NCBI GenBank assembly: GCA_022711595.1
Contig: JAKLET010000028.1
Coordinates: 1-50,380, forward strand
Direction: 5' to 3'
Length of the DNA stretch: 50,380 bases
DNA from: Deltaproteobacteria bacterium
GTDB taxonomy: Bacteria > Desulfobacterota > Syntrophorhabdia > Syntrophorhabdales > Syntrophorhabdaceae
Positions 1-50,380 of this stretch are shown one piece after another. A program made the position numbers and the translations under genes. Position 1 is the first letter of the stretch; every line of letters begins with the position of its first letter. The notes beneath the pieces were generated by a model. That model saw only the letters and a program-made list of their open reading frames with translations. It did no database searches and was not told the origin of the DNA.

Positions 1-128
1 ACGAGGGTGATCTCGAAGGTATAGCACCGGGATATCCCCTCGCTCCCCGCGAACTTCACCACCCCGAAGGTATCGGGGGCAAGCGCGTCGGATACGAAGG
101 AGAACTTCTTGTTGGTGAGGTAGTTCAT
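1..128 (-). CDS. vgrG: VgrG (TssI) spike protein, N-terminal 42 codons only
   Basis: Only the start of the gene is in the window; it continues past the left edge. The ATG is the complement of 126-128. The visible residues read MNYLTNKKFSFVSDALAP then a DTFGVV..F.G.EG.SRCY.FEITLV pattern, which is the usual N-terminal gp27-like beginning of VgrG, the trimeric tip of the T6SS tube. It follows the lipoprotein gene by 7 nt and is the last visible gene of the minus-strand T6SS cluster, as often seen for vgrG. Any C-terminal effector extension, PAAR gene or cognate effector would lie outside the window. Confidence 0.85.
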   Translation of the reverse strand, partial: MNYLTNKKFSFVSDALAPDTFGVVKFAGSEGISRCYTFEITL

Positions 129-135
129 GGGCTAT

Positions 136-1023
136 CTACTTCTTTGCCTCTGTCTCGGTGTACTGGATGATCTTCGGGGCATTGCCCCAGCTGCTGTCGG
201 CAAGGACGATGTCAACCTGGTACCGTCCGGCCTGCTTCTTCCCGTTACGGGTCTTTGTTGTGGAAGAGACGACGGCGCTGGCGTGGTACCTGCCTGTCTT
301 TGTGTCAAAAGAGACCAGTATCGATTCGACGGTGCTGGAATATGATTCCACAACCGACGACCAGAGCGCGTGCCACTCCTGAAAACTCTTCCATGATGTT
401 ATTTTCTTCTTGTCCGCCATCACCATGGTTAGGCCCGTATCGGCAAGATACGAGAGAAAACTGTCCACATGGGCATTTTCATCGAAGAGGGCGAACCATT
501 TATAGACAATGCTCTTTATCTCGTTGTCGGGGAAGCGCCGAACCGCGGGGGCCGTGGGCCGCAGGTCCTCGCGGGGAGGCGTGTAAACGTTGAGGATGGT
601 TGCCTTGTCCGATGCGGGGATCACGCCGTAGGGCGTGTTCGAGGGGACCACAAAGGCGCCGCCGGCCGCGATCTGCTTTGTATCTTTTCCCACCGTGACC
701 ATGGCGCTGCCCGTGATGACGTAGCCTATGAGGTCATTGAACTGGTGTTGGGTTGTGATGTTGGACGTCAGTGCCGATTTGGCCGTTTCCACGAGCTCCA
801 GGGTGAGGCGGTCGCTGAAAAAGACCTTGCGCCTCGTCGTGTCGTCCACCTTTACCCAGGAAGAATCATCGGGAGGGAAGATCGCCGGGGCCATCTTCTT
901 TATGTTTTCGTGGAAACGGTAGTCCCGCTTTAGGTCCTCTTTCCCGGCCCCTCCGCCGCATGCGCAGAGGACGAGGGCAATGGATACAAGGAGAGCCGCT
1001 GTGAAAAAGATGGTCCGATTCAT
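136..1023 (-). CDS. T6SS-linked lipoprotein with cupin and NTF2-like domains
   Basis: A 295-residue protein. I chose the ATG at 1021-1023 (MNRTIFF) over the longer reading because it has a GGAG ribosome site and places a lipoprotein signal right at the N-terminus: a hydrophobic stretch ending in LVLCAC, so an outer-membrane lipoprotein is likely. Roughly residues 85-160 look like a small cupin barrel (Q-H-x-F, GSAMVTVG, AGGAFVVPSNTPY); residues about 175-290 look like an NTF2/SnoaL-type fold. It lies between a sheath-like paralog and vgrG in the T6SS operon. I do not know its function; it could be an accessory envelope component, an effector chaperone or an immunity-type protein. The domain assignments are from pattern only. 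Confidence 0.7.
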   Translation of the reverse strand: MNRTIFFTAALLVSIALVLCACGGGAGKEDLKRDYRFHENIKKMAPAIFPPDDSSWVKVDDTTRRKVFFSDRLTLELVETAKSALTSNITTQHQFNDLIGYVITGSAMVTVGKDTKQIAAGGAFVVPSNTPYGVIPASDKATILNVYTPPREDLRPTAPAVRRFPDNEIKSIVYKWFALFDENAHVDSFLSYLADTGLTMVMADKKKITSWKSFQEWHALWSSVVESYSSTVESILVSFDTKTGRYHASAVVSSTTKTRNGKKQAGRYQVDIVLADSSWGNAPKIIQYTETEAKK

Positions 1024-1093
1024 CGTGGGTCTCCTATTATAAAACAAAGCCGCGGTGCTTTTGAAGCCTTTTCGGGCATGCATGACGCGCCGG

Positions 1094-2674
1094 TCACCAT
1101 GAGAAGTTGAATGTTATCCTCCTTGAGCCGGGGACGATCGTTGCCGGTGGTGTGAGCGCGATCTCGAATATTGTCTCCGGGCCCGGTGTCACTGCACTTA
1201 CCGAAAGATCGCCGGGGAGATCGCCGCCGCTGCGGCGAAAGAACATCCCGATGGCCTCCTTAAGCCAAAAACCCGTATCGTCCGACGGAATAGAGGCCCC
1301 TGTGGCCTCTCTCAGGCGTATGAGAAAGCCGGTGAGACGGGAGAAGAACATCTGGAAGGGCAAAGACCCGCCTGATATGCTCCTGGCGGATGGCATGAAG
1401 GCAATGTCTTTCATGGCGGCCCCGGCCAGGGGGGTGAGCCCGATCTCGCCGAGCTGCCGGAGGCGGTCAACGCTGAAGACAACCTCGGTGGAAGCCTGGC
1501 CGCCGGTTTCCAGGATATTCAAGGCAAGGCCTTCCAGGCGGACATTCTCGCTGTCCACGAAGCGCGAAGGCCAGCCCGAGAGGGCGACGGCCTGCGCGGA
1601 GAGCGTCCCAAGGGCCCATACCGGGCTTATCCAAAGGGGCGAGGGCTCTTCGAAGGGAACGCCCCGGGGCGGATCGCTTCCGCCATAGCGCGGCCTCAAG
1701 AGGAAGCCGTTGCAGGCGGCGGCCAGCCAGTCCCCCGACTGCCCGGTCCGCAGCTTGCCCCACTTTGCATAGACAGCATTGTCCTCTATGTGGTTCTTGA
1801 GATAGGGAAGGCGGCCAAGCTCTCTCCAGCCGTTAAGGCCGAGAAAGCCCGGCGCTGCCTCTATGACCGCCACGGCGAGGAGTCCGCTGGCGAAGGCGGC
1901 CGCCCTCTCCATGAGCTCCATGCCCGCGGCGGAGCTGTCAAAGGGCAGATCTATGAGGATGAGGTCCGGAGGGTCGGCGGAGAGGGTTGTTTCCAGTTCA
2001 TCGAGGACATCCCCGAGGGTTTCCCTGGATGCGGCCGTGATGACAAGACGCGTGTCTTTGGCGGGCCCGGCGGGCCCCTGCTTCGAGATCAGCTCGACCC
2101 CGCGCCACGCTGCCTCGAAGGTCCTGAAGGTCTCGTCTGAGAAAATGGTTGTCATCAGTGCGGCAATGAGGTTGTCGATCGCGGCGGCCCAGGACGCGGG
2201 GCCGCCTTCCTGTGCCGATGGGGCCGGTTCGGTGGCATTGTCCCCCATTGCCACCATGGAGAGAATGTCGTCGACCTTGCTTCGCGTCTGCCTGACCGGT
2301 GCCCCGGTCTGAAAGGAAAGGTCGATGGGAACCCCGGGCCACCTCTCGCGCACGGCGGCCGCTATCTCACCGGGGGGGACACCCCCGGAAGAGCTGGTAT
2401 TGATGAACGCGCGCGCGTTATGGAGGTCCTTGAGATAGGCCGCCGATCCCTGCAAGCCGTCGGGTGTGAGATCTCTGACGCGTTCGGGACGGATGGTCAC
2501 GCCCCCTTCGGGGCAGAGCTCCTTCGCCACAGGCACCCACAGTGCGGGGCCAAGGAGGGAGAGCGCATCATTGGGGGCATCGACGGGGACGACCTTTGCC
2601 TGGCAGGGCCCCTGCGAGACCGGCGCGAAAGGGCCGACGGCAAGTATCGTGAACGGTTTAAAGGGTATATCCAT
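1094..2674 (-). CDS. TssB/TssC-like fused sheath paralog (unassigned T6SS protein)
   Basis: A 526-residue protein in the T6SS operon, 30 nt after tssH. Residues about 60-100 (RPERVRDLTPDGL..YLKDLHNARAFI) resemble the TssB segment 'F.SM.DF.PD....IPELKKL...R.AL'. Residues about 130-210 (VDDILSMV, then IDNLIAALMTTIFSDETFRTFEAAWRG) match the N-terminal part of TssC. The C-terminal part (LTPLAGAAMKDIAFMPSARSI) recalls the TssC C-terminal region. It is therefore a single chain with features of both sheath subunits, in addition to the normal tssB and tssC at 9742-11723. A baseplate or adaptor role is possible but unproven. Similarity is weak enough that the fold should be confirmed by profile search. 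Confidence 0.6.
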   Translation of the reverse strand: MDIPFKPFTILAVGPFAPVSQGPCQAKVVPVDAPNDALSLLGPALWVPVAKELCPEGGVTIRPERVRDLTPDGLQGSAAYLKDLHNARAFINTSSSGGVPPGEIAAAVRERWPGVPIDLSFQTGAPVRQTRSKVDDILSMVAMGDNATEPAPSAQEGGPASWAAAIDNLIAALMTTIFSDETFRTFEAAWRGVELISKQGPAGPAKDTRLVITAASRETLGDVLDELETTLSADPPDLILIDLPFDSSAAGMELMERAAAFASGLLAVAVIEAAPGFLGLNGWRELGRLPYLKNHIEDNAVYAKWGKLRTGQSGDWLAAACNGFLLRPRYGGSDPPRGVPFEEPSPLWISPVWALGTLSAQAVALSGWPSRFVDSENVRLEGLALNILETGGQASTEVVFSVDRLRQLGEIGLTPLAGAAMKDIAFMPSARSISGGSLPFQMFFSRLTGFLIRLREATGASIPSDDTGFWLKEAIGMFFRRSGGDLPGDLSVSAVTPGPETIFEIALTPPATIVPGSRRITFNFSW

Positions 2675-2704
2675 CAGGCCTCCTCATGGCTGGTCCCCGG
2701 GGTA

Positions 2705-5329
2705 TCAACCCTCAAAGCTGAAGGTGAACGTGCCGTCCTCTTCCACGTCGAGATTGACGGCCGCGGGCATGCCCCCTTCGCTCATGTGGGTGAGTATCGT
2801 CTGAGAGAGCCTGGGGAGGATGTTGCTGCCCAGGATATATTCTATGTTGCGCGCACCCGTTTCCACCTCGGTGCACCGCGCGGTGATCTGGTCTGCCACG
2901 GCAGGCGTGTAAGCGAAGCGCATCTTGTTGTTCTCCATGAGGGTCTGGCCTACCTTGCCGAGCTTGAGCTCCACGATCATCCGCATCGCGTCCTTGCCAA
3001 GATCGAAGTACGGGACTATGGACATCCTTGCGAGCAGGGCCGGCTTGAAATGGGCCGAAAGGATCGGCCGGATGGCACCCGTGAGCACATCGGCAGGGGG
3101 GCGGTCCTCGCCCTGGCTCATCTCGTGGATGACATCGGACGCGAGGTTGCTTGTCAATATAATAATGGTATTGCGGAAGTTAATCTCCTTGCCTTCGCCG
3201 TCGGTGAGCATGCCCTTGTCGAAGACCTGGTAAAAGAGGTTCATCACGTCGATATGGGCCTTTTCGACCTCGTCGAGGAGGACGACGGAGTAGGGTTTCT
3301 GCCTCACGGCCTCGGTGAGCATCCCGCCCTCGCCGTAGCCGACATACCCGGGAGGTGAGCCTATGAGGCGGCTCACCGTGTGGCTTTCCTGGAATTCGCT
3401 CATGTTGATGGTGACAACATGGCGTTCGCTGCCGAAGAGCAGGTCGGCGAGGACAAGCCCTGTTTCTGTCTTGCCTACCCCGCTGGGACCGACGAAAAGA
3501 AAGACGCCCATTGGTTGGCTCGGGTTCTTGATGCCCGCCTTGGAGGAGCGTATCGCCTCCGCCAGTGTTGACATGGCTGCGTCCTGTCCCTTGATCCTTT
3601 CTTTCAGGCGTTCTTCAAGGTCGATGATCGTTCTGGCCTCATCCTTGAGCACCTTGCCCAGCGGTATGCCCGTCCAGTCCGAGACGACCTGGGCGACAAC
3701 GTCGGGGTCCACCTCGATCTGGATCATGGGGGCCTCGCCCTGGATCGCCTTCAGGTCTTTCACTATCTCGTCAAGCTGCTTGAAAAGCGCTTCCCTTTCA
3801 TCACCGTTGTCCTTTCCCGCGGCGCTTATCTTTTCCCGTATCTCCACTACTTTCAGGGCGGCCTCTTTTTCCTTCAGCCAGAGGTCCCTGAGATCGTCCG
3901 CCTGCCTGATGAGCCCTTCCTTTTTCGCGGCCACCTCTTTGTAGGCCTCTTCGTCGATGGCAACCCTGTTGTCCCGGTCGCGGTCGAGGGCGGTTATCTC
4001 CCGGTCGCAGGCCTGGATGGACCTTTCAAGGTCTTCAAGGCGGGCGGGTTTCGCGGTGAGATTGATCTTGACGCGGGCGCAGCTCGTATCGAGCAGGTCG
4101 ATCGCCTTGTCGGGCAGGAACCGGCCCGTGATGTAACGGTCTGACAGCTCGGCCGCTGCCACGGCGGCGTCGTCCCTGACGATCACCTTGTGCGCCTTTT
4201 CGTAGCTTTCCTTGAGGCCCCTCAATATCAGGATCGACGAGTCGACCCCCGGCTCATCGAGCTTGACGAGCTGGAAGCGGCGCGCCAGGGCCGGGTCTTT
4301 CTCGAAATATTTCTTATACTCGCTCCAGGTCGTGGCGGCTATGGTGCGCAGTTCGCCGCGGGCCAGCGCCGGCTTGAGGAGGTTCGCCGCGTCGCTGCCG
4401 CCGGCGGTTCCCCCTGCCCCGATAAGGGTGTGGGCCTCGTCGATGAAAAGGATGATGGGCCTCTCCGATGCCTTGATATCGTTGATAACGCCCTTGAGGC
4501 GGTTTTCGAATTCCCCCTTGACGCCCGCGCCCGCCTCAAGGAGCCCCATGTCGAGGCCGAGGAGCGTCACGTTCTTTAGCATGTCGGGCACGTCGCCCTC
4601 GGTGATCCTCAGCGCCATGCCTTCCACGACAGCCGTTTTCCCAACCCCGGGCTCGCCGACGCAGATGGGGTTGTTCTTCCTCCTGCGCCCGAGGATGTCT
4701 ATCATCTGGCGTATCTCGGAGTCCCTGCCGAATACGGGGTCGATATCGCCGCGGACGGCCTTTTCAGTGAAATCGATGCAGTAGCGGTCGATGAATGTCC
4801 CGCCTTCCTTGCCGGCCGGTTCGGCGCCCGTCTCTTTCGGCTGCGTCCTGTCTATCTCCACGGAGCCTTTCGTTATGTTCCAGAAGTCTGCGGCAAGGGC
4901 CTCGCGGCCGATGGACTTGATGAGATCGACATAGCGCCCTGACGCGAAAAAGGTCGGTTTCGACAGAAAGGCCAGGAGAATGGCCCCGGAGCGCACCTTC
5001 CTTTCTTCCAGATCGATGGACGATATGAGCCAGGCATCCTGTATGAGGTCTAAAAGCAGCGGTGAAAAGACCGGTTTGGCGGCATTGCCCGTTTTGAACT
5101 CCTCGAGCGTTGCCTCGATCGCCCTCTGGGCCTTGCCGGTATCTACATTGAAACGTGAAAATACGAGCGGCCAGTCGGAATTGGGGTTTTCGAAAAGTTT
5201 GGCGATGAAATGCTCTATGGTGATCTCGTAATGTGTCCTCGAGACACATAGTCCCGCGGCAGCCTGCAGGGCAGCCGCGCTGAAATCGTTGAGCCTCATC
5301 AAGAGGGATTTAATGTCTACTGTCAGCAT
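2705..5329 (-). CDS. tssH: TssH (ClpV), T6SS sheath-recycling AAA+ ATPase
   Basis: An 874-residue ClpB/ClpV-type unfoldase that disassembles the contracted TssB/TssC sheath in the cytoplasm. It has a Clp N-domain (residues 1-150), a first AAA+ module with Walker A GEPGVGKT near 224 and Walker B LFIDEAHTL, a coiled-coil middle region (about 410-520), and a second AAA+ module with GPSGVGKTE near 613 and VVLLDEVEKAH. The ATG at 5329 has GGAG about 9 nt upstream. The length is normal for ClpV. It follows tssG by about 70 nt and sits in the core T6SS operon, which separates it from a housekeeping ClpB. Confidence 0.95.
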   Translation of the reverse strand: MLTVDIKSLLMRLNDFSAAALQAAAGLCVSRTHYEITIEHFIAKLFENPNSDWPLVFSRFNVDTGKAQRAIEATLEEFKTGNAAKPVFSPLLLDLIQDAWLISSIDLEERKVRSGAILLAFLSKPTFFASGRYVDLIKSIGREALAADFWNITKGSVEIDRTQPKETGAEPAGKEGGTFIDRYCIDFTEKAVRGDIDPVFGRDSEIRQMIDILGRRRKNNPICVGEPGVGKTAVVEGMALRITEGDVPDMLKNVTLLGLDMGLLEAGAGVKGEFENRLKGVINDIKASERPIILFIDEAHTLIGAGGTAGGSDAANLLKPALARGELRTIAATTWSEYKKYFEKDPALARRFQLVKLDEPGVDSSILILRGLKESYEKAHKVIVRDDAAVAAAELSDRYITGRFLPDKAIDLLDTSCARVKINLTAKPARLEDLERSIQACDREITALDRDRDNRVAIDEEAYKEVAAKKEGLIRQADDLRDLWLKEKEAALKVVEIREKISAAGKDNGDEREALFKQLDEIVKDLKAIQGEAPMIQIEVDPDVVAQVVSDWTGIPLGKVLKDEARTIIDLEERLKERIKGQDAAMSTLAEAIRSSKAGIKNPSQPMGVFLFVGPSGVGKTETGLVLADLLFGSERHVVTINMSEFQESHTVSRLIGSPPGYVGYGEGGMLTEAVRQKPYSVVLLDEVEKAHIDVMNLFYQVFDKGMLTDGEGKEINFRNTIIILTSNLASDVIHEMSQGEDRPPADVLTGAIRPILSAHFKPALLARMSIVPYFDLGKDAMRMIVELKLGKVGQTLMENNKMRFAYTPAVADQITARCTEVETGARNIEYILGSNILPRLSQTILTHMSEGGMPAAVNLDVEEDGTFTFSFEG

Positions 5330-5401
5330 TGTCCGGATCTCCTTTTTTATGAACGATAATACCGCACGGGGATCTGCCCGGTGCGGCTTCCGCCTTCAGC
5401 G

Positions 5402-6379
5402 CTACCGCCCCAGTCTTACCCTGTTCTCATGATACTGTCCGTCGGCGTTAAGCCACATATCCCATCCCAGCCTCGATCGGGTTTCTTCTCCAAGGCATGC
5501 CGGGCGGATCTCTTCGGGGGCCACCTCGATCTCAATGTCCCATTCGAGGGGAAGGTCCAGATAAAAGCTCACCAGTTTGCCGATGCGGCCGAAGGCTTCC
5601 CCGTCCGGGAGCAGGTCGTGAAAACGCTCGTCGGAAATGGGGCCGGCATGGATCCTGAAGCGGCCGGTGCAATCGGAGACCTCGAACCCGATGGATGCGT
5701 TCTCTCCGAGGCAATGACCGCTTACACCGAGGAGAAGCCGCTGGTCGGGCGGGATTGCGACCATCGCGGGGACGCACTGCTCGATCCCGATGGAGGGTTC
5801 CCCTATGGCGTCGGATATGAGCGAACGAAGCCCTTCAGCGGATCTGGGCATCTGTGTGGCAAGTCCTATATAGCGAAGGAACCTGTATGGTTCGTCGAAA
5901 CATTTCTTTATTTTTTCACTGCCGAAACCGAGCAGGCAGTAGAGCCTGTCGATAGCTTCCTCGTGGGTGCTTTCCGTGATCTTGAAGAAGAGGTTATATT
6001 TTAGCGAGCATTTATAGAAAAGGTGGTACGCCGGCATATTGATGATATCTATGAAATCCCTGGAGATGCTCCTGTCGTCGGAGGCCTCTTCGAGAAGGTC
6101 TTCCGTGTAGAAGGTGGGCAGCGGTGAGGAGGCACCGTAGAGGCCAAGGAATGTGGCGGTTATGGAGAATATATCGGGGTTTCCCCGCTTGCGGGCTATG
6201 GAGATTATGTCGTTGCCGGGGAATGTGAGGGAAAGGTCGGGGCGCACCTTGATCCTGCGCCGCATGATCTCTTCGCCCTTGTCTCCTTCCGCGTGGATGT
6301 GGTGGCTCAGGAGCCTCATCGCCTGTACAAATGAGAACGAGGAGCCGTTTGAAAAAAGGTCTTCAATTATACCAGGCAT
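5402..6379 (-). CDS. tssG: TssG (ImpH/VasB), T6SS baseplate protein
   Basis: A 325-residue protein with the usual TssG opening (SFVQAMRLL) and the downstream pattern RIKVRPDLSLTFPGNDI and TATFLGLYGASSPLPTFYTEDLL, which is characteristic of the ImpH/VasB family. TssG forms the TssK-TssF-TssG baseplate wedge on the cytoplasmic side. Its start overlaps the end of tssF by 13 nt, indicating translational coupling. The C-terminal half (about residue 190 on, GVSGHCLGENASIGFEV) also fits the family. Length is within the usual range. Confidence 0.93.
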   Translation of the reverse strand: MPGIIEDLFSNGSSFSFVQAMRLLSHHIHAEGDKGEEIMRRRIKVRPDLSLTFPGNDIISIARKRGNPDIFSITATFLGLYGASSPLPTFYTEDLLEEASDDRSISRDFIDIINMPAYHLFYKCSLKYNLFFKITESTHEEAIDRLYCLLGFGSEKIKKCFDEPYRFLRYIGLATQMPRSAEGLRSLISDAIGEPSIGIEQCVPAMVAIPPDQRLLLGVSGHCLGENASIGFEVSDCTGRFRIHAGPISDERFHDLLPDGEAFGRIGKLVSFYLDLPLEWDIEIEVAPEEIRPACLGEETRSRLGWDMWLNADGQYHENRVRLGR

Positions 6380-8103
6380 CGCGTACCCATCCGCTGCGGC
6401 CAGGTGAAGACCTCGCCGGTGACGCTTTCTTTCAGCTTGAGCTGCGTGAAGCTGTGCATGGCGCTGTACGCGCCGAAAAAGTGATCAAGGACGCTGCAGA
6501 AAAGCAGGAGGTTCCCCATGCTCGCGAAGTGATCTTTGCTGATGGTGATCTCGATGCTTTGCCCGTGGACCATATTGCCCCTGACAAGGCGCCTCACGGG
6601 TGAGACGGCAAGGTCCTGGATGCCTTCTATCTCTCTCAGGTTGGCGGAAATCTTTGTGCGGTCCCTTCCTTCCTCAACGGCGTAGAGCCTGAGAAGCTCC
6701 TTCAGGTTTTCGCAGTCCGCGACGGAGAGGTAGTTCAGGCAGAGATGGGAAAGGAACTTCCAGAGTATGTTGCCGCCATGGGGCGGTTCAACGAAAAAGG
6801 TGGGTGGGATAACGTTCCGGAAGTCGAGCAGTTCGGGCGAATCGGATGTTCCGACACATATATCGCCGAACTGCAGTTTTTCGGAAAGCTGGCCGTTGGT
6901 GCATGTCAGAGAGATGGAGAGCGTCTGCACTTTTGGTTCCGGCCCCATTTTCTGGTAAGGAAAGGCCAGGAAAACATCGATGGAATCGTCTATGGGCGAT
7001 CTGTAGCGTACCATCTGATAGGTCGCTTCGCCGCTTTCAGGGTTTCCGAAAAGCTTGAAGGAAACGTAGTCGGTCCTTTCCACGCTGCCCCGGTTGAATC
7101 CGGTCACCTCCCTCACGTCGTACACATGGTAGTGCCCCGGTTCTTTTGCGGCCGGTCTGACACGGGTCCTTCCGCTGCGGTGGTCGAGCACCGCCGGTTC
7201 AGCATCCATCTTGAACAGATTGATGACAGGGGTGCAGAAGAGTATGATCTGGTCGGCCGTCACAGAAGGGAAAGGTATCGATGAAGGCAGGAATTCGAAA
7301 GAAATCTCAAAGCGCGACCCGCCTCCGCGGTCCTGCCACCTCTCCCAGCCGGTAAGCTCAAGGAAAAGGAACTTCCCGGGCAGGACGAAATATTCCCTGA
7401 GGAGCTTGTAGCCGTAAAAGGACTGGGCGGGAAAGGGGAAAAGGGAATTCTTCGTGTCGAAACCCGCGGCGGTCAGGCACTCCGGGGGAAGCACGCAGGG
7501 GGAACCCCCCTCAAGGGGGCGGATGGTTATCTGTCTGAGGTAGCGTGTCAGGAGCGCGAAGAGGTCCGTGCCCTGGGAGTAAGTGCCGCCGGGAAGAAAG
7601 CCAAGCTTTGCCGGTTTCCACCGGTCCAGGGTCAGCCCCGTGAGCTCCATCGTCAGGATCATCTGCGCCGGTTCGCCTGTGTTTCTGGCCCGGGCCTCCA
7701 GGGAAACAATGCTCAAGGGGTGGGCCTCGGTATCGAAACAGGTCTGGAATGTACAGGACGTGCCTTCCACGGGGACGGAGGCAAGGGATGTCCCCGCGGG
7801 GACATTGACGGCCTCGCTAAGCCCGGTCTTTCCCGTGAAGGAGACTATGGACATCGACGGGATGGGCCTCATGTAATGAGGGAAAATGATCTCCATGAGA
7901 TTGTGGATGAGCTCGGGGAACTCGTCATCGAGTTTTTGCTGCAAAAGGCTGTTCAGGAAAGCGACACCCTCGAGCAGGCGTTCGACGTCCGGGTCGGGCT
8001 TTGGACCGCTGAGCATTGGCGCGGCGATGGGGTGTGTCTTCGAGAATTCCGCCGCGAGTTCGCGAAGGTTCTGCAATTCCTGCTGGAAGTATTTGTCGAA
8101 CAA
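6367..8103 (-). CDS. tssF: TssF (ImpG/VasA), T6SS baseplate protein
   Basis: A 578-residue protein with the family N-terminus YFQQELQNLRELAAEF, then DPDVERLLEGVAFLNSLLQQKLDDEFPELIHNLMEIIFPHYMRPIPSM, which is diagnostic for TssF. Near the C-terminus it has EGIQDLAVSPVRRLVRGNMVHGQSIEITI, also conserved in the family. TssF is the central baseplate wedge protein and works with TssG, TssE and TssK. It lies 18 nt after tssE and overlaps tssG. Confidence 0.95.
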   Translation of the reverse strand: MFDKYFQQELQNLRELAAEFSKTHPIAAPMLSGPKPDPDVERLLEGVAFLNSLLQQKLDDEFPELIHNLMEIIFPHYMRPIPSMSIVSFTGKTGLSEAVNVPAGTSLASVPVEGTSCTFQTCFDTEAHPLSIVSLEARARNTGEPAQMILTMELTGLTLDRWKPAKLGFLPGGTYSQGTDLFALLTRYLRQITIRPLEGGSPCVLPPECLTAAGFDTKNSLFPFPAQSFYGYKLLREYFVLPGKFLFLELTGWERWQDRGGGSRFEISFEFLPSSIPFPSVTADQIILFCTPVINLFKMDAEPAVLDHRSGRTRVRPAAKEPGHYHVYDVREVTGFNRGSVERTDYVSFKLFGNPESGEATYQMVRYRSPIDDSIDVFLAFPYQKMGPEPKVQTLSISLTCTNGQLSEKLQFGDICVGTSDSPELLDFRNVIPPTFFVEPPHGGNILWKFLSHLCLNYLSVADCENLKELLRLYAVEEGRDRTKISANLREIEGIQDLAVSPVRRLVRGNMVHGQSIEITISKDHFASMGNLLLFCSVLDHFFGAYSAMHSFTQLKLKESVTGEVFTWPQRMGTRCLV

Positions 8104-8121
8104 GGCTCTGCCTCCTGCTGC

Positions 8122-8541
8122 CTACCGTGTTACCCGGACCTTGCCTTCGGAGCTGATAACGGTCTCCAGCTCGACGACCACGTTTTCGTCCCGCACGTGG
8201 ACGATCTGCGTTTGAAGCTTGAAACGAAGGGACAACGGGTCGTCCTTGTCGGGCTCAAAGGTGACCTCAACGCCGCCAAGACGCGGTTCGTATTTGAGGA
8301 TCATGCTCTTTATGACGTCGGCAATATCCTTTGCCTGGTCGGCAATTCCGAGCCCCTGGTAATTGGTGAAATCGGGCATTCCGTAATCGTCGGCGATGGG
8401 CACGCTCCCCTGGCGTGTATTCAATATTCTTTGCAGGTGGTTTATGATCGAGTTGATGACGTATGCAAGATCTCCGGGATCTTTCCCGCGGTCTTTGCGT
8501 TCGAGGTTGCGGATCCTCTGTGTCAGTCTTTCCTCGTACAT
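8122..8541 (-). CDS. tssE: TssE (gp25-like) baseplate protein
   Basis: A 139-residue gp25-like protein. The start (MYEERLTQRIRNLERK) and the central segment VINSIINHLQRILNTRQGSVPIADDYGMPDFTNY match TssE, which includes the conserved 'NTR.G.....YG..D' pattern. It helps trigger sheath polymerisation on the baseplate. A terminator-like hairpin separates it from the upstream hcp copies, so tssE and the downstream genes probably receive less transcription than hcp. Confidence 0.93.
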   Translation of the reverse strand: MYEERLTQRIRNLERKDRGKDPGDLAYVINSIINHLQRILNTRQGSVPIADDYGMPDFTNYQGLGIADQAKDIADVIKSMILKYEPRLGGVEVTFEPDKDDPLSLRFKLQTQIVHVRDENVVVELETVISSEGKVRVTR

Positions 8542-8577
8542 GGCTACACGCTATCGGGAGCGCAGAAAAACAACAAC

Positions 8578-8609
8578 ATAGGGCCGGAAAAGGTCGCCTC
8601 CGGCCCTAT
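8578..8609 (-). terminator. Hairpin with T-rich tail after the hcp pair
   Basis: Perfect 11-bp inverted repeat, ATAGGGCCGGA (8578-8588) and TCCGGCCCTAT (8599-8609), with a 10-nt loop. Read on the minus strand it is followed by GTTGTTGTTTTT, giving the look of an intrinsic terminator. It lies 56 nt after the last hcp stop and before tssE. It would allow high hcp expression with only partial read-through into the baseplate genes. Confidence 0.7.
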
Positions 8610-8664
8610 AGGATGAGATCGAGTTTCCCATTGTACCTTCAAACAGTTAAAAGCCGGCCCTTTA

Positions 8665-9153
8665 TCAGGAACTGACCGGTTTCTTCCATGAATCTTCCGC
8701 CTCTATCCCGTCCGGCACATAGGTCCAGATGATCGTCTCGTAAGTGAAGAGGATATCTTCCATGTGCTTGTAAGGTTTGTTCTCTTCAACAAAGGTTTCG
8801 GGGAACCATTCGCGGGACTCCACGATGATGGCGTCCTGCAGTTTGATGGTAAAATACTTTTCCTCCTGGCCCTTCTCATTGATGCGGTACATGTCGAGCG
8901 TCACATCCATGTGTTCACCGCTGCAGCAGGCCTGGAAGATCTTGGGCGTATGCTTGCCCATGTTCGTTTCCACCTTGAAGGGCTTGTGGATCCTCTGTCC
9001 TGTGGGGAGGCCCGAATGGGTGTCCCTCGGTATTTCAACAACGTGGTCGAGGGCATAGCAGATTATGGTGTTCTCGCGTCCCTGCTGGGTGCAGTCGCCC
9101 TGGATGTCGCCCTGGTTCTTTGCCTTGATGGTCATGTAACAGGTCATTGCCAT
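8665..9153 (-). CDS. hcp: Hcp (TssD) tube protein, copy 1
   Basis: A 162-residue Hcp (MAMTCYMTIKAKNQGDIQGDC), the hexameric ring protein that stacks into the T6SS inner tube and is exported. The family end pattern FTYETIIWTY is present. It has its own ribosome site (AAGGAG, 9 nt before the ATG). From residue 1 to about 152 it is identical in DNA to the neighbouring copy; only the last about 10 residues differ (EAEDSWKKPVSS here). The length is the usual Hcp length. Confidence 0.95.
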   Translation of the reverse strand: MAMTCYMTIKAKNQGDIQGDCTQQGRENTIICYALDHVVEIPRDTHSGLPTGQRIHKPFKVETNMGKHTPKIFQACCSGEHMDVTLDMYRINEKGQEEKYFTIKLQDAIIVESREWFPETFVEENKPYKHMEDILFTYETIIWTYVPDGIEAEDSWKKPVSS

Positions 9154-9690
9154 TTGAAAGTACTCCTTCGGAATTATTATCTAAAAAAACTAAAGGTCCT
9201 CACCTTACGATTTAGGTGATTTCCATGAATCCTGTGCCTCTATCCCGTCCGGCACATAGGTCCAGATGATCGTCTCGTAAGTGAAGAGGATATCTTCCAT
9301 GTGCTTGTAAGGTTTGTTCTCTTCAACAAAGGTTTCGGGGAACCATTCGCGGGACTCCACGATGATGGCGTCCTGCAGTTTGATGGTAAAATACTTTTCC
9401 TCCTGGCCCTTCTCATTGATGCGGTACATGTCGAGCGTCACATCCATGTGTTCACCGCTGCAGCAGGCCTGGAAGATCTTGGGCGTATGCTTGCCCATGT
9501 TCGTTTCCACCTTGAAGGGCTTGTGGATCCTCTGTCCTGTGGGGAGGCCCGAATGGGTGTCCCTCGGTATTTCAACAACGTGGTCGAGGGCATAGCAGAT
9601 TATGGTGTTCTCGCGTCCCTGCTGGGTGCAGTCGCCCTGGATGTCGCCCTGGTTCTTTGCCTTGATGGTCATGTAACAGGTCATTGCCAT
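8699..9690. repeat. Tandem direct repeat of about 455 bp covering the two hcp genes
   Basis: Direct copies at 8699-9153 and 9236-9690, offset 537 nt, identical on line-by-line comparison. The identity begins inside the 3' end of the coding sequence and stops exactly at the start codon, leaving distinct ribosome-binding leaders. Confidence 0.9.
9205..9690 (-). CDS. hcp: Hcp (TssD) tube protein, copy 2
   Basis: A 161-residue Hcp, upstream of copy 1 in the transcript and 51 nt from it. The ATG has a strong AAGGAGG site 7 nt upstream. The DNA of 9236-9690 matches 8699-9153 without a mismatch that I can find (offset 537), so the pair is a very recent duplication or is kept identical by gene conversion. 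The C-terminus differs (EAQDSWKSPKS), as do the upstream leader sequences. It follows tssC, which ends 51 nt upstream. Confidence 0.95.
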   Translation of the reverse strand: MAMTCYMTIKAKNQGDIQGDCTQQGRENTIICYALDHVVEIPRDTHSGLPTGQRIHKPFKVETNMGKHTPKIFQACCSGEHMDVTLDMYRINEKGQEEKYFTIKLQDAIIVESREWFPETFVEENKPYKHMEDILFTYETIIWTYVPDGIEAQDSWKSPKS

Positions 9691-9741
9691 GATGTTTCCC
9701 TCCTTTTTTAAAAAATGCGGTTACAGCAGGGTCGCTTCTCC

Positions 9742-11226
9742 CTATTCCTTGTCCAGTTTTCCAACGAGGGAAAGGGTGAAAGAGGCGCCCATATATTTGA
9801 AATGGGGCTGTACCTGCATGTTCACCCTGTACCATCCCGGTTCTCCCTCTACGTCGGTGACCTGGATGTTCGCCTTTCTTAAGGGTCGCCTGCTGCGGAC
9901 CCCCGGCGAGGGATTGTCCTGATCTGCCACGTACTGACGGATCCAGTTGTTGAGCTCCGTTTCAAGATCGCCCCTTTCCTTCCAGGTCCCTATGTTCTCC
10001 CTCTGGATCACCTTGATGTAGTGGGCGAGGCGGCTCACTATGAACGTATAGGGGAGCTGGGTGCCGAGCTTGTAGTTCATCTCCGCCTGTTTGCCCTCGG
10101 GCGTATTGGCGAAGACCTTCGGTTTCTGGGTCGAATTGGCGGAGAAGAACGCGGCGTTATCGCTCCCCTTCCGCATGGTGAGCGCTATGAAGCCCTCTTC
10201 GGCGAGTTCGAATTCCCTGCGTTCCGAGATGAGGACCTCCGTGGGTATCTTTGTCTGGAGCTCGCCCATCGCCTCATACTGGTAGATGGGGAGGTCTTCG
10301 ACGGCCCCGCCGCCCTGGGGACCTATGATGTTGGCGCACCAGCGGTATTTTGCGAAGCTGTCCGTGATCCGTGAGGCAAAGGCAAAAGCGGCGTTGCCCC
10401 AGAGGAAGTTGCCGTCCCCGCTGGTCGTGTCCTCTTTGTAATTGAAGCCTTTCACGGGTTTCGTGTCAGGGCCGTAGGGTATCCTCAGGAGGAAATGCGG
10501 CAGGGCGAGTGACACATTCCGTGAGTCTTCGGATTCCCGGAAGGACTGCCACTTGATGTACTGGGGCATCTCAAAGATCGATTTCAGGTCTTTCAGATTG
10601 GGAAGTCCGGAGAAGCTGTCTATGCCGAAGAACTGCGGCCCCGCGGCGGCGACGAAAGGCGCGTGGGACATGGTCGCCACGCTTGCCATGTTCTGGAGGA
10701 GCTTTATGTCGGGAGCGGAAGGGCCGAATTCGTAATTGCCCACCATCAGGCCGTAGGGTTTGCCGCCGAACTGACCGTATTCCTGGGTGTAGGCCAATTT
10801 GTAGAGGCCCGACTTCGTGATCTCCGGGGCGTCCTCAAAATCGTCGAGGAGGTCCTGCTTGTTCACGTTCATCACCTCGACCTTGATGTTTTCCCTGAAA
10901 TCGGTGCGGTCCACGAGGAATTTCAGGGAGGTCCACGCGGATTCGAGCTGCTGGAATTCCTTGTTGTGGATTATGGTGTCCACCTGTTTGCTCAATTTCT
11001 GATCAAGGTTGGCGATCATCTCATCCACAGCGGATGCCGTTACCCTTATTTCCTTGCCGGGCTTGAGCAGTTCATCGATGAAGGCCTGAAGGCCCTGTTT
11101 GGTTATGGCATAGGCCTCTTCAGACGGTTTCAGGCGCGTGGCCGCGACGATCTCGTCAAGGAGGGACTGCTGACCCTCGACCTGCTGCCCTTCTGCCTGT
11201 TGAGCTGTTTTCTTTTCTTCAGCCAC
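9742..11226 (-). CDS. tssC: TssC (VipB), large sheath subunit
   Basis: A 494-residue contractile sheath subunit. The pattern MIANLDQKLSKQVDTIIHNKEFQQLESAWTSLKFLV followed by VEVMNVNKQDLLDDFEDAPEITKSGLYKLAYTQEYGQFGGKPYG is diagnostic for TssC. The C-terminal part (NWIRQYVADQDNP) also fits. TssC pairs with TssB in the sheath around the Hcp tube. It starts 11 nt after tssB, so the two are co-translated. Confidence 0.96.
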   Translation of the reverse strand: MAEEKKTAQQAEGQQVEGQQSLLDEIVAATRLKPSEEAYAITKQGLQAFIDELLKPGKEIRVTASAVDEMIANLDQKLSKQVDTIIHNKEFQQLESAWTSLKFLVDRTDFRENIKVEVMNVNKQDLLDDFEDAPEITKSGLYKLAYTQEYGQFGGKPYGLMVGNYEFGPSAPDIKLLQNMASVATMSHAPFVAAAGPQFFGIDSFSGLPNLKDLKSIFEMPQYIKWQSFRESEDSRNVSLALPHFLLRIPYGPDTKPVKGFNYKEDTTSGDGNFLWGNAAFAFASRITDSFAKYRWCANIIGPQGGGAVEDLPIYQYEAMGELQTKIPTEVLISERREFELAEEGFIALTMRKGSDNAAFFSANSTQKPKVFANTPEGKQAEMNYKLGTQLPYTFIVSRLAHYIKVIQRENIGTWKERGDLETELNNWIRQYVADQDNPSPGVRSRRPLRKANIQVTDVEGEPGWYRVNMQVQPHFKYMGASFTLSLVGKLDKE

Positions 11227-11237
11227 ATTTCACCTCC

Positions 11238-11723
11238 TTAACCTTCGATCCCGAGTTCTTTCAGAAGACGCGCCTTGACCTCGTCGTCCTTCACGAGGTC
11301 CTGTATCTTCTTCCTGAATTCCGGGATGTTGCCGAGGGGCCCTTTAAGCGCCTTGAGCGCGTCCCTGAGCTCCATGAGCTTTTTCAATTCCGGTATTTTC
11401 TGAATGATGGTATCGGGCTCGAAGTCCTTCATGCTTTTGAAATCCAGGTTGAGGCTCATCTGCGCGTCAGGTTCGTCGGAGAGCTTGTTCTCGACAACCG
11501 TCTCCAGCTTGACGTTGTGGGCGCCCAGGACCTCGTTGAAGTTGTCCTTGTCAATGTTGACGGGCTGGCGGTCCTCAACGCTGCGCGAGTCTGCCTGAAG
11601 CGTGAAATCGCCCATTACAAGGACCTTCAGGGGAAGCTCGATCTCCTCTTTTGCGTCGCCGGTGGCAGGCCGGTAGACGATATTGACGCGTTCTTTCGGT
11701 GCAACAGAACCTTCTTTAGCCAT
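11238..11723 (-). CDS. tssB: TssB (VipA), small sheath subunit
   Basis: A 161-residue small sheath subunit. It has VNIVYRPATGDAKEEIELP, KVLVMGDFT and FKSMKDFEPDTIIQKIPELKKLMELRDALKALKGPLGN, all typical for TssB, with the helix that clasps TssC. An AAGGAGGGG-type ribosome site precedes the ATG. It is the first gene after the 153-nt AT-rich gap and probably starts its own transcript. Confidence 0.96.
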   Translation of the reverse strand: MAKEGSVAPKERVNIVYRPATGDAKEEIELPLKVLVMGDFTLQADSRSVEDRQPVNIDKDNFNEVLGAHNVKLETVVENKLSDEPDAQMSLNLDFKSMKDFEPDTIIQKIPELKKLMELRDALKALKGPLGNIPEFRKKIQDLVKDDEVKARLLKELGIEG

Positions 11724-11820
11724 TTCGCACCCCTCCTTAGGAAGACTTTCCTTCTATTGTTGACTGTTGAAACACAGTCTATGTTGCCTGTGTCATGATA
11801 AAACTTTGAAATACATTTCT

Positions 11821-11845
11821 ATTATATTGCAAATTATCGCAAATT
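11821..11845 (-). promoter_or_regulatory. Likely internal promoter before tssB with a direct-repeat operator candidate
   Basis: On the minus strand the 153-nt gap between tssA and tssB contains a perfect TATAAT (complement of 11821-11826) about 98 nt before the tssB start. Just upstream of it, the forward-strand heptamer GCAAATT occurs twice (11829-11835 and 11839-11845), one helical turn apart, which could be a regulator site. The -35 is poor. A small inverted repeat, GACTGT/ACAGTC (11762-11779), sits in the leader. The rest of the gap is AT-rich and shows no gene. Confidence 0.45.
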
Positions 11846-11876
11846 AAAATTAAAGTTTAATCTTCTTTACCATTAT

Positions 11877-13415
11877 TTATATATAGTTCATTGCCTTTAC
11901 GGGATCGAGGAGGCTCAGGCGGCGAAAAATATCCCTTGCCATGCCTTCATATTCGGCGGAACTTGCCGAGCGTATCCCCGTCAGGATGGCCCCGTATGCC
12001 TGTGCCGCCAGTGAAGGCTCCCATTCTTCCACCCGATAGGTATCGATGAGCGCGACGAGGTCATTGGAATAAGAACTGAAGAGGCGCCACTGGTCGTTTT
12101 GAAAAAGAAAGCGGCAGAACCATATCTGGCGCATGAAACGCTCCTGCACGGACGGTGCACCGGCGAGCCTGTCCTTGAGCGTCTTCATCGCCCCGGCAAA
12201 GTCTCCCCCCTTCGCTGTCTTCCGGGCCTCATTGGTCTCTTCCTCTATACTGCGAAAAAGGTCTTGGCCTGAAGGGCCGGCAGGAGCGGCGTCCTGGCCC
12301 CCTTTGTCCACGCTTTCAAGCCACTGCCTTGTTTCGCTGTCGGCAAAGGGTGTTCCGTCGGAGAAAGAGAGCTTCTCTATGCTGGGAAGGCGCTTTACGT
12401 AAAGCAGCGTCGCCCTGGCGACCTCGTCAGCTATGGCGGTTTTCCCTGTTTGTTCAAGGGATTGTGCGACGTACCGGCTGAGGTCTAGCCAGAAAAGATG
12501 CTGGGGTATTCGGGACTCACAGGCCATGAGAAGGTTTCTCCAGCTGCCCGACCTGTGCATGCTGCTGAGTGAGTCCCTGATCTGCACGTCAGGGGCTTCG
12601 ATCATGGTTGTGCCGCCCTGGTTCGGCGGTATGTCCGTCACGGTCATCCACGCGATTGCCCTGTTGAGACGAAAGAAAAGCCCGTCGAGCATGTCTTTTT
12701 GCATGAGAATGTCCGACGCGGCCCTCAGGGTATCGATGGCATGCTTGATGATCGGACCAGGATCGTCCCCGGAGGGGACCGGCCCCATCGGGGCGGCCGC
12801 GGGGGCCTTTGTTTCCCTGCCGGCTGCAGCAGGCTGAGGTCTTTCCTCCTTCGGTTTCTCCTCTTCGGTTTTTCCCCCCTCTTCGACAAGAAGAGACCCG
12901 ATGGAGGACATAAGGGGGGCCATCATCGGCGCGTCATCCATATTTTCGCGCAGGAAGGATTCGATAGCGCCAAGGCTGTTGAACAGGGCATCTATCTCGC
13001 TTTTCTGCCAGCGCTGCGGCTCAAGGCCGGCAAGTGTTGAAGATGTTTTTTCGATCCACCAGTCAATGGCGTTGCGCCGTCCGCGCATGCGGGCCTTTAA
13101 TGGAAAGAGCGTTTCCCAGTAGGTCGTAATGACATCGCGCCAGATCGCGACGCCCTTTGCCAGGCCGCGCATCCCTTCGGTTTTGGTGAGAGCCAGAGAG
13201 AGGTAGCTCACCACGAGAAGGTCCTTGGAATGATTTTGAAGAATATCGGTACAGATGTTGAGGGCCTTCTGCCAGTCTATGCCGCCCGCAGCGGACGGTG
13301 AGGACATCTTTTCGATCTCGGAAGAGAGATTTTCGAATATCTCCTCGCCGCGGATATCGCTGCCAGCCGGCGATATGCCCGGTATGGGGGTCTTTCCCAG
13401 TTCGATCAGTTCCAT
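11877..13415 (-). CDS. tssA: TssA, T6SS assembly/cap protein
   Basis: A 512-residue TssA. The N-terminal ImpA domain is clear: a PIPGISPAGSDIRGEE start, then DWQKALNICTDILQNHSKDLLVVSYLSLALTKTEGMRGLAKGVAIWRDVI and WETLFP. A low-complexity acidic/Ala-Pro linker (about residues 178-220) joins it to the C-terminal VasJ-like domain. TssA binds the baseplate and guides tail polymerisation. It is 30 nt downstream of tssM and is the last gene before the gap. Confidence 0.92.
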   Translation of the reverse strand: MELIELGKTPIPGISPAGSDIRGEEIFENLSSEIEKMSSPSAAGGIDWQKALNICTDILQNHSKDLLVVSYLSLALTKTEGMRGLAKGVAIWRDVITTYWETLFPLKARMRGRRNAIDWWIEKTSSTLAGLEPQRWQKSEIDALFNSLGAIESFLRENMDDAPMMAPLMSSIGSLLVEEGGKTEEEKPKEERPQPAAAGRETKAPAAAPMGPVPSGDDPGPIIKHAIDTLRAASDILMQKDMLDGLFFRLNRAIAWMTVTDIPPNQGGTTMIEAPDVQIRDSLSSMHRSGSWRNLLMACESRIPQHLFWLDLSRYVAQSLEQTGKTAIADEVARATLLYVKRLPSIEKLSFSDGTPFADSETRQWLESVDKGGQDAAPAGPSGQDLFRSIEEETNEARKTAKGGDFAGAMKTLKDRLAGAPSVQERFMRQIWFCRFLFQNDQWRLFSSYSNDLVALIDTYRVEEWEPSLAAQAYGAILTGIRSASSAEYEGMARDIFRRLSLLDPVKAMNYI

Positions 13416-13446
13416 CTGCCTGCCTTAAAAAAGGTTTCGTTCAATA

Positions 13447-16400
13447 CTATTTAAGCGTGCATTCGGTAATGATGACGGGCGCCTTCCTGGAGCTTTTTTT
13501 GAGGGCGCCTATGACCGGCTGCGCATTATTGATCTTGTATCTTACCTTAACCCATTTGACGCCGGCCTTTGCAAGGCCCGCCTTGCTCTCCGGGAAATCG
13601 CCCGCCTTGAATGTCTTGGCGCCGGAGGAGAACTCGGAGAGGAAAGCCGCAAACCCTGTTTTACCCTTGTAGACCTTCGTGAGAGCGAAATCGGGGAACG
13701 TGATCTTCAGGACCGTGTCGCCGCATTTTTCCGGCGACCAGTTAAAGGACCTGGCGTCGGGGTAATTGTAGTTCTTCAGTATTGCCGTTCCGTCGGAACA
13801 TTGGAGGGAAAGCACATTCCCGGTCGGTTTCACGGGCGCGTCCTTGTTGACCTCGATGGGCAGTGTTTCCATTGGCACCGTGTAGTCCGACTGGAACTCG
13901 ACGGGGGCCATGGCCCCTTCGTTGAGAAATTTAAAAAATTCGGGGCGGAAGGGGATGGAGCTCTCGAAGATCGTCTTCTCATAGACGCTTCTCGGGCCGT
14001 ATCCCAGCTTCCCGCTGGTGATGAACGGTTTTGCGGGGCCGTCGCGGAACTGGACAACAACACCCTCGGTCTTGTCAAAAAGGGACTTGAGGAGCCTTTC
14101 CTTTGGTACCCCGCTTGTTTTGCCCATGACGTCCCCCTCCCATTTGCTCTGGAGCATGCACGACGCCCTTCGGGAGCCGTAGTCGACGAGATAGTTCAGG
14201 GGACCGCCGAAGACGGACCACAGGAAATCGGCATTGCCGTAATCATCTTCCTTCATCATGCTCTTCAGGGAGAGGTACTGGGTGTATGCCACATTAAAAG
14301 GGGATTTGTCCTCTGCAAGGGCTGCCTGACCTGTAAAGAGGTCTGATATCATACGAAGTGCCGTATCGCCGGATGTGGCAATAGGTGCGATCTGTGAGAG
14401 CGCCTTCTCATATTCGGCAAGCACCTTGGCCCTTGAGGGGCGCTGCTCGGCTATCTTTTTCTTTTCCGGGTCCAGCTGCTGAGCCTTTTGCTCGGCAGAG
14501 GCCTCGGCTTTTTTGAATCTTTCCTCAACCCGGGTCGCAATGCCCCCGCTCTTCTTTTCCTTTTGATCGGCGGGCGCCAGCTGGGCTATGGCAACCAGTT
14601 CGGAGGGGAGCCGTGTCCATCCGGGAGGTTTTGTCTGCGTGTCCGATTGAATGGATTCACTGGTGAGCCGCCCAATAAGCTTCCAGTACGGATTGTGGTC
14701 CGTGGTCATGAGGGAGGCCATGTTCTGACGCGCCGTTTCCGTTTGGAAGGCCTCGGCCCCCTTGTGAAAATTATCGGCAAACGCGAACCATGCCTTGAAA
14801 TACTCCTCCTGGTACCATTTCCAGAAGGGCTGGACCCTTTTTTTGATGGGGTCATTGTCTTTCAATACGGCCTCGATGTTCCCGATGAACTCGGCGATGT
14901 GCTTCTGCCCTTCTTTCGTGTAGGCACCGGGAACGAAGACGGTATCGTCATGTTCGCCCACCTCCGCGCTCCCCCAGAAATCCTCCAGACGGATGTTGGG
15001 CGCGTTGGGGATGGATTTGTGGACGAGCCATTCCATGCTCCCGCGTTTCACGATAAGCTTGGTGAGCCCGGCCTGGATGAGCTCGCGGCTCCTTAACAGT
15101 TCCGCCCTGTTGTTGTGCCATCTCAGATAGTCGAAATAAATGTAGCCGAACGTCTGGGATGCCTCAAAGGGGAGCGAGGGATATTCCAGGTCAACCGCAC
15201 CGCTCGCGGCAACGATGAAGGTTTGCGGCCCGGGGAGTTTGCCTTTGTCGAGCCAGGAGTTGAGCACATTCAGGCGGGTGACGATATAGTTTGCATAGAC
15301 CGCGATCGAGTCGGGATCGGTTTCTTCCGTCATCCGGTCGACCTTGCCCGATGCGGTCCTGTCAAAATTCCAGAGAAAACCCTTATTCACGAAGGATATG
15401 TAATGGTCCTTCGCTCTTTGCTCGGCCTCCCTGCAGGACGTGAGGCCGAAAGACGGCAGGAACCAGTGCGAGTTGCTCCTTTCGATCTCTTCGATCTCGA
15501 GCCTGTATTTCTCGATGGTTAAAAGGTTTGCCGAGGGATCGCCGGTGCCCGTCAGGGATGGAAGTCTGTTGAAGATGTCCATGAAGTTGTTGAGGGTTCT
15601 CATGTTATGCACGAACGAGAGGGTGAGGAGGCCGCACAGGGCAGCCCATACGAGAAGCCAGGAGGTGAAGCCGAGGCTCCGCGTGATGCGCCTCCAGCGC
15701 AGGAAATCACGGGTATGGGTGTACAGGGACCTGTCGCCGGGGAGGATCTTTGAAAAGATGTCTTTCAGGAAAAAACTTCTCTCAGCGGGAGGGACGGTCT
15801 TTGTGTCTGGAGCGAATCCGGCCGCCTCGAGGAACTCCGAGGAAGGCAAGCCGTCCTGCCGGCCGCTGGAAAAGAAGACCCCCCGAAGCAGAGGAGTTTC
15901 CTGATAAGGGTTGTCGCCGAAAACAGCCTTCATGAACTCCGAAAGCCCGCCCTTCAACCGGTGGAACTCGTTGCGGAAAACGATGGTGCCAGGCCTTGCC
16001 GGGTGCTGGGCGCGCAGTGTGGCAAGGGCCAGGCCGCCGATGCGCGCCGAAACGCTTTCGAAGACCTCGTCGAGGAGCACGTCCCAGTGTTGCCGGTTGT
16101 TCCTGTTAATGTAACCCATTGCCTGGTCCGAATCCTCTTCGGCGATGTTCCGGAAGATGTCACCGAACCCGTAGACCATATCCATTTTTGTAACAAGGAT
16201 ATAGACAGGGAACCTCGCGCCGACTACGCGCATGAGCTGGTCGATCCTTTTGCGTATGTTCTGCCCGTCTTCCCTTAAAGATGTTCTGTCGGCCGCAAGG
16301 AGCTTGTCCGCCGGTATGGTGGCGATGACGCCGTTGACGGGTTCCCTTCGACGGTATTTCGCAAGCAGGGTGAGGAACTTTTCCCATTCTTCCCTGTCGG

Positions 16401-16947
16401 GGATCTCGTCGAGGGGGATGGTATAGCGGCCGGCGGTGTCAAGGACGATGGAGTCTTTAAAGAACCACCAGTCGCAATTGATCGTGGCGGATATGGTGGC
16501 CGCCCGGTCCGGGTACGCCACCGGTGATTCGAGCCTTGAGCCTCTGATCGCCGTGGTCTTGCCGGAGCCGGATTCACCTATGACAACGTACCAGGGCAGG
16601 GCGTAGAGCGGGTTGCCATGTTTCTTCAGGGACGATCTCCTCAGCAGTTCGAGGGAATCCTTCCAGTGTTCCTGGAGGTCCTGGAGCTGCTGGCGTTCGT
16701 GCAGGGGCATCCCTTTGATGGTGCTTTCGTCGAGCTGCACCACTCTTTGCACGAACTTTTTCTCCTTGCGCCGCAGGAGGTATTTTTTAAGGAACAGGAG
16801 CCCCACAAAGAGACCGATGATGCCGAGGTAGATGGCTATGCCGGCCCACCAGGGGAAGGTCTTTTTCCAGACAAGCCACAGATCCCCCGCCGCCAGGGCG
16901 GCAAGTACCAGGACAATGAGTACGATCTTGAATATTTTCTTTATCAT
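13447..16947 (-). CDS. tssM: TssM (IcmF/VasK), inner-membrane complex protein
   Basis: An 1166-residue IcmF-family protein. Two transmembrane helices lie within residues 1-55 and a third near 420-450 (SWLLVWAALCGLLTLSF). The cytoplasmic domain between has an intact Walker A GESGSGKT near 124, DTAGRY and VTKMD, so it may be a functional NTPase. The long periplasmic part ends in the TssJ-interacting beta domain. With TssL and TssJ it makes the envelope channel. Ribosome site is weak; the start is 43 nt after tssL. Confidence 0.95.
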   Translation of the reverse strand: MIKKIFKIVLIVLVLAALAAGDLWLVWKKTFPWWAGIAIYLGIIGLFVGLLFLKKYLLRRKEKKFVQRVVQLDESTIKGMPLHERQQLQDLQEHWKDSLELLRRSSLKKHGNPLYALPWYVVIGESGSGKTTAIRGSRLESPVAYPDRAATISATINCDWWFFKDSIVLDTAGRYTIPLDEIPDREEWEKFLTLLAKYRRREPVNGVIATIPADKLLAADRTSLREDGQNIRKRIDQLMRVVGARFPVYILVTKMDMVYGFGDIFRNIAEEDSDQAMGYINRNNRQHWDVLLDEVFESVSARIGGLALATLRAQHPARPGTIVFRNEFHRLKGGLSEFMKAVFGDNPYQETPLLRGVFFSSGRQDGLPSSEFLEAAGFAPDTKTVPPAERSFFLKDIFSKILPGDRSLYTHTRDFLRWRRITRSLGFTSWLLVWAALCGLLTLSFVHNMRTLNNFMDIFNRLPSLTGTGDPSANLLTIEKYRLEIEEIERSNSHWFLPSFGLTSCREAEQRAKDHYISFVNKGFLWNFDRTASGKVDRMTEETDPDSIAVYANYIVTRLNVLNSWLDKGKLPGPQTFIVAASGAVDLEYPSLPFEASQTFGYIYFDYLRWHNNRAELLRSRELIQAGLTKLIVKRGSMEWLVHKSIPNAPNIRLEDFWGSAEVGEHDDTVFVPGAYTKEGQKHIAEFIGNIEAVLKDNDPIKKRVQPFWKWYQEEYFKAWFAFADNFHKGAEAFQTETARQNMASLMTTDHNPYWKLIGRLTSESIQSDTQTKPPGWTRLPSELVAIAQLAPADQKEKKSGGIATRVEERFKKAEASAEQKAQQLDPEKKKIAEQRPSRAKVLAEYEKALSQIAPIATSGDTALRMISDLFTGQAALAEDKSPFNVAYTQYLSLKSMMKEDDYGNADFLWSVFGGPLNYLVDYGSRRASCMLQSKWEGDVMGKTSGVPKERLLKSLFDKTEGVVVQFRDGPAKPFITSGKLGYGPRSVYEKTIFESSIPFRPEFFKFLNEGAMAPVEFQSDYTVPMETLPIEVNKDAPVKPTGNVLSLQCSDGTAILKNYNYPDARSFNWSPEKCGDTVLKITFPDFALTKVYKGKTGFAAFLSEFSSGAKTFKAGDFPESKAGLAKAGVKWVKVRYKINNAQPVIGALKKSSRKAPVIITECTLK

Positions 16948-16990
16948 ATAAGCGGTCTTTTACATGCACCCGCACCGGGCCGCTTCCGGT

Positions 16991-17644
16991 TCAATGGAAA
17001 TAGCTCCCGAGCAGGCGTTGCAACATATTGTTATAAAAAAAGAAAAGCCATATGAATATAATGACCGGTATGATGCCTATTATTATGGTGAAGACGGAGT
17101 CTGCCAGCCTGCCCTTGCGCTGGCCCTTCTTTTCGGCCCCATAGGCATCGGGGAACATGTGCGGTATGCCTTCCGTTGCGCCCTCTCTTTCCAGGAGGCC
17201 CCGGTTGGCCTTCGCGATCTCTTCAAGCTGCGGGGCATCCTCAGGCCTGAAGTATTTTCCCTTGAACCCCATTGCGAGGCAGTAGGCGTAGACCTCCCGC
17301 ACCTGGGTATCATCGGGGCTTAAGGTGCCGAGGTGTTCGAAGAATTCCTCGCCGGCGTTGGCGGTATTGAAAAAGCGGTGCTGGAGCTGCGCCACCAGCC
17401 AGCTGTTCCGTCCCGGCCAGTCGGAGCAAAGGATGGTCTCGTCAATGAGGGCACAGACAGCGAAAAGACCCCTCTTCCATTGCTCCTCGGGAAATTTTTC
17501 CCGGGACTTGAGGGCCTCGGCCCGTCCGCACAGTTCGTCAAAGCGTGCGCGTGCCTCATCGTAGGGGATCTCGTTGCCGGGGCTTTCCCCCGTCAGGCAG
17601 GCAGCGTAGGCTAGCAGTTCGGCGTAAAAGTCTATAAGTCTCAT
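16991..17644 (-). CDS. tssL: TssL (DotU), short inner-membrane form
   Basis: A 217-residue DotU-type protein: cytoplasmic helical domain (FAVCALIDETILCSDWPGRNSWLVAQLQHRFFNTANAGEEFF, then YCLAMGFKGKY) and a single C-terminal membrane helix (about residues 183-205). It stops about 10 residues after the membrane helix, so it lacks the OmpA-like peptidoglycan-binding extension. No separate TagL-like gene is visible in the window, so cell-wall anchoring must come from elsewhere. It lies 10 nt after tssK. Confidence 0.93.
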   Translation of the reverse strand: MRLIDFYAELLAYAACLTGESPGNEIPYDEARARFDELCGRAEALKSREKFPEEQWKRGLFAVCALIDETILCSDWPGRNSWLVAQLQHRFFNTANAGEEFFEHLGTLSPDDTQVREVYAYCLAMGFKGKYFRPEDAPQLEEIAKANRGLLEREGATEGIPHMFPDAYGAEKKGQRKGRLADSVFTIIIGIIPVIIFIWLFFFYNNMLQRLLGSYFH

Positions 17645-17654
17645 AGATACCAGT

Positions 17655-19046
17655 CTAAGGTTTTAAGATCGCAAGCTCAACGATCGAGTCCTCCGGTGCA
17701 TCAGGCCAGTGCAGGGTGATATTATGATTTTTCAGGACATCGTGCCAGTGGGGACTTGAGCGGTCGATCTCAAAGCAGAGCATCCCGGGTTTTTTAGGCA
17801 GCCCGGGGGGCATCTCCGGCTTATGTTCAAGGTGAATGCCCGGAAGGGCCCTTGTGATAAGGACCTGCACTTCTTCTTCGGAGCCGGCCTTAACCACGTG
17901 CTTCACCATGTCAAGGACGGTTTCCGCTCCTTCCGAGGTCTTTATGATGAGGTAATAAAGGTTACGGATGTCGAGAAGCTCGACAGGCAGCTGCGCACGG
18001 AAATAATGGTTGTCCCTGATGAGGTGAATGATGTTTTCCATCCCGACGAGCATGGATGCCATGATCTCTTCTATGAGCATACGTACCTGGAGAAAGCAGA
18101 AGCCGAGGTTCTCATGGTCGTACGGGGGGATGAGCTGGCTGCCGTTCTCAAGCCTGCCCAGTGCGTCGACACGGTCGGTGAAGGAACTCAGTTCGCCGGC
18201 AAGCTGCCTCAAGAGCCCGTATGCGTTCCATGGATGGACCGTGGAAACCTCCGTGAAATGCTGGAGTATCGGGAGGTAGCGGTTGAGCGTGCGAAGGGCG
18301 AGGAAATAGTTGAGGTATGCCGCCTGGAGGTCTATCTTCTGAAAACCCCTCGGGTTCTTGTATTCCTCAAGTATGCGGCACCGGGACAGAAGAAGCTCCC
18401 TGATGCTCCTCACCGTGCCGGTGAGCATATCGGAGGATGACATGGTAACGGCAGGAGCGACGAAGTCCCTGGAGAGGACGGCATCCTGGCCGTTGAACGA
18501 AAGGACCGCCAGCGGGATGAGATGATAATCGGCCGCTTCGGCTGTTTCTGTTTCCCAGAAGAACCTGAGCAGATAATCAAGGAGCTTTACGTGAGAGGTC
18601 TGGCTGCCGGAGTAGAGGTCTTTGATCTCTTCCGCCTCCTTGCCGGCAAGAAACCTTGATCGCGCGGAGGCCGGATCGCCCTGTCCGCCGTCAACGGTGA
18701 CATTATTTCCTCCGTGGTCCCACCTGTGGATGCCGATGAAAACCTTGAGAGGTTTTTCCATGTCTTTCCACGCGTCCTTGAAAGATCGGGGCTGAATCTT
18801 TCCATTGCGCCCGAGACTGACCCAGGTGCCGTCCTGAAAAAGGAACTCGCCGTCAGAGAGGTTGAATACCATCTCCCTCAGGGCGCCTTCATCCACCGTG
18901 TGCCCGCAGGTGCCCCAGAAGAAGGGCTGCACATTGTTTGTGAGCGGGGAAAGGAGGGACCGCTGGTGCAGGTCGGCCTGCTGGAAATGCTGGGGTTGGA
19001 GGAAAAGGCCCTGGTACCAGAATACGGGTTTCACAGGTTCCGTCAT
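17655..19046 (-). CDS. tssK: TssK, baseplate-membrane complex connector
   Basis: A 463-residue TssK. The diagnostic N-terminus VFWYQGLFLQPQHFQQAD is present, as are LPVELLDIRNLYYLIIKT and the C-terminal domain that contacts TssL/TssM. It forms trimers that attach the baseplate wedge to the membrane complex. The ATG overlaps the tssJ stop (ATGA) and has an AGGAGG ribosome site inside tssJ, so the two genes are coupled. Confidence 0.95.
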   Translation of the reverse strand: MTEPVKPVFWYQGLFLQPQHFQQADLHQRSLLSPLTNNVQPFFWGTCGHTVDEGALREMVFNLSDGEFLFQDGTWVSLGRNGKIQPRSFKDAWKDMEKPLKVFIGIHRWDHGGNNVTVDGGQGDPASARSRFLAGKEAEEIKDLYSGSQTSHVKLLDYLLRFFWETETAEAADYHLIPLAVLSFNGQDAVLSRDFVAPAVTMSSSDMLTGTVRSIRELLLSRCRILEEYKNPRGFQKIDLQAAYLNYFLALRTLNRYLPILQHFTEVSTVHPWNAYGLLRQLAGELSSFTDRVDALGRLENGSQLIPPYDHENLGFCFLQVRMLIEEIMASMLVGMENIIHLIRDNHYFRAQLPVELLDIRNLYYLIIKTSEGAETVLDMVKHVVKAGSEEEVQVLITRALPGIHLEHKPEMPPGLPKKPGMLCFEIDRSSPHWHDVLKNHNITLHWPDAPEDSIVELAILKP

Positions 19047-19708
19047 GGACTTGGCACCTCCTGGATTGAGCCGGGACCAAAGAAGAGGTTCATCTTCAAT
19101 TGCCCCATTTTTGCTTCATTCGATTTGAATATCATCCCTTTTGTCTCGATGAGCACAGGCAACTCGTAGCTTCTCGTGACCTGTCCGGGTATCAGGTTGT
19201 AATATCCCGCCACGATGCCAACCCATTTTACGTTCTCGTAGCGGTCGATGTCAATGGTATTGGTGTCGCCGGGCTCGATGAAAAACCGGTCCACCGACAG
19301 CACGCTGGCGTCGAATTTTTCGCCCTGCAGGAGTTTTGTCAGGCCGGCGGCGTCCTTTATCAGGCCGTTGAAGGGGTTCACGTCACCGAGCTGATACACC
19401 AGAAACAGGAGGGTATGGGGTTTTTCCTCATAGGTATTGAGATTCTCATCGGCGCGGTACTGGATGCGGATCGCCTTTTCCGCATAGGGTCTCGAAGGGG
19501 TGATGCCGAGGTTTGCAAGTTTTTCATTTTGCCTGGGCTGGGGACCGCTTTTCTGGGGCGGCATCTGGGCCATCTGCGCGGCATCCTGAGACTTGGCGTC
19601 TCCCCCCTGGGCCTGCTTGCCGGAAGAACAGGACATCATCGATGACAACAGGACACAGATAGCTATGGACAGGGCAAGTGACAGCGATGTGTATGTGCGG
19701 GGCCTCAT
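19043..19708 (-). CDS. tssJ: TssJ (SciN), outer-membrane lipoprotein of the T6SS
   Basis: A 221-residue lipoprotein. The signal peptide is hydrophobic and ends MMSC, giving a lipidated Cys near residue 27; a Gln/Pro-rich linker follows (about 28-65). The remaining domain (ENLNTYEEKPHTLLFLVYQLGDVNPFNGL, then EPGDTNTIDIDRYENVKWVGIVAGYYNL and ELPVLIE) is the TssJ beta-sandwich that binds the TssM periplasmic tip. It is the first gene of the T6SS cluster. The start codon has no strong ribosome site. Confidence 0.92.
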   Translation of the reverse strand: MRPRTYTSLSLALSIAICVLLSSMMSCSSGKQAQGGDAKSQDAAQMAQMPPQKSGPQPRQNEKLANLGITPSRPYAEKAIRIQYRADENLNTYEEKPHTLLFLVYQLGDVNPFNGLIKDAAGLTKLLQGEKFDASVLSVDRFFIEPGDTNTIDIDRYENVKWVGIVAGYYNLIPGQVTRSYELPVLIETKGMIFKSNEAKMGQLKMNLFFGPGSIQEVPSP

Positions 19709-19795
19709 TGCATTATCATAACCAAATGTCCGCCGAATACCAAGAACAAAATACCTTACAGTAGGATATGTGATATAGCAGACATTTTTGTTTAG

Positions 19796-19825
19796 ATAAT
19801 AGTGTCAAAATACCTATTAAGTCAA
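19796..19825 (-). promoter_or_regulatory. Candidate sigma-70 promoter for the T6SS operon
   Basis: On the minus strand TTGACT (complement of 19820-19825) is followed after 18 nt by TATTAT (complement of 19796-19801). A start near 19789 would leave an 80-nt leader before tssJ. The surrounding 19709-19844 stretch is AT-rich and has no gene. Spacing and boxes are plausible but not perfect. Confidence 0.4.
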
Positions 19826-19844
19826 GAGATTTGTGATAAAGAGA

Positions 19845-19966
19845 GGTCATGGGTAATTGGTCATGGGTCATAGGGAGCAACGGGCCATTGGTCATAGATG
19901 ATAGGTAGTAGGAAAAAGAGGACGAATTTTCTTTCCCATCACCTATAACCCATCACCTATAACCTG
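19845..19966. repeat. Intergenic heptamer array with inverted halves, copy A
   Basis: The left half is a run of 7-nt units of the type GGTCATG/GGTAATT/GGTCATA (19845-19872 and again 19883-19912). The right half (19935-19966), read on the opposite strand, is AGGTTAT/AGGTGAT/GGGTTAT/AGGTGAT, also 7-nt units. Period 7 with a polarity switch. It lies between the divergent T6SS and kinase promoters. The same arrangement recurs at 26070-26180. Confidence 0.8.
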
Positions 19967-19976
19967 TCTTTCTTTA

Positions 19977-19992
19977 TGGCACCATATTTGCT
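19977..19992 (+). promoter_or_regulatory. Sigma-54 (-24/-12) promoter for the kinase-regulator pair
   Basis: TGGCACCATATTTGCT: GG at 19978-19979 and GC at 19990-19991, exactly 10 nt between, with both TGGCAC and TTGCT boxes perfect. The predicted start is near 20003, only 4 nt before the first ATG at 20007. Confidence 0.75.
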
Positions 19993-20006
19993 ATCCTTAA
20001 TTAAAC

Positions 20007-21509
20007 ATGGCAAGGACGCAATCAGAAAAGAGCTCTTTCACGCTCAGATCGGTGATGAACATCCTGTGCGGGGGGGTGTTTCTCATCGGCAGCGACCTGA
20101 AGATCGAGCAGGTGGGCTCTGTTTCGCAGCGCTGGTCCGGGGGCAGGGACGCGGCAGCTCTCCAGGGAAAGCATTGCTACTCGGCCATCATGAAAAAAAA
20201 GCGGCCCTGCGCGAGGTGTCCTGTTCTGAGATCTTACGAAAGCGGCAGGACGGAGCAGCTGGAAATAAAGGTTGAGAAAAAAGAAGGGGGAGCGGAGTAC
20301 CATGTCCTGACGGCAACGCCCCTGAAATCGAGTGAAGGGCGCGAAGTTCACGGGGTCATCGAGATCATCAGGGACGTGACGGACTTCAGAAAGACCGAGG
20401 AGGACTTAAGGCGCCTCAACGAGTTCAATTATGAGATCATAGAGAACGCCCCCGTGGCGATCTTTACCATTAATAAAAGCGGTGAATTTTCAAGCGTCAA
20501 TCCGGTGCTGGCGACCCTGTCGGGTTTCGACTCCATAGCAAAGGCCAAAGAGAAGCTCCTCGGATTCAACTGGATAAAGAACCCCTACACCGTGAAATGC
20601 GGAATGGCAAATTACATCAAGGAAGGGCTCAAGGGCAAACCCTTCCAGCTCTGGGACTTTCCCTTTATCAATTACTGGGGGGACCCGCAGTACATTTACT
20701 TCAAGGGCGTGCCGATCAAGGGGAAGGACGGCAGGATCGAAGGACTGCTGTGCATCATCGAGGAAACGACGGAGATAGTCAAGACCCGCGCCCAGTTGAT
20801 GCAGGAGGCCAAGATGTCCATGATAGGCAGGCTTACGACGGGGATCGCCCACGAACTCAACAATCCCCTCGCGACCATTACCGCAAATACCGAGCTGGCT
20901 CTGGAGTCCCTGGAGAACCTTGGCGACGGGAAGCTCGGCGGCAGGGACCTCGAGGAGTTCAAGGAGGGTCTCAAGGTAATAGAGGAGCAGGCCTTCCGGT
21001 GCACGAAGACGATCAAGAACCTCCTCGATATGACGAGGAAAAAGGACCTGGGGAAGATAAGTATTGACCTCAACCAGCTTCTTGATGAGCTTCTGGACCA
21101 TATCAATTTCCGGAAACTGCCAGTGAGGTTCATCCAGGACGTGCCGTTGAAGCTTCCGCCTGTCAAGGGCGATTCCGACGCGATGCGGCAGGTTTTCCTC
21201 AACGTCATAAGCAATGCCGTCGACGCCGTTGAGAACCAGGCCGACGCCACGATATGGATAACCGCAAAGAAGCTCCACGGCAACACCCTTGAGGTCACCG
21301 TGGAGGACAACGGCCCCGGCATTCCGGACAATATGAAGGATCTCATATTCGAACCTTTTTTCACGACAAAAGGCATAAAGAAGGGGACGGGGCTCGGTCT
21401 GACCCTGTGTTATGACTTTTTGCAGAGGATGGGGGGAAGCATAGATGTCCAGCACCGCCTGGCGGGAGGGAGCATTTTCAGGATATCCCTGCCGCTGTAC
21501 GTCAGATAG
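20007..21509 (+). CDS. PAS-domain sensor histidine kinase 1
   Basis: A 500-residue soluble kinase with no membrane segment. PAS1 (about residues 15-115) contains a PCARCPV motif with Cys68 and Cys71, a pair often seen in redox or metal-sensing PAS domains. PAS2 (about 130-265) is closely related to the third PAS of the kinase at 35628. The H-box is IAHELNNPLATI (His near 282), followed by N, G1 and G2 boxes (DNGPGIP, GTGLGLTL). It is co-transcribed with the NtrC-type regulator 23 nt downstream. The sigma-54 site leaves almost no leader for the ATG at 20007; ATG at 20055 or GTG at 20052 are alternatives. Confidence 0.93.
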   Translation: MARTQSEKSSFTLRSVMNILCGGVFLIGSDLKIEQVGSVSQRWSGGRDAAALQGKHCYSAIMKKKRPCARCPVLRSYESGRTEQLEIKVEKKEGGAEYHVLTATPLKSSEGREVHGVIEIIRDVTDFRKTEEDLRRLNEFNYEIIENAPVAIFTINKSGEFSSVNPVLATLSGFDSIAKAKEKLLGFNWIKNPYTVKCGMANYIKEGLKGKPFQLWDFPFINYWGDPQYIYFKGVPIKGKDGRIEGLLCIIEETTEIVKTRAQLMQEAKMSMIGRLTTGIAHELNNPLATITANTELALESLENLGDGKLGGRDLEEFKEGLKVIEEQAFRCTKTIKNLLDMTRKKDLGKISIDLNQLLDELLDHINFRKLPVRFIQDVPLKLPPVKGDSDAMRQVFLNVISNAVDAVENQADATIWITAKKLHGNTLEVTVEDNGPGIPDNMKDLIFEPFFTTKGIKKGTGLGLTLCYDFLQRMGGSIDVQHRLAGGSIFRISLPLYVR

Positions 21510-21532
21510 ACATTACCCGAGGAGGCGCTTTA

Positions 21533-22879
21533 GTGGTCAGTGTATTGATAGTCGATGATGAGCAGCAACTCGCGGAGGCCTTCAGGAAAAAGCTCTCCCG
21601 GGAGGGTTTCTCCGTTACCGTCGCTTTCACCGCCCACGAGGCTATATCGGTGATGAAAAAGCAGACATTCGATGTCTGCGTCCTCGATATCAGGCTCCCC
21701 GACATGGACGGAGTGGAGCTCCTTGAGACCCTGAAGAAGAACGAACCGAACCTCGAATTCATCATGCTCACCGGCCACGCCTCCGTCGACACTGCCATCC
21801 AGTCCATGAAGCTCGGCGCGTATGACTACCTGAGCAAGCCCTGCAAACTCTCCGAATTGAGCACCGTGATCCAGAAGGCCTACGAGAAGAAATCGTTGAA
21901 GGAAAGGAACATCGTGCTTCAGCAGCAGCTCCAGAGGGTCGAATCGCACGACACATTCATCGGGGTCAGCGAACCGATGAAGGAGGTGAAGAGGCTCATA
22001 AGTCTTGTGGCCCCCTCCGATGTCCCTGTCCTGGTGCTGGGTGAAACCGGGACCGGCAAGGAACTGGTCGCAAGGGCGATACACACCCTCAGCCCGCGGT
22101 CTACGAACCAGTTCGTCGCGGTCAATTCGAGCACATTCCAGGAAAGCATCCTCGAAAGCGAGCTTTTCGGTTACAAAAAGGGTGCCTTTACCGGCGCCCA
22201 GACGGACAAGATCGGCTTGCTCGAACTGGCCAACAAAGGCACCTTTTTCATCGATGAAGTGGGGGATATGGGCATGGCCATCCAGGCAAAGTTCCTGCGG
22301 ACCCTCGAAACGGGCATCTTCAGGCGTCTTGGCGATACCCGCGAAACAAAGGTGGACGTCAGGTTCATCTTTGCCACGAACAAGTCCCTCGAAGGCGAAG
22401 TGAAGGAAAAGCGCTTCCGTAAAGACCTTTTTTTCAGGCTCAATACATTCATAATAAACCTTTCCCCTCTGCGGGAGCGAAGGGACGACATCCCCCTGCT
22501 TGCCGAATATTTCCTGAACAAATTTGTCAGGGGAGGGGAAAAGAAGGCCCTCTCGAAGGACGCCATGCAGCTCCTCCTGGACTACAGGTGGCCCGGCAAC
22601 GTACGCGAGCTTGCAAACGTTATCGAACGCGCCGTCCTCCTTTCGGCCGCGCGCCGGGAGATAATGGCGGACGACCTGCCACGCAGCATGATGGAAGACC
22701 ACGGCGCCGGAAAGGGCGCGGAAAGAAAAGGGGCCGCGGGGGAAGAACTGAACCTTGAAAAGGTGCAGCAGCAGCACATCGAGCACGTCCTGACCCTGGC
22801 GAAGGGCAACAAGAGCAAGGCGGCCCGCCTGCTGGGCATCAGCCGCAGGAAGCTCTACCTCAAAACGCAGGAGAAATAA
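21533..22879 (+). CDS. NtrC-family sigma-54 response regulator 1
   Basis: A 448-residue regulator: receiver domain (phospho-Asp near 52 in VLDIRLPDMDG, K in LSKPC), sigma-54 AAA+ domain (Walker A GETGTGKE near 170, GAFTGA loop that contacts sigma-54) and a C-terminal Fis-type HTH (NKSKAARLLGISRRKLY). The start is GTG at 21533 with GAGGAGG upstream. The partner kinase is upstream. It likely activates the -24/-12 promoters of this locus, including its own operon and dctP. A regulator of the same type lies at 34266-35621. Confidence 0.95.
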   Translation: MVSVLIVDDEQQLAEAFRKKLSREGFSVTVAFTAHEAISVMKKQTFDVCVLDIRLPDMDGVELLETLKKNEPNLEFIMLTGHASVDTAIQSMKLGAYDYLSKPCKLSELSTVIQKAYEKKSLKERNIVLQQQLQRVESHDTFIGVSEPMKEVKRLISLVAPSDVPVLVLGETGTGKELVARAIHTLSPRSTNQFVAVNSSTFQESILESELFGYKKGAFTGAQTDKIGLLELANKGTFFIDEVGDMGMAIQAKFLRTLETGIFRRLGDTRETKVDVRFIFATNKSLEGEVKEKRFRKDLFFRLNTFIINLSPLRERRDDIPLLAEYFLNKFVRGGEKKALSKDAMQLLLDYRWPGNVRELANVIERAVLLSAARREIMADDLPRSMMEDHGAGKGAERKGAAGEELNLEKVQQQHIEHVLTLAKGNKSKAARLLGISRRKLYLKTQEK

Positions 22880-22882
22880 AAG

Positions 22883-22957
22883 ACAGTTCCATGTTCCACG
22901 GAACCTTTACAACAACATTTTGTATATTTGAACCTGGAACGTGGAACATGGAACTGT
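22883..22957. promoter_or_regulatory. Perfect 18-bp inverted repeat, candidate enhancer for dctP
   Basis: ACAGTTCCATGTTCCACG (22883-22900) and its exact reverse complement (22940-22957) are separated by 39 nt. The centre lies about 160 nt upstream of the predicted dctP start, a normal distance for NtrC-type activator sites. The repeat is also made of 7-nt units (GGAACGT/GGAACAT/GGAACTG), so it may instead be a member of the intergenic heptamer-array class or a loop in the regulator mRNA. Confidence 0.5.
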
Positions 22958-23054
22958 TTAAAAGATATACACCCCTGTATCAATTATGCACAGCGGTTCC
23001 GGAGTGGAAGTCGTCGAACCCTTTTATTACGGCTGTTTACCTTTGCCGTAGCGA

Positions 23055-23070
23055 TGGCATCGAATTTGCT
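23055..23070 (+). promoter_or_regulatory. Sigma-54 promoter for the TRAP transporter operon
   Basis: TGGCATCGAATTTGCT: GG at 23056-23057 and GC at 23068-23069 with 10 nt between. Predicted start near 23081, 31 nt before dctP. A 6-bp inverted repeat TACGGC/GCCGTA (23028-23050) abuts the -24 box. Confidence 0.7.
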
Positions 23071-23111
23071 TTTGATTTATAACGACAAAATCAAAACCAA
23101 GGGGGTAATTT

Positions 23112-24137
23112 ATGAAGCGGTCTTTCTGTATCATGTCCTTTTTACTCGTTTTTATGTTCACTGTTTGTTTTGTTTCCTCGCAGGCGATCGCCCAGGACAA
23201 GGTGGTAAAGCTTCGTTTCTCAACCTTTTTCCCGGTGAGCCACCCCAACGCGGCAATTACAGCGGAGTGGTGCAAGGAAGTTGAGAAGAGGACCAACGGC
23301 AAGGTGAAGATACAGCACTATCCGGGTGCAACGCTCACCTCTCCTCAGACGACCTATGACAGCATCCTCTCCGGCGTGGTCGATATCGGCAACTGTGTTC
23401 TCGGATACACCATGGGGAAATTCCCCCTCTCCGAGATCCTCGACTACCCGCTGGGCTATCCGAGCGGTGTCGTCGCCACGCGTCTCGGGAATGAATTCTA
23501 TAACCATTTCAAACCCAAAGAGTTCGATGATGTGAAGGTCATGTATTTCCATGCCCAGGGCCCGGGCATACTCCACACGAGAAAGCCCGTGAAGAACCTC
23601 GAGGACCTAAAGGGAATGAAGATCAGGACATTCGGTTCCAACGCGAAGATGATGTCCATGCTGGGCGGCTCGCCGGTGGCCATGCCCATGGGAGACGCCT
23701 ATGACGCCCTGTCGAAGGGTGTCGCCGACGGCCTTCTGTGCGGGTACGAGGCACTCAAGGGCTGGAAACTGGGTGAGGTCATCAAGTCCACCACCGAGAA
23801 TTACGGCACCGCCTACACCGCGACCTTTGTCATCGCCATGAACAAGGCGAAATGGAACAGCATTCCCCCCGATGCCCAGAAGATCATTGAGACCATCAAC
23901 AAGGAATTTATAGAAAAACAGGGCAAGCTCTGGGACAAGATGGACCAGGATGGTAAGGATTTTTCCACCAAGAGGGGAAACCAGGTAGTAAAGCTTTCCG
24001 CGGAAGAGAACCAGAAATGGATCGCCAAGTCTCAGCCGCTCTACGATGAATACGTGAAAAAGATGAAGGAAAAGGGCCTTCCCGGCGACAAGGCTCTCAA
24101 ATTTGTTCGCGACTATCTGAAAAAGAATACAAAATAA
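23112..24137 (+). CDS. dctP: TRAP transporter substrate-binding protein (DctP family)
   Basis: A 341-residue periplasmic binding protein with a signal peptide (KRSFCIMSFLLVFMFTV..., cleavage probably after AIA near residue 27). Family patterns include KLRFSTFFPVSHPNA, GKVKIQHYPGATL and DLKGMKIRTFGSNAKMMSMLGGSPVAMPMGDAYDALSKGVADG. The Arg in KIRTFGS is the conserved carboxylate-binding residue, so an organic acid is the likely ligand. The ribosome site is AAGGGGG. The gene is first in the dctP-dctQ-dctM operon and is followed by a strong hairpin. Confidence 0.94.
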   Translation: MKRSFCIMSFLLVFMFTVCFVSSQAIAQDKVVKLRFSTFFPVSHPNAAITAEWCKEVEKRTNGKVKIQHYPGATLTSPQTTYDSILSGVVDIGNCVLGYTMGKFPLSEILDYPLGYPSGVVATRLGNEFYNHFKPKEFDDVKVMYFHAQGPGILHTRKPVKNLEDLKGMKIRTFGSNAKMMSMLGGSPVAMPMGDAYDALSKGVADGLLCGYEALKGWKLGEVIKSTTENYGTAYTATFVIAMNKAKWNSIPPDAQKIIETINKEFIEKQGKLWDKMDQDGKDFSTKRGNQVVKLSAEENQKWIAKSQPLYDEYVKKMKEKGLPGDKALKFVRDYLKKNTK

Positions 24138-24151
24138 CCCCCATACGGCAT

Positions 24152-24185
24152 TGCTGCCGGGGATGGTAAAAAATCCCCGGCAGCA
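24152..24185 (+). terminator. Strong intra-operon hairpin between dctP and dctQ
   Basis: Perfect 13-bp inverted repeat TGCTGCCGGGGAT (24152-24164) / ATCCCCGGCAGCA (24173-24185) with an 8-nt loop and no T tract. In the mRNA it would stabilise the dctP end or reduce read-through, giving more binding protein than membrane subunits. Confidence 0.65.
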
Positions 24186-24206
24186 TAAGCAAAAGGAGGA
24201 TCACCA

Positions 24207-24695
24207 ATGAACGGCCTGATCGGTGCCTTCAAGAAGCTTAGCGGTTGGATGAACTCACTGAGCGGCATCGTACTTTTCCTCATGATGATGCTGACCGTTG
24301 TGGATGTGGCGCTCAGGGTTTTCTGGAGGCCCATCACCGGGACATACGAACTGGTGGCCATGGCAGGCGCGGTTGTAGTGGCTTTTGCCATACCCCAGAC
24401 ATCCTGGGACAACGCCCACATCTTTGTCGATTTTTTGCTGGAGAATCGTTCACGGGCCGTGAAAACGGCCTTCGGCTGCTTTACAAAACTTCTGGGCATT
24501 ATCCTGTTCGGGATGCTGGGCTGGTATCTTCTCATGAAGGCGAACCATCTCTTTAAAAGCGGTGACGTTTCTCTCACGCTCCAGATCCCCTACTATCCAG
24601 TAGCCTATGGACTGGCATTCTGTGCCTTTATAGAGGCCCTTGTCCTTGTCCTGCATATCGCGGCGCTATTCAAGAGTGGTGAAAACAATGGATGA
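24207..24695 (+). CDS. dctQ: TRAP transporter small membrane subunit (DctQ family)
   Basis: A 162-residue membrane protein with four predicted helices (about 20-40, 50-70, 90-110, 130-150), including the family pattern GTYELVAMAGAVVVAFAIPQTSWDNAHIFVDFLL. It has an AAGGAGG ribosome site. Its end overlaps the start of dctM by 8 nt. It scaffolds the large DctM subunit. Confidence 0.93.
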   Translation: MNGLIGAFKKLSGWMNSLSGIVLFLMMMLTVVDVALRVFWRPITGTYELVAMAGAVVVAFAIPQTSWDNAHIFVDFLLENRSRAVKTAFGCFTKLLGIILFGMLGWYLLMKANHLFKSGDVSLTLQIPYYPVAYGLAFCAFIEALVLVLHIAALFKSGENNG

Positions 24696-25989
24696 AATTA
24701 CCATAGGAATCATCTCCGTTTTTATTTTAATGGCACTTTTCCTGACCGGTATCGAACTGGCTTTTGCCATGGCCCTTATCGGTGTGGCTGGCTATGCGTA
24801 CATAGTGGGCCCGGAGCAGGCAATGAGCATGCTGGCAAACGACTTTTACGATTCCCTGGAATCATACAGCCTTACGGTGGTGCCCCTCTTTGTGCTCATG
24901 GGTCAGATCGCCTTCAACGCCGGCATTGCCAAGCGCCTCTATGACAGTGCCCACAAATTCCTGGGCCACATTCCCGGCGGGCTTGCAATGGCGACCGTTG
25001 CCGGGGCGACGATATTCAAGGCCATATGCGGATCTATCGTCGCTACAAGCGCCACCTTTGCCAGCGTTGCCGTGCCGGAGATGGACCGCTACAATTACAG
25101 CAAGAAGCTCTCCACGGGTGTCGTCGCCACCGTCGGGACCCTGGGCGTGCTCATTCCGCCGAGCGTCACCCTGATCCTCCTTGGCCTCATTACCCAGCAG
25201 TCCATAGGAAAGCTCTTTCTTGCGGGCATCATCCCCGGTCTTATGATCGCCTTTTTCTTTGCCTTCGTCATCTTCGGGTGGGCCCGTATAAACCCGAAGA
25301 TAGGGCCGAAGAGCGAGAAGTACTCATGGCCGGTCCGGGTGAAGACCCTTCCCGACGTCATGTGGCCGATATTGATATTCTTTGTCATAATCGGCGGATT
25401 GATGTACGGTTTCTTCACGCCTACCGAGGCGGGGAGTATAGGCACCTTCGCCGTTCTGGTCCTCTGTGTCTTGAAAGGCGATATCAAGTTCAACGGTATC
25501 AGGCAGTCCATCAAGGAGGCCCTCAGGACCGCCTGCATGGTGCTGGTGATCGTGGCCGCCTCCACCGTGCTGGGCCATTTCATTGCAGTGACCAACATTC
25601 CCAACGCGGTGGCGGAATGGGTCGTTACCCTGCCGCTGCACCGTCATATCATTATGATCGTCATATTTCTCATTTACCTGGTGGGCGGTTCTTTCATTGA
25701 TGACCTTGCGTTCATGATCCTTGCCACACCCATATTTTACCCGGCCATCGTCAATATGGGCTATGATCCGATCTGGGCGTGCATCATGATCTCGCTGACC
25801 GTCTGCGTGGGGTCCGTCATCCCCCCCGTCGCCATGTGTGTCTTCGTGGTAAAGAACATTACCAAGGTGCCCATGAGCATCATCTACAAGGGGGTTTATC
25901 CTTTCCTCATCTCCCTGATCCTGTGCGTGGCGCTTCTTTTCGTCTTTCCGCAGCTTACCCTGTATCTCCCATCGGTTTTAATGAAATAG
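24688..25989 (+). CDS. dctM: TRAP transporter large membrane subunit (DctM family)
   Basis: A 433-residue DctM. I set the start at MDEITIG (24688) because a longer reading would run back inside dctQ without family similarity. The usual features are present: FLTGIELAFAMALIGVAGYAYI, LTVVPLFVLMGQIAFNAGI, ATVAGATIFKAICGSIVATSATFASVAVPEM, and TVGTLGVLIPPSVTLILLGLITQQSIGKLF. It has about 12 membrane segments and carries out sodium-driven uptake of the DctP-bound solute. A GC-rich hairpin follows. Confidence 0.95.
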   Translation: MDEITIGIISVFILMALFLTGIELAFAMALIGVAGYAYIVGPEQAMSMLANDFYDSLESYSLTVVPLFVLMGQIAFNAGIAKRLYDSAHKFLGHIPGGLAMATVAGATIFKAICGSIVATSATFASVAVPEMDRYNYSKKLSTGVVATVGTLGVLIPPSVTLILLGLITQQSIGKLFLAGIIPGLMIAFFFAFVIFGWARINPKIGPKSEKYSWPVRVKTLPDVMWPILIFFVIIGGLMYGFFTPTEAGSIGTFAVLVLCVLKGDIKFNGIRQSIKEALRTACMVLVIVAASTVLGHFIAVTNIPNAVAEWVVTLPLHRHIIMIVIFLIYLVGGSFIDDLAFMILATPIFYPAIVNMGYDPIWACIMISLTVCVGSVIPPVAMCVFVVKNITKVPMSIIYKGVYPFLISLILCVALLFVFPQLTLYLPSVLMK

Positions 25990-26020
25990 GCCGTTCGCAT
26001 CAATGATGCTCCTCTTAGAG

Positions 26021-26053
26021 ATGGGGCCGGAATAATACCCGTTCCGGCCCCGT
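26021..26053 (+). terminator. GC-rich hairpin after dctM
   Basis: GGGGCCGGAA (26023-26032) and TTCCGGCCCC (26042-26051) are perfectly complementary with a 9-nt loop; two more pairs extend the stem. There is no T tract, but position right after dctM suits a transcription end. Confidence 0.6.
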
Positions 26054-26069
26054 ACCCCCAGAGAAAACA

Positions 26070-26180
26070 GGTCATTGGTAATTGGTCATGGGTAATGGGA
26101 AAAAACCAGTACCCCATTCTTTACCTCATCCTCACAGTTCCTGTTTTTCCCATCACCTATAACCTGTGACCCATAACCTG
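26070..26180. repeat. Intergenic heptamer array with inverted halves, copy B
   Basis: Left half 26070-26097: GGTCATT, GGTAATT, GGTCATG, GGTAATG in exact 7-nt period. Right half 26149-26180 read on the opposite strand: AGGTTAT, GGGTCAC, AGGTTAT, AGGTGAT. Same unit types and same arrangement as copy A at 19845-19966, with an unrelated 50-nt centre. It occupies much of the 383-nt gene-free stretch 25990-26372, which otherwise holds the dctM hairpin, a small inverted repeat CCTGT/ACAGG (26210-26230) and the ligase promoter. Confidence 0.8.
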
Positions 26181-26300
26181 TTTTATTGAAACTGTTTAGT
26201 TTATGCACACCTGTTCATTTTCAGTACAGGCAAAGATAAGGTTGTTCTTCCTCTACAGGCCGAAAACAGGGCGTTTGCGGGGGTGGGGCAATCATTTTAT

Positions 26301-26317
26301 TTGGCACGCGAATTGCT
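26301..26317 (+). promoter_or_regulatory. Sigma-54 promoter for CoA ligase 1
   Basis: TTGGCACGCGAATTGCT is essentially the perfect -24/-12 consensus: GG at 26303-26304, GC at 26315-26316, 10 nt between. Predicted start near 26328, 45 nt before the ligase ATG. Confidence 0.85.
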
Positions 26318-26372
26318 TTATTGTGACCGACGTTCTTGTCATATTACATCCACGCATATAAGGAGCCCTGCG

Positions 26373-27950
26373 ATGAGCAAAGAGAACGATTTCCAGACAG
26401 TGAGGAACCTGGTCAACAGGAATGCCGTGCTCTATCCGGACAAAACGGCGATGAAGGAATATGAAACGGGCAAGTCGAGCACCTTCGCCCGGCTTAAGGA
26501 CAGGGCCATGAGGATCGGCGCTGCCATTTACGCTCTCGGTGCGGAACCGGGCGACCGTGTGGGCATCATGAGCCAGAACAGCTATGAATACATGGAACTG
26601 ACCCTCAGCGTGCCCTCGGCAGGGCTTGTTTTTGTGCCTGTCAATTTCAGGCTTGCCCCGCGGGAGATGGCGGGAGTGCTGGCCGATGCCGAACCGGTGG
26701 TGCTTTTTGTCGATGAGCAGTATGTAAAGACCGCGCAGGATATAAAAAGCGAGATCCCTTCGGTCAGGGAATTTGTCCACATAGGGCCGCAGCAGACAAG
26801 ACCGCAGGGTTGGCACGGTTATGAAGAGCTTATAGACAGGAGCGCGCCGGACGGCTGGAAGGCACCCGTGACCGAAGGCGACCTCGCGATGCTCATGTAC
26901 ACGAGCGGAACGACGGGCGCCCCCAAGGGCGTGATGCAGACCCACCTCAACGTGTATCACTGCGGCAGGACCTGCGCGTTCAACAACCGCATCGACACGG
27001 ACGATACCGGTTTCACGATCTGTCCGATGTACCACGTTACGGCGACAACCTCGTTCTTCGGCCCTTTTTATAAAGGGGCAACGAGTATTCTCTTCCAGAA
27101 GTGGGACGCGGAAAGCCTCTTCAAGGCAGCAAATGACCTGCGGATAGCAGCGGGGATGCTGGCGACGCCCATGGTCAGGATGCTCCTCGAAGCCTGGCCG
27201 GCGATGAAAGACAAGTACGATATCTCGAGCATGAACAAGCTCTGGTTCGCCGGCGCCGGCATCATACCGGCCGTTTACAAGCAGTTCATCGATACCTTCG
27301 GATGCATCCTCGGGGAGCACCACGGGACAACGGAAACAACGGGGGTCACCGCGAACCTCTCTGCCGGCGATATCGCGAAGGAACTGACCGGTGACAACCT
27401 GAGGGTCCTGGAATCATGCGGCAGGGACGCCTACGACTGTGAAGTGATGATTGTCGACGAAAACGACAATCCCGTCTCCCCTCCCGGCGAAGGCGAGATG
27501 AGGGTGCGCGGGCTCGGGACCTCCCTGGGATACTGGCGCAAGGAAGAACAGACGAAAAAGGCATTCAGGAACGGATGGTTCTACACGGAAGATATATGCC
27601 ATGTCGATAAAAAGGGGTTTATATACATCATAGACCGTAAAAAGGACATGATCATAACAGGCGGCGAGAACGTATACCCGGCGGAGATCGAAAAGGTCCT
27701 CAACGAGCATCCTGCCGTGCGGGAGTCGTCGGCGATAGGCGTTCCCCACCCGGTGTGGGGGGAGGCCATCGCCGCGATCGTCGTCCTCAATGACGGGGAG
27801 AAACTTTCCGATAGCGACGTGATCCAGTACTGCAAGGGAAAGATCGCCGGCTACAAGGTTCCCAAGATCGTCCATTTTATCAATGAGATGCCGCGCAATC
27901 CCGCCGGCAAGATCTCCAAGCCGGAGTTGCGCAAGCAGTTCGGCGCGTGA
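26373..27950 (+). CDS. Acyl-CoA synthetase (AMP-forming CoA ligase) 1
   Basis: A 525-residue ANL-superfamily ligase that would activate a carboxylic acid to its CoA thioester with ATP. I set the start at MSKENDF, which has an AAGGAG site. Motifs: A3 MYTSGTTGAPKG near 174, EHHGTTETTG near 315, DRKKDMIITGGENVYP (hinge region) and the C-terminal catalytic Lys in AGKISK near 511. It is 71% or so alike in pattern to the ligase at 29430 over much of its length (my estimate by eye). Followed after 41 nt by an acyl-CoA dehydrogenase. The substrate is unknown. Confidence 0.93.
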   Translation: MSKENDFQTVRNLVNRNAVLYPDKTAMKEYETGKSSTFARLKDRAMRIGAAIYALGAEPGDRVGIMSQNSYEYMELTLSVPSAGLVFVPVNFRLAPREMAGVLADAEPVVLFVDEQYVKTAQDIKSEIPSVREFVHIGPQQTRPQGWHGYEELIDRSAPDGWKAPVTEGDLAMLMYTSGTTGAPKGVMQTHLNVYHCGRTCAFNNRIDTDDTGFTICPMYHVTATTSFFGPFYKGATSILFQKWDAESLFKAANDLRIAAGMLATPMVRMLLEAWPAMKDKYDISSMNKLWFAGAGIIPAVYKQFIDTFGCILGEHHGTTETTGVTANLSAGDIAKELTGDNLRVLESCGRDAYDCEVMIVDENDNPVSPPGEGEMRVRGLGTSLGYWRKEEQTKKAFRNGWFYTEDICHVDKKGFIYIIDRKKDMIITGGENVYPAEIEKVLNEHPAVRESSAIGVPHPVWGEAIAAIVVLNDGEKLSDSDVIQYCKGKIAGYKVPKIVHFINEMPRNPAGKISKPELRKQFGA

Positions 27951-27991
27951 CAGAACCTGGAAAGAAGGGAATACCTCATGGAGGGGAATAG

Positions 27992-29137
27992 ATGGAACTG
28001 ACAACGGAACAAAAGGACATCGTAAAGGCAGCACGCGAATTTGCCGAAAAGGAGTTCAGGGACAGGGCCAGGGAGTTCGATGAAAAAGAAGAGTTCGATC
28101 TTTCCATTGTGAAACGCGCCGCGGAGAACGGTTTCATCGGCGTGTTCATCAAGGAAGAGTACGGCGGCGCCGGCCTTGGCTTTCTGGAGCACTCTCTCAT
28201 CACCGAACAGGTATGGCGGGTCGACCCGGGGTGTGGTCAGAACATCTGTTCCGCCGGTTTCGGCGCGGAGATGATCCAGACCTTCGGCACCGAGCAGCAG
28301 AAGAAGACCTATCTGCCGAAGATCGCCTCCGGAGAGGCCATCATAGGAACGGCAATAACCGAACCGGACGCGGGAAGCGATGTGACGCTGGTGAAGACGC
28401 GCGCGGAAAAGAAGGGCGGCAGCTATGTGATAAACGGGGCCAAGATGTTCATCACCAACGGCTGCAACGCAAAATACCTTCTCGTCTATGCCCTCACGAA
28501 CCCGGAAGAAAGAGACATTCACAAAAGGTTCAGCGTGATCCTCCTGGATACGGCCACGCCGGGCTTCGCGGCAACGAAGATACACGGCAAGATGGGTATC
28601 AGGGCGTCAAACACCGCCGAGGTGAGCCTGAGCAATGTGGAAGTTCCCGTTGAAAACCTCATCGGCAAGGAAGGTCGCGGTTTCTACCAGCTCATGGAGT
28701 TTTTCAACATGACGCGCAACCACGTGGCGGCACAGGGGGTCGGGGTCGCTCAGGGCGCTCTTGAAATGGCGATCTCCTATGTGAAGAAAAGAAAGGCCTT
28801 CAACGGCACGCTCTCAAAGCTCCAGGGGGTGCAGTTCAAACTGGCCGAGATGGCGACCCGCGTCGAGGCGGCCCGCAGCCTCTACTGGCGCGCGGCATAT
28901 CTTCTCGATAACGGTAAGCTTGACCCCGCCCTTGTCTCGATGGCCAAGTGGTTCTCCGGCGAGACGGCCGTCTATGTCGTCAACGAGGCGCTCCAACTCC
29001 ACGGCGGCTATGGCTACATCGTTGAATACGACATCCAGCGGTTCTACCGCGACGCGAAGATCGTCGAGATCTACGAAGGCTCAAAAGAGGTGGAGAAGGC
29101 GGTCATAGCGAGCGAACTTTTAAAAAGGATCTTTTAG
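27992..29137 (+). CDS. Acyl-CoA dehydrogenase 1
   Basis: A 381-residue flavoprotein dehydrogenase. It has the substrate/FAD signature ITEPDAGSD, the FAD-binding LQLHGGYGY, and IYEGSKE with Glu near 362 in the position of the catalytic base of short/medium-chain enzymes. It would oxidise the acyl-CoA made by the ligase upstream and reduce ETF; EtfBA genes lie at 38842-40556. A GGAGGGG ribosome site precedes the ATG. A close paralog is at 33039. Confidence 0.94.
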   Translation: MELTTEQKDIVKAAREFAEKEFRDRAREFDEKEEFDLSIVKRAAENGFIGVFIKEEYGGAGLGFLEHSLITEQVWRVDPGCGQNICSAGFGAEMIQTFGTEQQKKTYLPKIASGEAIIGTAITEPDAGSDVTLVKTRAEKKGGSYVINGAKMFITNGCNAKYLLVYALTNPEERDIHKRFSVILLDTATPGFAATKIHGKMGIRASNTAEVSLSNVEVPVENLIGKEGRGFYQLMEFFNMTRNHVAAQGVGVAQGALEMAISYVKKRKAFNGTLSKLQGVQFKLAEMATRVEAARSLYWRAAYLLDNGKLDPALVSMAKWFSGETAVYVVNEALQLHGGYGYIVEYDIQRFYRDAKIVEIYEGSKEVEKAVIASELLKRIF

Positions 29138-29163
29138 ATTCGGACCGTAATAAATTCCACCTC

Positions 29164-29196
29164 GTGTCCTTAGGAAACATTGTTTCCTGAGGACAC
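29164..29196. terminator. Long near-perfect palindrome after acyl-CoA dehydrogenase 1
   Basis: GTGTCCTTAGGAAAC (29164-29178) and GTTTCCTGAGGACAC (29182-29196) pair over 15 positions with one G-U wobble and a 3-nt loop. No T tract follows. It could be a terminator, an mRNA-stabilising hairpin, or a dimeric regulator site about 220 nt upstream of the next sigma-54 start. Confidence 0.5.
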
Positions 29197-29375
29197 ACCC
29201 TTCTTCAAAACATGCCCCGCACGCGGCGCATCTAACCTGTGCGTAGTTCTTTAAGGGAAGCGGGGAGGCACAGGCCTTGCGGCAGCGGCCGCACGTTTGT
29301 TTCCAATGGAAGCATGCTCGCCTCCCGCCTTCCACCCCAACCTCATAACAACCTGTAATCATTGATAAATAGACA

Positions 29376-29392
29376 TTGGCATTAAAATTGCC
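29376..29392 (+). promoter_or_regulatory. Sigma-54 promoter for CoA ligase 2
   Basis: TTGGCATTAAAATTGCC: GG at 29378-29379, GC at 29390-29391, 10 nt between. Predicted start near 29403, 27 nt before the ligase ATG. Confidence 0.75.
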
Positions 29393-29429
29393 CAAGGGTA
29401 TTCTCAACTTAAAAAGTAAGGAGGGTTAT

Positions 29430-31007
29430 ATGGGTGGCGAGAAGACTTTTTCAACGATAAGGACCTTGCTTGACAGGAACGCGATGCTCTATCCCGACCG
29501 GATCGCCATGACAGAGGTGGAGGGCCCCAGAGAATATACATACAAGACCTTAAAGGACAGGGCGAACAGGATGGGGAATGCCCTTTATGGACTGGGGGCA
29601 AGAAAGGGCGACCGGGTCGCGGTGCTGAGCCAGAACAGCTTCGAATACATCGAGGCAGCGCTCAGTGTGCCCAACGCGGGGCTCATCTATGTTGTCTGCA
29701 ATTTCAGGCTGGCGCCGCCGGAGATCGCCGCGGTTCTTTCCGACGCGGAGCCTTCCGTGCTGCTTGTCCAGGAGCAGTTCGTGGAGATCGCGAAAAAGAT
29801 CGCGGGGGGCATACCCTCAATAAAGACTCTGGTCTACTTCGGGTCGCCGGAGGGAAGGCCCGAAGGGTGGTACGACTACGAAGAGCTCATCAGGCATTCA
29901 CCCCCGTCGGAGGTGACCGTGGAGGTGTTCGAGGATGATATCGCCATGCTCATGTACACGAGCGGCACCACCGGATTGCCCAAGGGGGTCATGCAGACCC
30001 ACGGCAACTTCTATCACGCGGGCCGGGTCTGTTCCAAGAACAACGACCTCACAATGGACGACCGCGTGTTCATCGTCTGCCCCATGTACCACATAACGGC
30101 GCACTATACGTTCTTCGGCAACATATATACCGGTTCAAGGGGGTATATTTTTCCCAGGTGGGATATTGACCTCTTTCTGTCCGTCACGGAAAAAGAAAAA
30201 CTGACGGCGGGGATGTTCGCGACCCCCATGGTGATGATGATCCTCGATTCGCCGAACGTCAGGAAATTTGACGTTTCGAGCTGGAGGAGCCTGTGGTTCG
30301 CGGGTGCGGGCATCATACCGGCGGTCTATCGGAAGTTCGTCGACACCTTCGGCAATATCCTCGGGGAGCACCACGGGACGACGGAATCGACGGGAGTGAC
30401 GACAAACCTGTCCGTGAGGGACATAAGGGAGGCCTTCGGAAGGGGAGACGGCAATATCTTCGAATCCTGCGGCAGGGCCGGCTACGACATGGAGGTCCTC
30501 ATAGTTGACGAGTCGGGAAGACAGGTACCGCCGGGAGGTATCGGAGAGATGATCATACGGGGGCCGGGCATGTCGCTCGGCTATTGGCGAAAACCGGAGG
30601 CCACGGCCAAGGCCTTCAAGGGCGAATGGTTTCACACTGAGGACGTATGTTCTGTTGATGAAAGGGGGTATGTACGGGTGATCGACCGCCTGAAGGACAT
30701 GATCATCACCGGCGGGGAGAATGTCTACCCGGCGGAGGTGGAAAAGGTCCTTCACGCGCACGAGGTCGTCAAGGAGTCATGTGTCATCGGCACGCCGCAC
30801 CCCACATGGGGCGAGGCAGTCACCGCCGTTGTTGTGCTCAACAGCGGCTCATGTATCGATCCGGCCGATCTGACGAACTATTGCAAGGGAAAGATAGCGG
30901 GATACAAGGTGCCCAAGGTGGTCCACATTGTACCCGAACTTCCCCGCAATGCGGCCGGAAAGGTCCTCAAGAGGGAGTTGCGTGAACAGTTCGCTTCAAA
31001 ATAGGGG
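29430..31007 (+). CDS. Acyl-CoA synthetase (AMP-forming CoA ligase) 2
   Basis: A paralog of ligase 1. The product is about 524 residues; the start MGGEKTF has a strong AAGGAGGG site. Motifs: LMYTSGTTGLPKG near 173, EHHGTTESTG, DRLKDMIITGGENVYP and AGKVLK near 509. The reading frame ends with the TAG just after ...EQFASK at about 31004. It heads an apparent operon with the small membrane protein and symporter. As the N-terminus and acid-pocket regions differ from ligase 1, it may accept a related but different acid. Confidence 0.92.
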
Positions 31008-31022
31008 TTCACGGGGGCAATT

Positions 31023-31038
31023 TGTCCGTTGCCGGACA
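31023..31038 (+). other. Small intra-operon hairpin
   Basis: TGTCCG/CGGACA with a TTGC loop lies between ligase 2 and the small membrane protein, followed by an A-rich stretch and the next ribosome site. Possible processing or attenuation site; weak evidence. Confidence 0.3.
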
Positions 31039-31059
31039 TAAAAAAATAAGGGGGCTGTT

Positions 31060-31278
31060 ATGAGGGAGATCACGGGTCACAGACCGGGAAAGATATTGAT
31101 AGCGATCGTGCTGATAAGCACCATCTGTTATGTCTTTGTCGTTCCCTTCGTATTGCAGGGCAAGGACATCCTGCTGTTCGGGTGGATGCCCCTGGCGGTG
31201 TTCTTCTGGAACCTTCAGACACTGCTTTGGGCATTTGCGTTCTGGGTTTACACGACCAGGCACTGGCCCTACAGGTGA
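31060..31278 (+). CDS. Small DUF3311-like membrane protein, symporter partner
   Basis: A 72-residue protein with two membrane helices (about 11-31 and 42-62) and the pattern GWMPLAVFFWNLQTLLWAFAFWVY. Small proteins like this (DUF3311 and similar) are commonly encoded just before sodium/solute symporters, as here (57 nt gap). The ribosome site is AAGGGGG. It probably belongs to the symporter; the specific role is unknown. Confidence 0.8.
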   Translation: MREITGHRPGKILIAIVLISTICYVFVVPFVLQGKDILLFGWMPLAVFFWNLQTLLWAFAFWVYTTRHWPYR

Positions 31279-31335
31279 CAGGCCAGGCAGCACTATCCGG
31301 CCTGCAGCACAAAATCGAAGGGAGGAGGAACATAA

Positions 31336-32829
31336 ATGATATATTTAGTTATTTTACTGGGTTTTTTGCTGGTCCTTATCAGCGCGTACGGATATAAGCT
31401 GTCAAGCAAGACGGCCGCGGACTACCTGCTCGCCGGCAGGAAGATCGGCACCTTTGTCATGTTCTTTTATGTCTACTTTGCCATATCAAGCGCGTGGACC
31501 TTCTACGGTTTCCCGGGGACCATATATAACACCGGGCCGGGGTTCATGCTCTTTTTCACCTTTGTCTCCTTCGCGTTCCTTTATATCTTCCTGGGCCCGA
31601 AGCTGTGGGCCGCTGGGAGGAAATACGGATACCTGTCGCCCCTGCAGTACCTTGGCGAACGTTACCAGTCAACGGGTCTGAGGGTGCTGCTCGGGTTGTC
31701 TCTGGTCCTTTTCCTGTTTCCCTATCTCGGCCTGCAGGCGGTTGGCATCGGGGCGGGCATGAAGGCGGCCGTGGGGTTTCCTTTCTGGTTCGGGGCGCTG
31801 TACATGTGCGTCATCATGGTATTCATATGCCTGCTTGGCGGGACGAGGGCCGTGGCGTGGCTCAACGTCCTGCTGGGGCTCATTTTCACGGTAACCTTTT
31901 TCGGCTTTCTCGCCTGGATCATGGTGAAAACGGGCAACACCAGCCTGACGGAAATGGCCCACAAGGTCCAGGAGGCGCGGCCGGGGTTCCTGGGTGTGCC
32001 CGGATCGGTGAACGCCTGGAGCCCGGGGAACCTCCTCGGTCTTGCCATGGCGGGCATGACAGTGCTGGCCTGGCCCCATGTCGTCATCGGCACCATGCAG
32101 GCCAAAAGCCTGGTCGTGGTGCGCAAGACGGTCATCATGATGCTCCTGTTCTCGGTGATCTTTTGTAATATCGCAGCAATATGGGGCTATCTCGTTGCGC
32201 CTATTCTCGTTCCGGGATTAAAGGGCAAGGCGGCCGACGCCATCGTCCAGGTGGCGATCACGACGTTCCTCCCGGGGTGGGCTTCCAGCGCCACACTGCT
32301 TGCCGTGCTCGCCGCGGCCATCTCCACAGTGGCGACGCAGCTCATGGTGGCGGGCATATTCGTTTCAAGGGACATCATCTTTGCCGCATCGCCGACGGTG
32401 AGCGACAGGAGGCTGATCCTGTGGTCAAGGCTCGGTATGATCATAGCCGCGGTGGGAAGTTTTGCCCTTGCGATGGCAAGGCCGACGGAACTCGGGCTGC
32501 TGCTCTCCAACGTTGCATCGCCCGGCTTCGCGCTCTGGCTCCCTCCGCTCGTGGGAGGGATCCTGTGGAAGCGCGGGACCAAGCAGGGGGCCATATCGGG
32601 ACTGATAGTGAGTGTTTTATGGCTCATCGCGGGCTCGTTCTTCTACAAGCCCATGCTCATGGGGATGCACCCCATCGTCATACCCCTCGCGATCGATACG
32701 ATCCTTTACATAGGGGTCAGCTATCTGACCTCGCCCGTATCGAAAGAGGTGCAGCACAAGTTCTTCGATGAACTGGAGGATTTTCTCCTCGACCATACCC
32801 GCACAGAGCGTGCGAACAGTGGAAATTAA
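31336..32829 (+). CDS. Sodium/solute symporter (SSS family)
   Basis: A 497-residue membrane protein with about 13 helices. The YLLAGRKIGTFVMFFYVYFAISSAWTFYGFPGTIY start and the TALLA..AA.S..ATQLM..G.FVSRDI pattern (here LLAVLAAAISTVATQLMVAGIFVSRDI) mark the SSS family. It would import a carboxylate with Na+. Its position between ligase 2 and dehydrogenase 2 suggests the transported acid is the ligase substrate. GGAGG ribosome site present. Confidence 0.93.
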   Translation: MIYLVILLGFLLVLISAYGYKLSSKTAADYLLAGRKIGTFVMFFYVYFAISSAWTFYGFPGTIYNTGPGFMLFFTFVSFAFLYIFLGPKLWAAGRKYGYLSPLQYLGERYQSTGLRVLLGLSLVLFLFPYLGLQAVGIGAGMKAAVGFPFWFGALYMCVIMVFICLLGGTRAVAWLNVLLGLIFTVTFFGFLAWIMVKTGNTSLTEMAHKVQEARPGFLGVPGSVNAWSPGNLLGLAMAGMTVLAWPHVVIGTMQAKSLVVVRKTVIMMLLFSVIFCNIAAIWGYLVAPILVPGLKGKAADAIVQVAITTFLPGWASSATLLAVLAAAISTVATQLMVAGIFVSRDIIFAASPTVSDRRLILWSRLGMIIAAVGSFALAMARPTELGLLLSNVASPGFALWLPPLVGGILWKRGTKQGAISGLIVSVLWLIAGSFFYKPMLMGMHPIVIPLAIDTILYIGVSYLTSPVSKEVQHKFFDELEDFLLDHTRTERANSGN

Positions 32830-32871
32830 AGCAAGGAAACGATGAAAACAAAAGACCCCCCATAAGGTGAT

Positions 32872-32952
32872 GACATCAAATAAAAGGCCGGGCTCCCTTT
32901 CACAAAACCCCCCTTGTACCCTTCTTTTCTAAAGAGGGCCCGGCCTGATGTC
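32872..32952 (+). terminator. Extended imperfect hairpin after the symporter
   Basis: Outer arms GACATCA (32872-32878) and TGATGTC (32946-32952) flank an inner stem AGGCCGGGC (32885-32893) / GCCCGGCCT (32938-32946), extended to 16 bp with two mismatches. The large loop is C/T-rich. The remaining gap up to the dehydrogenase ATG (209 nt in total) shows no gene and no -24/-12 site, so dehydrogenase 2 may rely on read-through. Confidence 0.5.
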
Positions 32953-33038
32953 GTTGAACGCCCGGCGTAAGGGAAAAGGGGCGGCAGGATCAGAAAGGGT
33001 TGATCGCCCTTGAAAAAGAAAGATCAAGGAGAGACAAG

Positions 33039-34181
33039 ATGGAACTTACCAGGGAACAAATGGACATCAAGCAGGCTGCTCGCGAGTTCGCTGAAGGAGA
33101 ATTCAAGGAAAGGGCAAAAGAGTTTGACGAGAAGGAAGAGTTCGACCTTTCCATATGGAAGAAGGCATGCGAATTCGGTTTTGTGGGGACCTTCATCAAG
33201 GAGGAATACGGCGGCCACGGCCTTGGCTATCTTGAACATTCCCTTATAGCGGAGGAGTTCTGGCGCGTCGATCCCGGGTGCGGACAGGCCGTACTGTCGA
33301 CCACATTCGGTTCCGAGATGATCCAGGCCTTCGGTTCCGAGGAACTGAAGAAGAAGTACCTCCCCCCCCTCGTGAGCGGGGACGCGATCATGGGTTTCGG
33401 CATAACGGAGCCCGATGCGGGAAGCGACGCGGCCTCAGTGAAGACACGGGCCGAAAGGGTAAACGGCAAGTTTGTCATCAACGGCTCGAAGACGTTCATT
33501 ACCAACGGCTGCCTGGCTGACTACATGCTGCTGATGTGCATCACCGACCCCAATGCGCCAAGCTCCCACAAAAGACACAGCGCGATAATCATAGACACGA
33601 AGCAGCCAGGCTTCGAAGCGACCAAGATACACGGGAAGATGGGGATCAGGGCATCGAACACGGCGGAGATAGGCCTGAACAATGTCGAGGCACCTGCTGA
33701 AAACCTCGTGGGGACTCCGGGCAACGGTTTTTACCAGCTCATGGATTTCTTCAACAAAACGAGGAACCACGTGGCGGCGCAGGGCGTGGGGGTGGCGCAG
33801 GGCGCCCTGGACCTGGCAATAGCCCATGTGAAGAAAAGAAAGGCCTTCGGCGGGACGCTTTCCCGCTTCCAGGGGATACAGTTCATCCTTGCCGAGATGG
33901 CGACCAGGATAGAAACGGCAAGAAGCATTTACTGGAGGGCGGCATATTCGGTGGACAAAGGCAAGCCGGACACGAAGCTGATCTCCATGGCGAAATGGAA
34001 TGCCGGCGACACCGCGGTGAGGGTTGTGAACCAGGCCCTTCAGCTGCATGGCGGCTACGGCTATATATCAGAGTACGACATACAGAGGTTCTACCGGGAC
34101 GCGAAGATCGTCGAGATCTATGAGGGGTCAAAGGAAGTGGAAAAGGCCATCATCGGCGCGGAGCTGCTGAAGGGAGCCTGA
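33039..34181 (+). CDS. Acyl-CoA dehydrogenase 2
   Basis: A 380-residue paralog of the dehydrogenase at 27992; the two share the start MELT.EQ.DI..AAREFAE.EF..RA.EFDEKEEFDLSI and nearly all motifs. FAD/substrate signature ITEPDAGSD, LQLHGGYGY and IYEGSKE (Glu near 362, the likely base) are intact. I chose ATG 33039, which has AAGGAG upstream. It probably reduces ETF. Its location after the second ligase-symporter module suggests it serves that substrate. Confidence 0.94.
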   Translation: MELTREQMDIKQAAREFAEGEFKERAKEFDEKEEFDLSIWKKACEFGFVGTFIKEEYGGHGLGYLEHSLIAEEFWRVDPGCGQAVLSTTFGSEMIQAFGSEELKKKYLPPLVSGDAIMGFGITEPDAGSDAASVKTRAERVNGKFVINGSKTFITNGCLADYMLLMCITDPNAPSSHKRHSAIIIDTKQPGFEATKIHGKMGIRASNTAEIGLNNVEAPAENLVGTPGNGFYQLMDFFNKTRNHVAAQGVGVAQGALDLAIAHVKKRKAFGGTLSRFQGIQFILAEMATRIETARSIYWRAAYSVDKGKPDTKLISMAKWNAGDTAVRVVNQALQLHGGYGYISEYDIQRFYRDAKIVEIYEGSKEVEKAIIGAELLKGA

Positions 34182-34186
34182 AAGAC

Positions 34187-34264
34187 GGTTTATCCTGTTT
34201 GTTTAGTTTCTTTGGTTTCAATAACCGGACAAACTGAAGAAACCGGACAAACTGTATAAACGTT
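34187..34264. repeat. Nonamer array with polarity switch between convergent genes
   Basis: Continuous 9-nt units: GGTTTATCC, TGTTTGTTT, AGTTTCTTT, GGTTTCAAT, then AACCGGACA, AACTGAAGA, AACCGGACA, AACTGTATA, AACG. The first four carry GTTT and the rest carry its complement, so the halves can fold into a long imperfect hairpin rich in wobble pairs. It fills the whole gap between the convergent acyl-CoA dehydrogenase 2 and regulator 2 and could end transcription from both sides. Confidence 0.75.
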
Positions 34265-34265
34265 A

Positions 34266-35621
34266 TTATTGGTTTTTCCTGATCTTGCTGTAGAGCTTTT
34301 TCCTGCTTATGCCAAGCAGCCTTGCGGCTTCGCTCTTGTTGCCGCCGACGGAATCGAGGACGTTCTGGATATGTTCGTCCTCAAGATGGGCAAGATTGAC
34401 GATCCTGCCATCCTGCGGAAGAAGACCAATGATCTTTTCCGGCCCGAGGCTGCCGACCATATCCTCGGGGAAATCCTCGGTGAGGATTTCCTGGCGTTTT
34501 CCGCTGAGCAGGACTGAGCGCTCGATGATGTTCTCCAGTTCCCTGACGTTCCCGGGCCATTCATATGCCCTCAAAAGGCCGATCACCTCCGGGGAAAACC
34601 TCTTTTTCTTCACGCCTCCGTTGAATTTATCGAGGAAATAGTCTGCCAGAGGGCCTATATCTTCCTTTTTTTCCCGCAGCGGCGGCAGGGTGATGAGGAA
34701 TGTGTTTATCCTGAAGAAGAGGTCCTTGCGGAATTTCTTTTCATCCATCTCGGATTTGAGGTCCTTGTTGGTGGCAAAAATGAAACGGATGTCCACCTTT
34801 GTTTCCTTCGTGTCGCCGAGCTTCATGAAGGTGCCCGCCTCGAGGACCCGAAGCAGCTTTGCCTGTATGGAAATGCCCATGTCTCCCACCTCATCGACAA
34901 AGAAGGTGCCGTTGTTGGCGATCTCAAGCAGGCCCAGCTTGTCCGATTGCGCGCCGGTGAAGGCCCCCTTTTTGTATCCGAAGAGCTCGCTTTCAAGGAT
35001 GGTCTCCTGGAGGGCGCTTGAATTGATGGCGACAAAGGGTTTTCTCGCCCGGGGGCTCTGGCCGTGGATAGCGCGGGCGGCAAGCTCCTTGCCGGTTCCC
35101 GTCTCCCCCTGAATGAGCACGGGCGTGTTCGAAGGCGCAACGATGGATATCAGTTCCTTGACCTTCTTCATCGCCTTGCTTTCCCCTACGAAGTTATCAT
35201 GGACCCCCATTCTTAAAATATGTTCATTGAGGACGATGTTCGTTTCCCTGAGGGTCTTTTTTTCGAATGCCTTGACTATGATGCTCGCAAGTTCCGATAT
35301 CTTGCACGGCTTTGTCAGGTAATCGTACGCCCCGAGCTTCATGGACCGGATGGCCGTGTCCACCGATGCAAAACCGGTGAGCATGATGACCTCAAGGGAG
35401 GGTTCCATCTGCCTGAGCTTCAGGAGGAGGTCTACCCCGTCCATATCGGGGAGCTTGATATCGAGCACGGCGACATCGAAATTTTCGTGCTTTACCATCG
35501 TAAGGGCGTCGCGCGCACGAAACGCGGCGGACACCTTTATCCCCTCCTTCGGCAGCTGCATCTTGAATGCCTCTACAAGCTGCGATTCATCATCAACGAT
35601 GAGAACATGGATCATCATCAA
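34266..35621 (-). CDS. NtrC-family sigma-54 response regulator 2
   Basis: A 451-residue regulator with the same layout as the one at 21533: receiver (VLDIKLPDMDG, TKPCK), AAA+ (GETGTGKE near 173, GAFTGA) and Fis-type HTH (NKSEAARLLGISRKKLY). The two are clear paralogs. Three ATG codons in a row at the start follow a GGGGG ribosome site. The gene begins 6 nt after the kinase stop. Probable targets are -24/-12 promoters of this locus, including the divergent electron-transfer operon. Confidence 0.95.
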   Translation of the reverse strand: MMMIHVLIVDDESQLVEAFKMQLPKEGIKVSAAFRARDALTMVKHENFDVAVLDIKLPDMDGVDLLLKLRQMEPSLEVIMLTGFASVDTAIRSMKLGAYDYLTKPCKISELASIIVKAFEKKTLRETNIVLNEHILRMGVHDNFVGESKAMKKVKELISIVAPSNTPVLIQGETGTGKELAARAIHGQSPRARKPFVAINSSALQETILESELFGYKKGAFTGAQSDKLGLLEIANNGTFFVDEVGDMGISIQAKLLRVLEAGTFMKLGDTKETKVDIRFIFATNKDLKSEMDEKKFRKDLFFRINTFLITLPPLREKKEDIGPLADYFLDKFNGGVKKKRFSPEVIGLLRAYEWPGNVRELENIIERSVLLSGKRQEILTEDFPEDMVGSLGPEKIIGLLPQDGRIVNLAHLEDEHIQNVLDSVGGNKSEAARLLGISRKKLYSKIRKNQ

Positions 35622-35627
35622 CCCCCG

Positions 35628-37523
35628 TTATTTGCCCGCCGGCAGTGTCAGGAAAAAGGTCGTCCCATAGCCTGGCTTGCTTTCCGCCCTGACGGTGCCT
35701 CCCATGCTGTCAAGGAATTCATGACAGAGCGAAAGTCCGAGCCCTATCCCTCTTTTTGTTTCCTTGGTGGTAAAAAAAGGTTCAAATATCTTGTCCGCTA
35801 TGGAATCGGGTATCCCTACCCCATTGTCCTCTATCTCTATATTGATAACATTATCACGAAACCCCGTCCTTATCCATATCGTCGCGTCCATTCTTCCCTC
35901 GACGGCGTCCATGGCGTTCTGCACGATGTTCACAATGACCTGCCTGAGGGCGCTCATGTCTCCCTTAGCCGACGGCAGGTCGGAGTTCAGTTCCTTTACG
36001 ATCCTGATGCCGTATTTGTCGAAGCTGGTCACCTCCAGAACGCCCTCGATCAGGGGGTTCATCTCGACGTCGGTTATCTCGAGGCCGTTCTTTCGCGAGA
36101 GGCTCAGAAGATCGGCGATGACGTTCTTGCACCGGAAAGCCTGCTGCTGGATGGTGTTCAGGCAGTATTCGAGCTTTTCGTTGTCAAGCTCCGGGTCTTT
36201 GTCGTTTTTCGAAGACTCGAGAAGATCGACGGCTATCTCGGAGAAGGCGACAAGGGTCGCAAGGGGGTTGTTCAGTTCGTGTGCTGCGCCCGCGGCCAGC
36301 CTCCCCGTTGCGGATATTTTTGTTTCCTGCATGAGCTTTGCCCTGGTCTTCACCCTGTCCGTCGTTTCCTCGATGATGCAAAGAAGCCCCTCCACATTCC
36401 CGCTTTTGTCCTTGAGGGGGACCCCCTTGAAATCGATATAGATGTTCTTGTCCCCGCTGTAGTTCATGAAGGGGAAATCCCAGAGCTGGAAGGGTTCGCC
36501 CTTCAAGCCCTTCGAGATGTATTTCGAAAGGCCGCATTTTATTGTGAAGGTGTTATTGAGCCAGTTGAACCCGATGAGCTTCTCCGCGGCCCTTGGCCCG
36601 AGGCCGGAGAGTTCGGCCAGGGCCGGGTTCACGCTGTTGAAGGAGCCGGTGCTGTCCAGGGTGAATATTGCAACGGGTGCGTTGTCGATGATGGCCTTGT
36701 TGAACTCGTTCAGATGAAGGATGGCGTCTTCCGCCTTTTTTTGCCCGGTGATGTTTTTAACGGTACCCTCGTAAAACCTGATCGTGCCGTCACTGCCGGG
36801 GATGGCGCGGGCGTTCATTACCGCCCATATCCTGTCGCGGTTCTTCTTGTAAAGTTCGCATTCGAAACCTATGACCAGGCCGTCGCGTTCCAGGGCTTCG
36901 ACGAAGTCCCTTCGAAGGTTCGGGTCCACATAGTGCTGCAGCCCGATATCGGTGACACAGGAGAGGAACTCCGCGGGCGAGTTGTAGCCCAGCATCACCG
37001 CAAGCGCCGGGTTTGCCGCAATGACCCTGCCGTCTATGGTTGTCTGAAAGATGCCCTCTATGGCATTCTCGAATATGCCGCGGTAGAGCTGCTCCGCCTG
37101 TTTCAGCAGGCGCTCCGAGTGTTTTTTTCGTGTTATGTCGAGCAGCGTCCCTATGAGCGCCGGCGTTCCGGCGTATGACGTACGGTAGCCATAAGCCTCA
37201 ATTTCAATAATATCGCCGTTCTTTTTGATGCCCTTGAACTCGTAATTGATGGATTTGACCTTGCCCGATATTCTTCTGGATATGTTCTTTTCGACGACGG
37301 GCCAGTCCTCCCGGGTGACGAGGTCCTGCGGGCCTCTTTTGCCGATCAGTTCACCCGCCGTGTATCCGAAGATCTTCCCCATTCTTGGATTCACATAGCG
37401 GAATACGCCGTTCTGGATAAGATAGATCCCCACAAGGGACTTCTCCGCCAGGTCCCTGAACATACCCTCAGGTTCGGACGGTACCCCGGCCGCGTTTTTG
37501 CTGCTTTTCCTGCTTGTCTGCAT
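35628..37523 (-). CDS. PAS-domain sensor histidine kinase 2
   Basis: A soluble kinase of 631 residues from the ATG at 37523 (an in-frame ATG at 37562 would give 644). I prefer the former because an extended -10 box lies between them. Three PAS domains (about 20-130, 140-260, 275-400); the third is very similar to PAS2 of kinase 1, sharing GFNWL/I, KCG, YI..GLKG.PFQLWDFPF and FKGVP. H-box AAHELNNPLATL (His near 413), then DNGVGIP and GIGLGLSL. No membrane segments. Pairs with regulator 2. Confidence 0.93.
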   Translation of the reverse strand: MQTSRKSSKNAAGVPSEPEGMFRDLAEKSLVGIYLIQNGVFRYVNPRMGKIFGYTAGELIGKRGPQDLVTREDWPVVEKNISRRISGKVKSINYEFKGIKKNGDIIEIEAYGYRTSYAGTPALIGTLLDITRKKHSERLLKQAEQLYRGIFENAIEGIFQTTIDGRVIAANPALAVMLGYNSPAEFLSCVTDIGLQHYVDPNLRRDFVEALERDGLVIGFECELYKKNRDRIWAVMNARAIPGSDGTIRFYEGTVKNITGQKKAEDAILHLNEFNKAIIDNAPVAIFTLDSTGSFNSVNPALAELSGLGPRAAEKLIGFNWLNNTFTIKCGLSKYISKGLKGEPFQLWDFPFMNYSGDKNIYIDFKGVPLKDKSGNVEGLLCIIEETTDRVKTRAKLMQETKISATGRLAAGAAHELNNPLATLVAFSEIAVDLLESSKNDKDPELDNEKLEYCLNTIQQQAFRCKNVIADLLSLSRKNGLEITDVEMNPLIEGVLEVTSFDKYGIRIVKELNSDLPSAKGDMSALRQVIVNIVQNAMDAVEGRMDATIWIRTGFRDNVINIEIEDNGVGIPDSIADKIFEPFFTTKETKRGIGLGLSLCHEFLDSMGGTVRAESKPGYGTTFFLTLPAGK

Positions 37524-37560
37524 GTGGTAGAAAGTATACCACATCGTATCAAAATGATAC
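37524..37560 (-). promoter_or_regulatory. Extended -10 promoter and two inverted repeats before kinase 2
   Basis: On the minus strand TGGTATACT (complement of 37533-37541) is a good extended -10. It sits within the inverted repeat GTGGTA/TACCAC (37524-37542) and next to the palindrome GTATCA-AAA-TGATAC (37546-37560). A start near 37526 would leave almost no leader for the ATG at 37523. Confidence 0.4.
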
Positions 37561-37588
37561 ACATGTTACGAAAATGGACATAAAAAAA

Positions 37589-37628
37589 GGTGACAGCTTG
37601 TTACCAAAAAAGGATAACCTGCTATAAT
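37589..37628 (+). promoter_or_regulatory. Sigma-70-like promoter with operator candidate for the Hdr/Etf operon
   Basis: TTACCA (37601-37606), 16 nt, then a perfect TATAAT (37623-37628). An imperfect palindrome GGTGACA-gct-TGTTACC (37589-37605) overlaps the -35. The start would fall near 37635, 111 nt before the first gene. Confidence 0.45.
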
Positions 37629-37654
37629 GATTTAATATTTAAAAAGGCCTTTCT

Positions 37655-37671
37655 TTGGTATCTCCATTGCA
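37655..37671 (+). promoter_or_regulatory. Sigma-54-like promoter for the Hdr/Etf operon
   Basis: TTGGTATCTCCATTGCA: GG at 37657-37658, GC at 37669-37670, 10 nt between; the -24 box deviates at one position (GGT for GGC). Predicted start near 37682, 64 nt before the first ATG. It would tie the electron-transfer operon to the same regulators as the catabolic genes. Confidence 0.55.
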
Positions 37672-37745
37672 TATGAACGAAGACGTCTGAGCATGGTAAA
37701 TCTATATCGCCATAGAGAACGCATCGCCACCGGGGGTCATATATA

Positions 37746-38840
37746 ATGCTTGAACAGCTTGCAACCAGGGTAACAACGTGTATCCAGTGCGGCAGGTGTA
37801 CCGGGAGTTGCCCCGAATCGGGCAAAACACCCTTCAATGTGAGGATGCTTGTCCGAAAGAAACAGTTCAGGTCCGTCATCGACGAGGCGGTCCCCTGGTA
37901 CTGCACGTCCTGCGGAGCGTGCACCATAAGATGCCCCAGGGACGTGAAGCCTTCCGAGGTGATCATCGAGCTGCGCTCGAAAATGGTCGAGGACGGCGAT
38001 ATACCCGTGGCGCTCCAGAAGGCCCTCGAGAACACCTTCGTCCAGAAGAACCCCTGGGGGAAATCGCGCAACAAGCGCGCGGCCTGGATGGAAAAGCTCG
38101 ATTTCGAGATCCCCCATGTATCCGAAACGGAAAGCAAGAGGCTCCTTTTCGTCTGCTGTATACAGGCCTACGACCCGAGGTGCATGGTGATACCCGCGAA
38201 CGTGGCGAAGATCCTCAAGGCCGGCGGCATGGAGTTCGGCATCCTCGGCGAGGAAGAGGCCTGCTGCGGCAACGAGATCCGCAGGATCGGCGAATCGGGG
38301 CTCTTTGAAGAGCTCCAGGAGGAGAACCTGGCAGCCTTCAAGGAACATGGCGTGAAAGAGATCGTCACCCTGTCGCCGCATTGCATGAATGTGCTGAAGA
38401 AGGAATATGGCGACACGGGCATCAAGATAAGCCATTACACCGAGATCGTTGCGGAGATGATAGCAAACGGCGCCATCACTCCGCGAGGGTCCTACGGGAA
38501 GAAGGTCATCTACCACGACCCCTGTTTCCTGGGGAAACAGAACGGCATCTTCGACGAACCGCGGGCAATTCTCACGTCCGTGAAGGACCTCGAACTTCTT
38601 GAGTTCTCACGTTCCCGGGAAGTTTCGCTGTGCTGCGAGGGCGGCGGCGGAAGGATGTTCTTCGAGGTAGAGGCCACGTACCAGCGCAACGCGGAGGTCC
38701 GGATTCTCGATGCCGCCGAAAAAGAGGCGGAGGTGATCGCCACAGCATGTCCTTTCTGCGTCATGACCCTCGAAGACCCCGCAACGGAAAAGGGTCTCGT
38801 GGTGAGGGAGATATCAGAAATACTGACGGAGGTCTTATAA
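37746..38840 (+). CDS. HdrD-like iron-sulfur protein (HdrC-HdrB fusion type)
   Basis: A 364-residue soluble protein. N-terminal two [4Fe-4S] motifs, CIQCGRCTGSCP (from 12) and CTSCGACTIRCP (from 53), as in HdrC. Then two CCG domains as in HdrB: FVCC near 136 with ACCGNE near 172, and DPCFLG near 258 with LCCEGGGG near 295 and CPFC near 334. CCG domains hold noncubane clusters in heterodisulfide reductases. It has no membrane helices, unlike membrane ETF:quinone-type relatives. It lies 1 nt before etfB, so it is a likely direct partner of ETF. Confidence 0.88.
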   Translation: MLEQLATRVTTCIQCGRCTGSCPESGKTPFNVRMLVRKKQFRSVIDEAVPWYCTSCGACTIRCPRDVKPSEVIIELRSKMVEDGDIPVALQKALENTFVQKNPWGKSRNKRAAWMEKLDFEIPHVSETESKRLLFVCCIQAYDPRCMVIPANVAKILKAGGMEFGILGEEEACCGNEIRRIGESGLFEELQEENLAAFKEHGVKEIVTLSPHCMNVLKKEYGDTGIKISHYTEIVAEMIANGAITPRGSYGKKVIYHDPCFLGKQNGIFDEPRAILTSVKDLELLEFSRSREVSLCCEGGGGRMFFEVEATYQRNAEVRILDAAEKEAEVIATACPFCVMTLEDPATEKGLVVREISEILTEVL

Positions 38841-38841
38841 G

Positions 38842-39621
38842 ATGAACATCCTTGTATTTACAAAAAGGGTTGCCGCAACCCAGGAAGAGGAGCTGCGCAT
38901 TCTCGATGAAGGGAAGACCGTGGATCTTTCGAAGGTCCCCTTCAAGGTCAACGACTGGGACAACTATGCCATTGAAGAGGCGGTGAGGATCGTCGAGAAA
39001 TCGGGCGGGGCCGTAACGGCCGTTTCCATCGGCGACGCCGAATCTGACGAGGTCCTGCGCAGGGCCATTGCAATGGGCGCAAAGGACGGTCTGCTCATCG
39101 AGACCGGCGATGCCCTTCACGACCCTGCGGCGCGTTCGGGGATGATCCGCAACTTCATTCAGAAAGAGAACGTGCCCTTTGATGTCATTTTCACGGGTGT
39201 CCAGTCGGAAGACGACCAGTTCGGCTGTGTGGGCGGCATCCTCGCGGCCATTCTGAAGCTCCCTTACTCGTCCATGGTGGTAGGCATCGACAGCGTCGAG
39301 GCCGGTCACATGGTGGTGCGCAGGGAGCTCGAGGGCGGCCTCCAGGAAAGGGTCAAGATCTCCACCCCCTGTGTCCTTTCGATACAGAGCGGCATCAATG
39401 AGCCGAGATATGTCTCGATCATGGGCATACGGAAGGCCTCCAAGGTGGAGCGCAAGGTCTTCAAGGCGGGCGGGTATTCGGAAGGCGCCGACGCGAAGAT
39501 TGAAGTAGTGAAATGGACATACCCGCCGAAAAAAGGCGGGGCAATGATGCTTTCGGGAGAACTGGACGACATGTGCGGACAGCTTCTTGGAATACTCAAA
39601 GAGAAGGGGGTGTACCAATGA
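38842..39621 (+). CDS. etfB: Electron transfer flavoprotein, beta subunit
   Basis: A 259-residue EtfB: MNILVFTKRVA, VNDWDNYAIEEAVRI, FDVIFTGVQSEDDQFGCVGGILAAIL and TPCVLSIQSGINEPRYVSIMGI. EtfB accepts electrons from acyl-CoA dehydrogenases and binds AMP or, in bifurcating forms, a second FAD; which form this is cannot be settled by eye. The stop overlaps the etfA start (ATGA). Flanked by Hdr-like genes rather than by fixCX. Confidence 0.94.
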   Translation: MNILVFTKRVAATQEEELRILDEGKTVDLSKVPFKVNDWDNYAIEEAVRIVEKSGGAVTAVSIGDAESDEVLRRAIAMGAKDGLLIETGDALHDPAARSGMIRNFIQKENVPFDVIFTGVQSEDDQFGCVGGILAAILKLPYSSMVVGIDSVEAGHMVVRRELEGGLQERVKISTPCVLSIQSGINEPRYVSIMGIRKASKVERKVFKAGGYSEGADAKIEVVKWTYPPKKGGAMMLSGELDDMCGQLLGILKEKGVYQ

Positions 39622-40556
39622 GCTACACACTGATTGTGGCAGATGTGAGACAGGGCGTTTTCGGGGAAGCAAACCTTGATTCGCTCGGTATCGCCTCCCT
39701 TCTCGGAAAGGAGGTTTACCTTGTCGTGCCCGAAGGGGCATACGAGATGAACGAAAAAATGGCCGACGCCGTTGTAAAGGTGAAGGCCGCCGAGGAGGTC
39801 TTCCTCAACCCTCTTAACATGGGAAATATTCTTGAACAGGTTTTCGGAGCGCACGGAAAACCGGGCCATTTAGTCTTTTGCCACTCCTCTTCGGGCGCCG
39901 AATCGGCCGCCTATGCGGCAGGCCTTTTCGGCTTCCCCGTTATCACCGATGTAAGCGGTTATGACAGGGAGAGGGGTGTTTTCCTTAAGAGCTATTATTC
40001 GGACAAGATCTTCGGCGAGTTCAAGGCGGCGGGTGACGGGCCCTGTGTCATCACGGTACGCAGCGGCAGTTTCAGGGAATCCGTCCTGGAGAAGTCCTTT
40101 ACCGCACGCGTCGAGGCGATCGAAAACGTCGAGATTGCCGCCGGAAGGACATTTATCGAATATGTGGAGGAAGAAAAATCGGATATCGATATCACCAAGG
40201 CGGAATTCCTCCTTTCGGTGGGCAGGGGCGTGGGGAACCAGGACGAGATCCCGTCCTACGAAGAGCTCGCGGGCACCCTCAAGGCCGTACTTTCCGGCTC
40301 CCGGCCCGTCATCGACAAGCTGTGGCTTCCCAAGGCGCGGCAGGTGGGAACCTCCGGCAAGACGGTAAAGCCCAAGGTGTATCTTGCCATGGGGATCAGC
40401 GGCGCTTTTCAGCACATAGCAGGGATGAAGGATTCGGACTGCATCATAGCCGTCAACAAGGATGCCGAGGCCCCCATCTTCCAGTACGCCCATTACGGGA
40501 TAGTGGCGGACATCCACAAGGTGAGGGACAAACTGAAAGAGATAGCAAAGGCCTGA
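39618..40556 (+). CDS. etfA: Electron transfer flavoprotein, alpha subunit
   Basis: A 312-residue EtfA starting at MSYTLIV; a longer reading would run back into etfB. The C-terminal FAD-binding domain is intact (from about 254: VYLAMGISGAFQHIAGM, CIIAVNKDAEAPIFQYAHYGIVAD). There is no added ferredoxin domain. Its stop overlaps the start of the HdrA gene by one base, so ETF and HdrA are translated together. Confidence 0.94.
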   Translation: MSYTLIVADVRQGVFGEANLDSLGIASLLGKEVYLVVPEGAYEMNEKMADAVVKVKAAEEVFLNPLNMGNILEQVFGAHGKPGHLVFCHSSSGAESAAYAAGLFGFPVITDVSGYDRERGVFLKSYYSDKIFGEFKAAGDGPCVITVRSGSFRESVLEKSFTARVEAIENVEIAAGRTFIEYVEEEKSDIDITKAEFLLSVGRGVGNQDEIPSYEELAGTLKAVLSGSRPVIDKLWLPKARQVGTSGKTVKPKVYLAMGISGAFQHIAGMKDSDCIIAVNKDAEAPIFQYAHYGIVADIHKVRDKLKEIAKA

Positions 40557-43270
40557 TGGAAGAGAGCGAAAGAAACGTTCTTGTCGTAGGGGGAGGGATC
40601 GGCGGCATCACGGCCGGCCTGGAGCTTGCGTCCTGCGGTGTACGCGTGACGATGCTGGAGGAGGGCCCCTCCATCGGCGGCAGGATGATACAGCTTGACA
40701 AGACATTTCCCACCCTCGATTGTTCCACCTGCACACTTTCTCCCAAGATGGTGGAGGTGGCGCTCCAGCCGAGGATCGAACTTCTTTCCTGGGCGAAGCC
40801 CATGGCGGTGAAGAAGAAAGGGGCGGGGTTCACGGTCACCATCCTGAAGAAGGCCCGACACGTGGATATGAAAAAATGCACCGCCTGCGGCAGTTGTTCC
40901 GAAGGCTGTCCGGTAGTGATGAAGAGCGAGTTCAACATGGGAACGGGACCGAGAAAGGCCATCTATATCCCCTTTCCCCAGGCCATTCCCAACAAGGCCT
41001 CCATCGACAAGCGCGGTGAGCGCCCCTGCAAGGCTGCCTGCATGGATGCCTGCCCCATAGGCACGAACGTGCCGGGATATCTTAAGCACATCAGTGAAGG
41101 TCGCTTCGCTGATGCCTACATGCTTATCAGGGCGACGAACCCCTTTCCGTCGGTGTGCGGCAGGGTCTGCTACGCGCCATGCGAACGCGTGTGCAACAGG
41201 GGACAGCTCGATGAGCCGCTGGCGATACGAGATCTCAAGCGCTTTGCCGTCGACAGCTTTGACCTTGCTTCCCTGGAACCGCCTCAGGTCCAGAAGACGG
41301 GAAGGCGGACGGCCGTCGTGGGCGCGGGCCCCGCGGGGCTTGCATGTGCTTACGACCTTGCCATGGAAGGCCATGATGTCACGGTATATGAGGCCCTCCC
41401 CGAGCCGGGCGGCATGCTGCGCTACGCCATACCGGAATACCGGCTGCCCAAGGAAGAGCTGAAGAAGGAGATCGACCACATCCGCAAGCTTGGTGTCGAT
41501 ATCCGCTGCGGAGTCGAAATAGGAAAGCAAACATCCATTGAAGAGATCAAGGGCCGTCACGAGGCCGTCTTTGTCGCAACGGGCGCGCCTAAGGGCCTGC
41601 CCCTCGGGGTCGAGGGGGAGGCCCTTGCGGGCGTCATGGACGGCATCAGGTTCCTTCGCGGTATAAACGACGGGGAACATGCGTCGCCGGGAAGGCAGGT
41701 GGCGGTCATAGGCGGAGGGAACACCGCCGTCGACTGCGCGAGGACAGCAAAAAGGCTCGGCAGTGAGTCGGTCACCCTCGTCTATCGCCGTACAAGAGAT
41801 GAGATGCCCGCAGCCGAAGAAGAGGTGGAGGCGCTCCTGCACGAAGGCGTGGAGATAGAGATGCTTGCGGCCCCGGTCCGTTTCCATGGAGAGGGCGGAA
41901 AGGTAACGAAGATGGAGTGCATCCGGATGGAGCTTGGCGAGCCCGATGAGAGCGGCCGGCGCAGACCTGTTGCTAAAGCGGGTTCGGAGTTCACGGTCTC
42001 TGTGGACTGCGTCATCTGTGCCCTCGGTCAGGCGACGCAGACCTCCTTTCTCGATGCCCTCGGTCTTGCGATGGGCAAGGGCGGGACGATAACCATAGAC
42101 CCCGCCACGGGGGCCACGAACCTTGAGGGCGTGTTCGCCGGCGGCGACGTCGTGACCGGACCGGCTTACGTCGTAGACGCCATAGCCGCGGGAAAGAGGG
42201 CGGCCAGGTCCATAAGCGCCAGCCTGAAGGGCGAGGCCATTTCAGGCGAAGCGGGCAGGAAGATACCGCAAAAACTCTCCGACGAGGAACTGGCGGGGCT
42301 CACCGGAAGGGTTCAGAAAGCGGCCCGGACCGCGATGCCCGAGGAACCCGTTGATAAGAGAGTGACCGATTTTCGCGAGGTGGCCCTCGGATACAGCCCG
42401 GAGGATGCCGCGGCCGAGGCCGCGAGGTGCCTTGCGGGCCAGATCGAAGGCTGCATACAGTGCGGGGAATGCGAGAGGCGCTGCGAGGTGGGGGCCATCG
42501 ATTATGCCATGCAGGATGAGATCGTGGACATGGACTTTGACGGCATTGTCCTTGCACCCGGCTTCGACCTTTACGACCCGACAGAAAAGAAGGAATTTGG
42601 TTACGGCACCCTGAACGGGGTCATAACAGGTATAGAATTTGAAAGGATCTGTTCCGTGACGGGTCCCACCGGCGGGGACATTATCATGAACGGTAAGGTC
42701 CCGAAGCGTTTCTATTTCATCCAGTGCGTCGGCAGCCGGGACCGCCAGAGCGGGGCCCGCTTCTGTTCACGGGTATGCTGTATGTACACCGCGAAGCACG
42801 CGAGCATCGTGAAGGACAGGATAAGGGACGCCGAGATATACATCTCCTACATCGACGTGAGGGCCTACGGCAAGGGCTACGAAGAGTTCTACAAGAGCAC
42901 CCAGGAAAACGGGGCCGTCTACATCAGGGGGATACCCGGTGAGGTGACACAGGGAGAGAACGGTCTCCTGGTGAGGGTAGAGGATATGTTAAGCGCCGAT
43001 ATTTGCGAGATCGAGGTGGATGTTGTCATCCTCGCGACTGGCGTGAGGCCCCACAAAGGGATCGGGGACCTCTGCGAAATGATGTCACTCGATCGCGATG
43101 AATACGGATTTATAAAGGTCAATGCCGTGGAACCTTCAAAAACGAACGTGGACGGCATCTTTGTCTGCGGTATGGCATCGGGGCCCAAGGACGTTCCCGA
43201 CACGGTCGCCTCCGGAGGGGAAGCGGCATCGAGATGCATGGAATATATCGCAAAGGACATTTCTTCATGA
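40556..43270 (+). CDS. hdrA: HdrA-type flavoprotein with an inserted GltD/NfnB-like module
   Basis: A 904-residue protein, start MEESERN. It opens with the HdrA FAD motif (VVGGGIGGITAG from 9) and DCSTCTLSP, then a [4Fe-4S] motif CTACGSCSEGCP near 106. A GltD/NfnB-like block follows (about 155-550): Cys-rich CKAACMDACPIG and CGRVCYAPCERVC, FAD site GAGPAG near 256, a second nucleotide site GGGNTAVD near 385 that in relatives binds NADPH, and FAGGDVVTGP near 527. The HdrA part then resumes with CIQCGECERRC near 631 and GARFCSRVCCMYTAKHA near 735. The whole suggests an HdrA able to exchange electrons with NAD(P)H. ATG overlaps the etfA stop. Confidence 0.88.
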   Translation: MEESERNVLVVGGGIGGITAGLELASCGVRVTMLEEGPSIGGRMIQLDKTFPTLDCSTCTLSPKMVEVALQPRIELLSWAKPMAVKKKGAGFTVTILKKARHVDMKKCTACGSCSEGCPVVMKSEFNMGTGPRKAIYIPFPQAIPNKASIDKRGERPCKAACMDACPIGTNVPGYLKHISEGRFADAYMLIRATNPFPSVCGRVCYAPCERVCNRGQLDEPLAIRDLKRFAVDSFDLASLEPPQVQKTGRRTAVVGAGPAGLACAYDLAMEGHDVTVYEALPEPGGMLRYAIPEYRLPKEELKKEIDHIRKLGVDIRCGVEIGKQTSIEEIKGRHEAVFVATGAPKGLPLGVEGEALAGVMDGIRFLRGINDGEHASPGRQVAVIGGGNTAVDCARTAKRLGSESVTLVYRRTRDEMPAAEEEVEALLHEGVEIEMLAAPVRFHGEGGKVTKMECIRMELGEPDESGRRRPVAKAGSEFTVSVDCVICALGQATQTSFLDALGLAMGKGGTITIDPATGATNLEGVFAGGDVVTGPAYVVDAIAAGKRAARSISASLKGEAISGEAGRKIPQKLSDEELAGLTGRVQKAARTAMPEEPVDKRVTDFREVALGYSPEDAAAEAARCLAGQIEGCIQCGECERRCEVGAIDYAMQDEIVDMDFDGIVLAPGFDLYDPTEKKEFGYGTLNGVITGIEFERICSVTGPTGGDIIMNGKVPKRFYFIQCVGSRDRQSGARFCSRVCCMYTAKHASIVKDRIRDAEIYISYIDVRAYGKGYEEFYKSTQENGAVYIRGIPGEVTQGENGLLVRVEDMLSADICEIEVDVVILATGVRPHKGIGDLCEMMSLDRDEYGFIKVNAVEPSKTNVDGIFVCGMASGPKDVPDTVASGGEAASRCMEYIAKDISS

Positions 43271-44940
43271 AAACAGGGATCTTCATCTGTCATTGCGGAC
43301 ACAACATCAAGCACACGGTGGATGTTAAAAGGTTGAGCGAGTATTTTAAAAAGTACCCGCAAGTGACTGTTTCCGAGGATTACCCCTTTGTTTGTTCTGA
43401 GCCCGGGCAGGACATGATCAGTGAAAGCATCGGGAAATACGGTCTCGACCGCGTGATCATAGCCTCATGCGCCCCTTCACTGCACGGCGAGCTTTTCAAG
43501 GACCTCTTGAGGAAGAAGGACCTGAATCCGTTCCTCCTGAGGAGGGTGAGCATCCGGGAACACTGCAGCTGGGTAGGAGACGATATCGAAGAGAACACTG
43601 AAAAGGCCAAGAGGCTCATCCTGTCAGGGCTGTACGGCGCGGCGCACTACGTGCCCCTCGAAGAGAAACAGGTCGAAGTCGACAAGTCGGCCCTTGTCGT
43701 GGGAGGCGGGGTTTCCGGGCTGTCCGCGGCGCTTTTCCTTTCGAAGATGGGCATGCAGGTCTATCTCGTGGAAAAGGAAGCGCAGCTCGGGGGCCGCGTG
43801 CGCGAGCTGAAAAGCGTGTGGCCAACGAGGATGAATGGCGCGAAGATCATCGAAGAGATGGAAAACGAGCTTAAGGGACGCAAGAACGTGGAGATCTTTG
43901 CGTCCACGAAGATAACCAACTTCGAAGGCTTCTTCGGCAATTACCAGGCCACGCTCGATACACCCGAAGGAGAACGGAGGATCACCATCGGCGGTGCCGT
44001 TGTTTCCATTGGATTCGCCCCCTTCGACCCGGTGATAAAGCCGGAGCTGCAGTACGGGAAAGACCCGCGCGTTGTGACCACCATCGATCTTGAAAGGGCA
44101 GGCGATGACCTCAAGCTTCCCGACAATCCCAGGATCGCCATCCTCCACTGCATCGGATCGAGGGACGAGCAGATCGGCAAGCCTTACTGTTCCCGTATAT
44201 GTTGTATCAATGCCCTCCGTGTCGGAGAATCGATAAAAGAAAAATACAGCGACTCATACGTTGAATCCTTTTACATGGACGTGCGGGCCCATCCGCGCGG
44301 AGGCGAGGAATTCTTCGAGGACACCCAGGAAAAGGGCGTTCTCTTCACCAGGGCGAACATAGGCGAGATCATTCCCACACCTTCGGGCCTTGTGCTAAGG
44401 GGAGAGGACACGCTCCTCGGGGAGGCCTTTGAGCGTGAGTTCGACATGGCCGTCCTGTCTGTCGGCATGTCGCCGCCAGAGGACAGCAAGGAAATGGCGA
44501 CGCTTTTCAAGATAAGCCTCGACAAGGACAAGTTCTTCCTTGAAGCGCATATCAAGCTGCGGCCTTTCGATACGGCAGTAAAGGGCATCTTCATAGCCGG
44601 ATCGTGTTCGGGGCCCAAGGACGCGGAGGAATCCATAAACCACGGCAGGGCGGCGGCGCTGAAGCTATACGGTTTTTTGAACCTCGGTTATGCCTTCGTG
44701 GACCCCTTCATCTCCTTCGTTGACTCAAAGCGGTGCAGCGGCTGCCGCATGTGCGAACAGGCGTGCGTCGCGAAGGCGATCAAGTATGACGAGGAAAAGA
44801 GGGTCGTTCATGTCGAGGAGGCGGCCTGCATGGGCTGCGGGCTCTGCAACAGCACGTGCCCGTCTTCGGCGATAAGCCTGAGGGGATATTTCGACAGCAT
44901 CATAGATGACGAGATCAGCGCCCTTTTGGAGGCCATATGA
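43267..44940 (+). CDS. hdrA: HdrA-type flavoprotein 2
   Basis: A 557-residue HdrA starting at MKTGIFICHCGHNI (ATGA overlap with the gene before). It keeps the HdrA N-terminal domain (VCSEPGQDMI, IIASCAPSLHGELFKDLL), the FAD motif VVGGGVSGLSAA near 143, CSRICC near 308 and two C-terminal [4Fe-4S] motifs (CSGCRMCEQAC near 489, CMGCGLCNSTC near 520). It is shorter than canonical HdrA (about 650) and lacks the Fe-S insert found just after the first FAD motif in many HdrA proteins. Confidence 0.9.
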   Translation: MKTGIFICHCGHNIKHTVDVKRLSEYFKKYPQVTVSEDYPFVCSEPGQDMISESIGKYGLDRVIIASCAPSLHGELFKDLLRKKDLNPFLLRRVSIREHCSWVGDDIEENTEKAKRLILSGLYGAAHYVPLEEKQVEVDKSALVVGGGVSGLSAALFLSKMGMQVYLVEKEAQLGGRVRELKSVWPTRMNGAKIIEEMENELKGRKNVEIFASTKITNFEGFFGNYQATLDTPEGERRITIGGAVVSIGFAPFDPVIKPELQYGKDPRVVTTIDLERAGDDLKLPDNPRIAILHCIGSRDEQIGKPYCSRICCINALRVGESIKEKYSDSYVESFYMDVRAHPRGGEEFFEDTQEKGVLFTRANIGEIIPTPSGLVLRGEDTLLGEAFEREFDMAVLSVGMSPPEDSKEMATLFKISLDKDKFFLEAHIKLRPFDTAVKGIFIAGSCSGPKDAEESINHGRAAALKLYGFLNLGYAFVDPFISFVDSKRCSGCRMCEQACVAKAIKYDEEKRVVHVEEAACMGCGLCNSTCPSSAISLRGYFDSIIDDEISALLEAI

Positions 44941-44970
44941 CTTCAAACAACTGGGTAGAGGGGTAGTTTA

Positions 44971-45372
44971 ATGGAAGAGAAGAACAAAAAGAACCCGGAG
45001 ATAGTAGGATTTGCCTGTTCATTCTGTACGTTCAAGGCCTCGGAGATGGCGGGCAGCCTGCGGTTGAAATACCCCGACGGAGTGAAGCTCATCCAGGTGC
45101 CCTGTTCAAGCAGGGTTGACCCGGCCTTTGTCATAAAGGCCATCTTCGAGGGAGCGGACGGCGTGTTCGTGGCGGGCTGCCACCCCGGCGACTGTCATTT
45201 CATCAAGGGTAACTATTTTACAAGAAGAAAAATCGCTGCCCTGAAAGAGATGTTCGATGCCTTCGGTATGAAGGACAAACTGAAGCTTTTCTGGGTAAGC
45301 GCGGCAGAGGCGAGGCGTTTTGTAGAAAAGGTAACTGGAATGTATGACGAGATAAAGGACAAGAAAAAATGA
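44971..45372 (+). CDS. mvhD: MvhD/FlpD-type [2Fe-2S] electron-transfer protein
   Basis: A 133-residue MvhD-family protein: FACSFCTFKASEMAG, VPCSSRVDPAFVIKAIFEGADGVFVAGCHPGDCHFIKGN. In methanogens MvhD carries electrons between the hydrogenase and HdrA through a [2Fe-2S] centre. No hydrogenase genes are next to it here, so another donor or acceptor, such as the FrhB/FdhB-like protein that follows, is likely. Its stop overlaps the next start (ATGA). Confidence 0.9.
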   Translation: MEEKNKKNPEIVGFACSFCTFKASEMAGSLRLKYPDGVKLIQVPCSSRVDPAFVIKAIFEGADGVFVAGCHPGDCHFIKGNYFTRRKIAALKEMFDAFGMKDKLKLFWVSAAEARRFVEKVTGMYDEIKDKKK

Positions 45373-46379
45373 AGGGGAAAAAGATCAAAGACAGTGCAAT
45401 GGAAAACGCGCTCGGCAAGTTCCTCGAGCAGGAGCAGTATCTTGTCATGGGTTTCGAGAAGGACAAGGGTGATGTGTACCACCGTATCTTCAAGGACAAC
45501 CTTGACAATTATTCCCTTATGAACCCCGTTTTCGCTACCAACGGCGCTCTTTACCTGCGGCGCCTTTTTGCGAAGGGGGCGCAGATCGTCATAGTGCTGC
45601 GGCCCTGCGAGGTGCGGGCATACATCGAACTGGTTAAGCTGACCCAGATCGAGCGCAGGAACATCGTCGCCGTGTCTATTGACTGTTTCGGAACGATATC
45701 CTCGAAAGACAAGAATGGCGATGTGCCGAGCGGGCCGGACGAGATAAAGAGCTTCTTCGGCGATCCCGAAAAGGGGCGCTTCGCATGCAAGAACTGCAGG
45801 GAGCGCCGGGGCGTAGTGGGAGATGCCGGCATCAGGATAGACGAGAGCGGCAATTTCTGGACCTTCCCCTACACGGAAAAGGGAGAGACGCTCCTTTCCC
45901 TCATGGAGGGCGATCCCGAAGAGGCCCCGCAGCAGATGCTCATCGGTGAGAATCAGCAGGTGCAGGCGTTCCAGGTGGACATGGAGACATTCTCGAAGGA
46001 CTTCTCGAAGTGTATCATGTGCATGAACTGCAGGGACATGTGCCCCGTCTGCTACTGCGTCGACTGTGTTTTCAACGGCGACGAATACCTGCCGAAGGGG
46101 GACGCGCTCTTCAACAAGATCTTCCGCACGGGTTCCACGGGGATGCCGCGCGGGAAGGAACTTTTCCACCTCATAAGGATGTTCCACGTCTCGCAGACCT
46201 GCGTCGGGTGCGGGGCCTGCGAGGAGGCGTGCCCCCAGGGCATCCCGCTGACGAAATATTTCAAGGGCATTTCGGAGAGGCTCCAGGGGATGTTCTCATA
46301 CATGTCGGGGCGCAGCTTCGACGAATCCATACCATATCTGACATTTGTCGAGGATGAACTGAAAGATGCAGACGACTGA
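45369..46379 (+). CDS. FrhB/FdhB-family iron-sulfur flavoprotein
   Basis: A 336-residue protein. The N-terminal half has RPCEVRAYIELVKLTQIERRNIVAVSIDCFG, a pattern of the coenzyme F420 hydrogenase/formate dehydrogenase beta family. Two ferredoxin-like motifs lie in the C-terminal half (CIMCMNCRDMCPVCYCVDC near 214 and CVGCGACEEACP near 277). In bacterial Hdr clusters such proteins are thought to link Hdr to formate, NAD(P)H or ferredoxin. Which one applies here is unknown. The gene overlaps hdrC by 14 nt. Confidence 0.85.
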   Translation: MKGKKIKDSAMENALGKFLEQEQYLVMGFEKDKGDVYHRIFKDNLDNYSLMNPVFATNGALYLRRLFAKGAQIVIVLRPCEVRAYIELVKLTQIERRNIVAVSIDCFGTISSKDKNGDVPSGPDEIKSFFGDPEKGRFACKNCRERRGVVGDAGIRIDESGNFWTFPYTEKGETLLSLMEGDPEEAPQQMLIGENQQVQAFQVDMETFSKDFSKCIMCMNCRDMCPVCYCVDCVFNGDEYLPKGDALFNKIFRTGSTGMPRGKELFHLIRMFHVSQTCVGCGACEEACPQGIPLTKYFKGISERLQGMFSYMSGRSFDESIPYLTFVEDELKDADD

Positions 46380-46824
46380 CAGGGCGTTGGAACTAACCGG
46401 TTATCAGAGGCAGGACTTTTCGGTGTGCCTGGGCTGCAAGATATGCGCCTCGGTGTGCACCGTGAACGATCTCTCCTTCAACTCGAACCCCCAGGACATC
46501 CTCCAGAGACTTTTCCTTGGAAGGGAAATCGCCGCGGAAGAGCCGCTGGTAAGGTTCTGCACCGGCTGCTACCGGTGCACCGGCGCGTGCCCCTGGAACA
46601 TACGGATACCCGAGGTGGTGCGGGCGCTGCGGGAGACGCTCTCAACGGAGTCGCCCTTCGAAAAGGCCTTCAAGGCGTCCCTCCAGATATGGGGGAGGGT
46701 CTACGAGCCCTACGTTCTCATGAGAGCGGTCCCTTTTCTCCTGAAAGGCGGATACATCAAACACATGTCGAGGTGGATGGAATACATGGGCTTTCACCTG
46801 CCTCACAAGGTAAAGAGGACCTGA
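46366..46824 (+). CDS. hdrC: HdrC, heterodisulfide reductase iron-sulfur subunit
   Basis: A 152-residue HdrC with two [4Fe-4S] motifs, CLGCKICASVC from residue 21 and CTGCYRCTGACP from about 65, the usual distance apart. HdrC conducts electrons from HdrA to HdrB. It starts inside the previous gene and ends 1 nt before hdrB. Confidence 0.9.
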   Translation: MQTTDRALELTGYQRQDFSVCLGCKICASVCTVNDLSFNSNPQDILQRLFLGREIAAEEPLVRFCTGCYRCTGACPWNIRIPEVVRALRETLSTESPFEKAFKASLQIWGRVYEPYVLMRAVPFLLKGGYIKHMSRWMEYMGFHLPHKVKRT

Positions 46825-46825
46825 T

Positions 46826-47506
46826 ATGGATTACGGCTACTACCCCGGCTGCTCGCTCACAGGCTCTGCCCACAAGCTCGACAAAGGGATCAGGAAGGTC
46901 TTTGAGAAACAGGGGCACACCCTGAAGGAGATACCCGACTGGAACTGCTGCGGTGCCTTCGAATACGGCAACCGCAACGAACTTGCCGATTTTTCGAAGA
47001 AGAACCTTGAAAAGGCAAAGGGCCTTTTTTCCGAGATCATCGCCCCCTGCCCCGCGTGCTACAAGAACCTCAAGGAGGCAGACGAGAAAAGGGAGTTCGC
47101 CGTTACCCACCCGATGGACCTTTTTGACGATGCGTTCTTCTCCTCGATGAAGCAGGCCCGGGACCTGAAAGGGCAGGTCTTCACCCCTTACTACGGATGC
47201 ATACTGCTTCGGCCCAAAGAGACGTCGATAAAGAACGATACCGTTATGGAAGAGGCGATAACCCGTTTCGGCGGCGAGGTTGCCGGCGAAACGGTTAAGG
47301 ACAAATGCTGCGGCGGCAACCAGGTCTTCATCAACAAGTTCGTCACGGAAAAGCTCTCACTGCTTGTCCTTGAAAAGTCGCAGGGGACGATCGTCGTCTT
47401 CTGCCCGCTTTGCCACATGGCGATGAAGACATTTTCCGGTCCGAGGAAGGTCGTCTATTTTACCGACCTCCTCCTTTATATCATGGGAGAGACGAGCGCC
47501 TTATGA
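46826..47506 (+). CDS. hdrB: HdrB-like CCG-domain protein, short form
   Basis: A 226-residue HdrB-like protein. Both CCG domains are recognisable: YYPGCSLTGSA, WNCCGAFEY near 41, APCPACYKNL near 74; then YYGCIL, KCCGGN near 160 and FCPLCH near 192. These bind the noncubane clusters that reduce disulfides in methanogens. It is well short of the usual 280-300 residues, with compact spacing in both domains. As bacteria lack CoM-CoB heterodisulfide, the real substrate is unknown. Overlaps the next gene (ATGA). Confidence 0.85.
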   Translation: MDYGYYPGCSLTGSAHKLDKGIRKVFEKQGHTLKEIPDWNCCGAFEYGNRNELADFSKKNLEKAKGLFSEIIAPCPACYKNLKEADEKREFAVTHPMDLFDDAFFSSMKQARDLKGQVFTPYYGCILLRPKETSIKNDTVMEEAITRFGGEVAGETVKDKCCGGNQVFINKFVTEKLSLLVLEKSQGTIVVFCPLCHMAMKTFSGPRKVVYFTDLLLYIMGETSAL

Positions 47507-49245
47507 ACGTACTGGTAATAGGTGGAGGCATCAGCGGAATATCGGCGGCAAAGGTTGTCCTCAAAGAGGGCCATAACGCCATAATACTCGAGAACACTCC
47601 GGAGCTTGGCGGCACCATGGCCCGCATCGCCAACTGCCGGATAGGGTTCAAGACATTCTTTGACGAGATAAAGGACGACCCGCGCCTTCGCGTGATCAGG
47701 GACGCGTCGATAACATCGGTGCAGAAAAAGGGCGGCGCCTTCACCGTGGCCTTGAGCGACTCCACCGTCATCGAGGCCGACAGGGTGATCGTGGCATCGG
47801 GCCTCTCACCTTATGATCCCGTGGAATACAAGGGCAAGAGGGTGCTCACGAGCCTCGAATACGACGCGAAGATAGACCAGCGAAACGGCGAACTCCCCGA
47901 CGATTTCAACAAGGTGGGGTTCTTTCTCTGTGTCGGGTCGCGCTCGAAGGAATACCCGCTGTGCTCATCCGTGTGCTGCTCGTACACGATACGCGAGGTG
48001 AAATGGACCCTCCAGCGGGCAAAACCCGAGATCGCGGTCTTCTATAACGACCTGAGGCTGTTCGGCCAGGAGTTTTTTCTGGAGAAGATCTACCGTGACG
48101 CGGGTGTCCGGTTCGTCCGGGCCAACTCGCGCTATTTCGAAGAGGACGAGGAAGGCGTGACGGTGCGCTATTTTGTCGACGGAGAGCTCAAGGAAGAACG
48201 CTTCAACTACGTGGTGCTGGCCATCGGACTTCGGCCGAATCCGTCCCTTGCAGACCTTGGCACGCTCTTCGGTTTCTCGCTCAACGAATACGGATTTGTC
48301 AAAGAGGAAGACCCACTCTTCACCGGCGCGCAGGGTGTCTTCGCCTGCGGCGGGGCGCTGGAGCCGATGAACATCAAGGACTCCATCCTTACGGGATTCG
48401 GTGCGGGAGTGCTTGCCGTGAAGGACGCGGACCTCCTCACAAGCGCGGCCAGGGAACAGGGCCTGCTCTACAACGAGCCGGGGCCTGAGATAACCATGCC
48501 CGATGGGGATGTCTCATCATGCCTCTTCTATCTGGGAACGGAAGACCCCGGAGCGGCGATGTTCTACGAGTACATGTCGGCCAGGTTCATAGAAGCTGCC
48601 CGCAGGCTTAACGAGGCTGGCAAGACCGTCTACGTGGTGACGAAGAACGCTGTCATGCCCTCCTACGACGAGCTCAACTACGAGAAGGCGCGCCGCGAGG
48701 GCGTCGTGATCATCAATCTCGAAGAGGGACAGGCGCTGGATATCTCCGGCAAGCAGGCGCGCATCGCGGGCCCCGGCAGGGACATCACCTTCGAAGTGGA
48801 CCGCGCGGTCCTCTTCGATGACTACATGGACCATTTCAAGGGTAAGGAATTCCTTTCCGTATACCGCTCGGAGCCCCAGCTCCGCTGGTCGCCCACGAAA
48901 TGGAGCAGGAAGAAATACCACACCGGCTTCGTCCGCCACCCCAGGGACAAGAGGTGGGAGCCGCGGGAGGTCCTGGGCGCACTCGGCGAGATGATCCTCG
49001 ACAGGGAAGAGGAGCGCGTGTACCCTGAGGTCGAAGAGGAGCGCTGCAGCGGATGCGGCTCCTGCAAGGACGCCTGCCCCCAGAAGGCCATCGACATCAC
49101 GATACAGGAACAGCAGGTCGCCGTCTTCGGTCCCATCACCACGACGGGCGTGCCCATCGCGCATGTCAATGAGGATAGCTGCGTCGCCTGCGGGCTGTGT
49201 GTGTCCACCTGCCCCTCGGATGTGATCAAGTTCCCGGAAACGTAA
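47503..49245 (+). CDS. hdrA: HdrA-type flavoprotein 3
   Basis: A 580-residue HdrA-like protein starting MNVLVIGGGISGISAAKVV, i.e. without the HdrA N-terminal domain. It has the CSSVCCSYT Cys cluster near 153, a thioredoxin-reductase-like region (AIGLRPNPS, FACGGALEP), a unique stretch about 320-500 (FYLGTEDPGAAMFYEYMSARFIEAARRL), and two C-terminal [4Fe-4S] motifs, CSGCGSCKDACP near 513 and CVACGLCVSTCP near 559. It is the last gene of the operon and is followed by a terminator. It may pair with the short HdrB/HdrC before it. Confidence 0.88.
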   Translation: MNVLVIGGGISGISAAKVVLKEGHNAIILENTPELGGTMARIANCRIGFKTFFDEIKDDPRLRVIRDASITSVQKKGGAFTVALSDSTVIEADRVIVASGLSPYDPVEYKGKRVLTSLEYDAKIDQRNGELPDDFNKVGFFLCVGSRSKEYPLCSSVCCSYTIREVKWTLQRAKPEIAVFYNDLRLFGQEFFLEKIYRDAGVRFVRANSRYFEEDEEGVTVRYFVDGELKEERFNYVVLAIGLRPNPSLADLGTLFGFSLNEYGFVKEEDPLFTGAQGVFACGGALEPMNIKDSILTGFGAGVLAVKDADLLTSAAREQGLLYNEPGPEITMPDGDVSSCLFYLGTEDPGAAMFYEYMSARFIEAARRLNEAGKTVYVVTKNAVMPSYDELNYEKARREGVVIINLEEGQALDISGKQARIAGPGRDITFEVDRAVLFDDYMDHFKGKEFLSVYRSEPQLRWSPTKWSRKKYHTGFVRHPRDKRWEPREVLGALGEMILDREEERVYPEVEEERCSGCGSCKDACPQKAIDITIQEQQVAVFGPITTTGVPIAHVNEDSCVACGLCVSTCPSDVIKFPET

Positions 49246-49252
49246 AAACAGT

Positions 49253-49440
49253 CAGACGGTTTTTTGGTTTGTTCAGTTTCTTTGGTTTATACGGTTATAA
49301 GGAGCGCCTCCTTCTTTTTTTAACGCTTCACAAGCTTTCAAACGTTCCACAAACTTTCAAACGCCCCATAAACGGTTAAACTATCTTTATATCGCTTCAC
49401 AAACCTCAAACGCTTCACAAACTTTCAAACTGTTTTTTAT
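49253..49440. repeat. Intergenic short-period repeat element, copy 1 (upstream of the TA pair)
   Basis: Left part: GTTT-bearing 9-nt units (GGTTTGTTC, AGTTTCTTT, GGTTTATAC, GGTTATAAG). Centre: the AAGGAG/CTCCTT hairpin and T tract. Right part: AAAC-bearing units spaced alternately 11 and 8 nt (period 19, AAACTTTC and AACGTTCCAC types). The order matches the element after the TA pair (50092-50204), with shared stretches such as CTTCTTTTTTAACG. No gene is present in the gap 49246-49484. Confidence 0.7.
49299..49321 (+). terminator. Intrinsic terminator of the Hdr/Etf operon
   Basis: AAGGAG (49299-49304), 3-nt loop, CTCCTT (49308-49313), then C and seven T residues. The stem is only 6 bp but the T tract and position 53 nt after the last gene fit an intrinsic terminator. 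Confidence 0.6.
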
Positions 49441-49449
49441 CCCCGCATG

Positions 49450-49478
49450 TTGACAAGATGTAGCCAATTGGCTACACT
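49450..49478 (+). promoter_or_regulatory. TA promoter with palindromic operator
   Basis: TTGACA (49450-49455), 17 nt, TACACT (49473-49478): a near-consensus sigma-70 promoter. A perfect 18-bp palindrome, TGTAGCCAATTGGCTACA (49459-49476), fills the spacer and overlaps the -10, the expected layout for repression by the antitoxin or TA complex. The predicted start, near 49485, is the first base of the toxin GTG codon. Confidence 0.8.
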
Positions 49479-49484
49479 ATAAGT

Positions 49485-49781
49485 GTGATCGAGATCCGCA
49501 AGACGGACGTTTTCGCAAGATGGCTCAACAACCTCGAGGACATTCGGGCGCGGGCACGTATCATGGTGAGGATCGAACGGTTAACGGCGGGGAACCCCGG
49601 AGATGTGAAGCCTGTGGGCGAAGGGGTTTCGGAATTGCGGATCGATCACGGACCCGGCTACCGGGTCTATTACAAGCAGTGCGGGATCTATACGGTGATC
49701 CTGCTGGCAGGTGGTGATAAGCGGACGCAAGCCAGGGATATCAAGACAGCGCTGCGTCTGGCAAGAAATCTACAGGGGTAA
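49485..49781 (+). CDS. RelE/ParE-family toxin of a type II TA module
   Basis: A 98-residue protein (MIEIRKTDVFARWLNNLEDIRARARI, GNPGDVKPVGEGVSELRIDHGPGYRVYY, LLAGGDKRTQARDI), the compact phage Gp49-like/RelE-type addiction toxin pattern. Relatives of this type act on translation or gyrase; which applies here is unknown. The start is GTG and lies right at the predicted transcription start, with no ribosome site, so the mRNA may be leaderless. The toxin gene precedes its antitoxin, as in higBA-like modules. Confidence 0.9.
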   Translation: MIEIRKTDVFARWLNNLEDIRARARIMVRIERLTAGNPGDVKPVGEGVSELRIDHGPGYRVYYKQCGIYTVILLAGGDKRTQARDIKTALRLARNLQG

Positions 49782-49785
49782 TACT

Positions 49786-50091
49786 ATGAAAAAGACAGTC
49801 ACTACTCGATATGATGTTTCCGAACATCTCCGAACACCGGAGGAAATGGCCGCCTATCTTGAAGCATGCATTGAGGATGCTGATGGCGACGCCGCTTTTA
49901 TCGCAAAAGCTTTGGGAGATATTGCTCGAGCCAAAGGAATGTCCCAGGTGGCACGTGAAGCCGGTCTGTCCCGCGAGAGCCTTTACAAGGCGCTCTCTGG
50001 GGAGAGGAGCCCCGGTTTCGACACTATCCTCAAGGTAATACGTGCCCTGGGACTGACGTTGCACGCCGGGGCGGCGAATACGACAGGGTAA
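49786..50091 (+). CDS. HTH antitoxin of the TA module
   Basis: A 101-residue XRE-type antidote protein. MKKTVTTRYDVSEHLRTPEEMAAYLEACIEDADGDAAFI is the toxin-binding N-terminal part; the HTH is in MSQVAREAGLSRESLYKALSG. The start at 49786 follows AGGGG and lies 4 nt after the toxin stop, so the two are coupled. It probably binds the palindrome at 49459. Confidence 0.9.
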   Translation: MKKTVTTRYDVSEHLRTPEEMAAYLEACIEDADGDAAFIAKALGDIARAKGMSQVAREAGLSRESLYKALSGERSPGFDTILKVIRALGLTLHAGAANTTG

Positions 50092-50204
50092 ACAGTTTTT
50101 TGGTTTCTTCTGTTTTTATGGTTTGTATGGTTTATAAAGATTTCCTTCTTTTTTAACGTTTCATAAACTTTCAAACGCCTCATAAACTGTCAAACTGTCT
50201 TTAT
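50092..50204. repeat. Intergenic short-period repeat element, copy 2 (downstream of the TA pair)
   Basis: Related to 49253-49440: GTTT-bearing 9-nt units (GGTTTCTTC, TGTTTTTAT, GGTTTGTAT), a weak hairpin with CTTCTTTTTT, then AAAC units spaced 11 and 8 nt. Same order and orientation as copy 1, so the TA pair lies between direct copies. Confidence 0.65.
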
Positions 50205-50205
50205 G

Positions 50206-50250
50206 GGTTTATACGGTTTGTTCGGTTTCTATGGTTTCTATGGTTTATTA
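50206..50250. repeat. Five tandem 9-nt units before the IS element
   Basis: GGTTTATAC, GGTTTGTTC, GGTTTCTAT, GGTTTCTAT, GGTTTATTA in exact 9-nt period. It is the same unit type as the left halves of the elements at 34187, 49253 and 50092. Confidence 0.8.
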
Positions 50251-50263
50251 AGGACTGGCCTAT

Positions 50264-50380
50264 GATGACTTTAGTGGACACCAAGGTTGCGGTATAATAA
50301 CCGGATGGAGGTGTCAACATGGAAAGAGCCCCCAAGAGGGTGTACACAAAGGAGTTCAAGGAAGAAGTGGTCAAGATGGT
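50264..50380 (+). mobile_element. Left end of an IS3-family insertion sequence (partial)
   Basis: The element probably starts near TGATGACTTTAGTGGACACC (from 50264), the likely terminal repeat, and runs off the right edge. A TATAAT box (50293-50298) lies between it and the transposase start. The exact boundary cannot be fixed without the right end. Confidence 0.5.
50319..50380 (+). CDS. IS3-family transposase OrfA, first 20 codons
   Basis: ATG at 50319 with GGAGG about 8 nt upstream. The residues MERAPKRVYTKEFKEEVVKM match the start of the OrfA helix-turn-helix protein of IS3-type elements ('..R.R.Y..EFK.E.V.L'). Cut off by the window edge. Confidence 0.8.
   Translation, partial: MERAPKRVYTKEFKEEVVKM

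What the first reader, a model, noticed from the sequence alone, without database searches (positions are those of the whole stretch)
19845..26180. Heptamer arrays with inverted halves at two intergenic sites
19845-19966 and 26070-26180 share GGTCATG/GGTAATT-type units in exact 7-nt period on one side and the inverse-strand AGGTTAT/AGGTGAT units on the other, with unrelated centres. They recall short tandem repeats of cyanobacteria but have a fixed polarity switch. They may be slippage products, nucleoid or mRNA 3' end elements, or a small mobile family.
Basis: seen in the sequence. Interest (0 to 1): 0.55.

Follow-up and report, generated by a model that had tools for sequence, protein, structure and literature searches.

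The report
Four-unit inverted repeats at gene ends
The two repeat clusters belong to a large set of hairpin-forming elements, each arm built of about four short degenerate repeats, that often sit just behind stop codons in this bacterial genus; they probably shape the ends of messages, and the genus builds the same structure from several different repeat words.

Summary
Both sites carry four GGTNATN heptamers, an unrelated centre and four more on the opposite strand, both arms pointing inward. The genome holds 395 two-unit matches (reversed control: 1). Inward array pairs outnumber outward 50 to 2. Of 142 arrays examined, 83 have four units and 6 more. Neighbouring units are no more alike than chance, so slippage is unlikely. 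Of 86 arrays facing a gene end, 63 lie within -15 to +13 nt of the stop codon; the window's two copies are not among these. By named relatives the genus is Syntrophorhabdus. The kind is known: Rehm et al. 2015 described G-rich heptamers in Xanthomonas and Nostoc with four units, inverted pairs and stop-codon proximity, and pointed to G-quadruplexes. New here: the same architecture in other 7-9 nt 'dialects', some without regular G-tracts, replacing one another at orthologous sites; paired arms that match less than chance at variable positions; and, in silico, repeated arms whose base re-forms when a ribosome masks the first unit. Best reading: bidirectional 3'-end hairpins, probably terminators tolerant of a terminating ribosome. 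Function is untested.

The parts
19845..19872 (+). Site 1 left arm: four GGTNATN units (GGTCATG GGTAATT GGTCATG GGTCATA)
19873..19936 (.). Site 1 centre: decayed further units (GGGCCATTGGTCATAGATGATAGGTAGTAGG), then A-rich and T-rich sequence ending TTTCC
19937..19964 (-). Site 1 right arm: four units read on the - strand (GGTTATA GGTGATG GGTTATA GGTGATG), followed by TGTCTTTCTTT
26070..26097 (+). Site 2 left arm: four units (GGTCATT GGTAATT GGTCATG GGTAATG), preceded by AGAAAACA, followed by GGAAAAAA
26098..26150 (.). Site 2 centre, unlike that of site 1, ending TTTTTCC
26151..26178 (-). Site 2 right arm: four units on the - strand, one imperfect (GGTCACA), followed by TGTTTTATT
22886..22954 (.). 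Another dialect, same architecture: GTTCCAN units inverted, beginning 6 nt after the stop codon that ends at 22879 (TAA-AAGACA-GTTCCAT...)
34182..34265 (.). Another dialect: GTTTNTNNN 9-mers inverted, filling the space between two convergent genes
19977..19992 (+). Sigma-54-like promoter TGGCACCATATTTGCT just outside site 1 (consensus recalled); close variants stand at the same place in four relatives (G011, G008, G006, G005)
26302..26317 (+). Sigma-54-like promoter TGGCACGCGAATTGCT downstream of site 2 (consensus recalled)

Best explanation
They are bidirectional gene-end hairpin elements. Each is two inward-facing arms of about four short degenerate units, closed at the base by AAAGACA/TGTCTTT, so that a transcript from either strand folds into a long imperfect stem followed by U-rich sequence. 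[quoted passage not shown] Proposed reason for the repeats (inference): a ribosome on the stop codon covers the first unit of the 5' arm and would block a normal terminator, but a repetitive arm can slide by one unit, so that the last unit of the 3' arm, next to the U-rich edge, still pairs. Shown: architecture, position, polarity, predicted folding, the sliding property in silico. Inferred: termination, protection, selection for sliding. Not explained: how a unit word spreads through a genome.
For: Position: of 141 arrays with an outer neighbour gene, 86 face a gene end, 63 of these at -15 to +13 nt from the stop codon; in 17 the gene runs into the array and its stop is made by the units (TGA of GGTGAT, TAA of GGTAAT, or TAG). 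In the window plus 20 host stretches picked by position, 12 of 26 convergent, 16 of 135 tandem and 3 of 32 divergent intergenic regions of 30-800 nt hold an array of any dialect (4.09, 0.76, 0.47 per kb). Folding: 47 inward pairs have mean z -6.0 (composition-shuffled controls, + strand) and median energies of -41 and -44 kcal/mol on the two strands; inverted arms make this expected, so it is no independent proof. The A-rich base is nearly the same on arms facing stops (67) and starts (43), so it belongs to the element and reads as a T-rich tail behind the stem. Sliding: with the flank and first 7 nt of the 5' arm masked, the outermost 3' unit stays paired at 0.61 against 0.13 in controls with the same pairs but no repetition (real higher in 40 of 51); unmasked 0.79 against 0.81. 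A normal terminator 5 bp behind a stop codon fell from about 90% to under 10% because of the ribosome (PMC4824070, section read). Other dialects follow the same layout. Arms persist at six compared orthologous sites while centres do not.
Against: No RNA data were available. 11 of 72 clusters lie between divergent genes, where a terminator has no obvious use, and site 1 of the window is one of them; site 2 lies 80 nt behind its stop codon, after a conserved C+G-rich hairpin that may already terminate. The T-rich tail is interrupted by GTC. Stems of 28-36 nt are long for intrinsic terminators (recalled). In Nostocales the same unit occurs in much longer arrays, so the four-unit limit is not universal. 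After 14 nt of masking the sliding advantage is smaller (0.42 against 0.17, real higher in 32 of 51). Low-copy genus members have few arrays of any dialect that my search could see (2 arrays each in the G009 and G003 samples), so the device is dispensable.
Confidence: 0.45

Rival explanations
1. Translational brake like stop-proximal REPs: a stable stem immediately behind the stop codon stalls the last ribosome, leads to mRNA cleavage and lowers output of the upstream gene.
For: 63 of 86 stop-facing arrays lie -15 to +13 nt from the stop. [quoted passage not shown]
Against: Does not explain arms at divergent and far sites, nor the symmetrical T-rich edges, nor the unit structure.
Confidence: 0.2
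2. G-quadruplex elements: four G-tracts per arm fold into G4 in DNA or RNA (the reading pointed to for the Xanthomonas and Nostoc repeats).
For: A four-unit GGTNATR array with its trailing GG has five GG or GGG tracts; four units are the mode. Rehm et al. report G4 formation by CD for their repeat oligonucleotides (PMC4692102, abstract and discussion).
Against: A similar roughly four-unit inverted architecture and stop-codon position is kept by dialects without regular G-tracts (GTTCCAN, GTTTGAAN, GTTTNTNNN, GCTTGAANN), so four G-tracts cannot be the common reason. G4 for GGTNATN itself is not excluded.
Confidence: 0.1
3. Non-autonomous mobile elements (MITE or REPIN-like) moved by an unknown enzyme, with preference for gene ends.
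For: Recurrent borders, inverted arms, 72 clusters in the sampled part of one genome, patchy copy number within the genus (15 to 395 matches). Four-unit arrays sharing a string exceed expectation (5 duplicates against 0.5).
Against: 78 of 83 four-unit strings are distinct. Of the 9 arrays that share one, 6 are local duplicates and the other three lie in a longer dispersed repeat. REP-type transposase count does not follow array count (6 copies in G009 with 18 matches; 0 in G002 and G007 with 229 and 307). No PF00078 reverse transcriptase in the host genome. I saw no target duplication in the printed flanks, but did not test for it systematically.
Confidence: 0.12
4. Binding sites for a DNA- or RNA-binding protein that reads four 7-nt modules, such as a nucleoid or architectural protein; sequence, not structure, is conserved.
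For: Positions 1, 2, 3, 5, 6 are the same in 494-510 of 511 units while positions 4 and 7 vary; in two orthologous arm pairs 40 of 40 fixed positions agree but 2 of 8 and 1 of 8 variable ones. Both figures are raised by the detection rule (at most one mismatch per unit, two perfect neighbours). Partner arms match less than shuffled partners at the variable positions, unlike a pure hairpin.
Against: Would need a separate reader for each dialect; strong gene-end placement.
Confidence: 0.1
5. Neutral slippage products.
For: A few arrays are expanded (10 and 21 units, the latter mostly GGTGATG), and long arrays are common in Nostocales.
Against: Adjacent units agree at position 4 in 0.30 against 0.27 expected and at position 7 in 0.46 against 0.43; 83 of 142 arrays have exactly four units; inverted partner arms; one unit shared across the genome.
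Confidence: 0.03

Closest known systems
G-rich heptamer repeats GGGAATC / GGGANTN of Xanthomonas and GGGGA(C/T)T of Nostoc (Rehm et al. 2015, PMC4692102; abstract and sections 10, 13, 14, 16 read)
   Same: Seven-nt units with fixed and free positions, majority of four units, convergently oriented pairs (70 in Xcc, 75 in Xac), mostly intergenic, often within 0-50 bp of stop codons on the coding strand including overlaps, under-represented between divergent genes, conserved place but variable length and sequence
   Different: Unit here is GGTNATN; several dialects of 7, 8 and 9 nt, some without regular G-tracts, share the design; under-matching of partner arms and the sliding-stem property were not in the sections read
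TAACTGA heptamer repeats of Beggiatoaceae, cyanobacteria and Bacteroidetes (PMC4679880, abstract and outline seen)
   Same: Heptamer arrays, intergenic, spread over distant phyla
   Different: Those are direct repeats (169 sets and one indirect repeat in one genome), mostly just upstream of start codons
REP / BIME / REPIN elements
   Same: Extragenic palindromes in many copies, often close to stop codons (PMC12306157, passages)
   Different: No GTAG- or CGTC-type tag in the border logos, tandem unit structure, no link to the REP transposase family
Cyanobacterial STRR heptamers (recalled; only search listings seen)
   Same: Short tandem heptamers in cyanobacteria
   Different: Not compared in sequence here

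Membership tests
Rehm-type G-rich heptamer repeats | Tandem 7-nt units with conserved and variable positions, mode of four units | tested here: met
   83 of 142 arrays have four units; positions 1,2,3,5,6 agree in 494-510 of 511 units, a figure raised by the detection rule
Rehm-type G-rich heptamer repeats | Inverted pairs in convergent orientation | tested here: met
   50 inward against 2 outward
Rehm-type G-rich heptamer repeats | Intergenic, on the coding strand just behind stop codons, rare between divergent genes | tested here: met
   63 of 86 stop-facing arrays at -15 to +13 nt; 11 of 72 clusters divergent, 1 in a gene
Rehm-type G-rich heptamer repeats | G-quadruplex formation | not testable with these tools
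   GG or GGG tracts present in GGTNATR; no CD data; no regular G-tracts in several sibling dialects
REP / BIME | Short palindrome with a conserved tetranucleotide tag (GTAG or CGTC) | tested here: not met
   Outer consensus is AAAGAAGACA, inner GGAAAA; no such tag in either logo
REP / BIME | Association with a REP-type Y1 transposase | tested here: not met
   PF01797 copies do not follow array number over the 12 genus genomes
Intrinsic terminator | Stable stem directly followed by a U-rich tract | tested here: inconclusive
   Stem strong (mean z -6.0, 47 pairs); T-rich tail present but interrupted by GTC
Intrinsic terminator | Transcripts end there | not testable with these tools
   no transcript data
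MITE | Copies related by descent, terminal inverted repeats, target duplication, empty sites | tested here: inconclusive
   Inverted ends yes; 9 of 83 four-unit arrays share a string, 6 of them local duplicates; some orthologous sites hold other dialects or nothing, and no clean borders were seen
Rfam families | Match at gathering score | tested here: not met
   0 matches in the window

The most novel reading that the evidence does not exclude
Short tandem units in inverted arms are a general, sequence-interchangeable solution to ending a message right behind a stop codon: a 'sliding stem' whose repeated arms re-register around a terminating ribosome. Different words for the same device arise and replace one another at the same gene ends, and selection keeps the partner arms mismatched so that the DNA is not a perfect palindrome. 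The Xanthomonas, Nostoc and Syntrophorhabdus heptamers would then be one functional class whose point is not the G-quadruplex.
Probability: 0.22. Interest if true: 0.75.

Novelty: new variant of a known kind. Interest (0 to 1): 0.55.

Why it matters
Heptamer repeats have been reported in several bacterial groups without a known function, and a leading idea ties their four-unit size to G-quadruplexes. Finding a similar four-unit inverted design in words without regular G-tracts, at the same gene ends, separates architecture from sequence and offers a testable reason for the repetition. It also makes the question approachable: a reporter with repetitive and non-repetitive stems of equal energy, 5 nt behind a stop codon, would decide it.

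Tried and rejected
Slippage: rejected for most arrays on the lack of neighbour likeness and the scarcity of arrays above four units. Perfect hairpin kept by compensating changes: rejected; partner arms match less, not more, than shuffled partners at positions 4 and 7. Strand-specific G-U wobble selection: in the host, wobble in the two directions is about equal, so no sign of it. REP transposase and reverse transcriptase as makers: no link; a telomere-like templated addition at breaks, which the polarity first suggested to me, has no such enzyme in the host. Known RNA family: none in the window at gathering score. Mobile copies: the only dispersed copies with identical variable letters (L049, L095, L102) are embedded in a longer repeat. 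Searching papers for five unit strings gave no paper, and for Syntrophorhabdus repeats two papers on anaerobic digestion.

Against my reading and kept: divergent placements; the two atypical window copies; long arrays in Nostocales; the interrupted T-tail; and uneven under-matching by species (host and G011: position 7 only; G010: position 4 only; the combined test is significant for both). In G010 the one-unit-shifted register also shows low matching at position 4 (0.152 against 0.258, 3.4% of shuffles), so the register control is clean in the host but not in G010.

Limits of the samples: the 58 host stretches besides the window were chosen because they hold arrays (the first 100 listed of 395 places of one pattern, then the 89 places of a pattern ending in GGRA), so the inner GGAAAA border is partly ascertained; polarity and unit number are not set by that choice, beyond at least two units. 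Two- and three-unit arrays may be decayed four-unit ones. G010 and G011 stretches were chosen mostly for having both arms. The period search needs about three units to score, so its unit counts are bounded below. Gene calls are from my own codon-usage script, so start codons are approximate. The window, part of the 450 kb sample, was itself chosen for this finding.
Full report
What is there. The genome holds 201 + 194 exact two-unit matches, against 0 + 1 for the pattern read backwards. I examined 59 host stretches around matches, the window included, and found 142 arrays of at least two perfect units. Units per array: 31 with two, 22 with three, 83 with four, 4 with five, 1 with ten, 1 with twenty-one. 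Positions 1, 2, 3, 5 and 6 of the unit agree in 494-510 of 511 units, a figure raised by the detection rule (at most one mismatch per unit); position 4 is any base (C 144, A 71, T 136, G 160) and position 7 is G 253, A 214, T 40, C 4. Adjacent units agree no more than expected (0.30 against 0.27; 0.46 against 0.43). Array pairs under 400 nt apart: +- 50, ++ 13, -- 5, -+ 2. The outer border reads AAAGAAGACA and the inner one GGAAAA (the latter partly ascertained); the outer border is nearly the same on 67 arms facing a gene end and 43 facing a gene start, so it is part of the element.

Where it sits. With my own gene calls, 72 clusters fall as 36 tandem, 23 convergent, 11 divergent, 1 in-gene, 1 undefined. 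Of 141 arrays with an outer neighbour gene, 86 face its end and 55 its start. Of the 86, 63 lie between -15 and +13 nt from the stop codon; in 17 the gene runs into the array and ends on a TGA, TAA or TAG made by the units, as in GGTGAT or GGTAAT. The window's own two copies are atypical: site 1 lies between divergent genes next to a sigma-54-like promoter, and site 2 lies 80 nt behind a stop codon, after another conserved hairpin.

Other words, same design. A period search in 450 kb of the host (the window and 20 stretches of 20 kb picked by position) found 51 arrays of period 6-10 in intergenic DNA against 0.8 after shuffling. Besides GGTNATN they include GTTCCAN and CGTAARG (7 nt), GTTTGAAN (8 nt), and GCTTGAANN, GTTTCAAYN and GTTTNTNNN (9 nt). 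Two of these dialects lie in the window itself, at 22886-22954 and 34182-34265. For nine dialect patterns in that sample, 66 of 68 hits are intergenic, neighbouring hits are +- 14, -+ 1, ++ 1, and 22 of 42 stop-facing hits lie -5 to +15 nt from the stop. Arrays outside GGTNATN in G000, G006 and G002 also centre on four units: 11 of 21 with period 7, 6 of 6 with period 8, 17 of 42 with period 9 (9 have three and 11 five); the search scores only arrays of about three units or more. In the host sample arrays are present in 12 of 26 convergent, 16 of 135 tandem and 3 of 32 divergent regions of 30-800 nt. In smaller samples of relatives: G006 2 of 4, 9 of 35, 1 of 8; G002 2 of 4, 6 of 31, 0 of 4; G011 2 of 9, 1 of 26, 1 of 12; G003 1 of 5, 0 of 23, 1 of 5; G008 0 of 1, 3 of 17, 0 of 2; G009 0 of 6, 0 of 23, 0 of 5.

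Turnover. Syntenic stretches from six genus members show that at site 1 G011 (78% gene identity) has a single four-unit GGTNATN array at the same point, while G006 and G005 have inverted arrays of other words there and G008 none that I could see; at site 2 other words are found in G005, G006 and G008, weak heptamers in G009, and none in G011 (read by eye). Behind the gene ending at 22879 the host has GTTCCAN, G006 GCTTGAANN, G008 GYAAACA units, G005 and G010 another, longer repeat, G011 only weak traces and G009 none; the ordinary hairpin at 24138-24205 is kept in all six. Of 14 further orthologous gaps printed, six have GGTNATN arrays in both the host and G010 or G011, with arms at the gene ends (not always complete) and centres that cannot be aligned; at one the host has arrays and G006 none. 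These come largely from samples chosen for arrays, so they do not measure a rate. In two orthologous arm pairs the fixed positions agree in 40 of 40, position 4 in 2 of 8 and position 7 in 1 of 8, with the same caveat on detection.

Partner arms avoid matching. Aligned from the inner end, partner arms agree less at the variable positions than arms dealt to other partners of the same species. Over 86 pairs from three species: position 4, 0.216 against 0.281 (0.6% of 5000 shuffles as low); position 7, 0.344 against 0.438 (0.1%). Shifting the register by one unit removes the effect in the host; in G010 one shifted register is also low at position 4. By species the effect is uneven: position 7 in the host and G011, position 4 in G010. 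A simple reading is that a perfect palindrome is selected against, as long palindromes are unstable (established knowledge; not tested).

How it may work. RNA folding gives mean z -6.0 over 47 pairs and median -41 and -44 kcal/mol on the two strands, as inverted arms must. A T-rich edge follows the stem on either strand. [quoted passage not shown] I asked whether repetition helps. With the flank and the first 7 nt of the 5' arm held unpaired, the outermost unit of the 3' arm is paired with probability 0.61, against 0.13 for control stems with the same base pairs in permuted order; real is higher in 40 of 51. With 14 nt masked it is 0.42 against 0.17 (32 of 51); unmasked 0.79 against 0.81 (26 of 51). 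So the repetitive arms can slide. That this is why they exist is inference. A translational effect like that of stop-proximal REPs is the closest rival (PMC12306157, passages).

Distribution and identity. A scan of named genome contigs for a four-unit array with an inner GGAAA gave 92 stretches, of which the table showed 80: Syntrophorhabdus and other Desulfobacterota, cyanobacteria (mostly Nostocales), Thermodesulfovibrionia, Omnitrophica, and a few Bacteroidota and candidate phyla. Among 98 relatives, the 11 genus members have 15 to 372 matches; other genera have mostly fewer than 15, with exceptions in three members of one genus of the family (59, 89, 87) and two of another family (59, 152). 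In four Nostocales genomes the three-unit pattern has 220 to 997 matches per genome, with reversed controls of 6 to 152, and many arrays far longer than four units.

What is known. Rehm et al. 2015 (PMC4692102; abstract, sections 10, 13, 14, 16) describe G-rich heptamers in Xanthomonas and Nostoc with majority four units, 70 and 75 convergent inverted pairs in two Xanthomonas species, closeness to stop codons on the coding strand, 83% kept in the same gene context between these species, and no known function; they point to G-quadruplexes. The present elements are of that kind. The dialects without regular G-tracts argue that four G-tracts are not the common reason. I found no mention of the dialect set, the mismatch rule or the sliding idea in eight searches, which cover open-licence papers only and of which I saw listings, reading parts of four papers.

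Makers. No enzyme could be tied to them: PF01797 does not follow copy number over the 12 genus genomes, and PF00078 has no match in 11 of the 12, the host included. How a unit word spreads through a genome while positions 4 and 7 stay free remains unexplained.

Noticed in passing
L041:1711-1857 (G000:C4, 47710-47856): One right arm has grown to 21 units, mostly GGTGATG: a true slippage expansion, in contrast to the rest.
   Followed up: no
L090:1727-2011 (G000:C29): Four four-unit arrays with flank at 46-nt spacing, two and two with identical letters: local duplication of a whole arm module.
   Followed up: partly
L049, L095, L102 (G000:C9, C34, C55): A compact element with identical left-arm letters lies inside a longer dispersed repeat (about 180-366 nt shared, 80-90% identity), pieces of which recur in L077 and L078; that repeat is unidentified.
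   Followed up: partly
L045:1634-1727 (G000:C7): Outward-facing arms (- then +) of GGTNATT units, one of two exceptions to the polarity rule in the host sample.
   Followed up: no
window 49258-49373 and 50095-50248: Further period-9 and period-19 repeats (GGTTTATAC, CACAAACTTTCAAACGCCC) near the right end, similar to each other and to parts of L102.
   Followed up: no
window 24138-24205: A C+G-rich hairpin directly behind a stop codon stands at the same spot in all six relatives compared, in contrast to the fast-changing repeat sites.
   Followed up: partly
G011 (L063, L166-L187): Position 4 of the unit is rarely C in this species (11 of 164 units), whereas C is common in the host and G010: the free position has species-specific preferences.
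   Followed up: no
L038:4138-4253, and centres in L083, L071, L103: Centres of some GGTNATN elements hold units of another dialect, as if one element had been placed inside another.
   Followed up: partly
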